DNA of 64,000 bases, taken from contig NZ_CP094656.1 of NCBI RefSeq assembly GCF_030643805.1, positions 2,232,001 to 2,296,000 on the forward strand, written 5' to 3'. Shown in pieces: positions 1 to 64,000 of this stretch; position 1 is the first letter of the stretch; the number at the start of each line of letters is the position of its first letter. Under the pieces are notes generated by a model. The model worked only from the letters and a program-made list of their open reading frames with translations. It searched no databases and was not told where the DNA came from. Both the position numbers and the translations under genes were made by a program. Source of the DNA: Alkalihalobacillus sp. AL-G (lineage in GTDB: Bacteria; Bacillota; Bacilli; Bacillales; Fictibacillaceae).

Positions 1-2
1 AA

Positions 3-476
3 GCATTCGCAAATGGTAAAAGTCTTTATTACTTGCAAGGAAACTGGGCAATTCCCGAAATCAAAAAAATCAACTCTGACATCAACCTTGGCGTATTTGC
101 CATGCCTGTCTTAAATGACCCAGCGAAAAACGAACTCGTATCTGGTGTCGATGTACTATTGACCGTTTCAAAAGAAGCGGCTGAAAATAAAGATGTGATG
201 AAGTTCTTCGAATTTATGATGAATGAAGAGCGTGCACAAAAATACATTGATGAACAAAAAGCATTTTCTGCTGTGAAAGGTGTTTATCAAGAAGATCCTG
301 TATTTGAAGGTATCAAATCAAACTTCGAAGAAGGTAAATTGACAAGCTTCCCTGATCACTATTATCCATCTGGTATGCAAGCAGCAAATCTAATTCAAGA
401 ATTTTTAATCAATAAAAACAAAGAAGATTTCTTGAAGAATATGGATGAAGAGTGGGATAAAGTCCTGAATCGATAA
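3..476 (+). CDS. Sugar ABC transporter substrate-binding protein, C-terminal part
   Basis: The reading frame is open from the left edge to a TAA, so the start codon and signal peptide lie outside the window. The residues present (VFAMPVLNDPAKNELVSGVD, then a helical tail rich in Lys and Glu) resemble the C-terminal lobe of a family 1 extracellular solute-binding protein of the MalE type. It would bind a malto- or isomalto-oligosaccharide outside the membrane and deliver it to the permease pair encoded just downstream. The two permeases and an alpha-glucosidase that follow support that substrate class. The exact sugar cannot be told from this fragment. Confidence 0.8.
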   Translation, partial: AFANGKSLYYLQGNWAIPEIKKINSDINLGVFAMPVLNDPAKNELVSGVDVLLTVSKEAAENKDVMKFFEFMMNEERAQKYIDEQKAFSAVKGVYQEDPVFEGIKSNFEEGKLTSFPDHYYPSGMQAANLIQEFLINKNKEDFLKNMDEEWDKVLNR

Positions 477-482
477 AGAAAA

Positions 483-556
483 CTTGGTCCCTAATGGGAT
501 CTAAAGGTATGACCAAGGCCTCCCTAGAGGCCTCTAGCCAAGCCTTTGTGCAGGCT
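483..556 (+). other. Cluster of RNA hairpins after the binding-protein gene
   Basis: Three consecutive foldable elements begin a few bases after the stop codon. CTTGGTC (483-489) pairs with GACCAAG (511-517) and encloses a small CCC/GGG hairpin. GGCCTC-CCTA-GAGGCC follows (517-532), sharing its first base with the preceding arm. AGCCT/AGGCT (541-556) is the third. No coding frame fits this stretch. Such structures after a binding-protein gene often protect the upstream mRNA from 3' decay, which is an inference here. Confidence 0.5.
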
Positions 557-654
557 GAACCATAGTTACGCTTATACTAGAGGCTTAAACTTTTCCACGA
601 CGTCTATAGACTAGTTGTTGAAAATTTATTCATTTCTTGCTTGTAAGGGTAGCG

Positions 655-687
655 GGGCATCATATCGGTGCCCTCTCTCTTTTTTTA
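655..687 (+). terminator. Rho-independent terminator between binding protein and permease genes
   Basis: GGGCATC (655-661) pairs with GGTGCCC (667-673) around a 5-base loop, with one G-U pair, and is followed by TCTCTC and a run of seven T. It lies inside the transporter operon, so permease expression should be lower than that of the binding protein or come from another promoter. Confidence 0.7.
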
Positions 688-694
688 TTGTAAA

Positions 695-818
695 GTGAGC
701 TTCAAAAAGGAAGAGGAAAAGAGCCCTCATAAAGGAAGTTCGATTAAACCTATCACGTCCTGTAATAACGTCGAACTGACTCACATCGGGTGAACCTCCG
801 GACTTTTTGAACAACCTC
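695..818. repeat. Repeat element with GTTGTTCAAAAAG-type end, long copy
   Basis: The right edge, read on the minus strand, starts GAGGTTGTTCAAAAAGTCC. The left edge reads GTGAGCTTCAAAAAGG on the plus strand, so the two ends form an imperfect inverted repeat around about 90 bases. The same terminal sequence recurs as short hairpins at 17377-17410 and 38371-38413. All three copies lie just upstream of a start codon. No transposase is present, so it may be a small non-autonomous element. Confidence 0.5.
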
Positions 819-835
819 TGAAAGGAGAATTGGCT

Positions 836-1696
836 ATGAAGAAAGAACGTGCATACATCTGGATGGCAGTACCTGCACTCATCATTTTCTTTGTTTTTCA
901 TACGTACCCTGCTTTACAGGGAATTTTCTACAGTTTTACCGATTGGAAAGGATACGGAGACTGGAACTTTGTCGGGTTCAAAAATTATTTGAATGTCTTT
1001 CAGGATGATCGTGCTGGTAGCGCCTACCTATTTACATTCAAGTTTGCGATCGTATCTACCATTCTCGTAAATATTTTCAGTCTGTTTATTGCTGTAGGGC
1101 TTAACACTAAAATCAAGTTTCAAAAAACTCTCCGTGCTGTCTACTTTTTACCCAATATTCTAAGCATCCTGATCGTAGGTTATATTTTCAATTTTATTTT
1201 TGCTCATTTTCTACCTCAAATAGCGGATTCATTAGGAATTACAGCACTTTCGAAAAACATTCTTGGGAATCCAGATCTGGCATGGATCGGGATTGTCATT
1301 GTCGCAGTTTGGCAGGCTGTAGCTTTTAATACTATTCTTTATTTAGCTGGTCTTGCTACGATTTCAGAGGATTTGTACGAAGCAGCGAGTATTGACGGAG
1401 CAGGGGCATGGAAGAAGTTTTGGAAGATTACTTTCCCTATGATCGCACCATTTTTCACGATCAATATGGTACTTGCGATGAAAAACTTCCTGATGGTATT
1501 TGACCATATTATCGCGTTAACCGGGGGAGGGCCGGGACAGGCGACTGAATCAATATCACTTTTAATCTATCGAGGCGGTTTCCAAGGTGGCGAATTCGCT
1601 TACCAATCAGCAAACGCCGTCATTTATTTCATTGTCATTCTGGTTGTCTCTGTGGTGCAAATTAAAATATTGCAACGAAGAGAGGTGCAAGCATAA
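836..1696 (+). CDS. Sugar ABC transporter permease, MalF-like
   Basis: A 286-residue inner-membrane protein with about six hydrophobic helices. The EAA loop typical of binding-protein-dependent permeases is visible near residues 178-200 (EAASIDGAGAWKKFWKITFP), where it contacts the ATPase. The ATG at 836 is chosen because AAAGGAG lies 8 bases before it; a TTG at 830 is too close to that site. It pairs with the next gene to form the translocation channel. No ATPase gene follows, so a shared MsmX-type ATPase encoded elsewhere is expected, as in Bacillus. Confidence 0.88.
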   Translation: MKKERAYIWMAVPALIIFFVFHTYPALQGIFYSFTDWKGYGDWNFVGFKNYLNVFQDDRAGSAYLFTFKFAIVSTILVNIFSLFIAVGLNTKIKFQKTLRAVYFLPNILSILIVGYIFNFIFAHFLPQIADSLGITALSKNILGNPDLAWIGIVIVAVWQAVAFNTILYLAGLATISEDLYEAASIDGAGAWKKFWKITFPMIAPFFTINMVLAMKNFLMVFDHIIALTGGGPGQATESISLLIYRGGFQGGEFAYQSANAVIYFIVILVVSVVQIKILQRREVQA

Positions 1697-2517
1697 TGTT
1701 CGGCAAACGAATCAATTGGCCGGTAACGGTTCTTCTAATGCTAGGTTCTCTACTGATTTTGTTTCCATTGTATTTAACGATTACGATTGCATTGAAAACA
1801 CCGAAAGAATTGGCAAATAGTCTCTGGGCTTTACCGAAAGAATGGAAATGGCAAAACTTTTTAGATGCGATTGAATTGACAAACTTCTTTAGTGCATTGA
1901 CGAACAGTTTAATCATTACCGTTTCAGTAGTTATTTTGACGTTGTTAACCAATTCACTTGTTGCATACGCAATCGCACGTAACATGCACAAGCGATTCTA
2001 TAAATTCTTATTCTATTATTTTGTGAGTGCAATGTTCATTCCATTTCCAATCATTATGCTGCCGATTGTTAAACAGACAAGCAATTGGGGGATGGATAAC
2101 CTAACAGGATTGATTTTCTTGTACATTGTATATGGACTAGCGTTCAATGTGTTCATATACGTGGGTTATATCAAATCGATTCCATTAGAGCTTGAAGACG
2201 CTGCGATTATTGATGGTGCTACTCGATGGCAGGTTTTCTGGCGTGTCATTTTCCCACTGTTGATGCCAATGAACGCAACAGTTGGAATTTTAACAACGTT
2301 ATGGGCTTGGAACGACTTTATGCTGCCATTAATCATTTTAAGTGATCCGGACCTTGCGACATTGCCTTTAGTGCAATACATTTTCCAATCACAGTTCAGC
2401 ACAGACTATAACCTTGCTTTTGCGTCATATTTGATGGCACTAGCACCGATGGTCATCGTTTATATATTTGCTCAAAAATGGATCATCAGCGGAGTTATGA
2501 AAGGTTCATTAAAATAG
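1696..2517 (+). CDS. Sugar ABC transporter permease, MalG-like
   Basis: A 273-residue membrane protein whose ATG overlaps the last base of the preceding stop codon, indicating translational coupling. The EAA loop reads LEDAAIIDGATRWQVFWRVI near residue 167, followed by the FPLLMP segment usual for the MalG branch. It forms the second half of the oligosaccharide channel with the preceding permease. About six membrane segments can be seen. Confidence 0.9.
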   Translation: MFGKRINWPVTVLLMLGSLLILFPLYLTITIALKTPKELANSLWALPKEWKWQNFLDAIELTNFFSALTNSLIITVSVVILTLLTNSLVAYAIARNMHKRFYKFLFYYFVSAMFIPFPIIMLPIVKQTSNWGMDNLTGLIFLYIVYGLAFNVFIYVGYIKSIPLELEDAAIIDGATRWQVFWRVIFPLLMPMNATVGILTTLWAWNDFMLPLIILSDPDLATLPLVQYIFQSQFSTDYNLAFASYLMALAPMVIVYIFAQKWIISGVMKGSLK

Positions 2518-2543
2518 AAACACATCGAGAGGAGAGAAGACTT

Positions 2544-4223
2544 ATGAACCGTACATGGTGGAAAGAAAGTGTCATTTATCAGATCTACCCACGCAGTTTC
2601 AATGACAGCAATAATGACGGTATAGGCGATATACCAGGTATTATAGAAAAGCTCGATTACTTGAAAAATCTTGGGGTGGATGTAATCTGGTTATCTCCGG
2701 TATACGAATCTCCGAACGATGATAACGGTTATGACATCAGCGACTATCAAAAAATAATGGATGATTTCGGTACGATGGAAGATTGGGAAAGAATGCTGGA
2801 AGAGATCCATAAGCGAGATATGAAGTTGATCATGGATCTTGTCGTCAACCATACATCTGACGAGCATCATTGGTTTTCTGAAGCTCGCAAATCAGAAGAT
2901 AATCCATACCGAGATTACTATATTTGGCGCTCCGGGAAGGATGGGAAGGAGCCAAACAACTGGGAAGCAGCATTCAGCGGACCAGCTTGGCATTACAATG
3001 AGGCGACAGACGATTATTACCTCCACTTGTTTTCAAAAAAACAGCCAGATTTGAATTGGGAGAACCCAGAGCTTCGATCAGAAGTTTACAAGATGATTCG
3101 CTGGTGGCTCGATAAAGGCATTGATGGGTTCCGTATGGACGTCATTAATTTCATCTCTAAAGATCCGAACTATCCAGATGCCGACCTTATTGAAGGAAAG
3201 CGTTATGCATCCGGTGCTCAATATTTTATGAACGGACCGAAAATACATGACTATTTACAAGAAATGAATAAGGAAGTTCTTTCGGATTTTGATATTATGA
3301 CAGTCGGGGAAATGCCAGGTATCACCCCTGAACAAGGAGCCCTTTATACAGGGGAAGAGCGGAACGAACTGAACATGGTGTTTCACTTTGAGCATATGGA
3401 TCTAGACTCAGGTCCTGGTGGGAAGTGGGATGTCCAGCCGTGGTCACTCGTTGAAATGAAAAAGATCTTCAGTGGATGGCTGCAAAAGCTCGAAGGGAAA
3501 GGTTGGAACAGTCTATATTGGAACAATCACGACCAGCCAAGAATCGTATCCCGCTTCGGAAACGATTCACCTGAATACAGAGAAATTTCAGCTAAAATGC
3601 TTGCTACAACACTTCATATGATGCAAGGAACCCCTTATATATATCAGGGTGAGGAGCTTGGGATGACGAATATACAGTTCCCAACAATAAACGATTACCG
3701 CGATATTGAAACACTCAATATGTACCATGAGAAAATTGAGGATGGTGCGGACCTTGAGGATATTATGTCATCTATATACGTTAAGTCGAGGGACAACGCT
3801 CGAACTCCAATGCAGTGGGACAACAGTGAAAATGCAGGCTTCACACAAGGAACACCATGGATTCAAGTAAATCCGAATTACAAGGAAATTAATGCAGAAC
3901 AGAACATCAATGATCCTCGTTCGGTTTATAACTACTATAAAAAATTGATCCAGCTACGCAAAGAAAATGACATTATCATCTATGGTTCATACGTGCCATT
4001 GCTTGAGGACGATGAAAATATCTATGCATTTATTCGAGAATTAGATGGAGAAAAGCTGTTGGTTATCAGCAATTTTAGAAAAGAAATAATACACTTCGAA
4101 ATACCTGACGGGTTGAAGGACTCTAATCACATTGAAATCCTGATCAGCAATTACGATTGCGACAACGAACTTCTAGACTTCAAACTTAGACCATACGAAT
4201 CACGTGTGTACAAAATCCATTGA
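2544..4223 (+). CDS. malL: Oligo-1,6-glucosidase / alpha-glucosidase (GH13)
   Basis: A 559-residue cytoplasmic GH13 enzyme that would hydrolyse the imported oligosaccharides to glucose. GFRMDVINF carries the nucleophile Asp199, TVGEMPG the acid/base Glu256, and WNNHDQPR the third carboxylate. Val200, next to the nucleophile, is the residue seen in oligo-1,6-glucosidases, whereas alpha-1,4-specific enzymes usually carry Thr, so isomaltose-type substrates are favoured. The start at ATG 2544 follows GAGAGGAGAG; the frame is open further upstream but only within the permease gene. The symbol is given by similarity, and specificity remains an inference. Confidence 0.88.
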   Translation: MNRTWWKESVIYQIYPRSFNDSNNDGIGDIPGIIEKLDYLKNLGVDVIWLSPVYESPNDDNGYDISDYQKIMDDFGTMEDWERMLEEIHKRDMKLIMDLVVNHTSDEHHWFSEARKSEDNPYRDYYIWRSGKDGKEPNNWEAAFSGPAWHYNEATDDYYLHLFSKKQPDLNWENPELRSEVYKMIRWWLDKGIDGFRMDVINFISKDPNYPDADLIEGKRYASGAQYFMNGPKIHDYLQEMNKEVLSDFDIMTVGEMPGITPEQGALYTGEERNELNMVFHFEHMDLDSGPGGKWDVQPWSLVEMKKIFSGWLQKLEGKGWNSLYWNNHDQPRIVSRFGNDSPEYREISAKMLATTLHMMQGTPYIYQGEELGMTNIQFPTINDYRDIETLNMYHEKIEDGADLEDIMSSIYVKSRDNARTPMQWDNSENAGFTQGTPWIQVNPNYKEINAEQNINDPRSVYNYYKKLIQLRKENDIIIYGSYVPLLEDDENIYAFIRELDGEKLLVISNFRKEIIHFEIPDGLKDSNHIEILISNYDCDNELLDFKLRPYESRVYKIH

Positions 4224-4231
4224 ACTATTTT

Positions 4232-4266
4232 AGGAGCTGGGGATTAGGTCAGCTCCTTATTTTTTA
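4232..4266 (+). terminator. Terminator of the oligosaccharide operon
   Basis: AGGAGCTG (4232-4239) pairs with CAGCTCCT (4250-4257), followed by TATTTTTTATT. Confidence 0.8.
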
Positions 4267-4344
4267 TTCCCTTCATTGACTATATTACTTATCTTGCGCT
4301 TAAAAGTTATGATAAAAAAGTATTTCTGTTGATTTTTATAAGAC

Positions 4345-5667
4345 CTAAGGTATTGACTGATCAGCATTAATGAATCCGTGGCCATAAACGTTCATGTCTT
4401 GTCCATCCTGTCGGTCTGCACCTTCTATAAGCATCGTTTTTATTTGGTCTGGGGTTGCATCAGGGTTGTTCTCTAGCATTAACGCTACAACACCAGCACA
4501 AATCGGGGTTGCCATTGATGTACCAGATAGTACGAAGTAGTCTCCATTAACGCGGTTCGATTTTTGCAGTTTATCAAGGTAAGAATTTGGTGATCGTAGA
4601 GACACAATATTGACGCCAGGGGCTAAAAGATCTGGTTTTTGCAACCCATAAATAGTTGGACCTCGGCTTGAAAAGCTGGCAACGTCATCATCAGACTTGT
4701 CCAATGTATTAAAATCATCAGAAGCACCGACAGTGATGACGCGATCACTTAAACCCGGACTTGCTATCGTCTGTTGGTTCGGACCGCTGTTTCCTGCCGC
4801 CACACAAACGACAATCCCGTTTTCCCATGCCTTTTCTACACTCTTTACCATGGGATCCTTGTTCTCGTTATCATACTTTTGTGCTTCTGAGCCTAATGAC
4901 ATACTGATGACATTGATTTTCTTCTCAGGGTTATCTAAGTTGTATCGGATGCACCAATCTACGCCTTGCATGATTGATTCGAGAGTACCGGCGCCCATTT
5001 TGTTCAATACCTTTACACCAATTAAATCGGCGTTCGGAGCTGGTCCTTTAAAATTCCCACCGGATGCTTCACCATTACCTGCAACATCTCCTGCACAGTG
5101 TGTCCCATGTCCATTATCATCATATGGAACTGTTTTTTGATTCACAAAATCTACAAAATCAACAATCCGCCCCTCTAAATCTTGATGAGGGTAAATACCA
5201 GTATCAATAACTGCAACCGTAATATCCTTTCCTGTCAACTCTTTGTTGTCTCTGACAATGTTTTGTGCATTTGCTGAAGGAACCGCAACATCAAGAAGTG
5301 CCTTTACTTCACGATTTAAGTAAACCTTTTTAATATGAGGGCAAGAGGCAAGCATCTTTCCTAAAAATGCGGGGGTAACATCCATACTGCAACATGAAAC
5401 GAACGAAAACGTATTTTTCATATTACAGCGAGGGTGAGAGACTGCTAGTTGATATAGCTCTTGGCAGCCTTGTCCATATCCTTCTTCATCAAACTCGACT
5501 ATGACGGAAACCTTCTTTAAATTTTTGAACACTTTCTCAGCTGTCGAATGGAATAAGCACGGTATCCACGTGAACGGTTTATATAAATGAAGCATTTGTT
5601 CTCGCAATGGATGATCGAGCTTATGCGCATAGGTTCTTACTGTCTGAATCATTGAATATCCAAACAT
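4345..5667 (-). CDS. aprX: Subtilisin-like serine protease AprX
   Basis: A 440-residue S8 family protease with the full catalytic triad: Asp155 in AVIDTGIYP, His187 in NGHGTHCAGD, and Ser384 in SGTSMATP. Length and N-terminus (MFGYSM, then a basic helix) match B. subtilis AprX. There is no signal peptide, consistent with an intracellular enzyme. A GTG nine bases upstream is in frame, but it is part of the GAGGTG ribosome binding site, so ATG 5667 is preferred. The gene stands alone, convergent with the sugar operon. Confidence 0.92.
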   Translation of the reverse strand: MFGYSMIQTVRTYAHKLDHPLREQMLHLYKPFTWIPCLFHSTAEKVFKNLKKVSVIVEFDEEGYGQGCQELYQLAVSHPRCNMKNTFSFVSCCSMDVTPAFLGKMLASCPHIKKVYLNREVKALLDVAVPSANAQNIVRDNKELTGKDITVAVIDTGIYPHQDLEGRIVDFVDFVNQKTVPYDDNGHGTHCAGDVAGNGEASGGNFKGPAPNADLIGVKVLNKMGAGTLESIMQGVDWCIRYNLDNPEKKINVISMSLGSEAQKYDNENKDPMVKSVEKAWENGIVVCVAAGNSGPNQQTIASPGLSDRVITVGASDDFNTLDKSDDDVASFSSRGPTIYGLQKPDLLAPGVNIVSLRSPNSYLDKLQKSNRVNGDYFVLSGTSMATPICAGVVALMLENNPDATPDQIKTMLIEGADRQDGQDMNVYGHGFINADQSIP

Positions 5668-5844
5668 TTTTTTCACCTCTATGAATTTGTCAACTTCCCT
5701 ATTAGATTATGAAAGTCTGACAAAAAGGGTGGCGGTGTTTGTCCAAACAGGCGTGTATTTTGTGATTCCCTAGTTTTTCACTATTATCAATTGGATTATT
5801 TAAATTACTCATGATTTGATGGTGCCTACATAGTAGATTTAGTG

Positions 5845-5850
5845 TATAAT
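5845..5850 (+). promoter_or_regulatory. Possible -10 box for the cobalamin operon
   Basis: A perfect TATAAT lies about 30 bases before the riboswitch. No good -35 is found at normal spacing; the nearest TTGATG is 23 bases away. The assignment rests on position only. Confidence 0.4.
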
Positions 5851-5879
5851 CCTATTTAGTGTGAAAATTTTATAAAAGT

Positions 5880-6040
5880 AGATTGGTGTCTTCTTCAATG
5901 AAGACTTAAAAGGGAAGTTGGTGTAATTCCAACGCGGTCCCGCCACTGTAATTGGGAGTAAGCTGCAAACAGACCACTGTACGAACCGTACGGGAAGGTG
6001 CAGCAATCTATGACCAAGAGCCAGGAGACCTGCCAAATCT
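5880..6040 (+). ncRNA. Adenosylcobalamin riboswitch
   Basis: The B12 box AGCCAGGAGACCTGCC lies at 6019-6034. Upstream are the conserved AAAAGGGAA, GGTGTAATTCC and GGTCCCGCCACTGT segments of the cobalamin aptamer. AGATTGG at 5880 can pair with CCAAATCT at 6033-6040 to close P1. It precedes the corrinoid salvage operon and should switch it off when adenosylcobalamin is plentiful. Confidence 0.95.
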
Positions 6041-6122
6041 AACAACACTAACAAACCTACGAGGATAGGGAGGTGTGTCAAAGATTCGGTTGTTTACTCG
6101 TATTACCCGAATGGATCTTAAC

Positions 6123-6154
6123 GGCATCTTCATTCTTTATGGAGATGCCTTTTT
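6123..6154 (+). terminator. Riboswitch-controlled terminator
   Basis: GGCATCT (6123-6129) pairs with AGATGCC (6143-6149) and is followed by a T-run. It lies between the aptamer and the first gene, the usual place of the expression platform for transcriptional control. Confidence 0.8.
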
Positions 6155-6219
6155 GTTGTTCGGAATTATGACTAAAGAAAGCATTCTTTACACATTCAAC
6201 AATTCAGGAGGATTTTAAC

Positions 6220-7194
6220 GTGAAAAAATTATTGTCATTCGTATTGTTATTTTTATTAACGGTTGGTCTTATTGCGGGTTGCGGGAATAATGAAACACCT
6301 ACAAGTGAAAACAATGCAAGTGAGGTGCCTAAAGAGCACCAAGAGGAGAGCGCTTTTCCTGTCACTGTAACCGATGCTCTTGATAATCAGGTTGTCATTG
6401 AAGAAAAGCCCGAAAGAATCGTGTCGCTTATACCTAGCAATACAGAAATTGCTTTTAAATTAGGGCTAGGTGATGAAGTCGTAGGTGTATCCGATTTTGA
6501 TAACTATCCAGCTGCAGTAGCAGAGAAAGATAAAATCGGCGGAATGGACTTCAATGTCGAAAAAATTATTTCTTTAAAACCTGATTTAGTGCTAGCACAT
6601 GGATCAAGTGCGCATAATTCCACTGAGGGTTTTCAGTTATTACGTGATTCAGGGATAACCGTTCTCGTCGTAAACAATGCACAGAACTTTGAACAGGTCT
6701 ATGACTCTATCAAAATGATCGGAAAAGCGACTGGCACTCAAGCAAAAGCCGATCAAGTCATCAAAGGTATGAAAGATAAGATTGATTCGATTAAATCCAA
6801 AGCTTCAGAAATAAAAGACACAAAGACCGTTTTTATTGAAGTATCACCTGCACCGGAAATTTATACGCCTGGGAAAAACACATTCATGCACGAAATGTTA
6901 ACGATCATCAATGCTAAAAACGTTGCGGGTAACCTGAATGGCTGGTCCAAAATCAACCAAGAGGCTATCATTGAAAAGAATCCGGACGTAATCATCACCA
7001 CTTACGGTTATTACACAGAAAAAGCAACCGAAATGGTATTAAAAAGAGATGGATGGCAACAACTTACAGCCGTTCAAAATGAACAAGTATACGATGTCCA
7101 CTCAGACCTAGTTACCCGTTCTGGTCCTAGGCTTGCTGAAGGAGTAGAGGACCTTGCAAAAGCAGTTTACCCTGAAGTTTTTGGCGAAAAGTAA
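6220..7194 (+). CDS. btuF: Corrinoid ABC transporter substrate-binding lipoprotein BtuF
   Basis: A 324-residue lipoprotein with a hydrophobic signal and lipobox LIAGC, so Cys21 would be acylated. A two-lobed periplasmic-binding-protein type III fold follows, with the family signatures PERIVSLIPSNTEIAFKLG and KPDLVLAHG. It captures cobalamin or cobinamide on the outer face and hands it to BtuC. GTG 6220 follows AGGAGG by 7 bases. It is the first gene after the riboswitch, which supports corrinoids rather than siderophores as ligand. Confidence 0.88.
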   Translation: MKKLLSFVLLFLLTVGLIAGCGNNETPTSENNASEVPKEHQEESAFPVTVTDALDNQVVIEEKPERIVSLIPSNTEIAFKLGLGDEVVGVSDFDNYPAAVAEKDKIGGMDFNVEKIISLKPDLVLAHGSSAHNSTEGFQLLRDSGITVLVVNNAQNFEQVYDSIKMIGKATGTQAKADQVIKGMKDKIDSIKSKASEIKDTKTVFIEVSPAPEIYTPGKNTFMHEMLTIINAKNVAGNLNGWSKINQEAIIEKNPDVIITTYGYYTEKATEMVLKRDGWQQLTAVQNEQVYDVHSDLVTRSGPRLAEGVEDLAKAVYPEVFGEK

Positions 7195-8215
7195 ATTACT
7201 AGCCTATGTATCTGCTTGCCTCTTTCTAGTCATTTCCATGCTGGTAGGTATCTCAGTTGGAACGGTTTCGATACCTGTAATGAGTATAATCAAAATCATT
7301 GGTCATGAAATTTTCCCTTTTATATCGATTGAACAAATTGAGCCGATGTACAAAAACATTGTAATGAATATTCGGTTTCCTAGAGTATTATTAGCTGGAC
7401 TTGTCGGTGCTGCACTTGCGATTGCAGGAGCAGCCTTTCAAGGTCTTTTACGTAATCCGCTTGCAGATCCGTATACACTAGGGGTATCATCAGGAGCTTC
7501 GGTTGGTGCCGTATTGACACTTTTTTTCCATCTTACAATTCCTGTGATCGGATCATTTACGTTACCTTTATTAAGTATTCTATTTTCATTCATAACCATA
7601 TTTCTAGTAATCAGCTTTGCACGAAAAATTGAACGGTCTATGAAAGTGGAAACCATCATTTTGACAGGAATTATATTCAGTTCTTTTCTGGGAGCCTTGA
7701 TTTCACTGATGATTGCTTTGACTGGGGACGAATTGAGACAAATCATCGGATGGCTTCTAGGCTCTGTATCAATGCGCGGTTGGGAATATGTCAAGATCAT
7801 CCTCCCGTTTTTTATTCTTGGTTCAGGGATACTGCTTCTTAATGTCAATGAACTGAATGCGATGTCATTCGGAGAAGATCGAGCACACCATCTCGGTGTC
7901 AATGTTCAACGCCGAAAGATGATCGTATTGACAGCCGGGTCTATTTTAACAGGTGCTGCAGTTGCTGTATCCGGTACGATCGGTTTTGTCGGCCTCGTTA
8001 TTCCTCACTTGACGAGGCTAATGTGGGGACCGGATCACAAACATTTATTACCGTTGTCGATTCTGACTGGAAGTGGGTTCTTAATACTAGCAGACCTAGT
8101 CGCGAGAACCGTGATATCACCGACTGAACTGCCCATAGGTGTGATCACAGCCTTAATTGGTGCACCTGTGTTTGGATTGATATTGATTAAAGTACGATCG
8201 GAAAGAAGTGGTTGA
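7154..8215 (+). CDS. btuC: Corrinoid ABC transporter permease BtuC
   Basis: A FecCD/BtuC family permease of up to 353 residues with about ten hydrophobic helices. The segment RFPRVLLAGLVGAALAIAGA and the conserved GTIGFVGLVIPHLTR loop that contacts the ATPase are both visible. It overlaps btuF by about 40 bases. The start is uncertain: TTG 7154 has GGAG nine bases upstream, and TTG 7181 is a shorter alternative that fits the usual N-terminus. Translation is probably coupled to btuF. Confidence 0.88.
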   Translation: MQKQFTLKFLAKSKLLAYVSACLFLVISMLVGISVGTVSIPVMSIIKIIGHEIFPFISIEQIEPMYKNIVMNIRFPRVLLAGLVGAALAIAGAAFQGLLRNPLADPYTLGVSSGASVGAVLTLFFHLTIPVIGSFTLPLLSILFSFITIFLVISFARKIERSMKVETIILTGIIFSSFLGALISLMIALTGDELRQIIGWLLGSVSMRGWEYVKIILPFFILGSGILLLNVNELNAMSFGEDRAHHLGVNVQRRKMIVLTAGSILTGAAVAVSGTIGFVGLVIPHLTRLMWGPDHKHLLPLSILTGSGFLILADLVARTVISPTELPIGVITALIGAPVFGLILIKVRSERSG

Positions 8216-8217
8216 TA

Positions 8218-9687
8218 GTGCTTAAGGTGAAACAATTGACAGGAGGATATGGAGGGTCTTCAATCGTGAACGACATTTCCTTCGAAGTGGAAAAAGGGGA
8301 AATGTTCGGGGTACTTGGACCAAACGGTAGTGGTAAAACAACCCTTCTCAAAATGATCAGCGGAATTTTACCGTATACAGATGGAGAAGTCGTAGTGCAT
8401 GGAAGCCCTTTATCCAGTTACTCTCAAAAACAGCTTGCGAAAGTCATCGCTGTTTTACCGCAGCATTCCGTTCAAGCCTTTTCATACAGTGTGAAGGAAA
8501 CCGTTTCACTCGGTCGGTATTCCCACCAATCGGGTTGGTTCAGAACCTGGAGTGTCGACGATGAAGAAATCGTACATAACGTCATGGATCAAACCGGAAT
8601 AACTGATTTCCAAGACAAAGATATTCAGCAGTTATCTGGAGGGGAGCGGCAACGAGTTTTTTTAGCCCAAGCTCTTGCACAAGAACCTGAAATATTACTG
8701 TTGGATGAACCGACAAACCACTTGGACCTCTCCTTCCAAAAGGAACTGTTGGACTTGTTGAAGCAGTGGACGAGAGAACGTGGCTTAACGGTGGTCTCGA
8801 TTTTTCATGACTTGAATTTGGCCGGATTATATTGTGACCGATTGCTTTTGCTCGAAAAAGGAGTCATTAACGTACAGAATACACCTAGTGAAGTGCTTCG
8901 GAAAGAGAGAATTCAAGCAGTCTATAATACAGAGATTGATAAGCAGCCGCATCCAAAAGTTCCAGCACCCCAGATGGTTCTATTACCAGATCAAATGAAT
9001 GATGAACGCTCTCCTAAGCGTATCGACCAATCATTGTTGGATCTTTCTGATGAACGAATCGTATTACATACTCCCGAACCACTACGGACCATGTCTTCAG
9101 GTGTAATCGGAGCCGGGACCGGATGGAACCACACCTTCGTAAACCGTCATGTCGGATTGGACTATAATTGCGAAGACCACCGGAATGAAATGGCTGATTA
9201 TTTGAATAAGAATGGATTCGAGCCTGCTGATACAGTTGGAATGATGACAGCGGTAATACTTGAGGATGTCTCCTATCGATTTGTCGAGTCAGATGGATTT
9301 TCCACTTTTGTCGTCGTTACTGCGGGTGTCGGGAATGCGATCGACGCCTCTAAAAGTGAATTTCACACCTATAACATGCAGCCGGGAACGATCAACACTT
9401 GGATTTTTGTCAATGGCGAGATGACGGAGGAAGCGTTCATTCAAGCGATGATAACAGCAACTGAGACCAAGGTGAAAGTGTTGCACGACCAACATGTGAT
9501 CGATCCAGCCTCTGGAACGCTGGCTACAGGAACTTCGACCGACAGTATCCTGATTGCCGCCACGCAGAAAGGGAAGAAACTAGAATTCGCTGGTACGATC
9601 ACACCATTAGGGAAGCTGATCAGTAAAGCAGTATATGATTGTACGACTGTAGCTATCCAGAATTATCAGGCACGGAAAAGAAAATGA
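8218..9687 (+). CDS. btuD-cbiZ: Fusion of corrinoid transporter ATPase BtuD and amidohydrolase CbiZ
   Basis: A 489-residue two-domain protein. Residues 1-250 form an ABC ATPase with Walker A GPNGSGKTT (about 34-42), signature LSGGERQR and Walker B LLLDEPTNHLDL. After a Pro-rich linker, residues 270-489 match CbiZ, with TGWNHTFVNRHVGLDYNC and a Gly-rich VTAGVGNA segment. CbiZ cleaves the aminopropanol arm of adenosylcobinamide to give cobyric acid. Linking import to this step would process cobinamide on entry. GTG 8218 is preferred over TTG 8212 because AAGAAGTGG then has normal spacing. Confidence 0.9.
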   Translation: MLKVKQLTGGYGGSSIVNDISFEVEKGEMFGVLGPNGSGKTTLLKMISGILPYTDGEVVVHGSPLSSYSQKQLAKVIAVLPQHSVQAFSYSVKETVSLGRYSHQSGWFRTWSVDDEEIVHNVMDQTGITDFQDKDIQQLSGGERQRVFLAQALAQEPEILLLDEPTNHLDLSFQKELLDLLKQWTRERGLTVVSIFHDLNLAGLYCDRLLLLEKGVINVQNTPSEVLRKERIQAVYNTEIDKQPHPKVPAPQMVLLPDQMNDERSPKRIDQSLLDLSDERIVLHTPEPLRTMSSGVIGAGTGWNHTFVNRHVGLDYNCEDHRNEMADYLNKNGFEPADTVGMMTAVILEDVSYRFVESDGFSTFVVVTAGVGNAIDASKSEFHTYNMQPGTINTWIFVNGEMTEEAFIQAMITATETKVKVLHDQHVIDPASGTLATGTSTDSILIAATQKGKKLEFAGTITPLGKLISKAVYDCTTVAIQNYQARKRK

Positions 9688-11702
9688 TCCTTCATCACTT
9701 GATCGCCATCACACTCGCATTCCTAATCGATTCAGCGATCGGTGATCCACCTTCATGGCCGCACCCGGTCCGATGGATCGGAAAGATGATCAGCGTCATA
9801 GAGAAGAGATGGAACACCGGATCTTATCGAAGACAAAAGGGACTTGGAATGCTTATTTTCGTTTTACTGGTTGTTGGTGGAGTTTCGAGCATACTCGTTT
9901 GGGTGTGTTATTGGTTACATCCGGCAGTGGGAATCATCGTTGAAGGAATCATCATATCCACTACAATTGCACAAAAGAGTTTGAAAGAAGCGGCTCTAGA
10001 CGTATATGAACCACTCGATCAAGGTGATTTATTCGAAGCAAGAAAGAAACTCGGGTATATTGTCGGCCGCGATACAGAACAACTAGACGAAGGTGAAATT
10101 ACACGCGGGACTGTCGAGACTGTGGCAGAAAATACGAGTGACGGGATAACTGCACCTCTATTTTGGGCATTGATTGCCGGAGCTCCATTCGCGATCCTAT
10201 ACAGGGCGATCAATACATGTGATTCCATGGTCGGCTATCGAAATGAAAAATATGCTCAATTTGGCTGGGCATCAGCAAAACTTGATGATGTCGTCAATTG
10301 GATTCCAAGCCGACTTACCGCAGTACTTATGTTCGTTTCAGAAAGACCTAAATTGCTCAACCGAAGTAAAGCTTGGCAAATTTTGTTGCGTGACTCGAAA
10401 AAACATCCTAGCCCGAACAGTGGATGGGGTGAAGCAGCCGTTGCCGTTTTGCTCGGCGTTCAGCTCGGTGGAGTCAACTATTATGAGGGGATCGTTTCAA
10501 ACCGGGCGAAAATGGGAGATCTACTTGTCCGGTTGCATAAAGAGCATATCTTGCATGCAAATTCGATTATGGTACGTACATCACTTTTATTTCTACTTCT
10601 ATTATGGACAGGGGGGTACTTATTGAATTGGCCATCTCATGGTTCAAATCCGAACTACATCTATGAAGCTATGAACCTTCAAATGCCCGAAGATTATATT
10701 GATTTCAGCCTGAACATCAATCCACTAGGACCTCCAAGGATACTGAAAGAAAAATGGCTTGAATTTTACGATACGATCATCGATTATCCTGATCCTTATG
10801 CAAATACACTTCGTAAGGAAATCTCTAAACAAGAAAACGTTCATAAGGACTCGGTTTTAATAGGGAACGGTGGTGCCGAGCTCATCAACGTAGTGGCGAG
10901 AATGCTTTCACGTAAAAGAGTGATGCTTGTTCAGCCTACCTTTTCTGAATACGAGCAATCGTGTCTTACTAGTGATTGTTCGATTCGCTACCATCAGCTT
11001 CACGGACCGGATTGGGAATTGAGAGTGGACGACATTGCTGGTACATTACAGGATATCGACGCATTGTTCTTGTGTAATCCGAATAATCCGACGGGAGTGC
11101 ACTATGCGAAAAAGACGATCGAGCAATTAATTCAAGCATGCCAACATAATGGGTGCTTTCTAATCCTTGATGAAGCGTTTTATGATATGACGGATGGCGG
11201 AGACTCTGTTCTATCATTTCTAGAAGAATATCGTAACCTGATTGTCATCCGTTCATTGACGAAAATGTTTGCCGTACCCGGTCTCCGATTAGGCTACATG
11301 ATCGCACAGCCGACAACCATCCGACAACTGGCAAGCTATCAATCTCATTGGAGTGTCAATGCAATCGCCTTAGCTGCTGGTAGTCTCTGTATTCAAGAAG
11401 AAGAGTTCACCGATAAAACGCAGAACTTCATACGTGATGAACGGGAAAAGCTGTTTGCCTTTTATGAAAGGGAAGAGTTTAATGTTTCCCCTTCAGGCGT
11501 CAACTTCTATCTTTTAAGGGATCCAGCTTACAACGGTCAGCTTCCTCTATTCCGGTTCTTGCTCCAAAAAGGAATCGTGCCTCGACACACGATGAATTTT
11601 CCCGGTCTTGAAGGAAATTGGCTGCGGTTTGCGATCAAGAGTTCAAATGAGAATGATCGGCTCATGGAGGTGTTGAGAACGTGGAAACGACACGCTCGTT
11701 GA
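9684..11702 (+). CDS. cbiB-cobD: Fusion of cobinamide-phosphate synthase CbiB and threonine-phosphate decarboxylase CobD
   Basis: A 672-residue protein starting at an ATGA overlap with the gene before. Residues 1 to about 312 are the membrane enzyme CbiB (DSAIGDPPSWPHPVRWIGKM; ENTSDGITAPLFW), which joins aminopropanol phosphate to cobyric acid. Residues about 320-672 are a PLP enzyme of the HisC/CobD type (FSLNINPLGPP; CNPNNPTG; SLTKMFAVPGLRLGY with Lys527), which makes that aminopropanol phosphate from threonine phosphate. Making and using the same small molecule in one chain suggests channelling. A TTG at 10623 with AGGGGGG six bases upstream could also give separate CobD. Confidence 0.9.
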   Translation: MILHHLIAITLAFLIDSAIGDPPSWPHPVRWIGKMISVIEKRWNTGSYRRQKGLGMLIFVLLVVGGVSSILVWVCYWLHPAVGIIVEGIIISTTIAQKSLKEAALDVYEPLDQGDLFEARKKLGYIVGRDTEQLDEGEITRGTVETVAENTSDGITAPLFWALIAGAPFAILYRAINTCDSMVGYRNEKYAQFGWASAKLDDVVNWIPSRLTAVLMFVSERPKLLNRSKAWQILLRDSKKHPSPNSGWGEAAVAVLLGVQLGGVNYYEGIVSNRAKMGDLLVRLHKEHILHANSIMVRTSLLFLLLLWTGGYLLNWPSHGSNPNYIYEAMNLQMPEDYIDFSLNINPLGPPRILKEKWLEFYDTIIDYPDPYANTLRKEISKQENVHKDSVLIGNGGAELINVVARMLSRKRVMLVQPTFSEYEQSCLTSDCSIRYHQLHGPDWELRVDDIAGTLQDIDALFLCNPNNPTGVHYAKKTIEQLIQACQHNGCFLILDEAFYDMTDGGDSVLSFLEEYRNLIVIRSLTKMFAVPGLRLGYMIAQPTTIRQLASYQSHWSVNAIALAAGSLCIQEEEFTDKTQNFIRDEREKLFAFYEREEFNVSPSGVNFYLLRDPAYNGQLPLFRFLLQKGIVPRHTMNFPGLEGNWLRFAIKSSNENDRLMEVLRTWKRHAR

Positions 11703-12241
11703 TTTTCATTACCGGAGGGGTCCGGAGCGGCAAAAGCAGTTTCGCTGAAAAATTAGCGATTCAACTTGCAACCGGGTCCTCGAGAAGTCTTCATTACATT
11801 GCTACAGGCGAACGATCCGACTCTGAAATGGAAAAACGTATCCAGAAGCACCGTCAGCAAAGAAAAGAAAGTGAAAGCCAATGGACAACATGGGAGCAGC
11901 CTAGGAACATCGGTACACTTGCTACGCATTTTTCTGATGATGACATTCTTCTTCTTGATTGTCTGACAACACTTTTGAATAATGAACTGTTCTCAACCGG
12001 AGCCGATCAACAAAGCAGTATGAACGCCATTTTACAAGGGATCGAAGCCTTAAGTCGATGCTGCCACACATTGATTATCGTCAGTAATGAGGTGCTCAAT
12101 GAACCGATTCAGGATAACCAGCTTGTTTTCACCTATAAAAAAGTACTTGGACACCTCCATCAAATGATTGTACAACGTGCATTGCGTGCTTATTTGGTGG
12201 AATCTGGGGTTGAGATCGAAATGAAAGGGGAAATTCCATGA
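11681..12241 (+). CDS. cobU: Adenosylcobinamide kinase / guanylyltransferase CobU
   Basis: A 186-residue P-loop protein with FITGGVRSGKSSFAEKLA at the N-terminus, YIATGERSDSEMEKRIQKH (the region holding the guanylylated residue in CobU) and DDILLLDCLTTLLNNELF. It phosphorylates adenosylcobinamide and loads GMP. The C-terminal GIVP-NRxxRxxRDxxG region usual in CobU is poorly conserved here (NEVLNEPIQDNQLVFTYKKV). A second short CobU-like gene at 15061 does carry that region. GTG 11681 lies inside the end of cbiB-cobD and follows GGAGG. Confidence 0.85.
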   Translation: METTRSLIFITGGVRSGKSSFAEKLAIQLATGSSRSLHYIATGERSDSEMEKRIQKHRQQRKESESQWTTWEQPRNIGTLATHFSDDDILLLDCLTTLLNNELFSTGADQQSSMNAILQGIEALSRCCHTLIIVSNEVLNEPIQDNQLVFTYKKVLGHLHQMIVQRALRAYLVESGVEIEMKGEIP

Positions 12242-13746
12242 AAGGCATCATGATACAAGGTACTGCCTCCGATGTTGGGAAAAGCCTGATCGTTACCGCA
12301 CTCTGCCGAATCTTGGCCAATGAAGGGGCAAAGGTCGCTCCCTTCAAATCACAAAATATGTCCAACAATTCTTATGTAACGATAACGGGTGAAGAAATCG
12401 GGAGAGCTCAGGGTATCCAAGCCGAGGCAGCAAAGACGGAAGCTAACGTATGGATGAATCCGATTCTGTTAAAACCGAGATCTCATCAACAGTCAGAGGT
12501 CGTCCTTTTAGGAAAAGCATTGAAATCAATGTCCGGACACGGGTATCGAGATACTTTTTATGAAAGAGGAATCGACGTCATTCAATCAGCTCTTCAGAAG
12601 CTTGAAAGGGAATTTGAAATCATAATCATAGAAGGAGCGGGCAGTCCCGCCGAAATCAACTTAAAAGACCGCGAACTTGTGAATATGAAGGTCGCAGAAA
12701 TCGCAAATGTCCCCGTAATATTGACTGCCGATATCGACCGCGGCGGGGTGTTCGCAAGTATTGTCGGCACACTCGATCTATTGACACCCGATGAGCGGAA
12801 CAGGGTAAAAGGATTATTCATCAATAAATTTCGCGGTGATATCAGTCTGCTTGAGGAGGGAATAGAATGGCTTGAAGAAAAGACAGGGGTACCGGTTCTC
12901 GGTGTGCTTCCCTATATCGACCAACACGGAATTGATGGTGAAGATTCCTTATCACTGCAGAACCAGCTGAAGCACCACGTGAAAAACGAAGTCGACATTG
13001 CGGTTATTTATCTTCCTTTCATCTCGAACTACAGTGATATCGAACCTTTTTCATTTGAACCGGATGTCTCGATACGGTGGGTGAAAGATGCATCAGAATT
13101 CGGTGAGCCAGACGCAGTCATCATTCCTGGAACGAAAAGCACAATCAATGATTTACAATATTTGAAGGGTTTGCAGATTGATTCACAATTGAAAAAGTAT
13201 GTCGATGCTGGGGGCACCATCGTTGGAATTTGCGGCGGCTACCAAATGCTCGGAACTGAAATCATTGATGAAGCTGGATCGGATACAGGAGTGAAAGGTC
13301 ATCAAATAGAAGGGATGGACATTATACAAGCCCAGACCATATTCCACCCGGAAAAAGAAACGGTTCAAGTAAAAGGATCTTATCATCCAAAAACGAATCT
13401 ATCGACGAAGCGATTGGTCGAAGGGTATGAAATTCATCTAGGAAAGACAGTTCTCACACAAAGCGGAAAATCGTTCCTTCTGATGACTGACAGGAGAGAA
13501 GAAGGCTATTATAGCAACGGTGGAAAGGTTATCGGAACCTACCTCCATCACCTTTTCCATAATGATGAATGGAGAAATAAGTGGTTGAATGCAATCCGCA
13601 GACAGAAGGGACTCCAACAGAAGGAAGTTAATTATGCCGCTCATTTGAGGGAAGCACGCTATGACCAACTAGCTGATCAGATCAAAAAACACCTTGATTG
13701 GGGCCAACTCAAAACGATTATGGACCAGTGGGACCCACGTATATGA
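12238..13746 (+). CDS. cobQ: Cobyric acid synthase (CobQ/CbiP)
   Basis: A 502-residue glutamine-dependent amidotransferase. The N-terminal dethiobiotin-synthetase-like ATPase domain starts MIQGTASDVGKSLIVTALCR. The C-terminal class I amidotransferase domain has the nucleophile Cys in VGICGGYQMLG and a late His in GTYLHHLFHN. It amidates cobyrinic acid a,c-diamide at four positions. Its presence suggests that partly amidated corrinoids are salvaged, or that the rest of the de novo pathway is elsewhere. ATG overlaps the cobU stop. Confidence 0.93.
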   Translation: MKGIMIQGTASDVGKSLIVTALCRILANEGAKVAPFKSQNMSNNSYVTITGEEIGRAQGIQAEAAKTEANVWMNPILLKPRSHQQSEVVLLGKALKSMSGHGYRDTFYERGIDVIQSALQKLEREFEIIIIEGAGSPAEINLKDRELVNMKVAEIANVPVILTADIDRGGVFASIVGTLDLLTPDERNRVKGLFINKFRGDISLLEEGIEWLEEKTGVPVLGVLPYIDQHGIDGEDSLSLQNQLKHHVKNEVDIAVIYLPFISNYSDIEPFSFEPDVSIRWVKDASEFGEPDAVIIPGTKSTINDLQYLKGLQIDSQLKKYVDAGGTIVGICGGYQMLGTEIIDEAGSDTGVKGHQIEGMDIIQAQTIFHPEKETVQVKGSYHPKTNLSTKRLVEGYEIHLGKTVLTQSGKSFLLMTDRREEGYYSNGGKVIGTYLHHLFHNDEWRNKWLNAIRRQKGLQQKEVNYAAHLREARYDQLADQIKKHLDWGQLKTIMDQWDPRI

Positions 13747-14534
13747 AATATTTGAAAGGATTTCTGATCAACCTTCAATTTTTCACAGTGATCCTAGTCC
13801 CATTTGAACTTCCGATGGATAAAAAGCATCTGAATAATGCAGTGAAAACTTTTCCGTTATTAGGTCTTTTCCAAGGTGTAGTTTATGCAGCACTTCTGTA
13901 TACATTGAATCAATGGACTCCATTTTCTACTTTGGCGATCGCCTTTGCCTTATGGGTGACCACCATCCTATTAACGGGTGGTATCCATCTTGATGGTTGG
14001 ATGGATACATGTGATGCGTATTTCTCATTTCGTAGTATCGATAAGCGACTTGATATCATGGATGATCCGAGAACAGGGGCATTCGGTGTCCTTTCCATCA
14101 TCCTATTGTTAAGTGCTAGATTCCTATTTATTTATGAAATCAGCATGAACCTATCAATTACTTCATATCTACTTATCGTTCTCATACCGCTTTTCAGTAA
14201 AAGCATGATGGGAATCTTACTGTTGACAGTTAAGCCAGCAAAGGATGAAGGGCTCGGAGCGCTATTCCGCAATGCAACAGGGATGACGACATTGACGATT
14301 TATCCAGTCTATCTATTTGTTGCAATACTTTTCCTGTCGCTCGTCGAGGATAAAGTCATCTTGCCGATCATTCTATTCATAGCTGTTACAGTAGGTTGTT
14401 ACCTTTTTTTTAAAAAGAAAACGGTGAGATGGTTCAATGGCATTACGGGCGACGTGTTAGGTGCTTCTGTTGAAGGGGTTGAATTGATGTTATGGATGAC
14501 ATTGTGGTTATTGCATTATTTCGCCATGGGGTAA
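13743..14534 (+). CDS. cobS: Adenosylcobalamin-5'-phosphate synthase CobS
   Basis: A 263-residue polytopic membrane enzyme. The substrate-binding segment GGIHLDGWMDTCDAY and the following DDPRTGAFG match CobS. It condenses GDP-cobinamide with alpha-ribazole phosphate in the membrane. ATG 13743 overlaps the TGA of the preceding gene. An in-frame extension upstream exists but lies within cobQ. Confidence 0.93.
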   Translation: MKYLKGFLINLQFFTVILVPFELPMDKKHLNNAVKTFPLLGLFQGVVYAALLYTLNQWTPFSTLAIAFALWVTTILLTGGIHLDGWMDTCDAYFSFRSIDKRLDIMDDPRTGAFGVLSIILLLSARFLFIYEISMNLSITSYLLIVLIPLFSKSMMGILLLTVKPAKDEGLGALFRNATGMTTLTIYPVYLFVAILFLSLVEDKVILPIILFIAVTVGCYLFFKKKTVRWFNGITGDVLGASVEGVELMLWMTLWLLHYFAMG

Positions 14535-15109
14535 CGAAGGACAATGAACAAAAAGCCTATTGTGGTTGGACAGACACTCCATTAAGCCAGGCTGGGCGAC
14601 ATCGAATCCAATCGATGCAGCAAAACTATCATCTCTATTTCTCTAGTGACTTGACAAGGTGTACCCAAACTTCGAATTTGCTGTTTCCTGAACGAACACC
14701 GATCCCATTGACTGAACTGAGGGAGATGCATTTCGGTCAATGGGAGGGGAAGACGTTTTCAGAATTGAAAAATGTACCGGCATATCAGGACTGGATCTCA
14801 AACCCTTCAGGCTGTTCACCACCAGAAGGTGAGCGTTTTGATCAGTTTACAGATCGACTTCATATAGGATGGTCAAAAATCATCGGCCAGCTGCTACACG
14901 ATCAGGTTAGATGTGCTGCTGTGGTAACCCATGGTGGAGTAATCCGGTATTTGCTATCACAGTTTGCACCTGTACAAAAAGCATTTTGGGAATGGTACGT
15001 TCCACATGATAAAGCCTATGAGTTCATTTTTGATAAAGACGCATTAAGGAGGGGAGAACGATGCACTTTGTTACAGGAGGTGCCTTTAACGGTAAACGTA
15101 AATGGGTAA
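14492..15109 (+). CDS. cobC: Alpha-ribazole phosphatase, histidine phosphatase family
   Basis: A 205-residue phosphoglycerate-mutase-like phosphatase. The catalytic RHG appears in ALFRHGVTKDNEQKAYCGW, the family Glu in LREMHFGQWEG, and the second His in VVTHGGVIRYLLSQF. It removes the phosphate from alpha-ribazole phosphate or adenosylcobalamin phosphate. It overlaps cobS by 43 bases, consistent with coupled translation in the salvage operon. Confidence 0.9.
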   Translation: MDDIVVIALFRHGVTKDNEQKAYCGWTDTPLSQAGRHRIQSMQQNYHLYFSSDLTRCTQTSNLLFPERTPIPLTELREMHFGQWEGKTFSELKNVPAYQDWISNPSGCSPPEGERFDQFTDRLHIGWSKIIGQLLHDQVRCAAVVTHGGVIRYLLSQFAPVQKAFWEWYVPHDKAYEFIFDKDALRRGERCTLLQEVPLTVNVNG

Positions 15110-15501
15110 TCAGAACTTATCAGCTCGCAGACCAAGAGAACGTGAACTGGATTTCAGCATATAGTGATCAATCCCTTCTGAATGACTTGTACACCGTCAA
15201 GGAATCGTATATCGTCCTCGAAGGAATTGAAAAATGGATCAAGGAGATGACTGTCCAACATCCGACCCATGAATGCAGAGATATTTGGAACGAAACGTTA
15301 AATGGTTGGCTGGGGTGGGAACAAGCCGCTAAACAACGAACCCTCATTCTCATAGGAACCGACATAACGAAAGGCATTGTTCCTTTAGAGGAACAAAACC
15401 GGATTTGGCGTGATGTAACAGGATGGTGTTATCAAGATACATCTTTAAAATCAACACGAATAGATATCATTTGGTACGGTATCAACCAAAAAATAAAGTG
15501 A
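15061..15501 (+). CDS. Second, short CobU-like protein
   Basis: A 146-residue protein beginning MHFVTGGAFNGKRKWV, which keeps a P-loop-like Gly-Lys but lacks the long middle region of CobU. Its C-terminal half reads GTDITKGIVPLEEQNRIWRD and matches the CobU region NEVGxGIVPxxxxxRxxRD, precisely the part degraded in the full-length CobU at 11681. The Walker Ser/Thr is replaced (GKR). It may assist the other CobU as a partner or do one half-reaction; neither is shown. It overlaps cobC by 49 bases. Confidence 0.65.
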   Translation: MHFVTGGAFNGKRKWVIRTYQLADQENVNWISAYSDQSLLNDLYTVKESYIVLEGIEKWIKEMTVQHPTHECRDIWNETLNGWLGWEQAAKQRTLILIGTDITKGIVPLEEQNRIWRDVTGWCYQDTSLKSTRIDIIWYGINQKIK

Positions 15502-15513
15502 GGGGAAAAACAA

Positions 15514-16110
15514 ATGAGAATTTATACACGTACAGGCGATAAAGGTCAAACGAGTTTGATCGGTGGAAGAGTGGATAAGGATGATGTTCGCGTAGAAGCA
15601 TATGGGACTGTAGATGAAGTTAACTGCTTTGTCGGACAGGCAATGACTGAATTGGACCCTGTTCAGTTTGAAGATGTACTGGACGATCTTGAAAAAATCC
15701 AGCACGAACTGTTTGATTGCGGCGGCGATTTATCCAACGTATCCAAAAAGCGTGCTATGAAATTGACATCAGAATCCATCGCATATTTAGAGAAGAAAAT
15801 CGATCGTTTTATTGAAGAGGCACCTGAACTTGAGCGATTCATTTTACCTGGGGGGACAAAACCGGCTTCATCCATCCATATTGCCCGGACGGTAACGAGA
15901 AGAGCAGAACGTTTTGTCGTACGGCTTATGAAAACGGATGAGAATGTACCAGAAGTACCCTTGAAATACTTGAACCGACTATCCGATTATTTTTTCGCAC
16001 TTGGCAGAGTCATCAACTACCGTCTGAATGTGAAAGACGTCGAATATATCCGCAGTGCAAAGGTGTTCCGTGGTGGAAAACGGAAGGAAGATACGACTGA
16101 TGAACAGTAA
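15514..16110 (+). CDS. Cob(I)alamin adenosyltransferase, PduO type
   Basis: A 198-residue cytoplasmic enzyme that transfers the adenosyl group from ATP to cob(I)alamin or cobinamide. It begins MRIYTRTGDKGQTSLIGG, the PduO ATP-binding signature, with YGTVDEVNCFVGQA and RTVTRRAERFVVRL further on (the Arg-rich active-site helix), and NRLSDYFFALGR near the end. It corresponds to B. subtilis YvqK, which also sits beside a BtuFCD-type transporter. ATG follows AGTGAGGGG. Confidence 0.94.
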   Translation: MRIYTRTGDKGQTSLIGGRVDKDDVRVEAYGTVDEVNCFVGQAMTELDPVQFEDVLDDLEKIQHELFDCGGDLSNVSKKRAMKLTSESIAYLEKKIDRFIEEAPELERFILPGGTKPASSIHIARTVTRRAERFVVRLMKTDENVPEVPLKYLNRLSDYFFALGRVINYRLNVKDVEYIRSAKVFRGGKRKEDTTDEQ

Positions 16111-16594
16111 GAAGCTCAGCTGGTTGGCAATGTTCATGGCGATGTCAGCGGCTGGGGCATCGTTAAAAATACCTGCAATTGTCGGAAGTGTCGCGTTAGA
16201 CTCATTTCCGGCTTTAGTCGCTGCGATATTATTAGGATTGGGCCCTGGTATCATCGTTGCAGGTTTCGGGCATCTACTCTCAGCATTGATCGGTGGAATG
16301 CCATTAGGACCATTTCATCTCATTATCGCGATTGAAATGGCACTTCTTGTTTGGTTATTCGGGATGTTGTATCAAAAAGGAAAATGGCTTTCAGCTAGCG
16401 TGTCATTTATCTTAGGTAACGCCTTTGCAGCACCATTACCCTTTTTCTTCCTGATGGGACAGCCTTTTTATACAGCGATTGTCTCTTCCTTATTGATTGG
16501 TTCCATTTTGAATACAGGATTAGCTATTTTAGCGATTCCACGTCTTCAGTCGATTTTTTTTGGTAACCTACGAAAAAAAGAAGTAAGAAGATGA
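16100..16594 (+). CDS. cblT: ECF-type membrane S component, probable alpha-ribazole transporter CblT
   Basis: A 164-residue protein with five or six hydrophobic helices and an N-terminal LAMFMAMSAAGASLKIP segment typical of ECF S components. Together with the next gene it matches the cblT-cblS pair described in Listeria and Geobacillus, where CblT brings in alpha-ribazole. It would use a shared ECF energising module encoded elsewhere. ATG 16100 overlaps the end of the adenosyltransferase gene; the longer frame upstream lies within that gene. Confidence 0.75.
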   Translation: MNSKKLSWLAMFMAMSAAGASLKIPAIVGSVALDSFPALVAAILLGLGPGIIVAGFGHLLSALIGGMPLGPFHLIIAIEMALLVWLFGMLYQKGKWLSASVSFILGNAFAAPLPFFFLMGQPFYTAIVSSLLIGSILNTGLAILAIPRLQSIFFGNLRKKEVRR

Positions 16595-17313
16595 GGAATA
16601 CGACAATACTGCCATTGAACAGCGAGGAATCTTTGATCATCGCTAGTGATAATAGTGGTGCGATAGGCGAGAAGGAGCAGGACGAAGTGAATGTACCTTA
16701 TGAAACCATCGCCTATTATGCGTTCCGAGTGGCTGTAATGGAATGTATGGCCGCAGGGGGAGACCCTTTCGCAGTAATCCTACATAACTTCTGCGGAAAT
16801 GGATCCTGGAATAAACTTGTTTCAGGGGTAAAGAAAGGTTTGTCTGAGTTAGAGATAGATAAGGTAAAGGTTACCGGTAGTACAGAAAGCAATTTCAACT
16901 TGGCTCAATCTGCTATTGGGGTGATCGTTTTAGGAAAAAGCAGTACGCGAGAATGTCAACATATTCAGTTCCCAATAGATACTAAATTCGCCGTTCTTGG
17001 AAGACCATTGGTTGGAGATGAGGTGATGACAGAAACGGATCAGGTTATTCCACTTTCAATCATGAAATCCATTTTTAAAATGGAAAATACTACGGCATGG
17101 CCTGTCGGATCAAAAGGAATTCTATATGAACTTATCAAAATGAACCGAGTCCGCAACTTAAGTGAAACTTCCATTCAAACCGACGTAGATGTACTGAAGT
17201 CAGCTGGTCCATCAACTTGTGTAATCGTAGGCTTTCGAGAAGTTGAAGAACAAAATTTGCGGGCAATGACAGGAGAATTGTATCACCCATTAACCATAAA
17301 AATGGAGGAATAA
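16591..17313 (+). CDS. cblS: AIR-synthase-like protein, probable alpha-ribazole kinase CblS
   Basis: A 240-residue PurM-like ATP-grasp-related protein. Visible are the N-terminal LIIASDNSGAIGEKEQD segment, the mid-region MECMAAGGDPFAVILHNFCG and VTGSTESNFNLAQSAIG. CblS phosphorylates alpha-ribazole to alpha-ribazole phosphate, bypassing CobT. It is the last gene of the riboswitch operon and overlaps cblT by four bases. The context makes the assignment better than the sequence alone. Confidence 0.75.
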   Translation: MRNTTILPLNSEESLIIASDNSGAIGEKEQDEVNVPYETIAYYAFRVAVMECMAAGGDPFAVILHNFCGNGSWNKLVSGVKKGLSELEIDKVKVTGSTESNFNLAQSAIGVIVLGKSSTRECQHIQFPIDTKFAVLGRPLVGDEVMTETDQVIPLSIMKSIFKMENTTAWPVGSKGILYELIKMNRVRNLSETSIQTDVDVLKSAGPSTCVIVGFREVEEQNLRAMTGELYHPLTIKMEE

Positions 17314-17344
17314 GAACTAGCAGGGAAAAATGTGAATAGTATGT

Positions 17345-17370
17345 AATAAGCTTCAAATAATAAGCTTATT
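17345..17370 (+). terminator. Perfect hairpin at the end of the cobalamin operon
   Basis: AATAAGCTT (17345-17353) and AAGCTTATT (17362-17370) are exact inverted repeats. A T-run is missing, so termination efficiency is doubtful. Confidence 0.45.
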
Positions 17371-17376
17371 CATGGG

Positions 17377-17410
17377 GTTGTTCAAAAAGTCCAGCATCCT
17401 TTTCGAACAC
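17377..17410 (+). repeat. Short GTTGTTCAAAAAG hairpin, copy 2
   Basis: GTTGTTCAAAAAG and CCTTTTCGAACAC face each other around about 8 bases, with one mismatch in the stem. It lies 25 bases before the ykuK start codon. It is related in sequence to the ends of the element at 695-818 and to the hairpin at 38371-38413. Confidence 0.55.
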
Positions 17411-17434
17411 TCAATATAAGGAGATAGGGACATT

Positions 17435-17977
17435 ATGAAAAACAGCCTACTTTCAGATCAGACTATGTTTTTTCGGAATTTAACCTATACTCATTTAACC
17501 TTCAATGAAGTGATCGATCATATCAAAACATTCATGAACAAAGAACCTTTGGGAAACTACAGATTGATGATCGGGACGGACTCCCACGTCTACTCCTTGG
17601 AAACGGTTTTTATCACAGGGATCGTCATTCAACGGATGGGACGAGGCGCTTGGGCATGTTTTCGAAAAATGAAATATCCGCTTCCGATTGAGAATTTACA
17701 CCAAAAAATTTCTTTAGAAACCGCTTTGACAGAACAAGTCGCCAGTTTATTCGATGAATCCATTAAAACCGATCTCATAAATATTGTTCTTCCCCATGTT
17801 TATAAGGGTGCGAGCTTTACAGTAGAAGGTCATCTTGATATTGGAAAAGAAAAGCGTAACAAAACAAGAGAATTTGTTGCGGAAATGGTCGCTCGCATCG
17901 AAGCCCATGGAATTGAAGCGAAAATCAAGCCAGATTCGATCGCTGCTTCAAGCTATGCCAACCGATATACGAAGTGA
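17435..17977 (+). CDS. ykuK: RNase H-like protein YkuK
   Basis: A 180-residue protein of the DUF458/YkuK family. The segment LMIGTDSHVYSLETVFITGI holds the first conserved Asp of an RNase H-like fold, and the C-terminus IKPDSIAASSYANRYTK is typical of the family. The biochemical activity of YkuK is not established. ATG follows AAGGAGATAGGG. It is a single gene bounded by a repeat hairpin upstream and a terminator downstream. Confidence 0.85.
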   Translation: MKNSLLSDQTMFFRNLTYTHLTFNEVIDHIKTFMNKEPLGNYRLMIGTDSHVYSLETVFITGIVIQRMGRGAWACFRKMKYPLPIENLHQKISLETALTEQVASLFDESIKTDLINIVLPHVYKGASFTVEGHLDIGKEKRNKTREFVAEMVARIEAHGIEAKIKPDSIAASSYANRYTK

Positions 17978-18283
17978 CGATGGATAACAATGACAATGTT
18001 AGAAAAACGCCAAAAACGCTCGGGTAATTCCAGCGTTTTTATTAATGCCTTTTTTTCTTTGAGACGCAAAATATAGTCAAGCATGAATCAGATCGACTAA
18101 AATCAGATTCATCTTCAAATTTCATGAGCTTCCTGTTCTCGCGCTAACCTCAAAATCAAATATCCTATTCATGAGTCAAGTTATTTGTGCGAATTGCTAA
18201 TTTGTCATGTATATCTTTTTACTTGTCGACAAAAATTATTAGGTGAGAATTAAAGTTTACAATTAATAATTGAGGGGAGAAAG
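17978..18283. other. Intergenic region before the aconitase gene
   Basis: About 300 bases holding the ykuK terminator and then AT-rich sequence with short direct repeats of CAGATT. It must contain the aconitase promoter, but no convincing -35/-10 pair was picked out and no open frame of note was seen. Confidence 0.5.
18012..18043 (+). terminator. Terminator after ykuK
   Basis: AAAAACGCT (18012-18020) and AGCGTTTTT (18032-18040) form a nine-base stem ending in T-rich sequence. Confidence 0.8.
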
Positions 18284-20227
18284 TTGCCATTGAATGTTTC
18301 TCAAAAACTCATTAAAGACCACTTAGTATCAGGTGAAATGATACCCGGTCAGGAAATCGGTCTGAAAATCGACCAAACACTTACTCAGGATGCAACCGGT
18401 ACGATGGTGATGCTTGAACTTGAAGCGATGAAGCTCGATCGTGCCAAAACGGAAGCCTCTGCCCAATACGTAGACCATAACATCATCCAAGAGGATAGCA
18501 AAAACCCTGATGACCATTTATTTTTACAAAGTGCGACAAGGAGATTCGGTTTGTATTTCAGCCGTCCCGGAAACGGAGTCAGCCACCCGGTACATATGCA
18601 GCGATTAGCCAAACCAGGAAAAACCTTGCTCGGTTCGGACAGTCATACGTGTGCCAATGGGTGTATGGGTATGCTAGCGATGGGAGCAGGCGGAATTGAT
18701 GTCGCGATGGCTATAGCAGGAGAACCCTTTTACGTAAAAATGCCGAAAGTCTGGGGGATCAAGTTAACTGGAGAACTCCAAGATTGGGTGAGTGCGAAAG
18801 ACGTTATTTTTGAATTACTTCGACGACATGATGTAAAAGGCGGAGTTGGGAGAATCATCGAATATTATGGTCCTGGACTCAAGAATTTAAGTGCCATGGA
18901 CCGTCATGTCATTGCGAACATGGGTGCAGAACTCGGAGCAACAGGAACTGTGTTTCCGTCGGATGATGAAATCAAACAATTTTTAAAAAGCCAAAATCGA
19001 GAAAATGATTGGATAGAATTGGTTGCTGATGAAGGTGCAGAATATGATTTGCATGAAGAAATCAATCTTTCTGAAATTGAACCACTGATTGCGAAACCTT
19101 CTAGTCCTGGGAATGTTGTTCCTGTTAAAGAAATTGCTGGAGAGCAGATCTACCAATCCTATGTCGGGTCATCAGCAAACCCAGGTTACAGAGATTTCGC
19201 AATTCCCGCTGAAATCGTTAAAGGAAGAAAGATTGCAGATGGCATTTCTTTTGACATCAATCCTACTTCACGGCAAATGTTGATGGATCTTGTGAACGAT
19301 GGGCATATCGCAAGTTTACTATCTGCAGGTGCTCGATTACATCAAGCTGGTTGTAATGGCTGTATCGGAATGGGACAAGCGCCAGCTACTGGCCGTAATA
19401 GCTTAAGGACGACTCCACGTAATTTTCCTGGTCGATCAGGGACTAGGGAAGATAGTGTCTTTTTATGTAGCCCGGAAACCGCAGCGGCTTCTGCATTAAC
19501 AGGTAAGATTACCGATCCTAGAACACTCGGTTTTGACTATCCAAAAATTAAAGAACCTGAGAAGCCGACGATCGACGATGAAATGCTCGATAACCCGCTT
19601 CCGCCAGAAGAGGCACAGAAAGTTGAGCTTATCAAAGGACCAAATATTGCATCTATTCCAGACATGAACCGTCTTCCAGATGAATTAGAAATTCCCGTTT
19701 TATTAAAAATGGGCGATAACATCTCAACAGACGAGATACTAGCTGGAGGTGCACGTGTACTTCCGTATCGAAGTAATCTTCCAGAAATCAGTAAATTCAC
19801 GTTCGAAATCGTTGATGATTCCTATTATGACCGTGCTATGGAAATTCAAAAGGAAGGACATGCCATAGTTGGAGGCTATAATTATGGTCAAGGTTCCAGT
19901 CGTGAACACGCTGCACTTGCACCAAGATATCTCGGTTTACGTGTCGCCCTGGTCAAGGATTTCGCGCGTATACACTGGCAAAACCTCGTTAACTTTGGTG
20001 TGTTGCCACTTACATTCAGTCAAGAAGCGGATTATGAACAACTGGTTCAGGGTGACGTCATTCAATTAAGCGATTTAAGAAAACAAATTAAAAACGGAAA
20101 AGAACTCACTGTTACGGTAAAGGGTACAAACAAAGAAATTAAAGTTACTCACGCATTATCAGAACGTCAGGTTGAAATCATGCTAGAAGGCGGACTGATC
20201 AATTGGGTGAAGGACCGTCAAGGATAA
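18284..20227 (+). CDS. Aconitate hydratase, 650-residue class
   Basis: A 647-residue iron-sulfur hydratase. Fe-S ligands are visible in SDSHTCANGCMG and in AGCNGCIGMGQAP. The C-terminal swivel domain carries GYNYGQGSSREHAALAPRYL and FARIHWQNLVNFG, with the substrate-binding Arg. It interconverts citrate and isocitrate. Its length is well below the roughly 900 residues of Bacillus CitB, so it belongs to the shorter Aquifex-type group and may be a second or alternative aconitase. TTG 18284 follows GAGGGGAG; TTG 18290 is also possible. Confidence 0.9.
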   Translation: MPLNVSQKLIKDHLVSGEMIPGQEIGLKIDQTLTQDATGTMVMLELEAMKLDRAKTEASAQYVDHNIIQEDSKNPDDHLFLQSATRRFGLYFSRPGNGVSHPVHMQRLAKPGKTLLGSDSHTCANGCMGMLAMGAGGIDVAMAIAGEPFYVKMPKVWGIKLTGELQDWVSAKDVIFELLRRHDVKGGVGRIIEYYGPGLKNLSAMDRHVIANMGAELGATGTVFPSDDEIKQFLKSQNRENDWIELVADEGAEYDLHEEINLSEIEPLIAKPSSPGNVVPVKEIAGEQIYQSYVGSSANPGYRDFAIPAEIVKGRKIADGISFDINPTSRQMLMDLVNDGHIASLLSAGARLHQAGCNGCIGMGQAPATGRNSLRTTPRNFPGRSGTREDSVFLCSPETAAASALTGKITDPRTLGFDYPKIKEPEKPTIDDEMLDNPLPPEEAQKVELIKGPNIASIPDMNRLPDELEIPVLLKMGDNISTDEILAGGARVLPYRSNLPEISKFTFEIVDDSYYDRAMEIQKEGHAIVGGYNYGQGSSREHAALAPRYLGLRVALVKDFARIHWQNLVNFGVLPLTFSQEADYEQLVQGDVIQLSDLRKQIKNGKELTVTVKGTNKEIKVTHALSERQVEIMLEGGLINWVKDRQG

Positions 20228-20256
20228 TTCGTTCATGTTAAAGGAGGATATCAACC

Positions 20257-20433
20257 ATGGTTGACCGTAATCACATTTGTAAAGCTTGTGATGGAACTGG
20301 CTTACTTGCTGATGATGAAAACTGGCAATACGGTTGTACCGTTTGCGGGGGAGACGGAATTTTCACTTCCGGAGAAAGCCCTGAACCAGCTAAACCGTTT
20401 GAAGTTGATGAGAACAATCGAACAATGGAATAA
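20257..20433 (+). CDS. Small protein with two CxxCxGxG knuckles
   Basis: A 58-residue protein with a strong ribosome binding site, AAAGGAGG, eight bases before ATG. It contains CKACDGTG (residues 8-15) and CTVCGGDG (residues 27-34), the zinc-knuckle pattern of the DnaJ central domain, and an acidic Pro-containing tail. It lies 29 bases after the aconitase gene and before a terminator, so it is likely co-transcribed. A metal- or cluster-related helper role for the iron-sulfur enzyme is possible but unproven. Confidence 0.75.
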   Translation: MVDRNHICKACDGTGLLADDENWQYGCTVCGGDGIFTSGESPEPAKPFEVDENNRTME

Positions 20434-20489
20434 AAGCAAAATTCAAGTTAACCGTAGTCGATTGCTGATCATTTTGTGACGAAACCGAT

Positions 20490-20523
20490 TAAACCAGCTC
20501 TTTCCATTGGTGCTGGTTTTTTC
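20490..20523 (+). terminator. Terminator after the zinc-knuckle gene
   Basis: AAACCAGC (20491-20498) pairs with GCTGGTTT (20512-20519), followed by TTTT. Confidence 0.8.
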
Positions 20524-20650
20524 TGTCCTTTTTAATCGAAGCCAGCAGGAATAACCCATTCGTTCATAGAAAGGTAATTAACTATACCCAACTATAGAGC
20601 TGACTTGATGGCAATTAATTTAATAACTTTCTATGATGGGGGAGAATTCG

Positions 20651-21115
20651 TTGTCTGATCTAATATCTGAATTAGAAATGCTGATTTCTACTGTGCCCGA
20701 AAATGTTTTGTCCTTAACAGATGTAGATTACAAGCCTAAACCGACAAAATGGTCTAGGAAAGAGATTCTAGGTCATTTATGTGATTCTGCTAGTGTGAAC
20801 TACAGAAGATTCGTTGAAATGCTCATTTCAACTGAAGTAATTGAAATTGTGGGCTACCAACAGGAATTATGGGTTCAGGCAAATAACTACCAGGACGGGT
20901 ACTCGATTGAAGAAACTGTAGACGTCTGGACATCATTAAACAGACAAATACTTAAACTTTTAACCGATTTAAACGAAGAACAATGGAGCTTAAAGTGCCT
21001 GACAAAAGATGAAGGATTAGTTACACTCGATTGGTTAGTAGATGACTATCTTGAGCATACGCATCATCACCTTGACCAAATATTCGCGGATAATAATATT
21101 CAAGCAAACCTGTAA
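20651..21115 (+). CDS. DinB-family putative metal-dependent protein
   Basis: A 154-residue four-helix-bundle protein. The likely metal ligands are His in ILGHLCDSA and the EHTHHHLDQI motif near the C-terminus, the arrangement seen in DinB/YfiT-like proteins, some of which are thiol S-transferases. The substrate is unknown. TTG 20651 is preferred because GGGGGAG lies 6-7 bases upstream; ATG codons at 20633 and 20636 overlap that site. It is a single gene with its own terminator. Confidence 0.78.
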   Translation: MSDLISELEMLISTVPENVLSLTDVDYKPKPTKWSRKEILGHLCDSASVNYRRFVEMLISTEVIEIVGYQQELWVQANNYQDGYSIEETVDVWTSLNRQILKLLTDLNEEQWSLKCLTKDEGLVTLDWLVDDYLEHTHHHLDQIFADNNIQANL

Positions 21116-21135
21116 ACAACAACATTATTCTCATT

Positions 21136-21168
21136 AAAATGCCGCTAGCAATGCAAGCGGCATTTTGT
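21136..21168 (+). terminator. Terminator after the DinB-family gene
   Basis: AAATGCCGCT and AGCGGCATTTT form a ten-base stem around a nine-base loop. Confidence 0.8.
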
Positions 21169-21244
21169 ATTTTAGTTCACTTGTAACTTGAATGAAATTA
21201 GCCGAAACTAATAGGAAGAGTGGTAATCAAAAAGTTAATAAAAA

Positions 21245-21274
21245 TTTAAGGACTTTTTTATATACTGTTTAGAC
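21245..21274 (+). promoter_or_regulatory. Candidate response-regulator sites upstream of the kinase gene
   Basis: TTTAAGG (21245), TTTATAT (21257) and TTTAGAC (21268) recur at 12- and 11-base steps. They resemble the repeats at 23528-23568 downstream of the same regulator, suggesting autoregulation. The middle copy is weak. Confidence 0.35.
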
Positions 21275-21322
21275 TAAAAGTGCATGATTAAAGAACAAAC
21301 TATTTTTTTGAAGGTGAAGTTC

Positions 21323-22804
21323 ATGTCTATCCGCAAACGACTTTTTATATCTAATACAGTCATGGTTGTTATGCCGGTCATAATCCTAATTGTACTGGTC
21401 TTCCTGGTAGGCGTCATATTCAGCGACTATAGGGGTTTCAATGATTTTCACAATGGTTGGCAAGATGGATCGCAGGAAACAGATGAATTAGATGATCAAC
21501 TGTTCGATCAACTTATCAAAACGACTTCAATTGACCAAGAAAAATTATTTGATGATCAATACCTTAGGTCGATAGAACAACAAATAAATATCGAAAATGG
21601 CGGTATCATCATTCGTAAAGAAGAGAAATTATTGTATGCATCAGACAGGATAGATAGCCTATCCAGTAAGGACCTTCCACCATTCGGCAATGAAGGTTAT
21701 GACCCTGTGGCATGGTTTGGACAAAATCAATATTCAGTGAAACAACATGACTTTTACTTCCGGGATGGTTCAGTTGGATCTATTTTTCTCTTAAATGAAG
21801 CCGGATCGTTCATTCAGTTTGCAAGATCCTTCTTTCCGTTGCTCTTCATAGGGTTACTGCTAATTTTAGTGCTTACAAATGTATTGTTATCTTATTTAAT
21901 GTCAAAAAGCATATTAAAACCGGTGGATAAGTTATCGGATGCAGCAGCTAAAATCAGCGAAGGGAACCTTGATTTCACGATCCATGCATCAGGGAAAGAC
22001 GAGTTGTCTAGGCTTGTCAATTCATTCGATGATATGCGGGCAAGACTGAAAACTTCTTTGGAGCTGAGAGAGCAATATGAAATGAATCGAAAAGAACTGA
22101 TCGCGAATATTTCGCATGATTTAAAAACCCCGATCACCTCGATTCGAGGATATGTTGAAGGGATAAAGGATGGGGTCGCAAATACAGTGGAAAAGTACGA
22201 CCGATATCTGAATACGATCCAAGCAAAAGCTCAACACATGGATCATATGATTGATGAATTATTCCTTTACTCAAAATTGGACCTGAAAAGAGTTCCTTTT
22301 CATTTTGAAGAAGTAGATATAAAGGCATTCCTCGAAGATTACTTAGACGAACTTCAACTTGAATTATCGGAACAGAATGTCGAGCTTACCTTGAAAATAC
22401 AATCAATTAATGCAGTTGCTTTGATCGACAGAGACAAACTCATTCGGGTAATGAACAACATTATCTATAACAGTGTGAAATATGCGGACAAAAGCAAGTG
22501 CCTGATTAATATTGACCTAAAAGATTCAGAAAATATGGTTGAAGTAGTAATAAGTGATAACGGACCTGGAATTCCTTTAGAAGAGATTTCAACCATCTTC
22601 AATCGATTCTATCGGGGCGACCCGTCACGAAATACCAATACAGGAGGAAGTGGGCTTGGTCTTGCTATCGCAGCGCAAATCATCGATGCTCATGGTGGTT
22701 CCATCTGGGCTGAGAGTACACAGGGTGAGGGGTTAACCATTCATTTCACCCTTAATAAACGAGAAGATGAAGGTGACGAACATGAGCAGAATCCTGATCA
22801 TTGA
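21323..22804 (+). CDS. Two-component sensor histidine kinase
   Basis: A 493-residue membrane kinase. A membrane helix near residues 10-33 is followed by an extracytoplasmic domain of about 140 residues rich in Asp and Gln, a second helix, HAMP (ILKPVDKLSDAAAKISEGNL), the H-box NISHDLKTPITSIRGYVEG and the ATPase boxes (MNNIIYNSVKYADKS; DNGPGIP; GGSGLGLAIA). ATG 21323 is chosen because AAGGTGA lies five to six bases before it; an earlier in-frame ATG lacks a site. It overlaps the regulator gene. The signal is unknown. Confidence 0.9.
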   Translation: MSIRKRLFISNTVMVVMPVIILIVLVFLVGVIFSDYRGFNDFHNGWQDGSQETDELDDQLFDQLIKTTSIDQEKLFDDQYLRSIEQQINIENGGIIIRKEEKLLYASDRIDSLSSKDLPPFGNEGYDPVAWFGQNQYSVKQHDFYFRDGSVGSIFLLNEAGSFIQFARSFFPLLFIGLLLILVLTNVLLSYLMSKSILKPVDKLSDAAAKISEGNLDFTIHASGKDELSRLVNSFDDMRARLKTSLELREQYEMNRKELIANISHDLKTPITSIRGYVEGIKDGVANTVEKYDRYLNTIQAKAQHMDHMIDELFLYSKLDLKRVPFHFEEVDIKAFLEDYLDELQLELSEQNVELTLKIQSINAVALIDRDKLIRVMNNIIYNSVKYADKSKCLINIDLKDSENMVEVVISDNGPGIPLEEISTIFNRFYRGDPSRNTNTGGSGLGLAIAAQIIDAHGGSIWAESTQGEGLTIHFTLNKREDEGDEHEQNPDH

Positions 22805-23468
22805 GGACGAATTAAGTATTGCTGAGTTGGAACGAGATTATCTCGAAATTGAAGGTTTTACCGTAGAAATAGCTGCAGATGGAAAAAGTGGTCTTGAAAC
22901 AGCATTGAACGACAATTTCGATCTCATTCTACTGGATTTGATGCTTCCCATTATGAACGGATTCGACCTCTGTAAACAAATACGGAAACAAACCGATATC
23001 CCTATCTTGATGGTAACGGCTAAGAATGAAGATATTGATAAAGTTCGTGGTCTTGGCTTAGGGGCTGACGATTATATCGTCAAACCATTCAGTCCTAGCG
23101 AATTAGTGGCACGGGTTAAAGCGCATTTATCACGGTATGTCCGTTTAATTGGCAAAAACACTCCTAAAGATGAAATTTATATCGGGGGTCTCCATGTCAA
23201 TCAATCATCTAGACGTGTTTTTATGAACAAAAAAGAGATTCCCTTCACTACTCGCGAGTTCGATTTATTAACGTTTCTTGCGATGCACCCTAACCAGGTA
23301 TTTAGTAAGGAACACTTATTTGAGAAAATTTGGGGACTTGAAGCGATGGGGGACACCGCAACTGTTACAGTTCATATAAGAAAAATCCGAGAAAAAATCG
23401 AAACGGACCCTACTAACCCAAAATTCATTGAAACAATCTGGGGGGCAGGCTACCGATTCAAAAAATAA
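22782..23468 (+). CDS. OmpR-family response regulator
   Basis: A 228-residue DNA-binding regulator. The receiver domain has the acidic pair in IIEDE, phosphoacceptor Asp in LILLDLMLP, Thr in LMVTAKNED and Lys in YIVKPFS. The C-terminal winged helix ends WGAGYRFKK. ATG 22782 follows GAAGGTGA and overlaps the kinase gene by 23 bases. It probably controls the small membrane-protein operon downstream, where tandem repeats at 11-base spacing are present. Confidence 0.92.
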   Translation: MSRILIIEDELSIAELERDYLEIEGFTVEIAADGKSGLETALNDNFDLILLDLMLPIMNGFDLCKQIRKQTDIPILMVTAKNEDIDKVRGLGLGADDYIVKPFSPSELVARVKAHLSRYVRLIGKNTPKDEIYIGGLHVNQSSRRVFMNKKEIPFTTREFDLLTFLAMHPNQVFSKEHLFEKIWGLEAMGDTATVTVHIRKIREKIETDPTNPKFIETIWGAGYRFKK

Positions 23469-23477
23469 GACATATTT

Positions 23478-23514
23478 TAGGGGTTGATCTAACGAGAGGT
23501 CAACCCCTATTTTC
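23478..23514 (+). terminator. Terminator after the two-component genes
   Basis: TAGGGGTTGA (23478-23487) and TCAACCCCTA (23500-23509) form a ten-base stem followed by TTTT. Confidence 0.82.
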
Positions 23515-23527
23515 GGCACGAAAATAA

Positions 23528-23568
23528 TTTAAGAAATATTTAAGAAAACGTTTAGGGGACGTTTAGAC
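23528..23568 (+). promoter_or_regulatory. Tandem direct repeats, probable response-regulator operator
   Basis: TTTAAGAAA occurs at 23528 and 23539, and GTTTAGG/GTTTAGA at 23550 and 23561, giving four related sites at 11-base steps. This phasing is characteristic of OmpR/PhoB-type dimers binding one face of DNA. They lie between the kinase-regulator pair and the membrane-protein operon. Confidence 0.55.
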
Positions 23569-23614
23569 ATAAAGGATATCCTTATTCACATAGGACGTTA
23601 AGGAGGTGAATGCG

Positions 23615-24109
23615 TTGCAGCTTTCAATTACACCCAAACGTTGGCTCTTGATTGTTCACATCATATTTGCCGCGATCATGCTTGGCAATATGGTGACCTT
23701 TCTTATCCTCAGTATTACTGCAGCAGCAACAGAAAATCCTGGTGTTGCAGAAGCCTGTTATCAGGCAATGAATGTGCTGTCGGGGACCTCGGTGGTAGCA
23801 TCAACGATCGGAGCTACCGTTACAGGGATTTTTCTTTCCGTTTTTACCAAGTGGGGATTGTTTAACTACTACTGGATCATTGCTAAGGAGGGACTGACGT
23901 TACTCGCAATCGGCCTAAACTTATGGGCGATGCATGCTTGGACATTGGAAGCGATCAGCTTAACGAGTACGACTGATAATAGTTTGGATATTTTCGTTAT
24001 ACAATCAAAGCTGTTTATAGGAATCATCATTCAAATCCTATCACTCGTTATCATGTATGTGATTTCCGTATTTAAACCGTGGGGGAAACGAGTCGTTCGA
24101 TCAGTATGA
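23615..24109 (+). CDS. Small four-helix membrane protein
   Basis: A 164-residue protein with four hydrophobic segments and short loops, ending in a basic tail (FKPWGKRVVRSV). It loosely resembles DUF2269-type integral membrane proteins, but I do not recognise it firmly. TTG 23615 is preferred because AAGGAGGTG lies about eight bases upstream; GTG 23606 is part of that site. First gene of a three-gene membrane operon behind the tandem repeats. Confidence 0.7.
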   Translation: MQLSITPKRWLLIVHIIFAAIMLGNMVTFLILSITAAATENPGVAEACYQAMNVLSGTSVVASTIGATVTGIFLSVFTKWGLFNYYWIIAKEGLTLLAIGLNLWAMHAWTLEAISLTSTTDNSLDIFVIQSKLFIGIIIQILSLVIMYVISVFKPWGKRVVRSV

Positions 24110-24147
24110 CCTCAATGAGGGATTGTTTTTAAGAGGAGGAAGAGTTA

Positions 24148-24549
24148 GTGGGAAACGATCATTTATCAGGGAGGGTACAGCTGATACGCTGGGTTTTCAC
24201 TGTACTTGCAGTGTTGTTCTTCAGTTGTGTTGTCATTCAAGTATTTCTAGCAGGTGTCGCGGTCTTTGTGGATTATGGACAATGGAATTATCATCGAAGC
24301 TTCATCCATTTCTTTGAGTTCATACCGGTTGTCATGTTACTGGTATCGTTTTTTGGTCGAATACCTAAGCACTTTCGTTGGCAGTGTGCAGCTTTATTCG
24401 CGATGATTATTTTGCAATATGTAACCACACAAGTATTAGGTAGTGTCCCGTATATATCAGCACTACACCCAATCATCGCACTGATCTTGTTTTGGAGATC
24501 GCTGGTCATGACACGAGAGGCTTTTCACTTAATGAAAAAAGGCAAATAA
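24148..24549 (+). CDS. Membrane protein, DUF6220-like
   Basis: A 133-residue protein with four hydrophobic segments. The pattern VIQVFLAGVAVFVDYGQWNYH, then a His-rich helix border and SALHPIIALILFW, resembles DUF6220 proteins, whose function is unknown. GTG 24148 follows AGGAGGA by seven bases. Second gene of the operon. Confidence 0.7.
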   Translation: MGNDHLSGRVQLIRWVFTVLAVLFFSCVVIQVFLAGVAVFVDYGQWNYHRSFIHFFEFIPVVMLLVSFFGRIPKHFRWQCAALFAMIILQYVTTQVLGSVPYISALHPIIALILFWRSLVMTREAFHLMKKGK

Positions 24550-24570
24550 ATTTTAAAGGAGTTGTTTGTT

Positions 24571-24777
24571 ATGCATTGGGGATTTCATCCAATTGGGTTC
24601 ATTTTCTTTATACTGCTTGTAGGGTTGTTGATTTCAAATATCATGATGCACAGACGCAAATACGGAAAATCTAATCGGGACTCTCATAATGCTCTATCAA
24701 TCTTGGAGAATCGGCTCGCATCCGGAGAAATTGACACGGATGAATATGAGAAAATCAAAGCAATACTCAGCAACTAG
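24571..24777 (+). CDS. Small membrane protein with SHOCT tail
   Basis: A 68-residue protein. Residues 8-25 form one membrane helix. The C-terminus ALSILENRLASGEIDTDEYE is a SHOCT motif, a short oligomerisation module found at the end of many small membrane proteins. ATG 24571 follows AAAGGAG. Last gene of the operon under the putative regulator sites. Confidence 0.8.
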   Translation: MHWGFHPIGFIFFILLVGLLISNIMMHRRKYGKSNRDSHNALSILENRLASGEIDTDEYEKIKAILSN

Positions 24778-24795
24778 TTTTTATAAATGCACATC

Positions 24796-24844
24796 AAAAA
24801 AAGAAGGGGGCAGGCAGGTCTAAACTTGCCTCAATCCCTTCTCC
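24796..24844 (-). terminator. Terminator in the convergent gap
   Basis: AGAAGGG and CCCTTCT with an inner GGCAGG/GCC portion form an imperfect hairpin. On the minus strand it is followed by a run of T, so it best serves the gene at 24864. Confidence 0.6.
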
Positions 24845-24863
24845 TATTCATAAGAACTGAACT

Positions 24864-25172
24864 CTACTTCTTATTACGCTTCAGCTTTTCCATTTCCTCT
24901 GTAACGATAAAGGCAAGGTCCTCATTTCCAAAAAGGGATAACACACCAAGTAACGTATCATCAGGAATCTCTCCAGACTCCTCTTTTGACACCGTTAATT
25001 CAATCGCTTGTTTTAATGCAGGATTCGTTACTTGTTCCGGATAAGCCCTTTCATATAATTGAACTGGATCGAGGTCATGATTGATACACCACTGGGCAAA
25101 AACGAGAATCATCATTTGCTCATCCTGTTGGTAGTTTCGAATGATTTGTTCTTCCATCTCTTTTGGATTCAT
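24864..25172 (-). CDS. Hypothetical acidic cytoplasmic protein
   Basis: A 102-residue protein, helical and rich in Glu, with no signal or membrane segment. MMILVFAQWCINHDLDPVQL and LGVLSLFGNEDLAF look like conserved helices, and orthologues seem familiar from other Bacillaceae, but no function is known to me. The start follows AAGGG on the minus strand with about ten bases of spacing. Confidence 0.65.
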   Translation of the reverse strand: MNPKEMEEQIIRNYQQDEQMMILVFAQWCINHDLDPVQLYERAYPEQVTNPALKQAIELTVSKEESGEIPDDTLLGVLSLFGNEDLAFIVTEEMEKLKRNKK

Positions 25173-25264
25173 ATGTGAAAATTCCCTTCTAGCTTTCTAC
25201 TGCTTTACGGATTATTATATCGAAAAATGGAGGGGATTCACAACAAACTGTATTTATCGAAGGT

Positions 25265-26311
25265 CTACTTGATTTGTTGTTTATCAAACGGCTTGAACCA
25301 TAACAAAAAAATGAACGCTAAGCTTAAATAACCGAACAATGGATATAAAAGCGATAATAAAACCCCGTACTCAATTTTACTTAATGAAAAAATAATCAGA
25401 ATGATTCCTGAATAAATCCAAACACTTTTCACATTGATGTATTTACTTATTTGTTTTTCCAAGCCATAGATATTTCCGATGACTGATGTGAATATTTCTC
25501 CATAAATGATGATTACATAAATCCAATAAATTCCCGTAACCAAACCTTTCATAACAACTGCCATTGGAATTTCGTATAGCGCAACATTTGGAAGCATGAT
25601 AAGAGTCAGGTGACTTGAAATAAGTATGAGTGTAAGTAATGCTCCACCTAAAATACCACCCAATCGGACTATTTTTTTATCATTTACTTCTGCTGCAACA
25701 GGGACTAGAACCGCTTGCGATAATGCAAGGTTCAAAGCTGCATACGTAAAAGGGGAGACGATGGATTTCCAACCATCATCTACATATGGAATTGTAAAAA
25801 AGGACTTAATAAAATGCGCATCGGTTACCGAATAAACCATCAAAATCAAATTAAACGAAATCATGATCGGTACAACAAAAGAGTTAACCGCATATAAACC
25901 TTTTACACCAATCAGCATCACGACAAAAGATAAGATGACCGTCAACAATACTCCAGCTAATTTCGGGAGTCCTAAATGCTCTGCGAAGACGGCACCTGAA
26001 CCAGATAGCATAACCGCACAAACACCTAAAAGCATCAGCATCATGACGATATTCATACCTTTCGCGAACCACCGGCCAAATAAATTCTCATTCAATTCCT
26101 CATAAGAACTTGCCTTCAAGTCAATTGCCCGTAGCATAAGTTTCGTACCTAAAAAGATAAATAAAAATCCGCTCATCAATATCGTAATGAATCCAATAAA
26201 CCCAAATCTGGAAAAGAACTCGACGATTTCCTTTCCTGTTGCAAAACCGGCACCGACTACAGTTCCGACATAGACAGCCGCAATTTGAAAAGCACCGCTC
26301 CACTGCTTCAT
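25265..26311 (-). CDS. YkvI-type membrane transporter
   Basis: A 348-residue protein with about ten hydrophobic helices. The N-terminal FQIAAVYVGTVVGAGFATGK carries the unwound Gly-rich first helix of the LeuT/APC fold and matches the YkvI family, whose substrate is unknown. ATG 26311 is chosen because AGGGGTG lies just upstream; GTG 26320 is nearer to that site. It is a single gene. Confidence 0.8.
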   Translation of the reverse strand: MKQWSGAFQIAAVYVGTVVGAGFATGKEIVEFFSRFGFIGFITILMSGFLFIFLGTKLMLRAIDLKASSYEELNENLFGRWFAKGMNIVMMLMLLGVCAVMLSGSGAVFAEHLGLPKLAGVLLTVILSFVVMLIGVKGLYAVNSFVVPIMISFNLILMVYSVTDAHFIKSFFTIPYVDDGWKSIVSPFTYAALNLALSQAVLVPVAAEVNDKKIVRLGGILGGALLTLILISSHLTLIMLPNVALYEIPMAVVMKGLVTGIYWIYVIIIYGEIFTSVIGNIYGLEKQISKYINVKSVWIYSGIILIIFSLSKIEYGVLLSLLYPLFGYLSLAFIFLLWFKPFDKQQIK

Positions 26312-26847
26312 GTCACACACCCCTAACGAACTCTCCTATCTTATCCTTATGTGCAAGTACAGCTTGTCAGAAGTGTGGAGTTCACCAGTTATCTCATTAC
26401 ATAATTAATTAGAAAACAAAAAGTCTAATATGAAAAAAGTGACTAATCTGATTTTTTTGTCGTAATTAGTTAAAAAATAGGATTACATACCGATATAACT
26501 AAAAAGGTATATTCAGAAAATAAAACAAATAGTGGGGTAAAGGTTAAATACTACTTAAAGAGCATTTCGAAAGTAATAAAAATTATTCACATAAAATATT
26601 ACTGTATCTTTCTTACTACAAGCGTCTAGTTCTTTCGAATTATTTTTCAAAATAAAAATTACTAAATTAGAGAAATTGATGTATTTTTACGTCACAATCT
26701 ATCGGGTATAATTCAAATCATATATTAATAAGGTTGTTTTTTTACCACCTAATGATTGTGCATTGTTTAAGCCAAGTGAATGATCGACAAACTAGTGTAG
26801 TTAATTTATACATACAATAGAGTTTAGATTCTAAGAAGGAGGTCCAT
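26312..26847. other. AT-rich intergenic region between divergent genes
   Basis: About 535 bases, strongly AT-rich, with many stops in all frames. It must hold the promoters of the YkvI-type gene and of the ATPase gene. A TATAAT at 26707-26712 is preceded by TTGATG at 26676, too far (25 bases) for a standard promoter. No further structure was recognised. Confidence 0.45.
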
Positions 26848-28491
26848 ATGCGTATTGGAGAACTTTTAGTCATGAATGGTCTTATTACAGAAGAGCAACT
26901 CGAAAAAGCACTTAAACAACAGGCTCATAGTTATAAGAAGCTCGGTGAGATTTTAATTGAAAATAAACTCATTACTGAGCGGCAATTAGTTGAAGCACTG
27001 GAGTTTCAACTCGGTATTCCTGTTGTTAATATGGATGAGGTTGTACTTGATAAGGGTACTGTGCAGCTAGTTGAGGAATCAATTGCGCGAAGATATGGGA
27101 TTGTTCCGATTGAACAAAAAAACGGAAAAATAAAAGTAGCAATGATCGATCCATTGAATCAAGAAGCAATCAAAGCTGTACAGGTTGCAACTGGTATGAT
27201 TGTACAGCCATGCATTGCCACCCGAATTGAAGTAGAAAAGGCAATTATTGATAACTACGGTGTTTTGGAGTCCGTAAAAGAGCTGACCAAAATCATCGAA
27301 TTCGCTTTTGAAAAAAATGCAAGTGACATCCATTTTTCCCCCCAACAAGACGGTCTTGAGGTAAAATATCGTATCGAAAATGAACTTCAGGAACAGAAAA
27401 CGATACCAAAGAATTTACAAGAATCAGTAATTGGACGTATTAAAACACTTTCGGGTATGAACACTTCCGAACGCAATGTACCGCAAAGTGGACGTATACA
27501 TAAACAAGTGAATAACAAGAACTATGATATTCGCATATCAACCCTGCCGACAGTAGAAGGTGAAAGCGTTGTTCTCCGGATAATGGATCAATCAGAAGAT
27601 ATAATGAAACTTTCTGATCTAGGGTTTAGTGAAGATAACCTGAAAAAAATTGAAAAAGCAAATGAAAAACAAAATGGTCTCACTCTAATCACTGGACCCG
27701 CATTAAGTGGAAAAACAACCACATTATATTCACTTCTAAGCCATTTAAACGATGAAAATCAAAAAGTGATAACTATAGAGGATCCTGTTGAACGCAGAAT
27801 CGAGGGAATTACGCAAGTTGAAACAAACGAACAGAGTGATTTCACTTTTGCTAAAGGGCTTCAGTCCATTGTAAATCAGGACCCGAACATTGTGGTTCTA
27901 GGTGATATTCCGAATGCAGATACAGCCGAAGCAGCAACAAGGGTTTCACTTTCTGGAAGACATCTCATCGGGTCGATCCATGGAACCAATGCGTTAAAAA
28001 CGATCAGACGTCTGATCGATATGGATATCGAACCGTACCTGATCGCCTCATCTCTTTCCGCGATCGTCGCACAAAGAGTGATTAGACGGGTATGTGACAG
28101 GTGTGCCCACAGTGTACCTGTTTCAGATGAAGAATTAAAACTTTTCGAGGAAAACGAATTAGTAGAAAGCAATGATCAGAAGAATAAGCAAAAAAGTTCT
28201 TTAGGGAACTTCCGATCATTTGTTACAACAAATAAAAGCGGAAAGATGGCAGTGATCCGCGGGGATGGTTGCATGCAATGTAACAACACTGGCTATCATG
28301 GTTACCTCGGCGTACAAGAGGTGCTTGTCGTCAATGAACAAATGCGTGAGATGATTGTCAACAAACGACCGATGAAAGTCATTGAACAGCATCTGAAAGA
28401 AAATGGATTCAAAACGATGCTTTATGATGGTTTATTGAAAGCACGGGAAGGATTGACGACCGTTGAAGAAGTTATGAAGGTCGTCCATTAA
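26848..28491 (+). CDS. Orphan PilB/GspE-like secretion ATPase with MshEN domain
   Basis: A 547-residue protein. Residues 1-60 hold two MshEN half-motifs (RIGELLVMNGLITEEQL; LGEILIENKLITERQL), a known c-di-GMP-binding fold. The ATPase core has Walker A GPALSGKT (283-290), Asp box TIEDPVE, His-box region GRHLIGSIHG and two CxxC pairs (416/419, 475/478). The Walker B region reads LGDIPNADTAEAA instead of the usual GEIRD pattern, replacing the catalytic Glu by Asp and losing the RD. No PilC, pilin or peptidase gene is nearby. ATG follows AAGGAGGT. Confidence 0.85.
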   Translation: MRIGELLVMNGLITEEQLEKALKQQAHSYKKLGEILIENKLITERQLVEALEFQLGIPVVNMDEVVLDKGTVQLVEESIARRYGIVPIEQKNGKIKVAMIDPLNQEAIKAVQVATGMIVQPCIATRIEVEKAIIDNYGVLESVKELTKIIEFAFEKNASDIHFSPQQDGLEVKYRIENELQEQKTIPKNLQESVIGRIKTLSGMNTSERNVPQSGRIHKQVNNKNYDIRISTLPTVEGESVVLRIMDQSEDIMKLSDLGFSEDNLKKIEKANEKQNGLTLITGPALSGKTTTLYSLLSHLNDENQKVITIEDPVERRIEGITQVETNEQSDFTFAKGLQSIVNQDPNIVVLGDIPNADTAEAATRVSLSGRHLIGSIHGTNALKTIRRLIDMDIEPYLIASSLSAIVAQRVIRRVCDRCAHSVPVSDEELKLFEENELVESNDQKNKQKSSLGNFRSFVTTNKSGKMAVIRGDGCMQCNNTGYHGYLGVQEVLVVNEQMREMIVNKRPMKVIEQHLKENGFKTMLYDGLLKAREGLTTVEEVMKVVH

Positions 28492-28583
28492 TACAAAAAT
28501 TCAATATCCCGATCAGAAGATTAACAAACCGGATTCTGATTTATTTTTACAAAAGGATCACAATCAAATGAGGGGGAATTCCT

Positions 28584-29621
28584 TTGTCTCACAAGTTTCT
28601 TGTTGTTGACGATACTAATTTTATGCGTAAGATGGCAGCAGATTGCTTAAAGCAATACGGCCATGAGGTTGTAGGGGAAGCGGCGAACGGTAAAGAAGCA
28701 ATCAGATTATATAAAGAACTAAAGCCTCAGATTGTAATGATGGATCTGACTATGCCTGAAATGAATGGGATCGATGCTATCAAGGAAATTCTGAAAATCG
28801 ACCCAGATGCCGTTATGCTCGTTTGTTCTGCTAGCAACCAACGAGATCTAATCTTTGAATCACTTGATGCAGGTGCGAAGGGATACCTGATGAAACCCTT
28901 TAAGCCCGATCATATGAATGACATCATCCGTAAATATGCCGAGCCGTACTTGACTTCTGCTGATGATTCAGAGGATACCGAAGATGAGGAGACAGATGTC
29001 GAGCTTTCAATAGATTCCACGGAATCTGAAGTAAATTCCTCTACAAATACAGACAATGCTTCAGAAGAACAAGATGGAAATAGTGAAGATGAAAATAATT
29101 CGAATCCAGACACCGGATCCAATAGTGATGTATCGGATGAAGTGGCAGCAACGACTGAAGCTGCAGAACGTACTGAATCTGTGGAGGAAATTGAAAAGGA
29201 AACAGAAAGAACGGAATCTGAAGAGAAAGTAGAACAACAACCAACTTCAGAACCAACGGATGAAATTCTTGAAGATAAAATAGAGGAAAAAGAAACCCTT
29301 GCTACAGAAGAGCATAATGACCAGTATAAAGAAGAGATTCATTTGCCTGTAGAGGAGAAAACATTCGAGTCGAAGGAAAGGAAGAAACCAATGAGTTCAA
29401 TCATAGAAAATAAAATAAAATTCGTCACAAGCTATACGTGTAATTGGGAAGAAGAGATTCATGGCAAAAATAACAACTTTTCCTTTACCTACACTGAAAA
29501 TGATAAAAATATCGAAATAGAAATGAATGATGAAGGTAACGAAAAGCAAAGGATTCAACTATCGCTAGATGGCTTTCGTCAACTACATAATTGGCTAGAA
29601 AACCAAATAGAAGATAATTAA
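28584..29621 (+). CDS. CheY-like receiver protein with acidic linker and unknown C-terminal domain
   Basis: A 345-residue protein. Residues 1-120 are a receiver domain (VVDDTNFMRKM; phosphoacceptor Asp54 in VMMDLTMPEMNG; Lys104 in YLMKPFKP) close to CheY. Residues about 125-275 are low-complexity, dominated by Glu, Asp, Ser and Thr. Residues about 275-345 form a small domain (FVTSYTCNWEEEIHG; LDGFRQLHNWLENQ) that I do not recognise. It is not a DNA-binding type. TTG 28584 follows AGGGGGA. It lies 90 bases after the ATPase gene and may act with it. Confidence 0.85.
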   Translation: MSHKFLVVDDTNFMRKMAADCLKQYGHEVVGEAANGKEAIRLYKELKPQIVMMDLTMPEMNGIDAIKEILKIDPDAVMLVCSASNQRDLIFESLDAGAKGYLMKPFKPDHMNDIIRKYAEPYLTSADDSEDTEDEETDVELSIDSTESEVNSSTNTDNASEEQDGNSEDENNSNPDTGSNSDVSDEVAATTEAAERTESVEEIEKETERTESEEKVEQQPTSEPTDEILEDKIEEKETLATEEHNDQYKEEIHLPVEEKTFESKERKKPMSSIIENKIKFVTSYTCNWEEEIHGKNNNFSFTYTENDKNIEIEMNDEGNEKQRIQLSLDGFRQLHNWLENQIEDN

Positions 29622-29645
29622 TTGATTCATACGATAAAAGGGACA

Positions 29646-29684
29646 GAAAAAGCAGGCCACCCGGGGTGACCTGCTTTTTCTTTT
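29646..29684 (+). terminator. Terminator after the receiver gene
   Basis: GAAAAAGCAGG (29646-29656) and CCTGCTTTTTC (29670-29680) form an eleven-base stem with a further CACC/GGTG core. Confidence 0.85.
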
Positions 29685-30256
29685 GCTTACCATGTTATTC
29701 ACATCATTGACTTTGATTGTTTTCTTTATTTTCGAAGATATCGTTAACCCTTTCAACAGCCTGGTGGCCATGGCATCTACAATCATCACTACGTCTGTAT
29801 CTTTTCTCTCCCAAATATAAAGTAAAACTTCCAAATTAACATTCCCCAACCAACAATCGAGGATTTACCCCATTTTTTAATAAGTGAGCTTGGATGTAGA
29901 GATGCACTTGTTTTGGCATTCGCTGAGTATTTTCCCTAATCCGTTGAAATAACTGGCCAAGATTCGGGATTACACATCTTGATACGAGTAATAGAATGAC
30001 TGAAGAAGAAAATAAGCGAGTTGTTCAAATGTCAGCAAAAGCATGTTTCCTGAATGATCATACATAAAAATAAAGGATAAACAAAGGATAAAATAGATGA
30101 TTAACCGATTTTTGAGACTGAGTTTTGAGTTTATGACTACGTGTTAACAAAAGATTGCCAAACCATGCATGATTCCTGATTTAAGAACCTTTATGAAATG
30201 AGAATCGTTAAGGTTTACAGCAATCCTCTGTTAGGAAAGGGGATTTACGGTAAAAC
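29685..30256. other. Intergenic region without a convincing gene
   Basis: About 570 bases. Short frames exist: one of 42 codons from ATG 29690 with hydrophobic character, and one of 23 codons from ATG 29995 reading MTEEENKRVVQMSAKA. Neither has a ribosome binding site. They may be remnants of decayed genes. Confidence 0.4.
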
Positions 30257-30733
30257 ATGAAAAAAAACATTAAATGGATACGGTTAGCAATATTGATTAC
30301 TTCATGGATGACCGTTCCACTGTTAGGGAAAAAAACATTTTGGAGATTTTTTCCTGCAGCATCCTTTATTACTTTATTGCTTTCATTAGAAAGCGAGGTT
30401 TCCAGAGGAAGAAATTGGTGGAAAATAAAAGGATACAAGACCAAAGGAAGGACACTGAGTATTCCTTTTGTATATGGTCCATTTATGGTTGGGTCAATTT
30501 GGATTTTAAAGTGGACCTACGGACATTTTTTTCGCTATCTTTTTGTCAATGTAGTGATGGATAGTTTCTTCAGCTTTGTTGTTTCTCCTATAGTTGAACG
30601 CATTGGTTTTTATCGCTTAAAAAAATTTACACGGCCAACAATTTTCTGGAATTTCATCATTTTTTCATTGATCATGTATAGTTATCAACTGAAAATGGAA
30701 AAAAACATAGTGAGTGTTAGCGAAAATAAATAG
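30257..30733 (+). CDS. Membrane protein, CBO0543-like
   Basis: A 158-residue protein with about four hydrophobic segments, conserved Trp and Gly residues (SWMTVPLLGKK; YGPFMVGSIWILKWTYG) and the motif FVNVVMDSFF. It resembles the CBO0543 family of spore-former membrane proteins of unknown function. The decayed gene at 44551-45008 is a clear paralogue, sharing the PLLGK, GPF and WILK blocks. The ribosome binding site (AAAGGGG) is rather far from ATG. Confidence 0.7.
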   Translation: MKKNIKWIRLAILITSWMTVPLLGKKTFWRFFPAASFITLLLSLESEVSRGRNWWKIKGYKTKGRTLSIPFVYGPFMVGSIWILKWTYGHFFRYLFVNVVMDSFFSFVVSPIVERIGFYRLKKFTRPTIFWNFIIFSLIMYSYQLKMEKNIVSVSENK

Positions 30734-30790
30734 TATGTTTTCCTATTAATTGGAGAAAATGTTACTGAATAAAATGAAGGAGGACGAAAA

Positions 30791-30967
30791 ATGGAAGCAA
30801 GTATGAGTGTGGAAGAAGTTGTACAGCAAATTTCTGAGCTTGCGCAACAAGAGGGCGACCCCCTACGAAAAAAACTGGTGAAGAAATCCAACCCGGAACT
30901 CATGAAAAATGCATTGTATTATTTTCCTAACTGGGATAGCGCGATCGAACAAAGTATGAATCCCTAA
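30791..30967 (+). CDS. Small hypothetical protein, 58 residues
   Basis: ATG follows GAAGGAGG by seven bases. The sequence is helical and amphipathic (SVEEVVQQISELAQQEGDPL) and ends with a hydrophobic-aromatic segment, ALYYFPNWDSAIEQS. There is no signal or membrane helix. The good ribosome binding site, protein-like composition and following terminator support a real gene. The function is unknown. Confidence 0.65.
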   Translation: MEASMSVEEVVQQISELAQQEGDPLRKKLVKKSNPELMKNALYYFPNWDSAIEQSMNP

Positions 30968-31007
30968 CCACACATCGTACATATCCAGCCACGGCTTGCT
31001 GCACAAA

Positions 31008-31053
31008 AAAACCGATTATTTTCCTAGGACATAGGAACGTAATCGGTTTTTTT
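31008..31053. terminator. Bidirectional terminator
   Basis: AAAACCGATTA (31008-31018) pairs with TAATCGGTTTT (31040-31050), with an inner TTCCTA/TAGGAA stem. A-run and T-run flank it on both sides, serving both convergent genes. Confidence 0.85.
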
Positions 31054-31152
31054 GACTGAAAGAGGCATAGTATATAAAATGAATCACCCCAGAAGCGAAG
31101 GCTAGATCTACAGAAATTTATGACTTCTGCCCCGCATGATCGATCACTTGTA

Positions 31153-31404
31153 TTAACATGTAAACAACATTTTCAGTTTCATAAACTTATAAAGCAATCT
31201 TGCATTCCTTCCCTCTTCAGAATAGGGATTCATTTCTCGACGTAGTCGCTCCAAGAATTCCTGATCACATTCACAGCATGGTCCATATCTCTCGTAACAC
31301 TCATCATGTGCTTTACAAGCTGCATCAACCGCATTAATCGGTGCTCCTGGGCCACTACATCCAGGCCCGCACCATTTATAACCTGGAAATATACAAAATC
31401 CCAT
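31153..31404 (-). CDS. Phospholipase A2-like small protein
   Basis: An 83-residue Cys-rich protein. YKWCGPGCSGPGAPINAVD corresponds to the calcium loop and DAACKAHDECYERYG to the catalytic His-Asp helix of phospholipase A2. The CxGPGxxGPG form is like that of the parvovirus VP1 and bacterial short forms. Eight Cys are present. No signal peptide is seen, so its site of action is open. ATG follows AAGGGAGG on the minus strand. Activity on phospholipids is an inference from the motif. Confidence 0.75.
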   Translation of the reverse strand: MGFCIFPGYKWCGPGCSGPGAPINAVDAACKAHDECYERYGPCCECDQEFLERLRREMNPYSEEGRNARLLYKFMKLKMLFTC

Positions 31405-31530
31405 CTCGGTACCTCCCTTGTCAAAAAGATACGAACAAGAGTCAGTTCATGAAAAGCTTTGTCCATACATTAATTTATGCTGATTTCAAAGATTCAGATT
31501 GTACAGACACCTACTAAGCTTGATTACTTC

Positions 31531-32013
31531 CTAGACATGGGGTTTCTTAAGACGAGGAGATTCATACCATTGAAAAAGATTCCATATTAGAAATATAAAG
31601 ATGATATATCCAAAGAACGAGTAAATATGGTTCCATTGTGAGCTATGAGTCAACAAGCCGATCCTTTCCGATAAGACTTCGATCATCATCATGATGAACC
31701 CGATTGTAAGAACGAAACAGCTCCTTAGAAAACCGGTCATCAGATTCATAGAATACAAGACAAGGAAGGTGAAAAGCGGAATTCCTATAAGGGTGAATCG
31801 AATATCGATCGTAAAAATCCCCGGGAACGGTCGGCTCGGGAATGCATAGAATCCTTTTCCGGTAAAAAACAATTCTAAATATGTACATAACAAGGAAGCG
31901 AAACCCATCGTAACTAAATAAGATAGGAAAGATGAATTATCGTTTCCTGAAGAAAATGGCTTTCTTTGTAAAAACAGTAAAACTAAGTGTTTCAAGTGAT
32001 TTACAATAGGCAT
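31531..32013 (-). CDS. Membrane protein downstream of the DUF2515 gene
   Basis: A 160-residue protein with four or five hydrophobic helices, ending WNHIYSFFGYIIFIFLIWN and a basic tail. The layout resembles CBO0543-like proteins but the match is weak. ATG 32013 follows GGGGAG by seven bases; the frame extends further upstream, but only inside the preceding gene, which it overlaps by 77 bases. Co-transcription with that gene is likely. Confidence 0.6.
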   Translation of the reverse strand: MPIVNHLKHLVLLFLQRKPFSSGNDNSSFLSYLVTMGFASLLCTYLELFFTGKGFYAFPSRPFPGIFTIDIRFTLIGIPLFTFLVLYSMNLMTGFLRSCFVLTIGFIMMMIEVLSERIGLLTHSSQWNHIYSFFGYIIFIFLIWNLFQWYESPRLKKPHV

Positions 32014-33121
32014 GTTCAATCTCCCCATCCACATGTATATACTGTGTTTTAAGGTAATCAGCTGCACTAAAATCCTTAAACCAATCCTCTGTTGAAGCAC
32101 TTAAGTGTTTAACATTTGGCCATGCATATTGGAGCTGAGGACTAAAAATCTTAGAGGCTCCTTGCTTTAATTTACAATCTTTGATTTGCGGATTATAAAG
32201 TCGTCCTGGTAAAGTTTCTTTTACATCGTTAAATAAATGCACCCAGTAATCTTTTCGAGAACCCGTATGAGGATTTCGTTTTGCCCAATTAAGAATATTC
32301 CTGAGTCGTTCTTCATCATCAAAAAGGACCGAGTATAACCGCTTTCCAAGTAAAATCCGTTCATGAAGGGAAGTGAAATAATGAAGGGATTGTCCCACTA
32401 ATCTTGTTTTCGCAAACATTGCGAAAACAGGAAAGAGAATATGATTTAAGCTCAGTAAATCCTGAAGGCTGAATTCAATTGATTCAATAACGTTACTTTT
32501 GAATTGTTTATTTTTCATGACTCGCTGCTCCAAATAGCTCTGTTCATTTATGACTAATGCGATCGCCAAAGTATAGCGGTCACCAAAGCACCAAAAATAA
32601 TTCCATACTGGTTCCATAAAAGCAGAAACTTGAAGATAGGGGAGGAGGTGAAACAATGGCCGATTACTCTTTAAACTTTCTTCATAAAGTAAAAATTGCG
32701 GATAGACATCCTGGAAGATCAGCCAATTCCCTCTTTCTAAAAACATAAAGAAATCATCCTGTTCCTTCTCTGACAGTAGCTTCGAAAGATATTCCCCTTT
32801 TAAATCAGTCATATTCCATCCACCGTTTCTCGACACCAAGTGACCGAGGAGCGCCCATTGAATTTCTGGGTGATCAAGATAAAACTCAATGTAGGATTGC
32901 GTCCGGGTTACATTATTTAAATTCAACGTGTTTGTTTTGTTATTGATCGTATCGACCAGCCTTTGCTCATCCGATGTTAAATGGGACTCATTAAGATGTT
33001 TTGGAGAATCAAGTTTATTTTTCAAATCCTTTTTCAGCTGTAGCAAGGCGTTGGTCTGAGTAATATTCGTTTCCGCTATTTTCCGCTTGACGTCAAGAAT
33101 AATTGATCCACTCCTGTTCAT
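31937..33121 (-). CDS. DUF2515 family protein (YppC-like)
   Basis: A 394-residue protein, mostly helical, with conserved aromatic blocks (SRNGGWNMTDLKG; NPHTGSRKDYWVHLFND; SPQLQYAWPN). It matches the DUF2515/YppC family of spore formers, whose function is unknown. No clear ribosome binding site precedes ATG 33121, so the start may differ. It is divergent from the sporulenol synthase gene with about 66 bases between start codons, so the two promoters must overlap. Confidence 0.75.
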   Translation of the reverse strand: MNRSGSIILDVKRKIAETNITQTNALLQLKKDLKNKLDSPKHLNESHLTSDEQRLVDTINNKTNTLNLNNVTRTQSYIEFYLDHPEIQWALLGHLVSRNGGWNMTDLKGEYLSKLLSEKEQDDFFMFLERGNWLIFQDVYPQFLLYEESLKSNRPLFHLLPYLQVSAFMEPVWNYFWCFGDRYTLAIALVINEQSYLEQRVMKNKQFKSNVIESIEFSLQDLLSLNHILFPVFAMFAKTRLVGQSLHYFTSLHERILLGKRLYSVLFDDEERLRNILNWAKRNPHTGSRKDYWVHLFNDVKETLPGRLYNPQIKDCKLKQGASKIFSPQLQYAWPNVKHLSASTEDWFKDFSAADYLKTQYIHVDGEIEHAYCKSLETLSFTVFTKKAIFFRKR

Positions 33122-33187
33122 GAATTGATTGAAGGATAAATGAATATGTATAGCTAAATGGATTTGTTTCAGGGAGGGTTGACTGGT

Positions 33188-35065
33188 TTGAGAGAAGCTG
33201 TAGAATCAGAAATCAATCGAATCATTTCTATATTAGTGGAAGATCAGACCTCAGATGGTTCATGGGACTATGCGTTTGATACAGGTATTGCAACAGATGC
33301 GTATATGATCATTTTATTACGTACATTAGAATTAAATGATGAATTGTTAATACAAGCACTAGTGAAACGAATTTTAAGCAAACAAGAGCAAAACGGTGCC
33401 TGGAAATTATTCCATGATGAAGACAGCGGGAATTTATCTGCGACGGTTGAGGCCTATTATGCATTGCTTTATTCAGGTTATCGTATAGCAGATGAAAAAG
33501 AGATGGTAGCTGCAAGAAAGTTTATCTTATCTATGGGCGGGATTGAAAAAACAGGGATGTTCACGAAGATCCTATTGTCCTTAACAGGTCAGTTGCCCTG
33601 GCAATCCAATTTTCCTTTTCCGATAGAAATTATTCTATTTCCTATATCCTATTCGATCAATTTTTATGATTTTTCCGTTTTTGGCAGAGCCAACCTTGCT
33701 CCGATTTTAATACTGTATGATCGAAAGTATCAAAAGAAAACCAAGCAAAGTCCGGACCTTTCAGATTTAGTTGTAAACCGAGGAGCTTTCCAACAAGAAA
33801 ACTATGAAGAAAGTGAAGAATGGAGGAGCTTCTATTCTTCAATGAAAGTACAGCTGCAAAAACAAACGAATAACCCGAAAAATGCACATGGAATAGCGAT
33901 GGAGCGGTCCAAGCAATATATGTTGAACCATATTGAAGCTGATGGAACGTTATACAGCTATTTCAGTGCAACATTCCTTATGATCTTCGCCTTTTTATCA
34001 ATTGGCTACACAAAAGATCACCCCGTGATTACAAAGGCGATAAAAGGGTTAAAGTCGATGGCTTGTCAAATCGATGATCATATCCATATGCAATACACGA
34101 CGGCCGATGTATGGAATACCTCGTTGATAAGTCATGCCTTACAGGATGCTGGTGTTCCTTTTTCAAGCCAGGTTGTTCAAAGAGCAAATAACTATTTATT
34201 ATCCCGCCAACAGTTCAAGTTTGGAGATTGGGCGATTCATAATCCAAATACCTTACCAGGCGGTTGGGGTTTTTCCAATATAAATACGATCAATCCCGAT
34301 GTCGATGATACAACTATGAGCCTGAGATCGATCCGGAATCTAGTCAAGAGTCATTCCTTTTATCAGCAGGCCTGGTATAGGGGAGTGAATTGGGCATTAT
34401 CCATGCAAAACGATGACGGGGGCTGGCCAGCCTTCGAAAGGAATGTAGATAACAAGTTGTTATCCTTTGCACCGATCCAGGGAGCCGAATATTTATTACT
34501 CGACCCTTCATCAGCCGACCTGACTGGAAGAACGCTTGAATTTTTCAGAAATTACACCCATATAAACAACGAGCACCCAGCCGTGAAAAAAGGATTAAAA
34601 TGGTTAATCGATGACCAGAAACCAGATGGATCGTGGTACGGGCGTTGGGGGATCTGTTATATATATGGTACATGGGCTGCTTTGGCTGGAATGTCGGCGT
34701 GTGGAAAGTCAATTGCGGATCCAGTTGTCAAAAAAGCAATGGTCTGGTTGAAAATGATCCAAAATGAGGATGGGGGATGGGGAGAGTCGTGTAAGAGTGA
34801 TATAAACAAAAAGTATGTGCCGTTAGGAGAAAGTACATTAACACATACAGCATGGGCGGTTGATGCGATGATTTTGATGTCCAATGAGATAACGCCAGAA
34901 ATCCGACGTGGAATTGAATATTTAATCCGATCTGGAGATAAACAGGACTGGACGACTGCCTATCCAAAAGGCCAAGGGATGGCAGGGGGCTTTTATATCC
35001 ATTACCATAGTTATCGCTACATTTGGCCGCTACTTGCTTTAAGCCATTTTAAGGAGAAGTTTTAA
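33188..35065 (+). CDS. sqhC: Squalene-hopene cyclase family, sporulenol synthase
   Basis: A 625-residue terpene cyclase very similar in layout to B. subtilis SqhC, which cyclises tetraprenyl-curcumene to sporulenol in the spore membrane. The catalytic acid motif appears as NPDVDDTTMS, and QW repeats recur (QNDDGGWPAF; QKPDGSWYGRWG; QNEDGGWGESC). TTG 33188 is preferred because AGGGAGGG ends nine bases before it; ATG 33158 is in frame but has no site. SodF follows on the other strand, as in B. subtilis. Confidence 0.9.
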   Translation: MREAVESEINRIISILVEDQTSDGSWDYAFDTGIATDAYMIILLRTLELNDELLIQALVKRILSKQEQNGAWKLFHDEDSGNLSATVEAYYALLYSGYRIADEKEMVAARKFILSMGGIEKTGMFTKILLSLTGQLPWQSNFPFPIEIILFPISYSINFYDFSVFGRANLAPILILYDRKYQKKTKQSPDLSDLVVNRGAFQQENYEESEEWRSFYSSMKVQLQKQTNNPKNAHGIAMERSKQYMLNHIEADGTLYSYFSATFLMIFAFLSIGYTKDHPVITKAIKGLKSMACQIDDHIHMQYTTADVWNTSLISHALQDAGVPFSSQVVQRANNYLLSRQQFKFGDWAIHNPNTLPGGWGFSNINTINPDVDDTTMSLRSIRNLVKSHSFYQQAWYRGVNWALSMQNDDGGWPAFERNVDNKLLSFAPIQGAEYLLLDPSSADLTGRTLEFFRNYTHINNEHPAVKKGLKWLIDDQKPDGSWYGRWGICYIYGTWAALAGMSACGKSIADPVVKKAMVWLKMIQNEDGGWGESCKSDINKKYVPLGESTLTHTAWAVDAMILMSNEITPEIRRGIEYLIRSGDKQDWTTAYPKGQGMAGGFYIHYHSYRYIWPLLALSHFKEKF

Positions 35066-35078
35066 AATGGCTTAAAGC
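35036..35078 (+). other. Seventeen-base perfect inverted repeat over the sqhC stop codon
   Basis: The arms at 35036-35052 and 35062-35078 are exact complements around a nine-base loop; the TAA at 35063-35065 lies in the second arm. The core AAGCCATTTT is reused in the terminator that follows, so the two hairpins could compete. Confidence 0.6.
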
Positions 35079-35090
35079 GTTTATTCAAAG

Positions 35091-35124
35091 AAAATGGCTT
35101 GCAGATTTAACAAGCCATTTTTTG
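35091..35124. terminator. Terminator between sqhC and sodF
   Basis: AAAATGGCTTG (35091-35101) and CAAGCCATTTT (35111-35121) form an eleven-base stem with T-run, and A-run on the other side. It can serve both convergent genes. Confidence 0.8.
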
Positions 35125-35156
35125 TAATGTTTCCAGAGATGAGGAGCATTACCGTA

Positions 35157-36062
35157 TTAATAAGGGTTCCACTTTACTTTTTTCGCACTATTATATCGCT
35201 TTTCAACTTCACCCCAATTTACAACATTCCACCAATTATCGACATAATTTCCTCTGTTGTTTTCGTATTGCAAATAGTAGGCATGTTCCCATACATCTAA
35301 TACTAGGAGAGGAATCACATCCCATTGACTTAAATTTTGATGCTTTTCTGCTTGGAGTATTTCGGGCCGGTGGGATCTAGGTGCCCACACGAGGATAGCC
35401 CATCCGACCGCTTCAACTTGTTTGGCTGCTTCGGAAAAATGCTGTTTGAATTGTTCGAAGCTGCCGAACCATCGTTCAATTTCTGATAAAAGTTCTCCTT
35501 TTGGTTTCCCTCCTCCATGGGGATGCATTATATTCCAGAATATCGTGTGCAGATAGTGGCCTGCTCCATTAAAAGCTGCTTCTCTCTCCCAGTGTTTAAT
35601 CAATCCGTAGTCATTTCTTCTTCTTGCTTTTTCCATTTCCTTTTCAGCCTTATTTAAGCCTTCTACATAACTTTTATGGTGTTTGTCATGATGAAGTTTC
35701 ATAATTCTTCTATTAATATAAGGCTCAAGAGCATCATATGGATAGGTCAGTGGTGGTAGTTCATGTCCACCGATTGCTACAGCTCGGCTATTACCATCTT
35801 GTTTAATGACATGCCATTGTGCATATAGATTAGAAGCTTTTTGCTTCAACTGATAAGCCCTTTTTGCATCAATCGTATCTTCATTCTTTTTTATTCGTTC
35901 TAGTTGATCTAAAAAGCTGTCTAAGTCATTACTATATTGATTTATTTCCGGTTGCATAGTAAGTTGTCTCGATTCACTGGCTTTATTCCAATCTGCTACC
36001 AGGTAAGCAATGAAATCATCTATTTCAGACATATGCTTCTGCAAAAATTGATAATCACTCAC
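35157..36062 (-). CDS. sodF: Fe/Mn superoxide dismutase, SodF type
   Basis: A 301-residue protein. An N-terminal helical extension of about 90 residues precedes the dismutase domain. The metal ligands are His in KLHHDKHHKSYVEG, His in GAGHYLHTIFWN, and Asp and His in LVLDVWEHAYYLQY. The extended N-terminus is typical of Bacillus SodF, which is distinct from the shorter SodA. GTG 36062 follows AAGGAGG by seven bases. Next to sqhC, as in B. subtilis. Confidence 0.88.
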   Translation of the reverse strand: MSDYQFLQKHMSEIDDFIAYLVADWNKASESRQLTMQPEINQYSNDLDSFLDQLERIKKNEDTIDAKRAYQLKQKASNLYAQWHVIKQDGNSRAVAIGGHELPPLTYPYDALEPYINRRIMKLHHDKHHKSYVEGLNKAEKEMEKARRRNDYGLIKHWEREAAFNGAGHYLHTIFWNIMHPHGGGKPKGELLSEIERWFGSFEQFKQHFSEAAKQVEAVGWAILVWAPRSHRPEILQAEKHQNLSQWDVIPLLVLDVWEHAYYLQYENNRGNYVDNWWNVVNWGEVEKRYNSAKKVKWNPY

Positions 36063-36188
36063 ATTTTTACCTCCTTAAAAAATTTCATTGTTTCACTTTA
36101 TGTATCAATCGTTAGAGGTGGAAGTTGTTTTACAAATATATGTTTTCAGTGACTTAAAATCTAAATATCCATTACAATACACAAAAAA

Positions 36189-36223
36189 GAAAAGAGTTCA
36201 CCTATAGATATGAACTCTTTTCT
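36189..36223 (-). terminator. Terminator after the guanylate-kinase-like gene
   Basis: AGAAAAGAGTTCA and TGAACTCTTTTCT form a strong stem around a ten-base loop. A-rich flank on the plus side gives a T-run on the minus strand. Confidence 0.75.
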
Positions 36224-36293
36224 AATGCTTTATTTTACAATTTGGGAGATTGCTTTTCTTATCTTACAGCTTCATCAATAAAACCTTCATCAG

Positions 36294-36884
36294 TTAATAT
36301 TCTGATACAATAAAGTCTCTATCTAAGTATGATTCGATCAATTCACTAATCTGGTAAGAAACCTGTGGCAAATCATAATTTTCGAACGCATGTTCACAAT
36401 TTGGTTTATGAGCCATAATTTCATCATAATGGGACATATGCCTCCGTATTTCTACTTCATCATCCTGACGTTCCTGCTGTCTCTTGATGACAGTTTCACG
36501 ATCGGCGTAAATAAAAATACGAACCACATTCTTCCCATACATTTGTTTCAATTTGTCAGCACCTTCAGGGTTCAAGGTTAAGTATACAAGTTTGTGATCT
36601 TTGAACGCACCGACGATATCCTGTTCACGAATCCCATAGCGATACCCATCAATATCTACGCTCTCAAGAAATTCTTGTTGTTGGTGCATTTTTTGGAAGG
36701 TTTCTTCAGTAACGAAGTGATAGTCTTCACCGTTTGTTTCATAATGTCGGGGAGGTCGTGTAGTGTAAGAAAGAACAGTTTCCATGTCAAACGCTGTGGC
36801 AACCATTTTGGCGAGCGTTTTTCGTCCAGAGCCATCCGGTCCAGTGTAAATGAATATTTTTTCTTTATCTTTTACTTGATACAT
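36294..36884 (-). CDS. Guanylate-kinase-like protein
   Basis: A 196-residue protein of the guanylate kinase fold. The P-loop is GPDGSGRKT, followed by VLSYTTRPPRHYETNGEDYHFV, the GMP-binding block with the Arg and Tyr residues of the family. A lid region of basic residues follows (KRQQERQ). Gmk proper usually sits beside rpoZ and coaBC in Bacillus; this isolated copy is likely a second, specialised member. ATG follows AAGGAGG. Confidence 0.82.
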   Translation of the reverse strand: MYQVKDKEKIFIYTGPDGSGRKTLAKMVATAFDMETVLSYTTRPPRHYETNGEDYHFVTEETFQKMHQQQEFLESVDIDGYRYGIREQDIVGAFKDHKLVYLTLNPEGADKLKQMYGKNVVRIFIYADRETVIKRQQERQDDEVEIRRHMSHYDEIMAHKPNCEHAFENYDLPQVSYQISELIESYLDRDFIVSEY

Positions 36885-37000
36885 TGAAAACCTCCTTATT
36901 TGTTTGAAATTTCAGTAAATTAATTATACCATAAATTAGCAAACTTTGTACTGGGAGAGCTTGGTCATGTATGTACCCAAACCCTCTTTTTTTGTTGGCA

Positions 37001-37162
37001 TTATGCGGATTTTTTTATGCGAACTCTGTTATTGTTTTTTTTGTTCGAATATCCTCGTTTACTATCCCAGTAATAGATACGAGGTAATCCCCAATACATC
37101 CAAATGTCATGGGCAAGGGAAGAGCCTACGAATAACACCATTTGCCACTCCATATCCTTCAA
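37001..37162 (-). CDS. Small hypothetical protein, 53 residues
   Basis: TTG 37162 is preceded on the minus strand by GAGGGGG at six-base spacing. The protein is MKDMEWQMVLFVGSSLAHDI, then an aromatic stretch (WMYWGLPRIYYWDSKRGY) and a basic tail rich in Lys, Arg and Asn. A single amphipathic or membrane-associated segment is likely. ATG 37153, inside the frame, is an alternative start. The family is not recognised. Confidence 0.5.
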   Translation of the reverse strand: MKDMEWQMVLFVGSSLAHDIWMYWGLPRIYYWDSKRGYSNKKNNNRVRIKKSA

Positions 37163-37333
37163 AGCAATCCCCCTCTCATTACGTTTTATTTTATTTTACT
37201 AAAACTTGTCTAAGACCAAAAAGTATAGACGGTTTGACAAATATAGTCTGATGTACTATTATGCTTACATAAAATTAGTAACTTTCAAAAATAATCTATA
37301 AAATCGTTTATACTAAAGGAGGGCACGGATTGA

Positions 37334-38194
37334 ATGGCCGACAAGTCAGTTAGACAGCGCAGTGTCAGTCGTGTATGGGATGTTGTAACAAGACCAGGAG
37401 GGGGACCTCATATCCAGGTCGGACAGGTTTTGCCACCAGGGAATTGGGAAGAATTTGATCCCTTCTTGATGATGGCGGAAGATTGGTTTCAACAGGGTAC
37501 GTTCCCTTTCCATCCACATCGAGGAATAGAAACCGTGACTTTTGTGATTGACGGAAAGCTTAAACATGAGGACAATCACGGCGGAGTCGGGGTACTGGAA
37601 CCCGGTGATGTTCAATGGATGACAGCAGGCAAGGGGATCATCCATTCTGAAGACCCTCTTCCAGGTGAGACCGTGCATAGCTTACAACTTTGGGTGAACC
37701 TGCCCCGAAAGAAGAAGATGACAGATCCCCGATACCAGGATCTACGAGCAAAAGATATGCCGGTACGTCAGGGGCAAGGAGCATCCGTCAAGGTCTTTTC
37801 CGGTTCGTCAGAAAATATAAAAGCCAAAACACTCAACCATGTCCCTGTCACTTATGTAGAAGTGGTATTACAAGCGGGTGAATCCGTAACCCAGGACCTA
37901 CCTGGAACCTATAACGGATTCATTTATATACTTGAGGGGAGCGGTTATTTCGGTAAAGACGAAACAAGGGGAGAACAAAAACAGGTACTATGGCTTGGTT
38001 CCCAGAAGGAACAGAATGACAGTGAAATAACGTTTCACGCAGACCAGCCCCTTCGTGCTATACTCGTAGCTGGAGAACCAATCCGAGAACCGGTTGTAGC
38101 CCGTGGTCCCTTCGTTATGAATACCGAACAAGAAATCCAGGAAGCCTTTACGGATTATCAATCTGGAAAATTTGGTCCGCCAAGAACAAATTAA
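37334..38194 (+). CDS. Pirin family protein
   Basis: A 286-residue bicupin. The N-terminal cupin has metal ligands in PFHPHRGIETVT and in TAGKGIIHSE, the pirin signature. The C-terminal cupin is Gly-rich. Some bacterial pirins have quercetin dioxygenase activity or bind metabolic enzymes; neither can be told here. ATG follows AAAGGAGGG. It is a single gene with a strong terminator. Confidence 0.9.
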   Translation: MADKSVRQRSVSRVWDVVTRPGGGPHIQVGQVLPPGNWEEFDPFLMMAEDWFQQGTFPFHPHRGIETVTFVIDGKLKHEDNHGGVGVLEPGDVQWMTAGKGIIHSEDPLPGETVHSLQLWVNLPRKKKMTDPRYQDLRAKDMPVRQGQGASVKVFSGSSENIKAKTLNHVPVTYVEVVLQAGESVTQDLPGTYNGFIYILEGSGYFGKDETRGEQKQVLWLGSQKEQNDSEITFHADQPLRAILVAGEPIREPVVARGPFVMNTEQEIQEAFTDYQSGKFGPPRTN

Positions 38195-38199
38195 GATGT

Positions 38200-38239
38200 A
38201 AAAAAGCCTATTGAAAAATACTTTCGATAGGCTTTTTTA
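38200..38239 (+). terminator. Terminator after the pirin gene
   Basis: AAAAAGCCTAT (38201-38211) and ATAGGCTTTTTT (38227-38238) form an eleven-base stem with T-run. Confidence 0.85.
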
Positions 38240-38370
38240 TGATGACCTTATTATCAGAAATTTACTATTCCATCGTTCTGATTTTCATTCATAAGGTCCG
38301 TTCAAATATTTACCACTATAACCTTCTGTGTTCTCATATTAGAATTAGAGATAACTAATTTTATAGAGAG

Positions 38371-38413
38371 GTTGTTCAAAAAGCCCGGTCTTGTTGTACC
38401 GCTTTTTGAACAC
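38371..38413 (+). repeat. Short GTTGTTCAAAAAG hairpin, copy 3
   Basis: TGTTCAAAAAGC (38373-38384) and GCTTTTTGAACA (38401-38412) are perfect complements. The sequence before it, GAGAGGTTGTTC, matches the ends of the copies at 800-818 and 17377. It lies 27 bases before the chitinase start codon. Confidence 0.6.
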
Positions 38414-38439
38414 GTATCAATAGGGGAGATTCAGATGAA

Positions 38440-39999
38440 ATGAAGCAGCATAGAGGCAACTGCTTTTCTAATAAACCATTTGTTTTTTCAATTATAATTC
38501 TATTATTGAGTATCTTTACTTATTATATTGGTGATTTAACTACTAACAGTAATAGTCAACAGGATCTAACTTCAGGTAAAATAGGTAGTCAGCAACCACA
38601 GGTGAGTGACATTTCAGTCGCTCCTTTTGCTAGTGACGGCAAAACAGTAAGTGGAACGGTTACATTATCTGTTGAGGCAGAGGACAATAAAGGAATTGAA
38701 AAAGTAGAATTTTACAGCAGCAATGGTGATTATTTAATCGGGACCGTCACCTCCGAGCCTTATTCCGTTGCTTGGGCTACCGATCCTTGGGTCCCTGACG
38801 GAGAGCAAATTCTAAAGGTTGTTGCTTACGATCACTCCAATCAGAAAGCTGAGGTTTCAAAAACCGTTCTCGTCAATAATTCTGGTACATCTGAACAGAA
38901 CGATTATAAGCGAATTGGCTATTATGCAGGATGGGCAACGTATTCCGGTTACCAGGTGTCTGACATTGATGCTAGTAAGCTTACTCATGTTAACTATGCA
39001 TTTGCCAACATCTCTGAAGATGGAAGGTTAACAGTCGGAGATCCATGGGCCGATATCGAAAAACCTTTCCCTGGGGACTCCGAAGCTGAAGCTTTTAAAG
39101 GGAATTTTAATCAGTTAAATAAATTAAAAGATCAGCATCCTCACTTAAAAACTTTAATTTCTGTAGGTGGGTGGACATGGTCTGATCACTTTTCTGATGT
39201 TGCCCTTACGGAAAAGTCAAGAACGATCTTTGCTGAAAGCGTACTGCAGTTCATTTTGAAATATGATTTTGATGGGGTCGATCTGGATTGGGAATATCCA
39301 GTAAACGGGGGAGAAGCAGGGAACATTAACCGTCCGGAAGATAAGCAGAATTTTACGCTTTTATTAAAAAAGATCAGAGAAACATTAGATGCTCAAAGTG
39401 CTAAGGATGGGAAAAAGTACCTTTTAACAATTGCAGCAGGTCCTAGTAACAGCCATTCTGGTAATTTAGAGTTGAATTCACTTAAGCAGTATGTCGATTA
39501 CATTCAACTCATGACCTATGACATTCATGGTGAGTGGGATACCATTACTGGGATGAATGCTCCGTTGCACAAGGATCCTGAGAGCGGGTTTTATGTAGAG
39601 TTGAGTGTACAGGATGCCGTGGAGACGTATATCGCTAACGGAGTTCCTGCGGACAAGCTTGTGATGGGACTCCCATTTTACGGAAGAGTGTTGAAACAAG
39701 TGAACAATGTGAACAACGGCCTGTACCAATCGTTTGAAGGTGGAGGTTCATCGATCAGTTATGCTGAAATCGAAGCAAACTATGTGAACAAAAACGGATT
39801 TACACGTTACTGGGAAGCTGATTCCAAGGTGCCATGGTTGTTTAACGGTTCCACATTTATCAGCTATGATGACGTCGAATCAATCGGCTATAAAACCTCT
39901 TATATTAAATCAATTGGACTAGGTGGAGCCATGGTGTGGGAACTTAGCCAAGATCCGAACGAAGTGTTATTAACCAAGGTATATGATGAGTTAAAGTAG
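38440..39999 (+). CDS. Secreted or membrane-anchored chitinase, GH18
   Basis: A 519-residue protein. A hydrophobic segment near residues 14-31 acts as signal or anchor. A bacterial Ig-like domain (about 60-148) is followed by GH18 (about 155-519) with SVGGWTWSD and the catalytic DGVDLDWEY (DxxDxDxE), QLMTYDIHG and the final MVWELSQD. It would cleave chitin or related GlcNAc polymers. The start is odd: AGGGGAG precedes ATGAAATGA, where the first ATG (38435) opens a two-codon frame and the gene's ATG (38440) lies just behind. Confidence 0.9.
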   Translation: MKQHRGNCFSNKPFVFSIIILLLSIFTYYIGDLTTNSNSQQDLTSGKIGSQQPQVSDISVAPFASDGKTVSGTVTLSVEAEDNKGIEKVEFYSSNGDYLIGTVTSEPYSVAWATDPWVPDGEQILKVVAYDHSNQKAEVSKTVLVNNSGTSEQNDYKRIGYYAGWATYSGYQVSDIDASKLTHVNYAFANISEDGRLTVGDPWADIEKPFPGDSEAEAFKGNFNQLNKLKDQHPHLKTLISVGGWTWSDHFSDVALTEKSRTIFAESVLQFILKYDFDGVDLDWEYPVNGGEAGNINRPEDKQNFTLLLKKIRETLDAQSAKDGKKYLLTIAAGPSNSHSGNLELNSLKQYVDYIQLMTYDIHGEWDTITGMNAPLHKDPESGFYVELSVQDAVETYIANGVPADKLVMGLPFYGRVLKQVNNVNNGLYQSFEGGGSSISYAEIEANYVNKNGFTRYWEADSKVPWLFNGSTFISYDDVESIGYKTSYIKSIGLGGAMVWELSQDPNEVLLTKVYDELK

Positions 40000-40014
40000 T
40001 TAAAGCAATGTGCA

Positions 40015-40045
40015 ACAGGTGTGGATGTCCACACCTGTTTTTTTG
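40015..40045 (+). terminator. Terminator after the chitinase gene
   Basis: ACAGGTGTGGA and TCCACACCTGT form an eleven-base stem with a two-base gap, followed by seven T. Confidence 0.88.
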
Positions 40046-40128
40046 TCATCAATAGTTTATGCTAAATGAAGAGTTAACCCTAGTATGATAAGTTAATTAT
40101 GAACTAGCCATAAAGGACGTGACTTCGA

Positions 40129-41103
40129 GTGGAAACGATACATAGAAATGCGCATATGATCTATCCAATATCAGTACCTACAAGATCCAACTTAAAAACC
40201 TTTAATTTTTATCTATTGGAAGAAGAGGGGACCTTGTCTTTAATTGATGCCGGCGTGAATTCCGATAAATGCTGGGATTACTTCCTCGGAACATTACAAG
40301 AGCATGGATTCAACCTAAGCGATCTTTCTAGAATTATCATTACGCATAATCATGAGGACCATGTCGGTTTAATCGACCGTATCGTAACGGAACATGATAT
40401 TTCGGTCTACGCTCCCGGGAAATCGATACATCTCTTAAAAAGGGATCAGGATTTTTTCCGCATGAGGATCGACTTTTTTAAAGAGCTGTATGAAAAAATG
40501 GGTAGTGGAGATTACGGAACACAACAGGTAATAAAGTTAGAAGAGGCTATGAAGGACCATGAAAAGCGTAAAATCCATTCAGATATTACTCCCATTGATC
40601 AAACAGTTTCACCAAGGATGCAGGTGATCGAAACTCCTGGTCATTCACCTGATCATGTCGTTCTTTTGGATGATGAACGAAAATGGCTTTTTAGTGGGGA
40701 CCATTTGATTAAGCATATTTCGAGCAACGCTATTGTTGAGCCCGATCAAAATGGGAAGCGACTATCTACCGTCTTAGATTACGAGGAATCTTTGAGGAAA
40801 TGTTTAGATTTTGAAGCAGATATCGTTTATCCAGGGCATGGGGATCTTATTTACAATCATAAAGATTTGGTGACGAGCCGATTGAAAGGGATTAAAAGAA
40901 AAGCAGATCGACTATTAAAATCTGTTGATAGCGGCTGTATGACTGCGAATGACATAGCACAAGCGGTTTATCAGGATAAGTATGAGAGCCAATTCTCTTT
41001 GGTCATGTCTGAAATCATCGGTCATTTGGATTATTTAGAACATCATCGACAAGTGAAAAAGGAATTAAAGGGAGGGGTTTGGAATTATAAGGTGACAACA
41101 TGA
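40129..41103 (+). CDS. Metallo-beta-lactamase fold hydrolase
   Basis: A 324-residue protein. The metal motif THNHEDHVG (HxHxDH), ETPGHSPDHV, the bridging Asp in LFSGDHLI and YPGHGD give the complete set of metal ligands. A C-terminal helical domain of about 90 residues follows, as in the lactonase-like or glyoxalase II-like branches. The substrate is unknown. GTG 40129 starts the gene. Confidence 0.88.
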   Translation: METIHRNAHMIYPISVPTRSNLKTFNFYLLEEEGTLSLIDAGVNSDKCWDYFLGTLQEHGFNLSDLSRIIITHNHEDHVGLIDRIVTEHDISVYAPGKSIHLLKRDQDFFRMRIDFFKELYEKMGSGDYGTQQVIKLEEAMKDHEKRKIHSDITPIDQTVSPRMQVIETPGHSPDHVVLLDDERKWLFSGDHLIKHISSNAIVEPDQNGKRLSTVLDYEESLRKCLDFEADIVYPGHGDLIYNHKDLVTSRLKGIKRKADRLLKSVDSGCMTANDIAQAVYQDKYESQFSLVMSEIIGHLDYLEHHRQVKKELKGGVWNYKVTT

Positions 41104-41501
41104 AGCATTTTTTTTAATGAACATTAGATGTATTGAAAACAGCTGTCCCCATGCTAAAATCCAGTGGCATTGTATCCAATACGAGTACGATTGGTGCATT
41201 TCTGAAGTCGATTTAGTGTCGATATGAGCCTATTGAAAAGAATAATTTCGATTTCAATAAGCTCTTTTTTCAATTATTCAACCACATATCCAATTAATTC
41301 GGCCGCAGAATACAATGATTCGACCACACATGGTAAAAAAGTCGGTGTTTCAACCTTCGATGTTGAATGTGAAATCTTCAGTAACTTCCAGTCATCACGA
41401 AATATTAATTCTAATGTATTCCTGAAAATGTTTAATGCAGGTATTTAACAGCACACGTGGAATAAGGTTTATTATATTGAGAACAAGGGTGGGTAGTAAC
41501 G
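41104..41501. other. Intergenic region with a distal terminator
   Basis: About 400 bases with no supported gene. A terminator hairpin at 41226-41270 lies 120 bases after the hydrolase stop. A 74-codon frame starting at 41224 runs through that hairpin and has no ribosome binding site, so it is not accepted as a gene. Confidence 0.5.
41226..41270 (+). terminator. Terminator downstream of the metallo-hydrolase gene
   Basis: GAGCCTATTGAAA (41226-41238) and TTTCAATAAGCTC (41252-41264) pair with one internal mismatch and are followed by six T. Confidence 0.7.
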
Positions 41502-42545
41502 ATGAGTATGGAAGAAATGAAGCTGGAGCAACCTTTCTCAGAAGCAGATTTTGGGAAGACCGAATTGATGCCTAGCCACCGTATTGATTTACGCAATCCT
41601 GGGAATGAAAACATTGATCGGTTCATTAACGCAAATTTGGTTTCTGATTGGTCAACACTAACTTGGAAGGACGTAGGTAAACCTTATGAAGTGAAGACGG
41701 TGGCAAAATCGAGGCGGGACTGGGAAAAAGAAAATGGAGACATGTCCATTAAAACTTCTTGGGAATTTTTTAACCGCTCGTTCCACGAGTGGTTTGTTAA
41801 GGATCTACCAGAGGAACTTTCTAAATCGAAGAGGGATCTTCTAAAGTATTTAACACGATTTCAACTGAGTGATGTAAAAAAAGCCTTGGGAGAAACAGTT
41901 CGATTGTCGCTGTGGAATTACGCTCACCGTATAGAAGACGGAGTTTGGGATCCACGAGGAAAACGAGCTCTTTTTGAAGGGCTTGATGGAAAAAAGCCAC
42001 GTATCCTTTTCCTTGGAGCAGCAGAAGGGTATGAGGCGATGCAATTGTATGCGATGTATCCTCAAGGAGAAGTTGTGATGGTTGATTATGATGACTTTTG
42101 CCGGACAAATCGCTTTGGGCACTTTCCTAACAGCTATCCTTTCCTTGGAACAAACCCGATTTCTGGTCATCCCAAGGTATGGCATAAGGATGAAATGAAT
42201 ATTCATTATGTCGTTAACGATATCCGTAATCTCCCTTTTGGAAAAGAGTTTGATCTTGTTCTTAGTGTTGGGTTGTTAGAGCATTTTCCTGATGGATATA
42301 ATGCTGAAGTGATGGAGTGGCATAGGAAATTCCTTAAACCAGGCGGCTATGTACTTATGACGACACCTAGACTGCAATTGAAATCACGATTGTTTTATAC
42401 CATCATGGCTGATGTGATGAACCATACGTATCGAGAACTGATGGATGTCCGCCAAATGGGGTTGTACGTGTACGAAGGAGGCTTCAATATCCAGCGACAC
42501 GGCTATATTAAAGTCCATAATGGAATTGTCGCCAAACCTAGGTGA
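41502..42545 (+). CDS. SAM-dependent methyltransferase
   Basis: A 347-residue protein. An N-terminal region of about 160 residues rich in Trp and Lys precedes a class I methyltransferase fold: motif I ILFLGAAEGYEAMQLY, motif II VVMVDYDDF, and a post-motif VLSVGLLEHFPDG with LKPGGYVLMTTPR. The long N-terminal part may recognise the substrate, which is unknown. It is a single gene. Confidence 0.85.
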   Translation: MSMEEMKLEQPFSEADFGKTELMPSHRIDLRNPGNENIDRFINANLVSDWSTLTWKDVGKPYEVKTVAKSRRDWEKENGDMSIKTSWEFFNRSFHEWFVKDLPEELSKSKRDLLKYLTRFQLSDVKKALGETVRLSLWNYAHRIEDGVWDPRGKRALFEGLDGKKPRILFLGAAEGYEAMQLYAMYPQGEVVMVDYDDFCRTNRFGHFPNSYPFLGTNPISGHPKVWHKDEMNIHYVVNDIRNLPFGKEFDLVLSVGLLEHFPDGYNAEVMEWHRKFLKPGGYVLMTTPRLQLKSRLFYTIMADVMNHTYRELMDVRQMGLYVYEGGFNIQRHGYIKVHNGIVAKPR

Positions 42546-42591
42546 AACGCGGTATTAAAAATGTTTAGACTAAATAGTTCATAAAAACAAA

Positions 42592-42630
42592 AATTGGTTC
42601 TCTCATAATAAAGAGAACCGGTTATTTTGC
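42592..42630. terminator. Terminator between convergent genes
   Basis: AATTGGTTCTCT and AGAGAACCGGTT pair, with A-rich and T-rich flanks. It can serve both the methyltransferase gene and the minus-strand gene at 42652. Confidence 0.75.
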
Positions 42631-42651
42631 CCAATAGGTCCTCATTTTCAT

Positions 42652-43116
42652 TTACCCCTGTACCTCGCCGTTCTGGGGTTGCCCTTGCCACGCAGCAGCA
42701 CCTGTAATTTGCATGGCGGATTGTTTCGCGTTCCGTAAGTACATTTCAGCATAATCCTGCCAACGAATGATGTTTTGAATAAACGGCTTGTAAGATTCAG
42801 AGGCATCCTCCAACATGACCTGTAAACCAGCGCGGACATTACGATCTCTTACTTCGGCATTTTGTATACACGCTATAAAGGTTTGCACGATAGACGGAGC
42901 ACTCTCCCCATTCAATAGCCTTTGCGCAGAGCCGGTGGCTGTTACGCGGTGATAGGAGGCAGGGACAAGACTCGTATGCATTTCAGCATTTCCTTTCAAT
43001 CCTCTTGTTTCTGGTATATGGAGCAATTGTGTGCTCATGGCACAAACCATCTGTTCGCTGTACAGACTCCTGTTCATATCGTCAGCCATTGTTCGCCACT
43101 TTTCATTTTGTCTCAT
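42652..43116 (-). CDS. Hypothetical helical protein
   Basis: A 154-residue protein, largely alpha-helical, with no signal or membrane segment, ending in a Gly/Gln-rich tail. Regular spacing of Met, Ala and Glu suggests a helical bundle. ATG 43116 follows GAAGGTG by seven bases. Neighbouring genes (a DUF3231 protein, a decayed small protein, the ger cluster) suggest a spore-related role, but that is only context. Confidence 0.6.
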   Translation of the reverse strand: MRQNEKWRTMADDMNRSLYSEQMVCAMSTQLLHIPETRGLKGNAEMHTSLVPASYHRVTATGSAQRLLNGESAPSIVQTFIACIQNAEVRDRNVRAGLQVMLEDASESYKPFIQNIIRWQDYAEMYLRNAKQSAMQITGAAAWQGQPQNGEVQG

Positions 43117-43329
43117 TAAAAACACCTTCTCGAAAAATAGTTGGGTTCATTCGCATGGGATATTGTATGTCAATCATGCTTGTTTGCTGCAGGAAAAAGG
43201 TCTAACTACAAACCGGTACAAGTGGAGGGATATGTAATTAATCTGATTAAGCAATAACACCGCTCGCGATTCAACGGCGTTACAAAATACATATACTCCT
43301 AGACGGATTCATGTAGAACCATTTTAGGT

Positions 43330-43649
43330 TTAAAAGTAATACGGGTAAGGTGTGAAAAACAGAAATGCGAAGAAGAAAAATGGAAACCGACGCCGGCGGA
43401 ATCGTCGAAACCTTCTTCTTCCATAGCCACCATATTGCCTGATTGTCGTATCGCTGTCTTGTTCTCCATCAGCACCATGGTGACACCTTCATCATCCATA
43501 TCAGTGATAATGCCTTCAAGCTGTTATCCGTCTCTCGTTTGTACGATAACGTGGAAATTCATATAACTTCTGCAAACTGATTTTGGATCGCCTTCTCCGT
43601 TCTGGTATGCTCTCTGATATTGATGAGGATTCATTGGGGTGTTGTACAT
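43330..43649 (-). pseudogene. Decayed small protein gene: internal stop and frameshift
   Basis: From ATG 43649, preceded by GGAGGG, the frame reads MYNTPMNPHQYQRAYQNGEG and on through FHVIVQTRDG, meets a TAA at 43524-43526, and resumes QLEGIITDMDDEGVTMV, an Sm-like beta pattern. Near 43465-43485 coding sense moves to another frame, which gives an Arg-rich tail (RRRFRRFRRRRFPFFFF) and ends at 43330. An Arg/Phe-rich tail in the shifted frame looks like the true C-terminus. Two lesions suggest a pseudogene; sequencing error is the alternative. Confidence 0.65.
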
Positions 43650-43807
43650 CTGACAATATCCCTCCTTTTCATGTTTAGGAAATTCCCATAGCAAAAATAG
43701 ATTAACGTATATATAAAATTAGGCAAAACACGAACATGAAAAAAATAACTCATGTTAGCATACCTCCTGTAATTTTGCAGATATTAACAAAATAAGGAGG
43801 CGATGTC

Positions 43808-44359
43808 ATGGCAAATATATTTGAAGCTTTAGTTGATCACATGAAGGGTACTTTCGATGATGAACCTAAAACACCATTACATATCGGTGAAGCGATGGGG
43901 TGCTGGTTGTATTATACAGCACTTGCGGAGGAAATCCCTGCTTTAGAAATTTGCTTGAATACGACCACAGACGATGAATTGCAGCTTATTGTAAAAGAAG
44001 GAAAGGATCTCGGTGAATCTCAACTGAATCGGCTTGCAAAGTTTATGCTTAGTGAAGGCGTATCATTACCTGAGGCCGATCCACACAAGCCTGCTACTGA
44101 GTCAAATGCAATTCCTCTAGGAGCAAAATCTACAGATACTCAAATTGCTAATTTACTTAGTGTCAAGGTTGGAACTAATGTGGTAATGTGTGCAACGAAC
44201 ATGAGTCAATGTGTTAGAAATGATATACAACTGATATGGATGGAATTACAAAGTGAAAAAATGCTTTATGGTTCCAAATTGAAAACGATGATGCGGAAAA
44301 GAGGTTGGATAAAAGTACCTCCATATTATTACCCTCCAGGTATGCCTGAGGAACAATAA
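43808..44359 (+). CDS. DUF3231 family protein
   Basis: A 183-residue helical protein of the ferritin-like DUF3231 family, common in spore formers and sometimes annotated as spore coat related. The N-terminal PKTPLHIGEAMGCWLYYTAL and the C-terminal LMRKRGWIKVPPYYYPPG pattern are typical. ATG follows AAGGAGGCGA. It is a single gene followed by a terminator. Confidence 0.8.
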   Translation: MANIFEALVDHMKGTFDDEPKTPLHIGEAMGCWLYYTALAEEIPALEICLNTTTDDELQLIVKEGKDLGESQLNRLAKFMLSEGVSLPEADPHKPATESNAIPLGAKSTDTQIANLLSVKVGTNVVMCATNMSQCVRNDIQLIWMELQSEKMLYGSKLKTMMRKRGWIKVPPYYYPPGMPEEQ

Positions 44360-44378
44360 GATAGGTTGCAAATTAATT

Positions 44379-44408
44379 GAGCTGGTTTAGAACAGCTCTT
44401 TTCTTCTT
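44379..44408 (+). terminator. Terminator after the DUF3231 gene
   Basis: GAGCTG (44379-44384) and CAGCTC (44393-44398) form a six-base stem followed by TTTTCTTC. Confidence 0.65.
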
Positions 44409-44550
44409 ATTTAAAAGTATTCAATCCAATAGAATTTTAAGTAGAGAAGATACGGAACTAACCCATCAAAACATGAATAGTATAAAGTTTTACTACTTAT
44501 ATTTTTTATGTGCTGAAGAGATTGTTTCTGATAAAGATGGAGGTTGATTG

Positions 44551-45008
44551 ATGAAACATGTAAAGTATCCGGAAGATATTGTCGCTAGCAATGATTCTTT
44601 TCTCTTGGTTTACCCTTCCTTTACTGGGGAAGGATGCAATAAAAAGATTTTTACCTGCATCGATATTCATGTCAATAGTAGTGATGATTGTAAATTTCAT
44701 TGCAAAAAATCGAAAATGGTGGTGGTGGTATAAAAACTCATCCAAAATTATCAGGGGTATTCCCTTTTAATTGGGGTCCATTTTTGATCGGGTCGATGTG
44801 GATTCTTAAAATTACATATGGAAAGTTCTACGGATTTATGACCTTAAACCTTGTTGTTGATTCAATGTTTACATATTTTTTAGTGGATCGCTTGAAAGAA
44901 ACAGGAATAGCTTCATTGGTTCGATTAAAAAAAGTACAATTATCATTGATATTTTTTGTTCAATCATTGATGTTATATGGCTTTCAATTCCTAAAAGAAA
45001 AAAGTTGA
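44551..45008 (+). pseudogene. Frameshifted CBO0543-like membrane protein gene
   Basis: GGAGG precedes ATG 44551. Coding sense runs MKHVK in the first frame, moves near 44566 to a second frame (ILSLAMILFSWFTLPLLGK to NRKWWWWYK), and near 44730 to a third (PKLSGVFPFNWGPFLIGSMW to the end). Joined, the three pieces align with the intact protein at 30257 (VPLLGK, YGPFMVGSIWILK). The second break lies at a TGG repeat and an A-run, sites prone to slippage. Either a decayed gene or sequencing errors. Confidence 0.7.
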
Positions 45009-45336
45009 AGCTGCCAAAATCGAATCAAGGAAATGGTTAAAAGGGTTTTTCTCATGTACTAGACTATATTGTCGTTCGTAATGTACGATTCTCAAGGATT
45101 CTAGAACCTGCTTTCCTCAATTCTATCCAACTGCACCCAACGAAAGGATTGGCGAAAAACAACGGTGTAAAGATGGATTTATGGGAAGTAATAAAATGTA
45201 AATATTTATATTAAAACCCTAGACCAAACTCTGATATTTTTATTTTATATTTTGCATTTAAACGACCAAGCAAAGACCGTTTACACTATGAGTGGCTATA
45301 AGACGAAGATAAAATATAATATTACAAATTTTTAAA
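45009..45336. other. Intergenic region
   Basis: About 330 bases without a supported gene. A short frame around 45110-45213 reads LHPTKGLAKNNGVKMDLWEV and may be a remnant of a gene end. The region holds the 3' end of the minus-strand germination gene. Confidence 0.35.
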
Positions 45337-46437
45337 TTAATGCAGATTACTGCCGCCAATCCGTCGACGAATAGACAAGACTATAATTAACAGCAATGGG
45401 ATGACAAATTCAAACAAGGGGAAAATTGACTTAAGGACAATTTTCCCTTGTTGTATGTGTTCTATAAAATTATCCGTTGCGACCATCGAGGTGATAAAGA
45501 TCATCACCCCTATAGGTAACACGAACTTGCGGTGATTTTTAATTTTGAATAAATCGGTTGAACTAATCACAGCTGCGTAAGTAAAGACAGCTACCTTAAA
45601 AAAGTCGCCTACGATTAAAACGATCATCGCAATAACTTCCAAACCTTGTACAAATCCGGCTATATTTAATTTTTCGACCAATTTCAAAAACGGAAACACA
45701 GCGATCGACAATCCGTTCACACCAAGAACAGCTATTTCAATTACAATGGTCATCGTTAAAATCACACCGCTTAATACCATGGCAACCATTCCAAATTTCA
45801 TCCCATATTCCGGTTTAGTTAAGTATGGAAAAATCACTGTAAAACAAATTAATTCACCGTAAGGGAAAAACACGCGATCAGGAAATGCGGTTGTTAAAAC
45901 AGGCTTCCACCCGTTTTCCAATACGGGCAATAAGTTCTCAAACCGAACAACATTTGAACCGATCGTTAAGAAAAATGTCAATACAACCATAGAAAAGACT
46001 AAAACAAAAAAGATTTCTCCCGCTCTTGCGATCACTTCTATTCCTTGATACAACGCATAACAAACGAGAATCATCATAATCCCGCTCAGCACAGACATGG
46101 GAGTCTCGCTATATGGAAGTAAAAAAAGTTCACTTGATTCTCGTAAATCTCTTGATGCTCCATATATAAAAAATAAAATGTATGACAAAGCGATAAAAAA
46201 ACCTATATATTTTCCGAAAATTTTTTGTATATAACTTGTCAATAGCAAATTTGGATAATGGCGATATAAGTAATAATACTGAAGTAATAAAACGATACCT
46301 CCCGTCATTCCTAACAATTCTGCCAACCAAGCATCCTGTTTTGCCTCTACCCCTAAAGGTACGATAAGTGCGGTCCCTAACTCAAATAATACAATTAAAG
46401 AGAATAACTGCTGAGGGCTTATTTTTGATTTCTCCAT
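45337..46437 (-). CDS. Spore germination receptor B subunit, GerAB type
   Basis: A 366-residue membrane protein with ten hydrophobic helices of the APC fold. The N-terminal SPQQLFSLIVLFELGTALIV and EAKQDAWLAELLG match the GerAB family, which binds the germinant in the spore inner membrane. It is divergent from the A-subunit gene, separated by about 150 bases, and is a second B subunit in this cluster. ATG begins MEKSKIS. Confidence 0.88.
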   Translation of the reverse strand: MEKSKISPQQLFSLIVLFELGTALIVPLGVEAKQDAWLAELLGMTGGIVLLLQYYYLYRHYPNLLLTSYIQKIFGKYIGFFIALSYILFFIYGASRDLRESSELFLLPYSETPMSVLSGIMMILVCYALYQGIEVIARAGEIFFVLVFSMVVLTFFLTIGSNVVRFENLLPVLENGWKPVLTTAFPDRVFFPYGELICFTVIFPYLTKPEYGMKFGMVAMVLSGVILTMTIVIEIAVLGVNGLSIAVFPFLKLVEKLNIAGFVQGLEVIAMIVLIVGDFFKVAVFTYAAVISSTDLFKIKNHRKFVLPIGVMIFITSMVATDNFIEHIQQGKIVLKSIFPLFEFVIPLLLIIVLSIRRRIGGSNLH

Positions 46438-46521
46438 AAAAATTCGGCCTCCAAAACAACCATCGATGTAAGATTAGTAATTGACATAACAGCTTTATTA
46501 TAAACTCTTACCTTCAAATCC

Positions 46522-46541
46522 CTGTTATAAGTTTATAACAG
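46522..46541. promoter_or_regulatory. Twenty-base perfect palindrome between divergent ger genes
   Basis: CTGTTATAA-GT-TTATAACAG lies at 46522-46541. A further half site, ATAACAGCT, occurs near 46485. Such a symmetrical site between divergent promoters suggests a regulator operator; the binding protein is unknown. Confidence 0.5.
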
Positions 46542-46585
46542 CTAATATAGGAAATAATGGATAAAAAAACGACAGGGGGGCAATC

Positions 46586-48178
46586 ATGAGACATTTTAAA
46601 AAACGACGGAAACAATCCTTGTCTTCACAAATTAATCAAAGTCACGAGCCGTTGCAGAAGGACGGGTTAAAAGCGAATCTTAATGAAAATATACAAATAA
46701 TAAAAGAAGCACTTGGCAACAGCGATGATATTATCATCCGGGAGATTCGAATTGGAAAAGAAAGAAAGCTGAAAGCGGCTATATTTTATACAGAGGGTTT
46801 GATTGATACACCCTCGATTCAAAACTTCATTCTAGAAACTCTAATGTTGGATTTACAGAAAATCGATATAGACAAAATGGGTTCTTCCGGGGAGAATCCC
46901 TTGCATCTGTTGAAAGATTCTGTTTTGACAGTCGGAGATATAAAGGACTTATCCGATTACAACACTCTTTTTACCTTTCTATTATCAGGTAACGTCATCC
47001 TTTTACTTGACAGTTTCACGCTTGGATTTGCCATTGGAATGAAAGGTGGAAAAGACCGCGGCGTGACAGAAGCAACAGTTGAAAATTCAGTACGTGGTCC
47101 AAAAGAAGCTTTTTCAGAAAGTTTACGTACTAATACAGCGTTGTTAAGACGTAAAATCAACGATCATAACCTATGGTTGGAAACGAAGAAAATTGGGACT
47201 GTAACGAAAACTGCCGTTTCGATTGCATATATAAAAGGTATCACCAATGACAAAGTGGTAGAGGAAGTTCGGGAGCGTCTCGAACGAATTGAAATTGACA
47301 GCATTTTGGAAACCGGCTATGTTGAAGAGTTGATTCAGGATGAAACGTACACACCTTTCCCTACTATTTTTCATACGGAACGTCCTGATGTAACTGCCGC
47401 CAATCTACTTGAGGGGCGTGTTGCTATTTTTGTTGACGGGAGCCCAAATGCTCTTTTAGTTCCTTCACTGTTCGTTCAATTTTTTCAGACAGCAGATGAT
47501 TATTATCAACGGGCAGATATTGTTACGCTTCTCCGTTTTTTACGATTTTTCGGATTTTTCATTGCACTGCTCGGCCCATCATTATACATCGCCATTACGA
47601 CGTTTCATCAGGAAATGTTGCCGACTCCGTTGCTCATTAACCTGGCTGCTCAACGTGAAGGGGTTCCTTTTCCGGCCTTCATTGAAGCGCTCATCATGGA
47701 AATCACCTTTGAAATTTTGCGGGAAGCCGGTGTTCGGATGCCAAGGACGATTGGGCAAGCGGTTTCGATTGTTGGGACATTAGTAATTGGAACAGCAGCA
47801 GTCGATGCTGGTATTGTTTCCGCAGCAATGGTAATTGTCGTGGCGATTACGGCGATTTCAAGCTTTGTTGTCAGTTCCTTCAATCTATCTATTTCGGTAA
47901 GAATGGTACGTTTTATTTTTATGGGATTGGCTGCTTCATTTGGTTTATTCGGTATAATTGTCGGTTTGATCGCCCTTGTTCTTCATTTATGCAGTTTACG
48001 TTCGTTCGGAGTACCGTATATGTCTCCGTTTGCTCCGTTCATTGCCACAGATCAAAAAGACGCGCTTTTTCGGTTTCCACATTGGGGACTATTTTCACGT
48101 CCACGTCTAATCAGTCAGAAAAATGTCAAGCGGGAAGATACTCCTTCACCGAAGCCGGAGCCTCGGAAGCAAAAGTAG
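46586..48178 (+). CDS. Spore germination receptor A subunit, GerAA type
   Basis: A 530-residue protein. An N-terminal soluble domain of about 270 residues has NPLHLLKDSVLTVGDIKDL and VRGPKEAFSESLRTNTALLRRK, the hallmark of GerAA. Four or five membrane helices follow (FGFFIALLGPSLYIAITTFHQ; GIVSAAMVIVVAITAISSFV). It oligomerises into the germination channel. ATG follows ACAGGGGGG. It heads the plus-strand ger genes. Confidence 0.93.
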   Translation: MRHFKKRRKQSLSSQINQSHEPLQKDGLKANLNENIQIIKEALGNSDDIIIREIRIGKERKLKAAIFYTEGLIDTPSIQNFILETLMLDLQKIDIDKMGSSGENPLHLLKDSVLTVGDIKDLSDYNTLFTFLLSGNVILLLDSFTLGFAIGMKGGKDRGVTEATVENSVRGPKEAFSESLRTNTALLRRKINDHNLWLETKKIGTVTKTAVSIAYIKGITNDKVVEEVRERLERIEIDSILETGYVEELIQDETYTPFPTIFHTERPDVTAANLLEGRVAIFVDGSPNALLVPSLFVQFFQTADDYYQRADIVTLLRFLRFFGFFIALLGPSLYIAITTFHQEMLPTPLLINLAAQREGVPFPAFIEALIMEITFEILREAGVRMPRTIGQAVSIVGTLVIGTAAVDAGIVSAAMVIVVAITAISSFVVSSFNLSISVRMVRFIFMGLAASFGLFGIIVGLIALVLHLCSLRSFGVPYMSPFAPFIATDQKDALFRFPHWGLFSRPRLISQKNVKREDTPSPKPEPRKQK

Positions 48179-48376
48179 TTTCGAAGGAGCATTCCGATGT
48201 ACCGATTGCTTATCACAACAAAAATATATATATACTGTGAGACTTGATGTGAAAGGAAGTCAAGAAAAATTAAAGAAGTAATTTGATTCGTGGAGCTGTT
48301 CATAGTCGGTTTATTGAAGTATAAGTGGAAGTGGAAGTGGAAAAATGCTCGGGAATGAAAGAAATGAGGTTCAGAA

Positions 48377-49582
48377 ATGAGAAGAAAAGTTATTGTATTT
48401 GTCATTCTCATCCTTTTACTTAGCCTTTTATCCGGTTGTTGGAATCGACGGGAATTAAATGAACTTGCCATTGTGGTCGCAATGGGAATTGATAAATCGG
48501 AGGATCAATATGTTGTTACCACTCAGGTCGTTAATACCGGGCAAGTTGCCACTAAACAGGGCGGCGGTCAGAAGTCACCAGTTACAACATATCAGGAAAA
48601 AGGAAACACGGTCTTTGAAGCGATAAGAAGAATGACAACGGTTACGGCTAGAAAACTTTATTTTCCCCATCTGCGAATTCTCGCAATAGGTGAAGAGTTA
48701 GCGGAAGAAGGAATTGGCGGAGCGTTAGATTTTTTATCAAGGGATCACGAATTACGAACCGACTTTTTTATTGTGATTGCGAAAGATACGAAAGCGGAAA
48801 ACGTGTTAAAAGTAATGACGGGATTAGAAGATATTCCCGCAAACAAACTGTTTTCATCTCTTGAAACATCGGAGAAAGCATGGGCCCCTTCAATGTCCAT
48901 TACCTTAGATGAACTGATATCGGAAATCGTGAGTGAGGGAATACATCCAAACTTAACCGGACTCCAGCTAACGGGGGTTGTACAAGAGGGGGAAAAGAAT
49001 GACAATGTTCAGGAAATTGAACCTGATGTTCAATTGAAATATAGCGGCATGGCCGTGTTTAAAGACGATAAACTAATCGACTGGTTGAATGAAAAGGAAA
49101 GTAAAGCGGTTAATTATGTTCTGGGAAACGTAAAAAGTACGATTGGGGAAGTGTCTTGTCCAGAAGGAAAAGGGAAAGTGGCAATTGAGGTGATTCGTAC
49201 AGAGGCTGATCTGAAAACGAAAGTTGATAAGGGTTCACCAAAAGGAACTGTTCAAATTCAGGTGGAAGGGAATGTTGGTGAAGTTCAATGCAAGAAGCTT
49301 GATTTGACGAAAACGAAAACGATAAATGATTTGGAAAAGAAATCAGAGAAGAGAGTCAAAGAGATCGTTGAATCGACGATAACAGCATCCCAGGAAGAAT
49401 TTAAAGTCGATATTTTCGGTTTTGGCGAGGCGATTCACCGTTCGAATCCCGACTATTGGAAAAAGGTAAGAAAAGAATGGGACGAGAAATTTACGGACAT
49501 GCCAGTAGAGGTAAAAGTAGACGTACAGATTCTACGGGTCGGTACAATTGGCAATTCACCACTTAAAAAAATAAAGGAGTAG
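48377..49582 (+). CDS. Spore germination receptor C subunit lipoprotein, GerAC type
   Basis: A 401-residue lipoprotein with lipobox LLSGC and the immediate WNRRELNELAIVVAMGIDK typical of GerAC. The three-domain layout is normal in length, and the C-terminal domain has VKEIVESTITASQEEFKVDIFGFG. It sits on the outer face of the spore inner membrane with the A and B subunits. ATG follows GAGGTTCAGAA, a weak site. Confidence 0.92.
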   Translation: MRRKVIVFVILILLLSLLSGCWNRRELNELAIVVAMGIDKSEDQYVVTTQVVNTGQVATKQGGGQKSPVTTYQEKGNTVFEAIRRMTTVTARKLYFPHLRILAIGEELAEEGIGGALDFLSRDHELRTDFFIVIAKDTKAENVLKVMTGLEDIPANKLFSSLETSEKAWAPSMSITLDELISEIVSEGIHPNLTGLQLTGVVQEGEKNDNVQEIEPDVQLKYSGMAVFKDDKLIDWLNEKESKAVNYVLGNVKSTIGEVSCPEGKGKVAIEVIRTEADLKTKVDKGSPKGTVQIQVEGNVGEVQCKKLDLTKTKTINDLEKKSEKRVKEIVESTITASQEEFKVDIFGFGEAIHRSNPDYWKKVRKEWDEKFTDMPVEVKVDVQILRVGTIGNSPLKKIKE

Positions 49583-49790
49583 ATTCCTGTTTGATCGAGT
49601 CAGATACGGCAACTTCCGGTAAAAGCGACTACAGATATGGCCGTTTCAAACGGTCTTACCTCATATAAGAAAGTCTTTAGGGCAAAAAAATGTCCTGGTT
49701 CGTATGCTATACGCCACGGAAGCAGGTGATGTCTAGATCTGCTACAACAGAAAAACAAACACTAGTACTGAGCCAAAAGGAGTAATCCGC

Positions 49791-50027
49791 ATGTTGACAA
49801 TTGCAGGGATCATAGGGATAGCCATATTAATCATTATGATAGAACGACCCTATTTTAAAAAAAGGAAGCAGAAGAAGGAATTATGGGTGTTTTTAATATT
49901 CCTTCTCTTCGGAGTGGGATTGAGTATTGCAAAAGCTTTAAAACTGACTATACCTAATCCAACGAAGGGACTTACTATCATTTTTAAGCCGCTTACTGAT
50001 TTAATATATAATTTCTTATTGAAATGA
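49791..50027 (+). CDS. Small two-helix membrane protein, Ger D-subunit-like
   Basis: A 78-residue protein with hydrophobic segments near residues 2-17 and 32-46, a basic loop between them (KKRKQKK), and a hydrophobic tail. Small two-helix D proteins occur within some Bacillus germination receptor operons and tune the response. The position between the C and B genes supports this. ATG follows AAAGGAG. Confidence 0.65.
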   Translation: MLTIAGIIGIAILIIMIERPYFKKRKQKKELWVFLIFLLFGVGLSIAKALKLTIPNPTKGLTIIFKPLTDLIYNFLLK

Positions 50028-50043
50028 TAAAGGAGGTGATCCA

Positions 50044-51159
50044 ATGCTCGAAAACCGAAAAATATCGGTCCGTCAATTCAGGGTCTTAGTCATTTTATTT
50101 ACCATTGGCACTTCCATTTTAATCGTTCCATCAGTCTTAGCCTTCGAAGCGAAACAAGATGCTTGGATTGCAGCCATCATCGGTGTCGGATTGGGTTTGT
50201 TAGTCATATTTCTATACAATAAGCTAGGTCTCATGTTTCCAAATATGACATTTGTCCAAATGAATCAAAAGGTTTTTGGGAAATGGTTAGGAAAAACGAT
50301 TTCCCTCTTATTTTTTTCGCTTTCATTTTTATATGCTTCTTCCCTTTTATTTTATACCGGTAATTTCTTCATTATAGAAATAATGCCAGAAACGCCACTC
50401 GAGGCCATTGTGATCCTGATGGGTATCATTATGGTAATGGCAGTACGACTTGGACTAGAAACATTTACACGATCGGCAGAGATTTTCATCCTATTTTTCG
50501 TTATCCTTTTTATCTGCTTAGTGTTTTCTATCTCTCCTGAAATTGAGTTTGAAAACATACAACCTGTATTTGAGGTGAAGTTAAAACCTTTGCTTCGTGC
50601 AATCTTATTTTTGGTCGTTACGTCTTCTATAAATGCCGTTGTTTTATTGATGGTTTTTCCCACCTATATCAATCAGCCGAAAGAAGCTGGAAAATCTTTT
50701 TTAATCGGAAATTTAATTGGCGGGCTGGTGATGATCATCATTACTTTTTTGTGTATTTTGGTTCTGGGTCCTTATCATTCAGCAACACAAGTGTATCCAG
50801 GCTATGAGTTGGCGAAAAAGATTAATGTTGGTAATTTTTTGACGCGAATAGAAGCAATTATGGCCGGAATGTGGATGATTACCATCTATTTTAAGATGGT
50901 GCTTTATTTTTACGCTTCTGTTTTAGGGATTACGCAAATTCTCAACATAAAAGATTATCGCCCTTTCACTTTACCTTTGGGGATGATCGCGATTGTCCTT
51001 TCGCTTGTGATATATCCCGATGTCATTTATCAACAAGAATGGGATTTGAAAACGGCAAGCGCTTTTTCATTGACTGTAGGGTTATTTTTACCCCTATTCA
51101 TGTTAGTAGTAGCTATATTTCGAAAAAAAATGGACAAGAAAAAAATTCATTCGAGGTAG
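50044..51159 (+). CDS. Spore germination receptor B subunit, GerAB type, second copy
   Basis: A 371-residue ten-helix membrane protein of the GerAB family (RQFRVLVILFTIGTSILIVP; FEAKQDAWIAAIIGVGLG). It is the operon's own B subunit, 16 bases after the D gene, with AAAGGAGGTGA before ATG. It resembles the minus-strand B protein only moderately, so the two may recognise different germinants. It ends with a basic tail (FRKKMDKKKIHSR). Confidence 0.9.
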   Translation: MLENRKISVRQFRVLVILFTIGTSILIVPSVLAFEAKQDAWIAAIIGVGLGLLVIFLYNKLGLMFPNMTFVQMNQKVFGKWLGKTISLLFFSLSFLYASSLLFYTGNFFIIEIMPETPLEAIVILMGIIMVMAVRLGLETFTRSAEIFILFFVILFICLVFSISPEIEFENIQPVFEVKLKPLLRAILFLVVTSSINAVVLLMVFPTYINQPKEAGKSFLIGNLIGGLVMIIITFLCILVLGPYHSATQVYPGYELAKKINVGNFLTRIEAIMAGMWMITIYFKMVLYFYASVLGITQILNIKDYRPFTLPLGMIAIVLSLVIYPDVIYQQEWDLKTASAFSLTVGLFLPLFMLVVAIFRKKMDKKKIHSR

Positions 51160-51498
51160 TGATGTGAAAATTACCTAGAATAGACAGGGGTGCCAGTACC
51201 AAAAAAGTGCAATAAGGGTTGATACGGTCAATAAGTCCAATACTTAAAGCGTTTATCTACAGCCTATAGATCGTTGGATACATTTAGATATTCTGAGAAT
51301 AAACAGGGGTACAAGCCAAATTTTTATTAAACGAAGAAATTCTGGCTGATCCAATTTACGAATTAAATCGTTATAAAAAGGTATGTTATGATAAAAATAC
51401 CGAATCCTTAGAAAGCTTATAACCTTTTTGAACGTTTCAACCATCGAACACCGAAAACCATCAGGAAACTTATACAACTATTAGATGGAGTTGATTTT
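51160..51498. other. Intergenic region before the acyl-CoA ligase
   Basis: About 340 bases. No start with a ribosome binding site was found. A run around 51308-51421 reads VQAKFLLNEEILADPIYELN in one frame, ending at TAA, and may be the tail of a lost gene. No terminator with a clean stem was seen after the ger genes. Confidence 0.35.
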
Positions 51499-53055
51499 AT
51501 GCTATTAACTGATGGTTTCAGTTTACATGCAAATAAAAATCCAAATAAGATTGCAATTCAAACCAAACAACGACAAATAACATACGGAGAACTTCATTGT
51601 ATTATAGACCAAACAGCAAATGCCCTGCTTTCTATTAAGAAAGGAAAGAAATCGGGGAGCGTTTGTAAAGCGGCTTTTTTACTAGACAACAGTATCGAAT
51701 TTTTCCAAATCTTCCTTGCTGCCGCCAAAATAGGCTGGATCGCAGTCCCTTTGGACCCAAAATGGAACAATGAAGAGATTGATGAAATACTGGAAAAGAC
51801 CTGTCCGGATGTCCTTGTCATTCAAGGAAAACACTTGAGAAAGTTGTCTAATAAAACAATATCTTACCCATTGATAATAGCTGGAAGGCACCAATTGGAA
51901 TCTTATGACCGTCATTTCGTTTCTTTTGAACAATGGGTTGAACAAAAACCGGTTAGTGCGCCACGGATAAACAAACTATCACAACATAGCCCCTTTTATA
52001 TGGGGTTCACATCAGGAACGACAGGAACGCCAAAAGCTTTTACTCGTTCCCATCGCTCATGGGTGGAGAGCTTTAATGGAAGTAACGTTGAGTTCGGTAT
52101 TAATTCTCATGATCATACTCTCATACCGGGACCTCTCGTCCATTCTCTATTTCTTTATGCCTCAATACATACGCTCTCTATTGGAGGGACCGTTCATTTA
52201 CTAGAAAAGTTTTCAGCAATGAAAGCAGTAGAGTTAATGGAGAACCGACCGGTTACAGTAGTTTATGTTGTTCCGACAATGTTTGAAGCGATTTGTCGTA
52301 CAGTCAGCAATGTCCCGGCCTATAGACGTCCCGCGCATTTACGTGACGTCATTTCTTCTGGAGCAAAATGGAGTGCGGCATCAAAAAAACAAATTGCTGA
52401 TCTTTTTCCTGGTGTAAACTTATACGAGTTTTACGGAGCTTCAGAATTAAGCTTTGTGACGGTTCTTGATCCAAAAGGGAATTTACAAAAGCCAGATTCA
52501 GTTGGCCGTCCCTTTCATAACATCGAAATTTCATTACGTGACTCACATGGTATGGAAGTTGAAACAGGAGAAGTTGGAAAGCTTTACGTAAAAAGCGAAA
52601 TGATTTTTTCCGGGTATTATCAGAATGAAGATGAATCGAAGAAAGTTCTTCAGGATGGATGGGCAACAGTAGGAGATTTGGCTCGTCGGGATAACGAAGG
52701 ATACGTTTATATTGTCGGCCGGGAAAAAAATATGATCATTTATGGTGGGCTTAATGTATATCCTGAGGAAATTGAAAAAGTTTTACGTCAGTTACCTGAG
52801 ATCCAGGAAGCTGTCGTACTTGGAATCAAAGACGATTATTGGGGCGAAAAAATCGTTGCTATCATTAAATTCAACAAGGGGAATCACCTGAAAGAGAGGG
52901 AAGTTCAGGCTTATTGCCGCAAGCGTCTTGCGAAATATAAATGCCCCCGTGAAGTGATTCCAGTTGAAGCGTTTCCACATACAAACAGCGGAAAAATCGC
53001 CAGAAAACGTCTCGAACAATGGCTGGAAACGAGAAAGAAGGAGTTTTATGAATAA
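51499..53055 (+). CDS. AMP-forming acyl-CoA ligase (YhfT-like)
   Basis: A 518-residue ANL superfamily ligase. The P-loop-like YMGFTSGTTGTPKAFTRSH, YEFYGASELSFVTVL, the hinge GWATVGDLARRDNEGYVYIVGREKNMI and the catalytic Lys in TNSGKIARKRL are all present. It activates a carboxylic acid, probably a fatty acid, with CoA. Its order before a thiolase and a BioY transporter matches the yhfT-yhfS-yhfU neighbourhood of B. subtilis. The acid used is unknown. Confidence 0.88.
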   Translation: MLLTDGFSLHANKNPNKIAIQTKQRQITYGELHCIIDQTANALLSIKKGKKSGSVCKAAFLLDNSIEFFQIFLAAAKIGWIAVPLDPKWNNEEIDEILEKTCPDVLVIQGKHLRKLSNKTISYPLIIAGRHQLESYDRHFVSFEQWVEQKPVSAPRINKLSQHSPFYMGFTSGTTGTPKAFTRSHRSWVESFNGSNVEFGINSHDHTLIPGPLVHSLFLYASIHTLSIGGTVHLLEKFSAMKAVELMENRPVTVVYVVPTMFEAICRTVSNVPAYRRPAHLRDVISSGAKWSAASKKQIADLFPGVNLYEFYGASELSFVTVLDPKGNLQKPDSVGRPFHNIEISLRDSHGMEVETGEVGKLYVKSEMIFSGYYQNEDESKKVLQDGWATVGDLARRDNEGYVYIVGREKNMIIYGGLNVYPEEIEKVLRQLPEIQEAVVLGIKDDYWGEKIVAIIKFNKGNHLKEREVQAYCRKRLAKYKCPREVIPVEAFPHTNSGKIARKRLEQWLETRKKEFYE

Positions 53056-54211
53056 AGCTGTTATTGTAATCGCCAAACGAACTCCCATCGGCAAAAAAGG
53101 GGGAATGTTAAAGAATTTCCCTTGTGAAAAGCTTGCTGCAGCAGTGATGAAAAATATTGCAGAGGGATCCAGCCTAAATCCAGCAGATATCGATGAAGTG
53201 ATTCTTGGCAACGCAGTTGGTCCTGGAGGGAATATCGCCCGACTTTCATCATTGGCCGCAGGTTTTCCGGTCCATGTACCTGGGGTTACGATTGACCGGC
53301 AATGTGGATCGGGATTGGAAGCTATCAACCTTGCAGCAAGATTGATACAAGCCGGGGCTGGTGAAGTTTTCCTTGCTGGGGGCGTCGAGAGTACAAGTAC
53401 CGAACCCGTAAGAATAGACCAATCAGACAACAGAAGTAACCCGCGTGTGTTAAAACGAGCTCGTTTTTCACCAGAGGAAATTGGTGATCCGGACATGGGA
53501 GTTGCTGCTGAAAATGTCGCTGAAAAATACGGAATCTCACGTCAAGAACAAGACAGCTTTGCTTTATCGAGTTACCAAAAAACATTGAAATCCATTGAGT
53601 CGTCTAACTTTCAGGACGAAATCGTTCCCCTTTCAGCTAATGAGGATGGCACTAATAAAGAAATATGGAATGATGAAAGCCCAAGAGACAGTACGACTTA
53701 CGAAAAATTACTTAAGCGTTCCCGTCCTGTATTCCGTAAGAATGGAACCGTGACCCCCGGCAACTCTTGTTCTGTCAACGATGGAGCCTCTATTGCTCTA
53801 GTCATGTCTGAAGAAAAGGCGAAAAAATCAGGATTGAAACCGATTTTATCCTTCGTTGATTCTATAGCGACAGGTGTTGACCCAAATTATCTTGGAATTG
53901 GCCCGGTTCCTGCCGTCCAAAAGCTTTTGACGCGAAATAGGTTAACACCAGAAAACATTGATTTAGTGGAATTTAATGAAGCATTCGCTGCACAAGTGGC
54001 TGCATCTATCAAGGAACTTTCAATTCCTTTTGAAAAAGTGAATGTCGGTGGGGGAGCCATTGCTTACGGTCACCCATATGGTGCATCAGGGGCAGTGCTG
54101 GTTACCCGATTAGGCCGAGAAATGTCATCTCGAAAAGCCAAATTAGGACTTACTACTCTCGGGATCGGCGGGGGAATCGGATTGGCGACCTTGTTTAAAC
54201 GATATGAATAG
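53048..54211 (+). CDS. Thiolase family protein (YhfS-like) lacking the second active-site Cys
   Basis: A 387-residue thiolase fold. The acylated Cys is in DRQCGSGLEAINLA, the NEAF block in VEFNEAFAAQVA, and the catalytic His in AIAYGHPYGASGA. In the last motif, where thiolases carry CxG (LCIGGG), this protein reads TTLGIGGGIG, so the proton-shuttling Cys is Gly. Condensation or thiolysis may be altered. ATG 53048 overlaps the ligase gene by eight bases and follows AAGGAG. Confidence 0.88.
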   Translation: MNKAVIVIAKRTPIGKKGGMLKNFPCEKLAAAVMKNIAEGSSLNPADIDEVILGNAVGPGGNIARLSSLAAGFPVHVPGVTIDRQCGSGLEAINLAARLIQAGAGEVFLAGGVESTSTEPVRIDQSDNRSNPRVLKRARFSPEEIGDPDMGVAAENVAEKYGISRQEQDSFALSSYQKTLKSIESSNFQDEIVPLSANEDGTNKEIWNDESPRDSTTYEKLLKRSRPVFRKNGTVTPGNSCSVNDGASIALVMSEEKAKKSGLKPILSFVDSIATGVDPNYLGIGPVPAVQKLLTRNRLTPENIDLVEFNEAFAAQVAASIKELSIPFEKVNVGGGAIAYGHPYGASGAVLVTRLGREMSSRKAKLGLTTLGIGGGIGLATLFKRYE

Positions 54212-54285
54212 ATATAGACATATCACCTAAACTCTTAAAAGGAAAAATTGCTAAGTGGTATGAATAGAAACGGGGGAAATCATTA

Positions 54286-54732
54286 ATGATCGACCTTAAA
54301 TGGGAAGGAAAAACAACTGATCCGTTTCAGATTGACGTTAGCAGGAAACTGATTCAGGATTATAGCCTGGTAATAGGGGAGAAAAATCCTATACATCATG
54401 ATCCAGAGGCAGCGAAGTCAGGAGGTTACCCTAATATTATAGCACCTTTGACATTCCCGATTATTTTTTGGCAGCATGCCTCGGTGTTATGGTTGGAAAA
54501 TCATGGCCCTTTATTGCACCGAGATCAAACGTTCATCTATACAGAGCCAATTGTAGCGGGAAGGTCCTATGTTTGTCAGATTCAATTAAAACGAATCATA
54601 AACAGACGGAATATACAATTTCTTGAACACGAGTTATTTGGTCGCGTTGAGTCGTCGATTTTAAAGGATCCATCCTTCAGAGCGAATTCAACGCTTGTTT
54701 TAAAGGAGAATACATATGCCGGAACTTCGTAA
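54286..54732 (+). CDS. MaoC-like dehydratase, N-terminal-domain type
   Basis: A 148-residue single hot-dog protein. Residues 25-50 (LVIGEKNPIHHDPEAAKSGG) match the FAS1-type dehydratase region, which serves as the non-catalytic or partner half in two-subunit MaoC hydratases. It lies directly before a second MaoC gene that keeps the catalytic residues, suggesting a heteromeric enzyme like the mycobacterial HadAB type. ATG follows GGGGGAAATC. Confidence 0.8.
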   Translation: MIDLKWEGKTTDPFQIDVSRKLIQDYSLVIGEKNPIHHDPEAAKSGGYPNIIAPLTFPIIFWQHASVLWLENHGPLLHRDQTFIYTEPIVAGRSYVCQIQLKRIINRRNIQFLEHELFGRVESSILKDPSFRANSTLVLKENTYAGTS

Positions 54733-55129
54733 TATAAACGTTGGAGATAAATTAGAACCGATTGAATCGGAACCAATCACATTAAAATGGTTGAAAAAGT
54801 ATGCAGAAATTTCCGGTGATCAAAGCATGATCCATCTTGACCAGGAAGCAGCGAGGGAATCCGGTTTTTCCAACATTATTGTGCACGGCATGCTAAGCAT
54901 GGGAATTGCCTCCCGTCTCCTTTCACCATGGTTCGATCAATGTGTAAGAGAGTCCACATTCAGCGTCCGGTTTACAGCACCTCTTTACATAGGAGATAGA
55001 CTTATAGTATGCGGTAAAGTAATAGATATCAATCATAAAACGTCCACAATCCGTTTCATCGTCAATGGAAGAAACCCATCCGGTAAGCTTATTTTGAAAG
55101 GTACCACTGAGCTATCACTCCATCAATAG
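54716..55129 (+). CDS. MaoC-like enoyl-CoA hydratase, catalytic half
   Basis: A 137-residue hot-dog protein. The catalytic region appears as SGDQSMIHLDQEAARESGF, with the Asp and His of the (R)-specific hydratases, and IIVHGMLSMG follows. It overlaps the preceding gene by 17 bases, with AAGGAG before ATG. With the partner protein, ligase and thiolase it suggests a small beta-oxidation or acyl-modifying pathway. Confidence 0.82.
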   Translation: MPELRNINVGDKLEPIESEPITLKWLKKYAEISGDQSMIHLDQEAARESGFSNIIVHGMLSMGIASRLLSPWFDQCVRESTFSVRFTAPLYIGDRLIVCGKVIDINHKTSTIRFIVNGRNPSGKLILKGTTELSLHQ

Positions 55130-55168
55130 GAAATTCCGCGTTATATGTAAACCTATATTTTTTTCGGG

Positions 55169-55211
55169 TTGACGTTTCTTTCGACCTATTGCTAAACTAT
55201 ACTTATAGTTT
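55169..55211 (+). promoter_or_regulatory. Promoter and palindrome upstream of bioY
   Basis: TTGACG (55169-55174) and TAAACT (55193-55198) are 18 bases apart. The palindrome AAACTATA-CT-TATAGTTT (55194-55211) covers the -10 and start region, where a repressor would block transcription. BirA is the usual regulator of BioY genes, but the half sites match its consensus only in part. Confidence 0.4.
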
Positions 55212-55233
55212 GTACTAGGGGATGATGATAAAT

Positions 55234-55776
55234 ATGAAGACCACAGACATGATGTATGCATCATTATTTACAGCAATCGTTGCAGTACTTGGCATCCTAC
55301 CACCAATCATGTTACCTTTTATACCTGTTCCAATAACAGCCCAAACACTAGGTGTAATGTTAGCCGGAACTATTTTAGGTGCCAGACTGGGTGGACTCAG
55401 TTTATTCTTGTTTGTCATGCTCGTTGTGGCAGGAGCACCAATATTGTCAGGAGGACGCGGTGGTCTTGGAACAATTATTGGACCAAGCGGCGGCTTTATA
55501 TTAAGCTGGCCAATTGCGGCTTATGTTATTGGATTGCTTGTCCAAAAATTCATGCCATACATAAATTTTTGGAAGTTATTTTTAATCAATATATTTGGTG
55601 GAATCATTATTGTATATATGATAGGGATCCCTTGGCTCGCTATTCTGACTGACCTTTCTTTGGAAAAAGCTGCTGCGGGATCTGCAATTTATCTGCCTGG
55701 GGATACAATAAAAGCCATCATTGTCTCAACTATTGCTCCACAACTACTGAAACGGGCGCAATTAATCAGGGCATAG
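55234..55776 (+). CDS. bioY: Biotin transporter BioY
   Basis: A 180-residue ECF S component with six helices. The N-terminal region PPIMLPFIPVPITAQTLGVM and GGRGGLGTIIGPSGGFILSWP are characteristic of BioY. It imports biotin alone or with a shared energising module. ATG 55222, 55225 and 55234 are all in frame; 55234 is preferred by distance from AGGGG and by N-terminal length. It ends the acyl-CoA cluster, as yhfU does in B. subtilis. Confidence 0.92.
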   Translation: MKTTDMMYASLFTAIVAVLGILPPIMLPFIPVPITAQTLGVMLAGTILGARLGGLSLFLFVMLVVAGAPILSGGRGGLGTIIGPSGGFILSWPIAAYVIGLLVQKFMPYINFWKLFLINIFGGIIIVYMIGIPWLAILTDLSLEKAAAGSAIYLPGDTIKAIIVSTIAPQLLKRAQLIRA

Positions 55777-55864
55777 TTGTTTTATAAACACATCAAGGGA
55801 CGCATGTTTTACTTTAGAGAACTTGCTATTTGCAAGTTCTTTTTATTGTCTTTTTGTTCTAACT

Positions 55865-55883
55865 GTTATACTATATATATAAC
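55865..55883 (+). promoter_or_regulatory. Inverted repeat upstream of the GntR gene
   Basis: GTTATA and TATAAC flank seven bases, and a TATACT box lies within. Position just before a YtrA-type GntR gene suggests an autoregulatory operator over the promoter. Confidence 0.45.
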
Positions 55884-55913
55884 AAACATAACATAAAGGC
55901 AGGTGATAGACTT

Positions 55914-56312
55914 GTGTTTATAAAACTGGATTTAGAATCAAATGAACCGATTTATACCCAATTAATGCATCAAATTATCGCCGGAATAGCTAGAAACGAG
56001 CTTCAACCTGGTGACCGATTGCCCTCAGTAAGGTCATTAGCATCAGATATAGGTATCAATCTTCATACAGTGAACAAAGCGTATCAGCAGCTTAAACAGG
56101 ATGGATTCATCTTAATCCATCGACAAAGGGGAGTTGTCGTTAATCCAGAAGGAATCCCACAAGCGGATAAAGTCTATGGCTCACAGTTAAGAAAAACATT
56201 GAAACCATACATCGCAGAATCGGTATGTCGTGGGATGGATCAGAAAGAATTTTTGCAAATTTGTACAGAATTGTTTAGTGATTTTCAAGATCAAGGGGGA
56301 GAAAAGAAATGA
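55914..56312 (+). CDS. GntR family regulator, YtrA type
   Basis: A 132-residue repressor. The winged helix carries LQPGDRLPSVRSLASDIGIN and NKAYQQLKQDGFI, the typical GntR recognition helix and turn. A short C-terminal helical tail of about 40 residues is the YtrA form. GTG 55914 follows AGGTGATAG. It overlaps the membrane protein gene by four bases, so it most likely controls its own operon. Confidence 0.9.
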   Translation: MFIKLDLESNEPIYTQLMHQIIAGIARNELQPGDRLPSVRSLASDIGINLHTVNKAYQQLKQDGFILIHRQRGVVVNPEGIPQADKVYGSQLRKTLKPYIAESVCRGMDQKEFLQICTELFSDFQDQGGEKK

Positions 56313-57421
56313 ATTCAATGATCGGTTTACTATTAGTCATGTTAATCTTCATTCCGGTAATGATTGCACTGATGTTTATTCCATACTGGACAAGAAGAAC
56401 TGAAAGCTTTGGGGTTTCCATCCCTCAGGAGATCTACCATCATACTGAACTAAAAGAAATGCGTAAGAAATATGCTGCTCTTATTGGAATCCTAAGTATT
56501 CTGGTCATGCTCATTTTTCTAATCTGCATTTCTTTTATAGGGGATAATGAGAACACGATTAGTCTCGGATTAAGCATCATGGTTATGCTATTGATTGGTG
56601 GGGGTTTCCTCGTTTACTTGAGATTTCACAACAAGATGAAATCTTTGAAAGCGGCTGAAGCCTGGGGAAAGGAGAAGTCATCACAAGTTGTTTTAAATAC
56701 GCAATTTCATAACCAAAAACTCACTTACTCGAATCTATGGTTCATCTTGCCTTTTGCGATTTCGTTAACTATGATGATGATAACTCTTCAACTTTATGAT
56801 CAAATCCCAGACAGAATTCCGATGCAATATAATTTTGAAGGGGAAGTCACAAATTGGACAGAGAAATCTTATCGTTCAGTCCTCGTCATGCCGATCATGC
56901 AAGTGTATTTAACCTTATTATTTTTGTTCATCAATACGATGATCGCAAAGGCAAAACAGCAGGTAAGTGCCGAAAATCCTGAGCAATCCTTACAACAAAA
57001 TGTTGTTTTCAGAAGAAGATGGTCAGCATTCATCATCATTACAGGGACGGCGTTAACGCTCTTATTCTCGTTCATTCAATTATCCTTCATTTATCCGATC
57101 AATAATCAGCTCTTAACCATTGTTCCAATCATTTTCGGTATTGGTGTTACGATTGGATCAATCGTACTTTCATTTTCAACAGGGCAAGGTGGGAGTCGCA
57201 TAAATGTCCGTTCTGAGGGAAGCGGAACCGCTTTGAATCGTGATGATGACGAGCATTGGAAGCTCGGCCAGTTTTACTACAATAAAAAAGATCCTTCCTT
57301 ATTTTTAGAAAAACGTTTTGGAATAGGATGGACAGTGAATTTTGCCCGTCCAGCAGCATGGATGATCTTTATATTGATTATTCTGTTAGCAGTCGGAATC
57401 CCTGTCATTTTAGGCGCTTAA
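56309..57421 (+). CDS. Membrane protein with DUF1648 and DUF5808-like regions
   Basis: A 370-residue protein with about eight hydrophobic helices. The middle region QLYDQIPDRIPMQYNFEGEV matches DUF1648, and the loop DEHWKLGQFYYNKKDPSLFL near residue 310 matches DUF5808. Such proteins are common partners of YtrA-type GntR regulators and may protect the cell envelope, though the function is unknown. ATG overlaps the regulator stop. Confidence 0.8.
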   Translation: MNSMIGLLLVMLIFIPVMIALMFIPYWTRRTESFGVSIPQEIYHHTELKEMRKKYAALIGILSILVMLIFLICISFIGDNENTISLGLSIMVMLLIGGGFLVYLRFHNKMKSLKAAEAWGKEKSSQVVLNTQFHNQKLTYSNLWFILPFAISLTMMMITLQLYDQIPDRIPMQYNFEGEVTNWTEKSYRSVLVMPIMQVYLTLLFLFINTMIAKAKQQVSAENPEQSLQQNVVFRRRWSAFIIITGTALTLLFSFIQLSFIYPINNQLLTIVPIIFGIGVTIGSIVLSFSTGQGGSRINVRSEGSGTALNRDDDEHWKLGQFYYNKKDPSLFLEKRFGIGWTVNFARPAAWMIFILIILLAVGIPVILGA

Positions 57422-57439
57422 TATTTTAGTTCGGTTAAA

Positions 57440-57468
57440 GGTCTCCACTCTTGGTGACCATTTTCGAT
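57440..57468 (+). terminator. Weak terminator after the DUF1648 gene
   Basis: GGTCTCC and GGTGACC pair with one mismatch, followed by ATTTT. Confidence 0.4.
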
Positions 57469-57705
57469 GTTTCACTCAATAAGTAAAGAAAGAGAAGGAA
57501 TTGTAATGAAAGAAAGAGAAAAGGAGTATTTTGTTATTTTTTAGAGAAATTAAAGTTTAGAGTCTGGAAGTTTAGATTATTGAATAATAAGGAATTCTAA
57601 GAAGTGTATGGAATACCAATAACAAGTATAATCTTCCAGATTCCAATCAATAGCTTGTATATAAGAGAATTAAAAATACACCATAATTACTTGGAGGTAT
57701 TATGA

Positions 57706-60582
57706 ATGGGCACAAACCGACCAAATAAAAACCAACCATGGCAGGGATTTTATGGTCCCAATCTTGGCTATGCGATTGAACTATACGATCAGTACAAAGA
57801 GGACCCCGATTCTGTTGAAGAAACGATTAGAGAACTTTTTGACACATGGGGGCCGCCGCCTTTAACTACTGGTGTTACGGATCATACAGATACATCCAAA
57901 ACTACAAATGATGCAACCACTATGATGAAGGCAGTTGCAGCTGTGAAGCTTGCTGAAAATATTCGTGCTTACGGGCATTTATCCGCGGACATCCATCCTT
58001 TAGAAGATGCACAAACGGATACACGGTTCCTTAATCCGGCAGAATATCAACTTAGTGAAGATGATTTGAAAGCGATTCCGGCTGAAGTCGTTTGGGCCGA
58101 TGCACCTGATGATATTACATCAGGGCTTGATGCCATAACAAAGCTAAAACAAATCTACACAAAGTCATTAGCGTATGAATTTAGCCATGTACATGATGAG
58201 AGGGAGAGGAAGTGGCTAAACCATATGGTAGAGTCCGGCTCGGTAAATCCCTCCATGTCATCTGAGGAACGTATTGCCCTTTTACAACGATTAACAGAAG
58301 TAGAGGGCTTTGAGAATTTTCTGCATCGAACTTTTGTTGGACAAAAGCGGTTTTCGATCGAAGGTCTCGATACAATGGTTCCTATCCTCGACACCATCAT
58401 TCAAACAGGGGTTCACGATGGTACCCGCAACATCATGATTGGTATGGCTCATCGCGGCCGATTAAATGTTTTGGCACATGTATTAGGAAAGCCTTACGAA
58501 AAAATCTTTTCTGAATTTCACCATTCACCAAATAAAGAACTTGTGCCTTCCGAAGGTTCAATGGGTATTAATTACGGATGGACAGGTGATGTTAAATATC
58601 ATTTGGGCGCTGATCTGGAAATAGAAGATGAGAATATGGAACCCGCATGTTTGACTTTAGCGAATAATCCGAGTCATTTAGAATACGTTAACCCAGTTGT
58701 TGAGGGATATACGCGTGCAGCACAAGAGGAGCGCGGCTCATCAGGTTATCCTCAACTAGACGTCACAAAATCTTTTTCGATATTAATTCATGGGGATGCA
58801 GCCTTTCCAGGGGAAGGAATTGTTGCTGAAACCCTTAATTTAAGTCAGTTACGTGGATACCATACTGGTGGAACCATACATATCATTGCAAACAATCTTG
58901 TAGGATTTACTACCAACAGTACAGATTCCCGATCCACGAAATATGCCAGCGATCTTGCGAAAGGTTTCGAAATTCCGATTGTTCATGTAAATGCGGATGA
59001 TCCGGAAGCTTGTCTTGCTGCAATCTGCCTTGCTTATCAATACCGGAAGCAGTTTCAAAAGGACTTTCTCATTGACTTGATCGGATATCGCCGCTTTGGT
59101 CACAATGAAATGGATGATCCATCTGCAACACAACCGCAGCTATACAATAAAATCAATAATCATCCCACTGTTCGGAGCCTGTATGCAAACATTTTACAAT
59201 CAGAGGGTGTGGTTACAGATGAAAAAGTAAAACAAATGGAAGAGACAGTCCAAAAAAGACTTCAAACCATATATAAAAATGTTTCTAAAGATAATAAAGA
59301 TGGCGAAGTGAAAGGAATAGAGGTGCCAGAAAGGATCGTAAAAGACCTTCCTAATAGTAAAACGGCTGTTCCACTCGATACCCTTCGAGAAATTAATAAG
59401 GGTTTACTAAATTGGCCGAAAGGATTTACCGTTTATCCGAAGTTAGAACGAATCTTAAAGCGTCGAGAAAAGGCCCTTGACGATGGTGGGAAGGTTGATT
59501 GGTCGTTAGGTGAGACGCTGGCATTTGCTACAATCCTGAAAGATGGCACACCAATCCGCTTGACAGGTCAAGATACGGAGCGAGGGACATTCGCCCATCG
59601 GCACCTCATACTGCACAATAGTAAAACAGGGGAAATGTTTTCACCCTTACACGTGCTGCCTCAGGCAAACGCATCATATGCCATTCATAATAGTCCATTG
59701 TCTGAAGCATCCGTCGTCGGCTTCGAATACGGTTATAATGTATTTGCACCTGAAACACTTGTCCTATGGGAGGCACAATACGGAGATTTTGCAAATGCAG
59801 CTCAAGTGATTTATGATCAATTCGTTTCATCAGGTCGGGCAAAATGGGGACAGAAGTCAGGACTCGTTCTCCTTTTACCTCACGGCTACGAAGGGCAAGG
59901 GCCGGAGCACTCAAGTGGACGCCTTGAACGCTTTTTACAATTATCTGCTGAAAATAATTGGACCGTCGCTAATTTGACAAGTGCAGCGCAATATTTTCAT
60001 ATTTTACGCAAGCAAGCAATCATAACGGATAAAGATGAGGTTCGTCCTTTGATTATCATGACACCAAAGAGCTTACTTCGAAACCCGCGTGTTGCTTCAT
60101 CTCCTGTTGAATTCAGTGAAGGTCAGTTTGAAGCCGTTTTGCACCAATCAAGCCTTGGGGATCAAGCCGAACGAGTAAAACGTTTAATCCTATGTAGTGG
60201 CAAGATCGCCATTGATCTTGAGGCCGCGATCGAATCGAATACCCAAGGTTGGAATTGGCTTGATATTCTTCGTATTGAACAACTATATCCGTTCCCAGAA
60301 GGCGAAATGAAAGAAATGATCCTACGGTATGAACACTTGGAAGAAATCATCTGGGTCCAAGAAGAACCAAGAAACATGGGTGCGTGGTCGTATATTGAAT
60401 CAAAAATCAGAGCCATTGCTCCGGATAATTCTTCTGTTTCTTATATTGGACGTCCTGAACGATCCAGTCCTGCAGGCGGAGAGCCTGATATCTATAAAAA
60501 AGAGCAGGAACTGATCGTAAACGAAGCACTGAAATTAAACAATTCAAATACTGTTTCAAGTGAAGGAGGTAATGTTTCGTGA
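57706..60582 (+). CDS. odhA: 2-oxoglutarate dehydrogenase E1 component
   Basis: A 958-residue thiamine diphosphate enzyme of the TCA cycle. An N-terminal E2-binding segment ([20 protein letters not shown]) precedes the E1 core, with [20 protein letters not shown], the ThDP motif start in [20 protein letters not shown] and its end near the [12 protein letters not shown]-like [11 protein letters not shown], and the C-terminal [20 protein letters not shown]. The length is like B. subtilis OdhA. ATG 57706 follows GGAGG by eight bases; ATG 57702 is out of frame. Confidence 0.95.
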
Positions 60583-61871
60583 TTGAGATCAAAGTACCGG
60601 AACTCGCAGAATCCATTTCAGAAGGAACCATAGCAGAATGGTTAGTCTCTGTAGGGGAACAGGTCAATAAAGGTGATTACATCGTGGAACTAGAAACCGA
60701 CAAAGTAAATGTTCAAGTCAGTGCCGAAAACGATGGCGTAATACATGAATTATTAAAAGAGCCTGGTGATACAGTGGAAGTAGGCGAAGTGATTGCAACG
60801 ATTAATGAGAACGCGGGTGAAGAAGCATCTGGTGGGGGAGAACAACAAATCCAAGAGCGGTCACAAAGTGAATCCAAACGTGAAAAAGAAGAGAAGTCAG
60901 AGGAAATCACGACCACAAAAACTGCTTTTAAAGAAGAACAAAACGAAACTAACCGTCCAATTGCTTCACCAGCTGCAAGAAAATTAGCAAGAGAGCTAGG
61001 CGTAGATTTGACTCAAGTTAAAGCAAGTGATCCATTAGGAAGAGTTAGATCTGAGGATGTAAAGGGACATGCAAATCAATCACGGGCAGATAAAGCTGAT
61101 AAACCACAATCCATTGATAAAAAAACGAGCAGTGAACAGAAATCAAAGAAGTCCGACGTTAAAACAGATAAACCAGTAGAACGAGTCAAAATGTCACGGC
61201 GTCGACAAACAATCGCCAAAAGGCTTGTTGAGGTTCAGCATACAGCAGCGATGCTGACAACATACAATGAAGTGGACATGACCGCAATCAATGATATTCG
61301 GAAACGTCGTAAAGAAAAGTTTCTGGAACAAAACGATGTAAAACTTGGCTACATGTCATTCTTCACAAAAGCGGTAGTAGGGGCATTAAAAAAGTTCCCG
61401 AGATTAAATGCGGAAATTCAAGGAGACGAGATACTGCTTAAAAGGTTTTATGATATCGGAATTGCAGTCGGTGCAGAAGAAGGGCTCGTGGTCCCTGTTG
61501 TTCGAAATGCAGATCAGCTGAGCTTTGCAGAGATTGAACGGAATATAAAATCTCTATCGAAAAAAGTTCAGTCAAAAAAACTTACCATTGAAGATTTGCA
61601 AGGTGGAACATTTACGATTACGAACGGTGGCATCTTTGGCTCACTGATGTCCTCACCGATACTTAATGCGCCGCAGGTCGGGATACTCGGCATGCACAAA
61701 ATCCAGTGGCGTCCAATAGCCATAGACGACGAAAGAATGGAAAACCGACCGATGATGTATATCGCCCTTTCTTATGATCATAGAATTGTCGATGGAAGCG
61801 AAGCCGTCAGCTTTCTCGTTAGGATAAAAGAGTTATTAGAGGATCCAGAATCATTGTTACTGGAAGGGTAA
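60579..61871 (+). CDS. odhB: 2-oxoglutarate dehydrogenase E2 component
   Basis: A 430-residue dihydrolipoyl succinyltransferase. The lipoyl domain (1-80) has the lipoylated Lys in [13 protein letters not shown] charged linker, a peripheral binding domain ([19 protein letters not shown]) and the catalytic domain follow, ending with the [16 protein letters not shown] active-site motif. GTG 60579 follows GAAGGAGG and overlaps the odhA stop. The shared E3 component is not encoded here. Confidence 0.95.
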
Positions 61872-62020
61872 ATCAAAAATGGCTGACCCAGAACATCAAT
61901 AAATGTAAATACTATTGCTATGGTATTAGTTACAGAGTCAAAGAATTTTCGTTACAAAAAAGGAATAAGCAAAAACTTGATCCTTTACTTAGGAGCTTAA
62001 TATTATAACAGCTCTGTTAA

Positions 62021-62050
62021 AGGTCTCCAATTTTAGGAGGCCTTTTTATT
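62021..62050 (+). terminator. Terminator after odhAB
   Basis: AGGTCTCC (62021-62028) and GGAGGCCT (62036-62043) form an eight-base stem with one G-U pair, followed by TTTTTATT. Confidence 0.75.
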
Positions 62051-62154
62051 TTGTTTCATTACTCAGTACTCAACAACCGAAAAGAGGAATTTTGAGGATA
62101 GAAAGAGAATGGGAAGGAGTAATACCTAAATGTCCAACTATGGGAGTGAAACAT

Positions 62155-63195
62155 ATGGATATAAATAAGCTATCTGAAAGGTTTAATAACTTTGCGGTTA
62201 TAGAGTGTAAAGGTTCAAGCCCTTTGTATGAGGCCTTGTCTTTACAAATTGCTATAGATACCGACATGCTCAGGTTAAGCTCATATGCTTCAGAAGGTCA
62301 ACCAGTTCCAAACTTGTTTTTAGGTGCTGTGCATTATTTATTACATAAAGATAAGAATCATCCTTTGCATGAATTCTATCCTAGTTTAGTGAATGAACCA
62401 AAAAAACCAGAGGGTGCCTTTACAGAATTTAAGGACTTTTGCGAGCATAATCGAAAGGAAATCATACAAATTCTTCAAAACAAATCGGTGCAAACCAATG
62501 AGGTAAGACGGTGTGCATATCTTTACCCGGTTTTTTGCCACATCTATAAGAAGATAGGAACACCTTTATCATTAATAGAAATTGGGACGAGCGCTGGACT
62601 CCAATTGATGTGGGATCAGTATTCCTACTCGTATGGAGACGATAAGGTGTACGGAAATAAGGACTCATTCCTACATTTAACCGCTTCTCTTAGAGAAGGT
62701 ACTACTCCACAAATGCTTACTAATAGCCCTCCTGTCCATTCTCGTTTGGGGCTGGATCTAAACATAGTTGACTTGAACCATGAAGAGGAGTATTTATGGC
62801 TAAAAGCATTAATTTGGCCAGAACATAAAGAGAGATTAGAAATATTTCAAAAAGCTGCAGTACAAATTCAGCATACACCGCCAACCCTCGTGGAAGGGGA
62901 TGGAGTGGAATTATTAACGAAATATGCAGAAGAAGTATCGAGTGATAGTACAATCTGTATTTTTCATACCCATGTTGCCAATCAATTTCCGGATAGGTTA
63001 AAGCAAAAATTATTCAATCAAGTGAAGGAGATTGGAGAGAAAAGAGATATCTTCCATATATACAACAATATGCGCGACCGAAAACTCCACCTGGATTATT
63101 ACATCAAAGGTAACGAACAAAATGAAGTGATCGGGGACACCGATGGCCATGGGAGATGGTTCGATTGGAATATAGCAATGAGTCAAGAGGTATAA
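62155..63195 (+). CDS. DUF2332 family protein
   Basis: A 346-residue protein. Conserved blocks such as LIEIGTSAGLQLMWD, followed by a region like a class I methyltransferase glycine loop, and IFHTHVANQFP and DGHGRWFDW match DUF2332, whose function is unknown. ATG 62155 has GGGAG eight bases upstream. A 12-codon frame starting at 62130, with AAGGAG before it, overlaps this start and might couple translation. Confidence 0.8.
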   Translation: MDINKLSERFNNFAVIECKGSSPLYEALSLQIAIDTDMLRLSSYASEGQPVPNLFLGAVHYLLHKDKNHPLHEFYPSLVNEPKKPEGAFTEFKDFCEHNRKEIIQILQNKSVQTNEVRRCAYLYPVFCHIYKKIGTPLSLIEIGTSAGLQLMWDQYSYSYGDDKVYGNKDSFLHLTASLREGTTPQMLTNSPPVHSRLGLDLNIVDLNHEEEYLWLKALIWPEHKERLEIFQKAAVQIQHTPPTLVEGDGVELLTKYAEEVSSDSTICIFHTHVANQFPDRLKQKLFNQVKEIGEKRDIFHIYNNMRDRKLHLDYYIKGNEQNEVIGDTDGHGRWFDWNIAMSQEV

Positions 63196-63215
63196 GCATA
63201 CTCAAAATAAAACAA

Positions 63216-63258
63216 CCCTAAAAGGACGTTTGCTAGTCATCCTTTTAGGGCTATCTTT
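63216..63258 (+). terminator. Terminator after the DUF2332 gene
   Basis: CCCTAAAAGGA (63216-63226) and TCCTTTTAGGG (63240-63250) form an eleven-base stem, followed by a T-rich stretch. Confidence 0.78.
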
Positions 63259-63467
63259 CTAGGATGGAAATATTCGGCTGGCAGACAAGTCAATCATGTT
63301 AGGACTGATTGAATGTTTTCGTGTTGATTTATATCAAATCTAATTAGAAACAATCAATCCGGTCATGATTTTACAAGCCGTATTATGGTAATTACATTTC
63401 ATTTAAAAATCATTTCTTTTTAAGTTCATGCTCATATCATGTAAGGTGAAAATAAGGAGGGTATGCC

Positions 63468-64000
63468 ATGTTATTGAATAAATTTCAAACTATTCGTTTT
63501 ACTGACCAAAATGGAGACACCATATCAACCACAGATTTCCTTGGAAAGAAAACCTTGATTTTCATGTGGGCTTCCTGGTGACGTTGCCGCGAACAACTGC
63601 CTGGATGGCAGGACTTTTATGAAAAACATAAAGACAATGGATTTGAACTTCTTTCGGTAGCTGTCGACATCCAAGGGGCTGATGTTGTCAAACCTTATAC
63701 GAAAGGAACGACCTTTACGACCGTCGTCGATTCTGAAAACGTCTTGGGTAGCCTGTTTGGATTCAATATCGTTCCTAATGGGATATTTATTGATGAGAAC
63801 GGAATCATTCGTTTGATAAAACAAGGTTTTAGCATTACCGAAGAAGAACACTTGGAAGCCGTTGAAAACTTATTGAATGGAGAAGTTGAAAAAGTCGAAT
63901 TAGAAGACGCTTATTATGAACCTCAGGATTCAACCTCTGAATTGGAGGAACAGCTTGCACAAACCAAATTTAAACTTGGGATGGAATATTCAAAAAGCGG
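63468..64000 (+). CDS. Redoxin (thioredoxin-like) with in-frame TGA at the active site, cut by the window edge
   Basis: ATG 63468 follows AAGGAGG by seven bases. The frame reads MLLNKFQTIRFTDQ to LIFMWASW, then TGA at 63579-63581, then RCREQLPGWQDFYEKH and a complete thioredoxin-like domain (LLSVAVDIQGADVV; LFGFNIVPNGIFIDENG) with a helical tail that leaves the window. The TGA stands next to the redox Cys, where thioredoxins carry their first Cys. The remaining frame is intact to the end. It is either a selenoprotein or a nonsense-mutated pseudogene. Confidence 0.6.
63597..63611 (+). other. Hairpin downstream of the in-frame TGA, SECIS-like geometry
   Basis: CTGCC (63597-63601), loop TGGAT, GGCAG (63607-63611): a perfect five-base stem whose loop starts 21 bases after the TGA and has G at its second position. 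This meets the published loose rule for bacterial SECIS elements, but short hairpins also occur by chance. Confidence 0.45.

Follow-up and report, generated by a model that had tools for sequence, protein, structure and literature searches.

An in-frame UGA in a thioredoxin-fold gene of Alkalihalobacillus sp. AL-G is very probably read as selenocysteine under a conserved SECIS-like hairpin

Introduction

Selenoproteins that carry selenocysteine (Sec), one residue and then Cys on an AhpC-TSA- or TlpA-like fold have been described before. A Prx-like UGC-containing selenoprotein is listed in the GOS survey of 2008 (PMC2398784), and a UGC-containing Prx-like or TlpA-family selenoprotein also appears in reviews of 2022 and 2026 (PMC9312934 and PMC13188914). 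The portions of these three papers available to us name no Bacillales member, and our literature search found no title on a Bacillales form. A study of 2006 counts three selenoprotein families in Bacillales, given without names in the portion at hand (PMC1794560); the gene described here may possibly be one of the three, which would make that count an earlier sighting.

Here we analyze a stretch of 64,000 nucleotides (the window) from Alkalihalobacillus sp. AL-G, at the end of which a redoxin gene with an in-frame TGA had been marked in an initial annotation as a possible selenoprotein. Ordinary gene finding would cut this gene at the TGA, and the standard-code list of open reading frames holds only its last 166 codons. 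Comparison with relatives leaves us with very little doubt that TGA38 is read as Sec and that this is a real selenoprotein gene, not a broken one.

Results

A single TGA in an otherwise open frame

The features of the locus are as follows.

63454–63460, plus strand: ribosome-binding site AAGGAGG, with the ATG 7 nt downstream
63468–64000, plus strand: UxC thioredoxin-fold selenoprotein gene, codons 1–177; Pfam AhpC-TSA, Redoxin and Thioredoxin_8 above cut-off, and orthologues
63579–63581, plus strand: TGA codon 38, Sec reading; the codon is TGA in all 34 orthologues read and in 73 of 74 distinct genes
63585–63587, plus strand: TGC, Cys40, the Sec38 partner within UxC; unchanged across all 34 alignment rows
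63597–63611, plus strand: bacterial SECIS hairpin, stem CTGCC/GGCAG, loop TGGAT; from fold, conservation, covariation and the constraints in a figure legend of PMC13188914

From the ATG at 63468 the frame, the TGA aside, stays open past the end of the window to a TAA 242–244 bases beyond it (L009:1242-1244), for a total of 258 codons, and the active-site motif reads FMWASW-TGA-RCREQLPGWQ. The initial annotation had described an intact thioredoxin-like frame with one TGA directly after WASW, followed by Arg-Cys-Arg, and coding sense beyond it without another lesion. Both descriptions hold: the TGA is codon 38, Cys40 lies at 63585–63587, and the frame is open to codon 258. Over codons 40–150, three orthologue pairs differ at codon positions 1/2/3 by 27/14/63, 28/17/64 and 11/9/49. 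Because these differences fall mostly on the third position, the part downstream of the TGA is under selection.

The hairpin downstream of the TGA

The perfect stem with a G-containing loop, which had been proposed to lie at the distance of a SECIS element, is confirmed. Bases 63597–63601 (CTGCC) pair with 63607–63611 (GGCAG) around the loop TGGAT (63602–63606, GG at loop positions 2–3), the stem starting 15 nt and the loop 20 nt from the TGA. Folding of 63579–63625 (47 nt) returns the same stem at −9.6 kcal/mol for the whole stretch. This energy is ordinary (z −1.01; 31 of 200 shuffles reach it), and the hairpin stands above chance because of its conservation, not its energy. The legend of Fig. 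2 in PMC13188914 describes a bacterial SECIS as a 3–9 nt loop on an upper stem of 4–16 bp, with a G in the first two loop positions, a spacing of 16–37 nt and a minimum free energy of at most −7.5; as far as that legend goes, the present hairpin lies within every limit (a loop of 5 nt with G in second position, a stem of 5 bp, a spacing of 20 nt and −9.6 kcal/mol).

All five stem pairs are present in 34 of 34 orthologues from the order, with the stem start always 15 nt past the TGA. Among 74 distinct genes from a wider set, 73 keep all five pairs and one (L126) keeps four, while a loop G occupies position 1 or 2 in every one. Codon choice in the stem is skewed: its Leu codon is CTG in 27 of 34 genes, whereas CTG makes up 11% of Leu codons in the rest of these genes (p 6e-20), and its Gln codon is CAG in 29 of 34 versus 36% elsewhere (p 5e-9), both values treating the rows as independent. 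At the outer pair, the 34 genes show C-G 28 times, U-A four times, U-G twice and C-A never. In 70 distinct TGA rows there are nine double changes to U-A, and 99.7% of cells pair. The covariation score of these rows is reached by none of 500 shuffles and by no slid version; the control slid by +3 shows 6 pair types versus 4 and an equal number of two-sided pairs (2), but it pairs in fewer cells and scores lower. RNAalifold also recovers the unshifted stem. When the stem residues are left out of tree building, the outer pair changes state nine times along the resulting tree, and four independent pairs across supported branches test covariation; usually three or four of them (rarely two) go the same way and none the opposite way, a number too small for significance. 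Of the proposed check of the hairpin by covariation in close homologues, conservation and compensatory C-G to U-A changes are thus borne out in the wider set, while the own genus offers no variation, its five rows being invariant in the stem. The Rfam model SECIS_1 (RF00031) has no match in the own genome, nor in 14 control genomes, so that its silence is uninformative, and a search of all Rfam over 63400–63800 found no family matching the hairpin.

The TGA in relatives

Relatives were sought in a family set of 34 genomes, the own genome included, and in a set of 397 genomes of the order, taken from organism names to be Bacillales. Among the seven other genus members, five have the gene, at 61–67% identity and each with the TGA inside; it is absent from G028 and G030, the latter also being without selA. 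The order search (1e-20) matched 35 genomes, of which 31 are true carriers, all with an internal TGA. On reading, three matches (G089, G227 and G294) prove to be CxxC proteins of the ordinary type and a fourth (G003) is a remnant only; all four were set aside. The alignment of homologues that had been proposed as a check shows TGA, not Cys, at codon 38 in 34 of 34 full-length orthologues from the order (L011–L016, L043–L070).

Two further observations concern the gene's variants. Two genomes of a sister genus (L018:1501-1806 and L017:1498-1806 (minus)) retain no more than roughly its final 100 codons, 73–75% identical, behind unrelated sequence. Two order genomes (L136:310-1383 and L137:1184-2029 (minus)) carry not only the short form but also a long one, which reads WASW-TGA-GC and has this stem too.

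A scan with one genome per species gave 59 loci, mostly from Bacillaceae, then Alicyclobacillus, Paenibacillus, Chloroflexota and Planctomycetota, together with one record labelled Pseudomonas, which lies inside Bacillota on the tree, and one bin labelled Akkermansia. The site is TGA in 57 of them and TGT in L115, while L132 is frameshifted; L088 bears a further stop ahead of its TGA. After genes from the whole-genome sets were added, copies without a difference over 390 nt were collapsed into one and L112 (contig end) and L132 (frameshift) were excluded, 74 distinct genes remained, mostly from Bacillota, Chloroflexota and Planctomycetota: 73 with TGA and one with Cys. We also surveyed 400 genomes of Chloroflexota, the phylum of G809 (Dehalococcoidia), which bears L116. 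Matches were found in 28 genomes (30 loci); the motif is present in 27 loci, one of which (L154) is the L116 gene again, and all 27 have TGA. The three loci outside this count are a CxxC protein (L180), one whose contig ends before the site (L170) and L182. Since the search models carry C at the site, a Cys form should score no lower in such profile searches.

The own gene was the sole match in a phylum-wide search of 398 genomes at 1e-25, and the gene is therefore rare outside the order. A scan of viral contigs found no relative. Around the 59 loci, the largest shared cluster besides the gene itself occurs in 7 of 59, on mixed strands; as such, the neighborhood gives no hint of function.

Selenocysteine machinery

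The own genome (4.16 Mb, one contig) contains the full set of genes for which a search had been proposed. ARAGORN calls a tRNA-Sec with anticodon UCA (tRNA-SeC, tca), which the Rfam model scores at 57.7 bits. That model also rises above its cut-off in 5 of the 14 control genomes and on tRNA-Ser genes; it is unspecific, so the ARAGORN call carries this point. With NCBIfam, selB (354.6 bits), selA (561.2) and selD (381.6) all score above their cut-offs, and the three genes lie near the tRNA-Sec. With selA, selB, selC and selD all present, the genome has what a bacterial selenoprotein requires.

The selD gene (L010:9909-10961, minus) itself carries an in-frame TGA in its N-terminal part, where it reads MSKEEKIRLTTLSSKGG-TGA-GCKIG (GG-TGA-GCK), which is why the listed selD frame begins late. 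A UxxK motif of selenoprotein SelD is among those listed in the portion of PMC9312934 at hand. Together with the UxC gene, this makes at least two TGA-bearing selenoprotein genes in the own genome. Between selB and selD (L010:6354-9868) lie a weakly SenB-like glycosyltransferase (91 of 300 bits) and an ABC transporter of the PhnDCE type. The transporter's binding protein also matches a putative selenate family below cut-off (174 of 250 bits), and the transporter is a candidate selenium uptake system. A search of the own genome for formate dehydrogenase gave five matches, all below cut-off and none with an internal stop.

Across the order, selA is found in 31 of 31 carriers of the gene (E at most 2.1e-138) versus 181 of 397 genomes overall above cut-off (hypergeometric 5.8e-12, with the 397 genomes counted as independent and kinship ignored). 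In G204 (L140) the UxC gene follows selA by 36 nt on the same strand; by eye, the frame ahead of that selA resembles the end of selB. Among the 21 genomes of the outlying loci, 17 have selA above cut-off, those without being the genomes of L115, L132, L118 and L100. L115 is the only Cys form found, in a genome without detectable selA, and the frameshifted L132 likewise stands in a genome without selA above cut-off. The genome of L118 has a selA fragment and a full selB, its best tRNA-Sec match being a tRNA-Ser. In Alicyclobacillus sp. ALC3 (L100:5001-5753) the TGA gene and the hairpin stem are intact, and no selA, selB or tRNA-Sec was found above cut-off, the best match to the last being again a tRNA-Ser; the machinery has either been lost recently or lies outside the available sequence.

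Fold, active site and tail

Pfam ranks AhpC-TSA and Redoxin first for the protein. The AlphaFold2 model (pLDDT 86.8) shows a thioredoxin fold (approximately residues 1–138), four helices and a low-confidence tail, and its nearest matches among solved structures are 3kcm and ResA. The C-terminal part is helical and repeat-like, TPR models match the protein below their cut-offs, and the tail reads CGPEGC; a CGPxGC tail is found in one of 17 non-Bacillota rows (L111). By eye, the protein has no obvious signal peptide, and a cytoplasmic location is suggested. Across the 34 aligned rows, Sec38, Cys40 and Cys246 never vary and Cys241 hardly does.

Set against two ResA-like proteins encoded by the own genome, the protein has an active loop shorter by one residue, with UxC in place of CxxC and Sec at the position of the attacking first Cys. 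The in-frame UGA thus stands at a conserved redox position, as in bacterial selenoproteins. Between Sec and Cys stands an Arg in the present protein; the order's short forms have Arg or Lys there, and other rows Gly, Ala, Met, Thr, Arg, Ser or Val. The initial annotation had held the UxC spacing against the selenoprotein reading and allowed that this copy might have lost a codon from a CxxC motif. The doubt falls away, UxC being the conserved motif of the group; the spacing is an old one-residue difference from ResA-like CxxC proteins and not a lesion.

Discussion

The best explanation of these data, and one in which we have great confidence, is a 258-residue selenoprotein with a ResA/TlpA-like thioredoxin fold, a helical C-terminal part and a CGPEGC tail, into which Sec would be inserted at UGA38 by way of the hairpin. 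The selenoprotein reading first proposed from the window is supported by the sel genes, by TGA at the codon in 34 of 34 orthologues and by the conserved hairpin. Insertion by SelA, SelB and tRNA-Sec is well supported by these comparisons and would proceed as follows. SelA would make Sec-tRNA(UCA), which SelB, presumably binding the hairpin 15 nt downstream, would bring to UGA38 so that translation continues. Judging from the fold, Sec38, which opens the active-site helix, would most likely be the attacking residue, with Cys40 as its resolving partner via a selenenylsulfide, and the protein would reduce a disulfide or peroxide substrate. The C241/C246 tail may, at a guess, serve as a second relay in the Bacillota branch.

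Decay does occur among the kin of this gene: L132 is frameshifted in a genome lacking selA above cut-off, L088 has its further stop, and only a C-terminal remnant is left in G003 and G008. Such cases would fit a TGA that is a true stop, leaving a pseudogene or a 37-residue peptide. That the same TGA recurs in 73 of 74 distinct genes, that third-position bias continues downstream of it and that selA accompanies the gene in 31 of 31 order carriers speak against a stop, which we regard as most improbable. Equally hard to credit is a TGA read as Cys or Trp through another suppressor tRNA or a reassigned code. The CxxC kin do have Cys at this site, but the own genome encodes tRNA-Sec, selA, selB and selD, the sole Cys form (L115) stands in a genome where selA was not found, and the SECIS-like stem is conserved.

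With Sec at codon 38 retained, the question of function concerns only the other half of the explanation. The high Pfam ranking of AhpC-TSA and Redoxin would suit a Sec-dependent peroxidase of the AhpC/TSA type instead of a thiol-disulfide oxidoreductase. We consider this unlikely, though well within consideration, since the nearest structures are of the ResA/TlpA type, the first NCBIfam matches are ResA-like models and UxC occupies the place of CxxC in ResA-like proteins.

To our knowledge, nearly all known selenoprotein families have direct Cys counterparts. In the present group, Cys counterparts number one in 74 distinct genes and none in 27 motif-bearing Chloroflexota loci from the 400-genome survey. 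A tentative proposal, which we are inclined to doubt, is that the UxC redoxins of Bacillota, Chloroflexota and Planctomycetota form a Sec-only family in which Cys at the attacking position of the one-residue loop fails, so that loss of the Sec machinery would mean loss of the gene. The GOS table in the available part of PMC2398784 gives 46 and 855 for the UGC-containing kind in two columns, which we take as Sec and Cys sequences; if the 855 are Cys sequences, Cys kin occur beyond the circle sampled here, which weighs against the Sec-only reading. Because Cys forms are rare in the sets read, this group makes the indispensability of Sec directly testable. With a well-conserved UxC motif and hairpin in three phyla, it is a poorly studied group of selenoproteins, and its sequences could serve to build a curated model for the short form.

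Among described systems, the ResA/StoA/TlpA thiol-disulfide oxidoreductases share the fold and the place of the attacking residue. The present protein differs from them in having UxC, not CxxC, in lacking an N-terminal membrane anchor by eye, and in its additional helical C-terminus and CGPxGC tail; where the ResA model (NF002854) calls for CxxC and at least 170 bits, it has UxC and scores 55 bits. With the UGC-containing Prx-like/TlpA-family selenoprotein, as described in the portions of the literature at hand, it has in common the AhpC-TSA/TlpA kind of thioredoxin fold and the order Sec, one residue, Cys. It carries URC in place of UGC, with Arg where that kind has Gly; the likeness is drawn from published descriptions. 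The best NCBIfam match is NF041054 (WAxxUGC_long, ResA-like WAxxUGC motif-containing protein), which covers the thioredoxin-fold part and the active site. The protein stays below the cut-off of that model, with 114.5 of the required 300 bits (six-frame search: 86.5 bits), with its best stretch at profile positions 87–200 of 354 and without the N-terminal extension; the longer form L136 reaches 281 of the 300 bits. Given these scores, the gene is a further member of the known UGC-containing Prx/TlpA-like kind, with the short form perhaps an unnamed subfamily of it.
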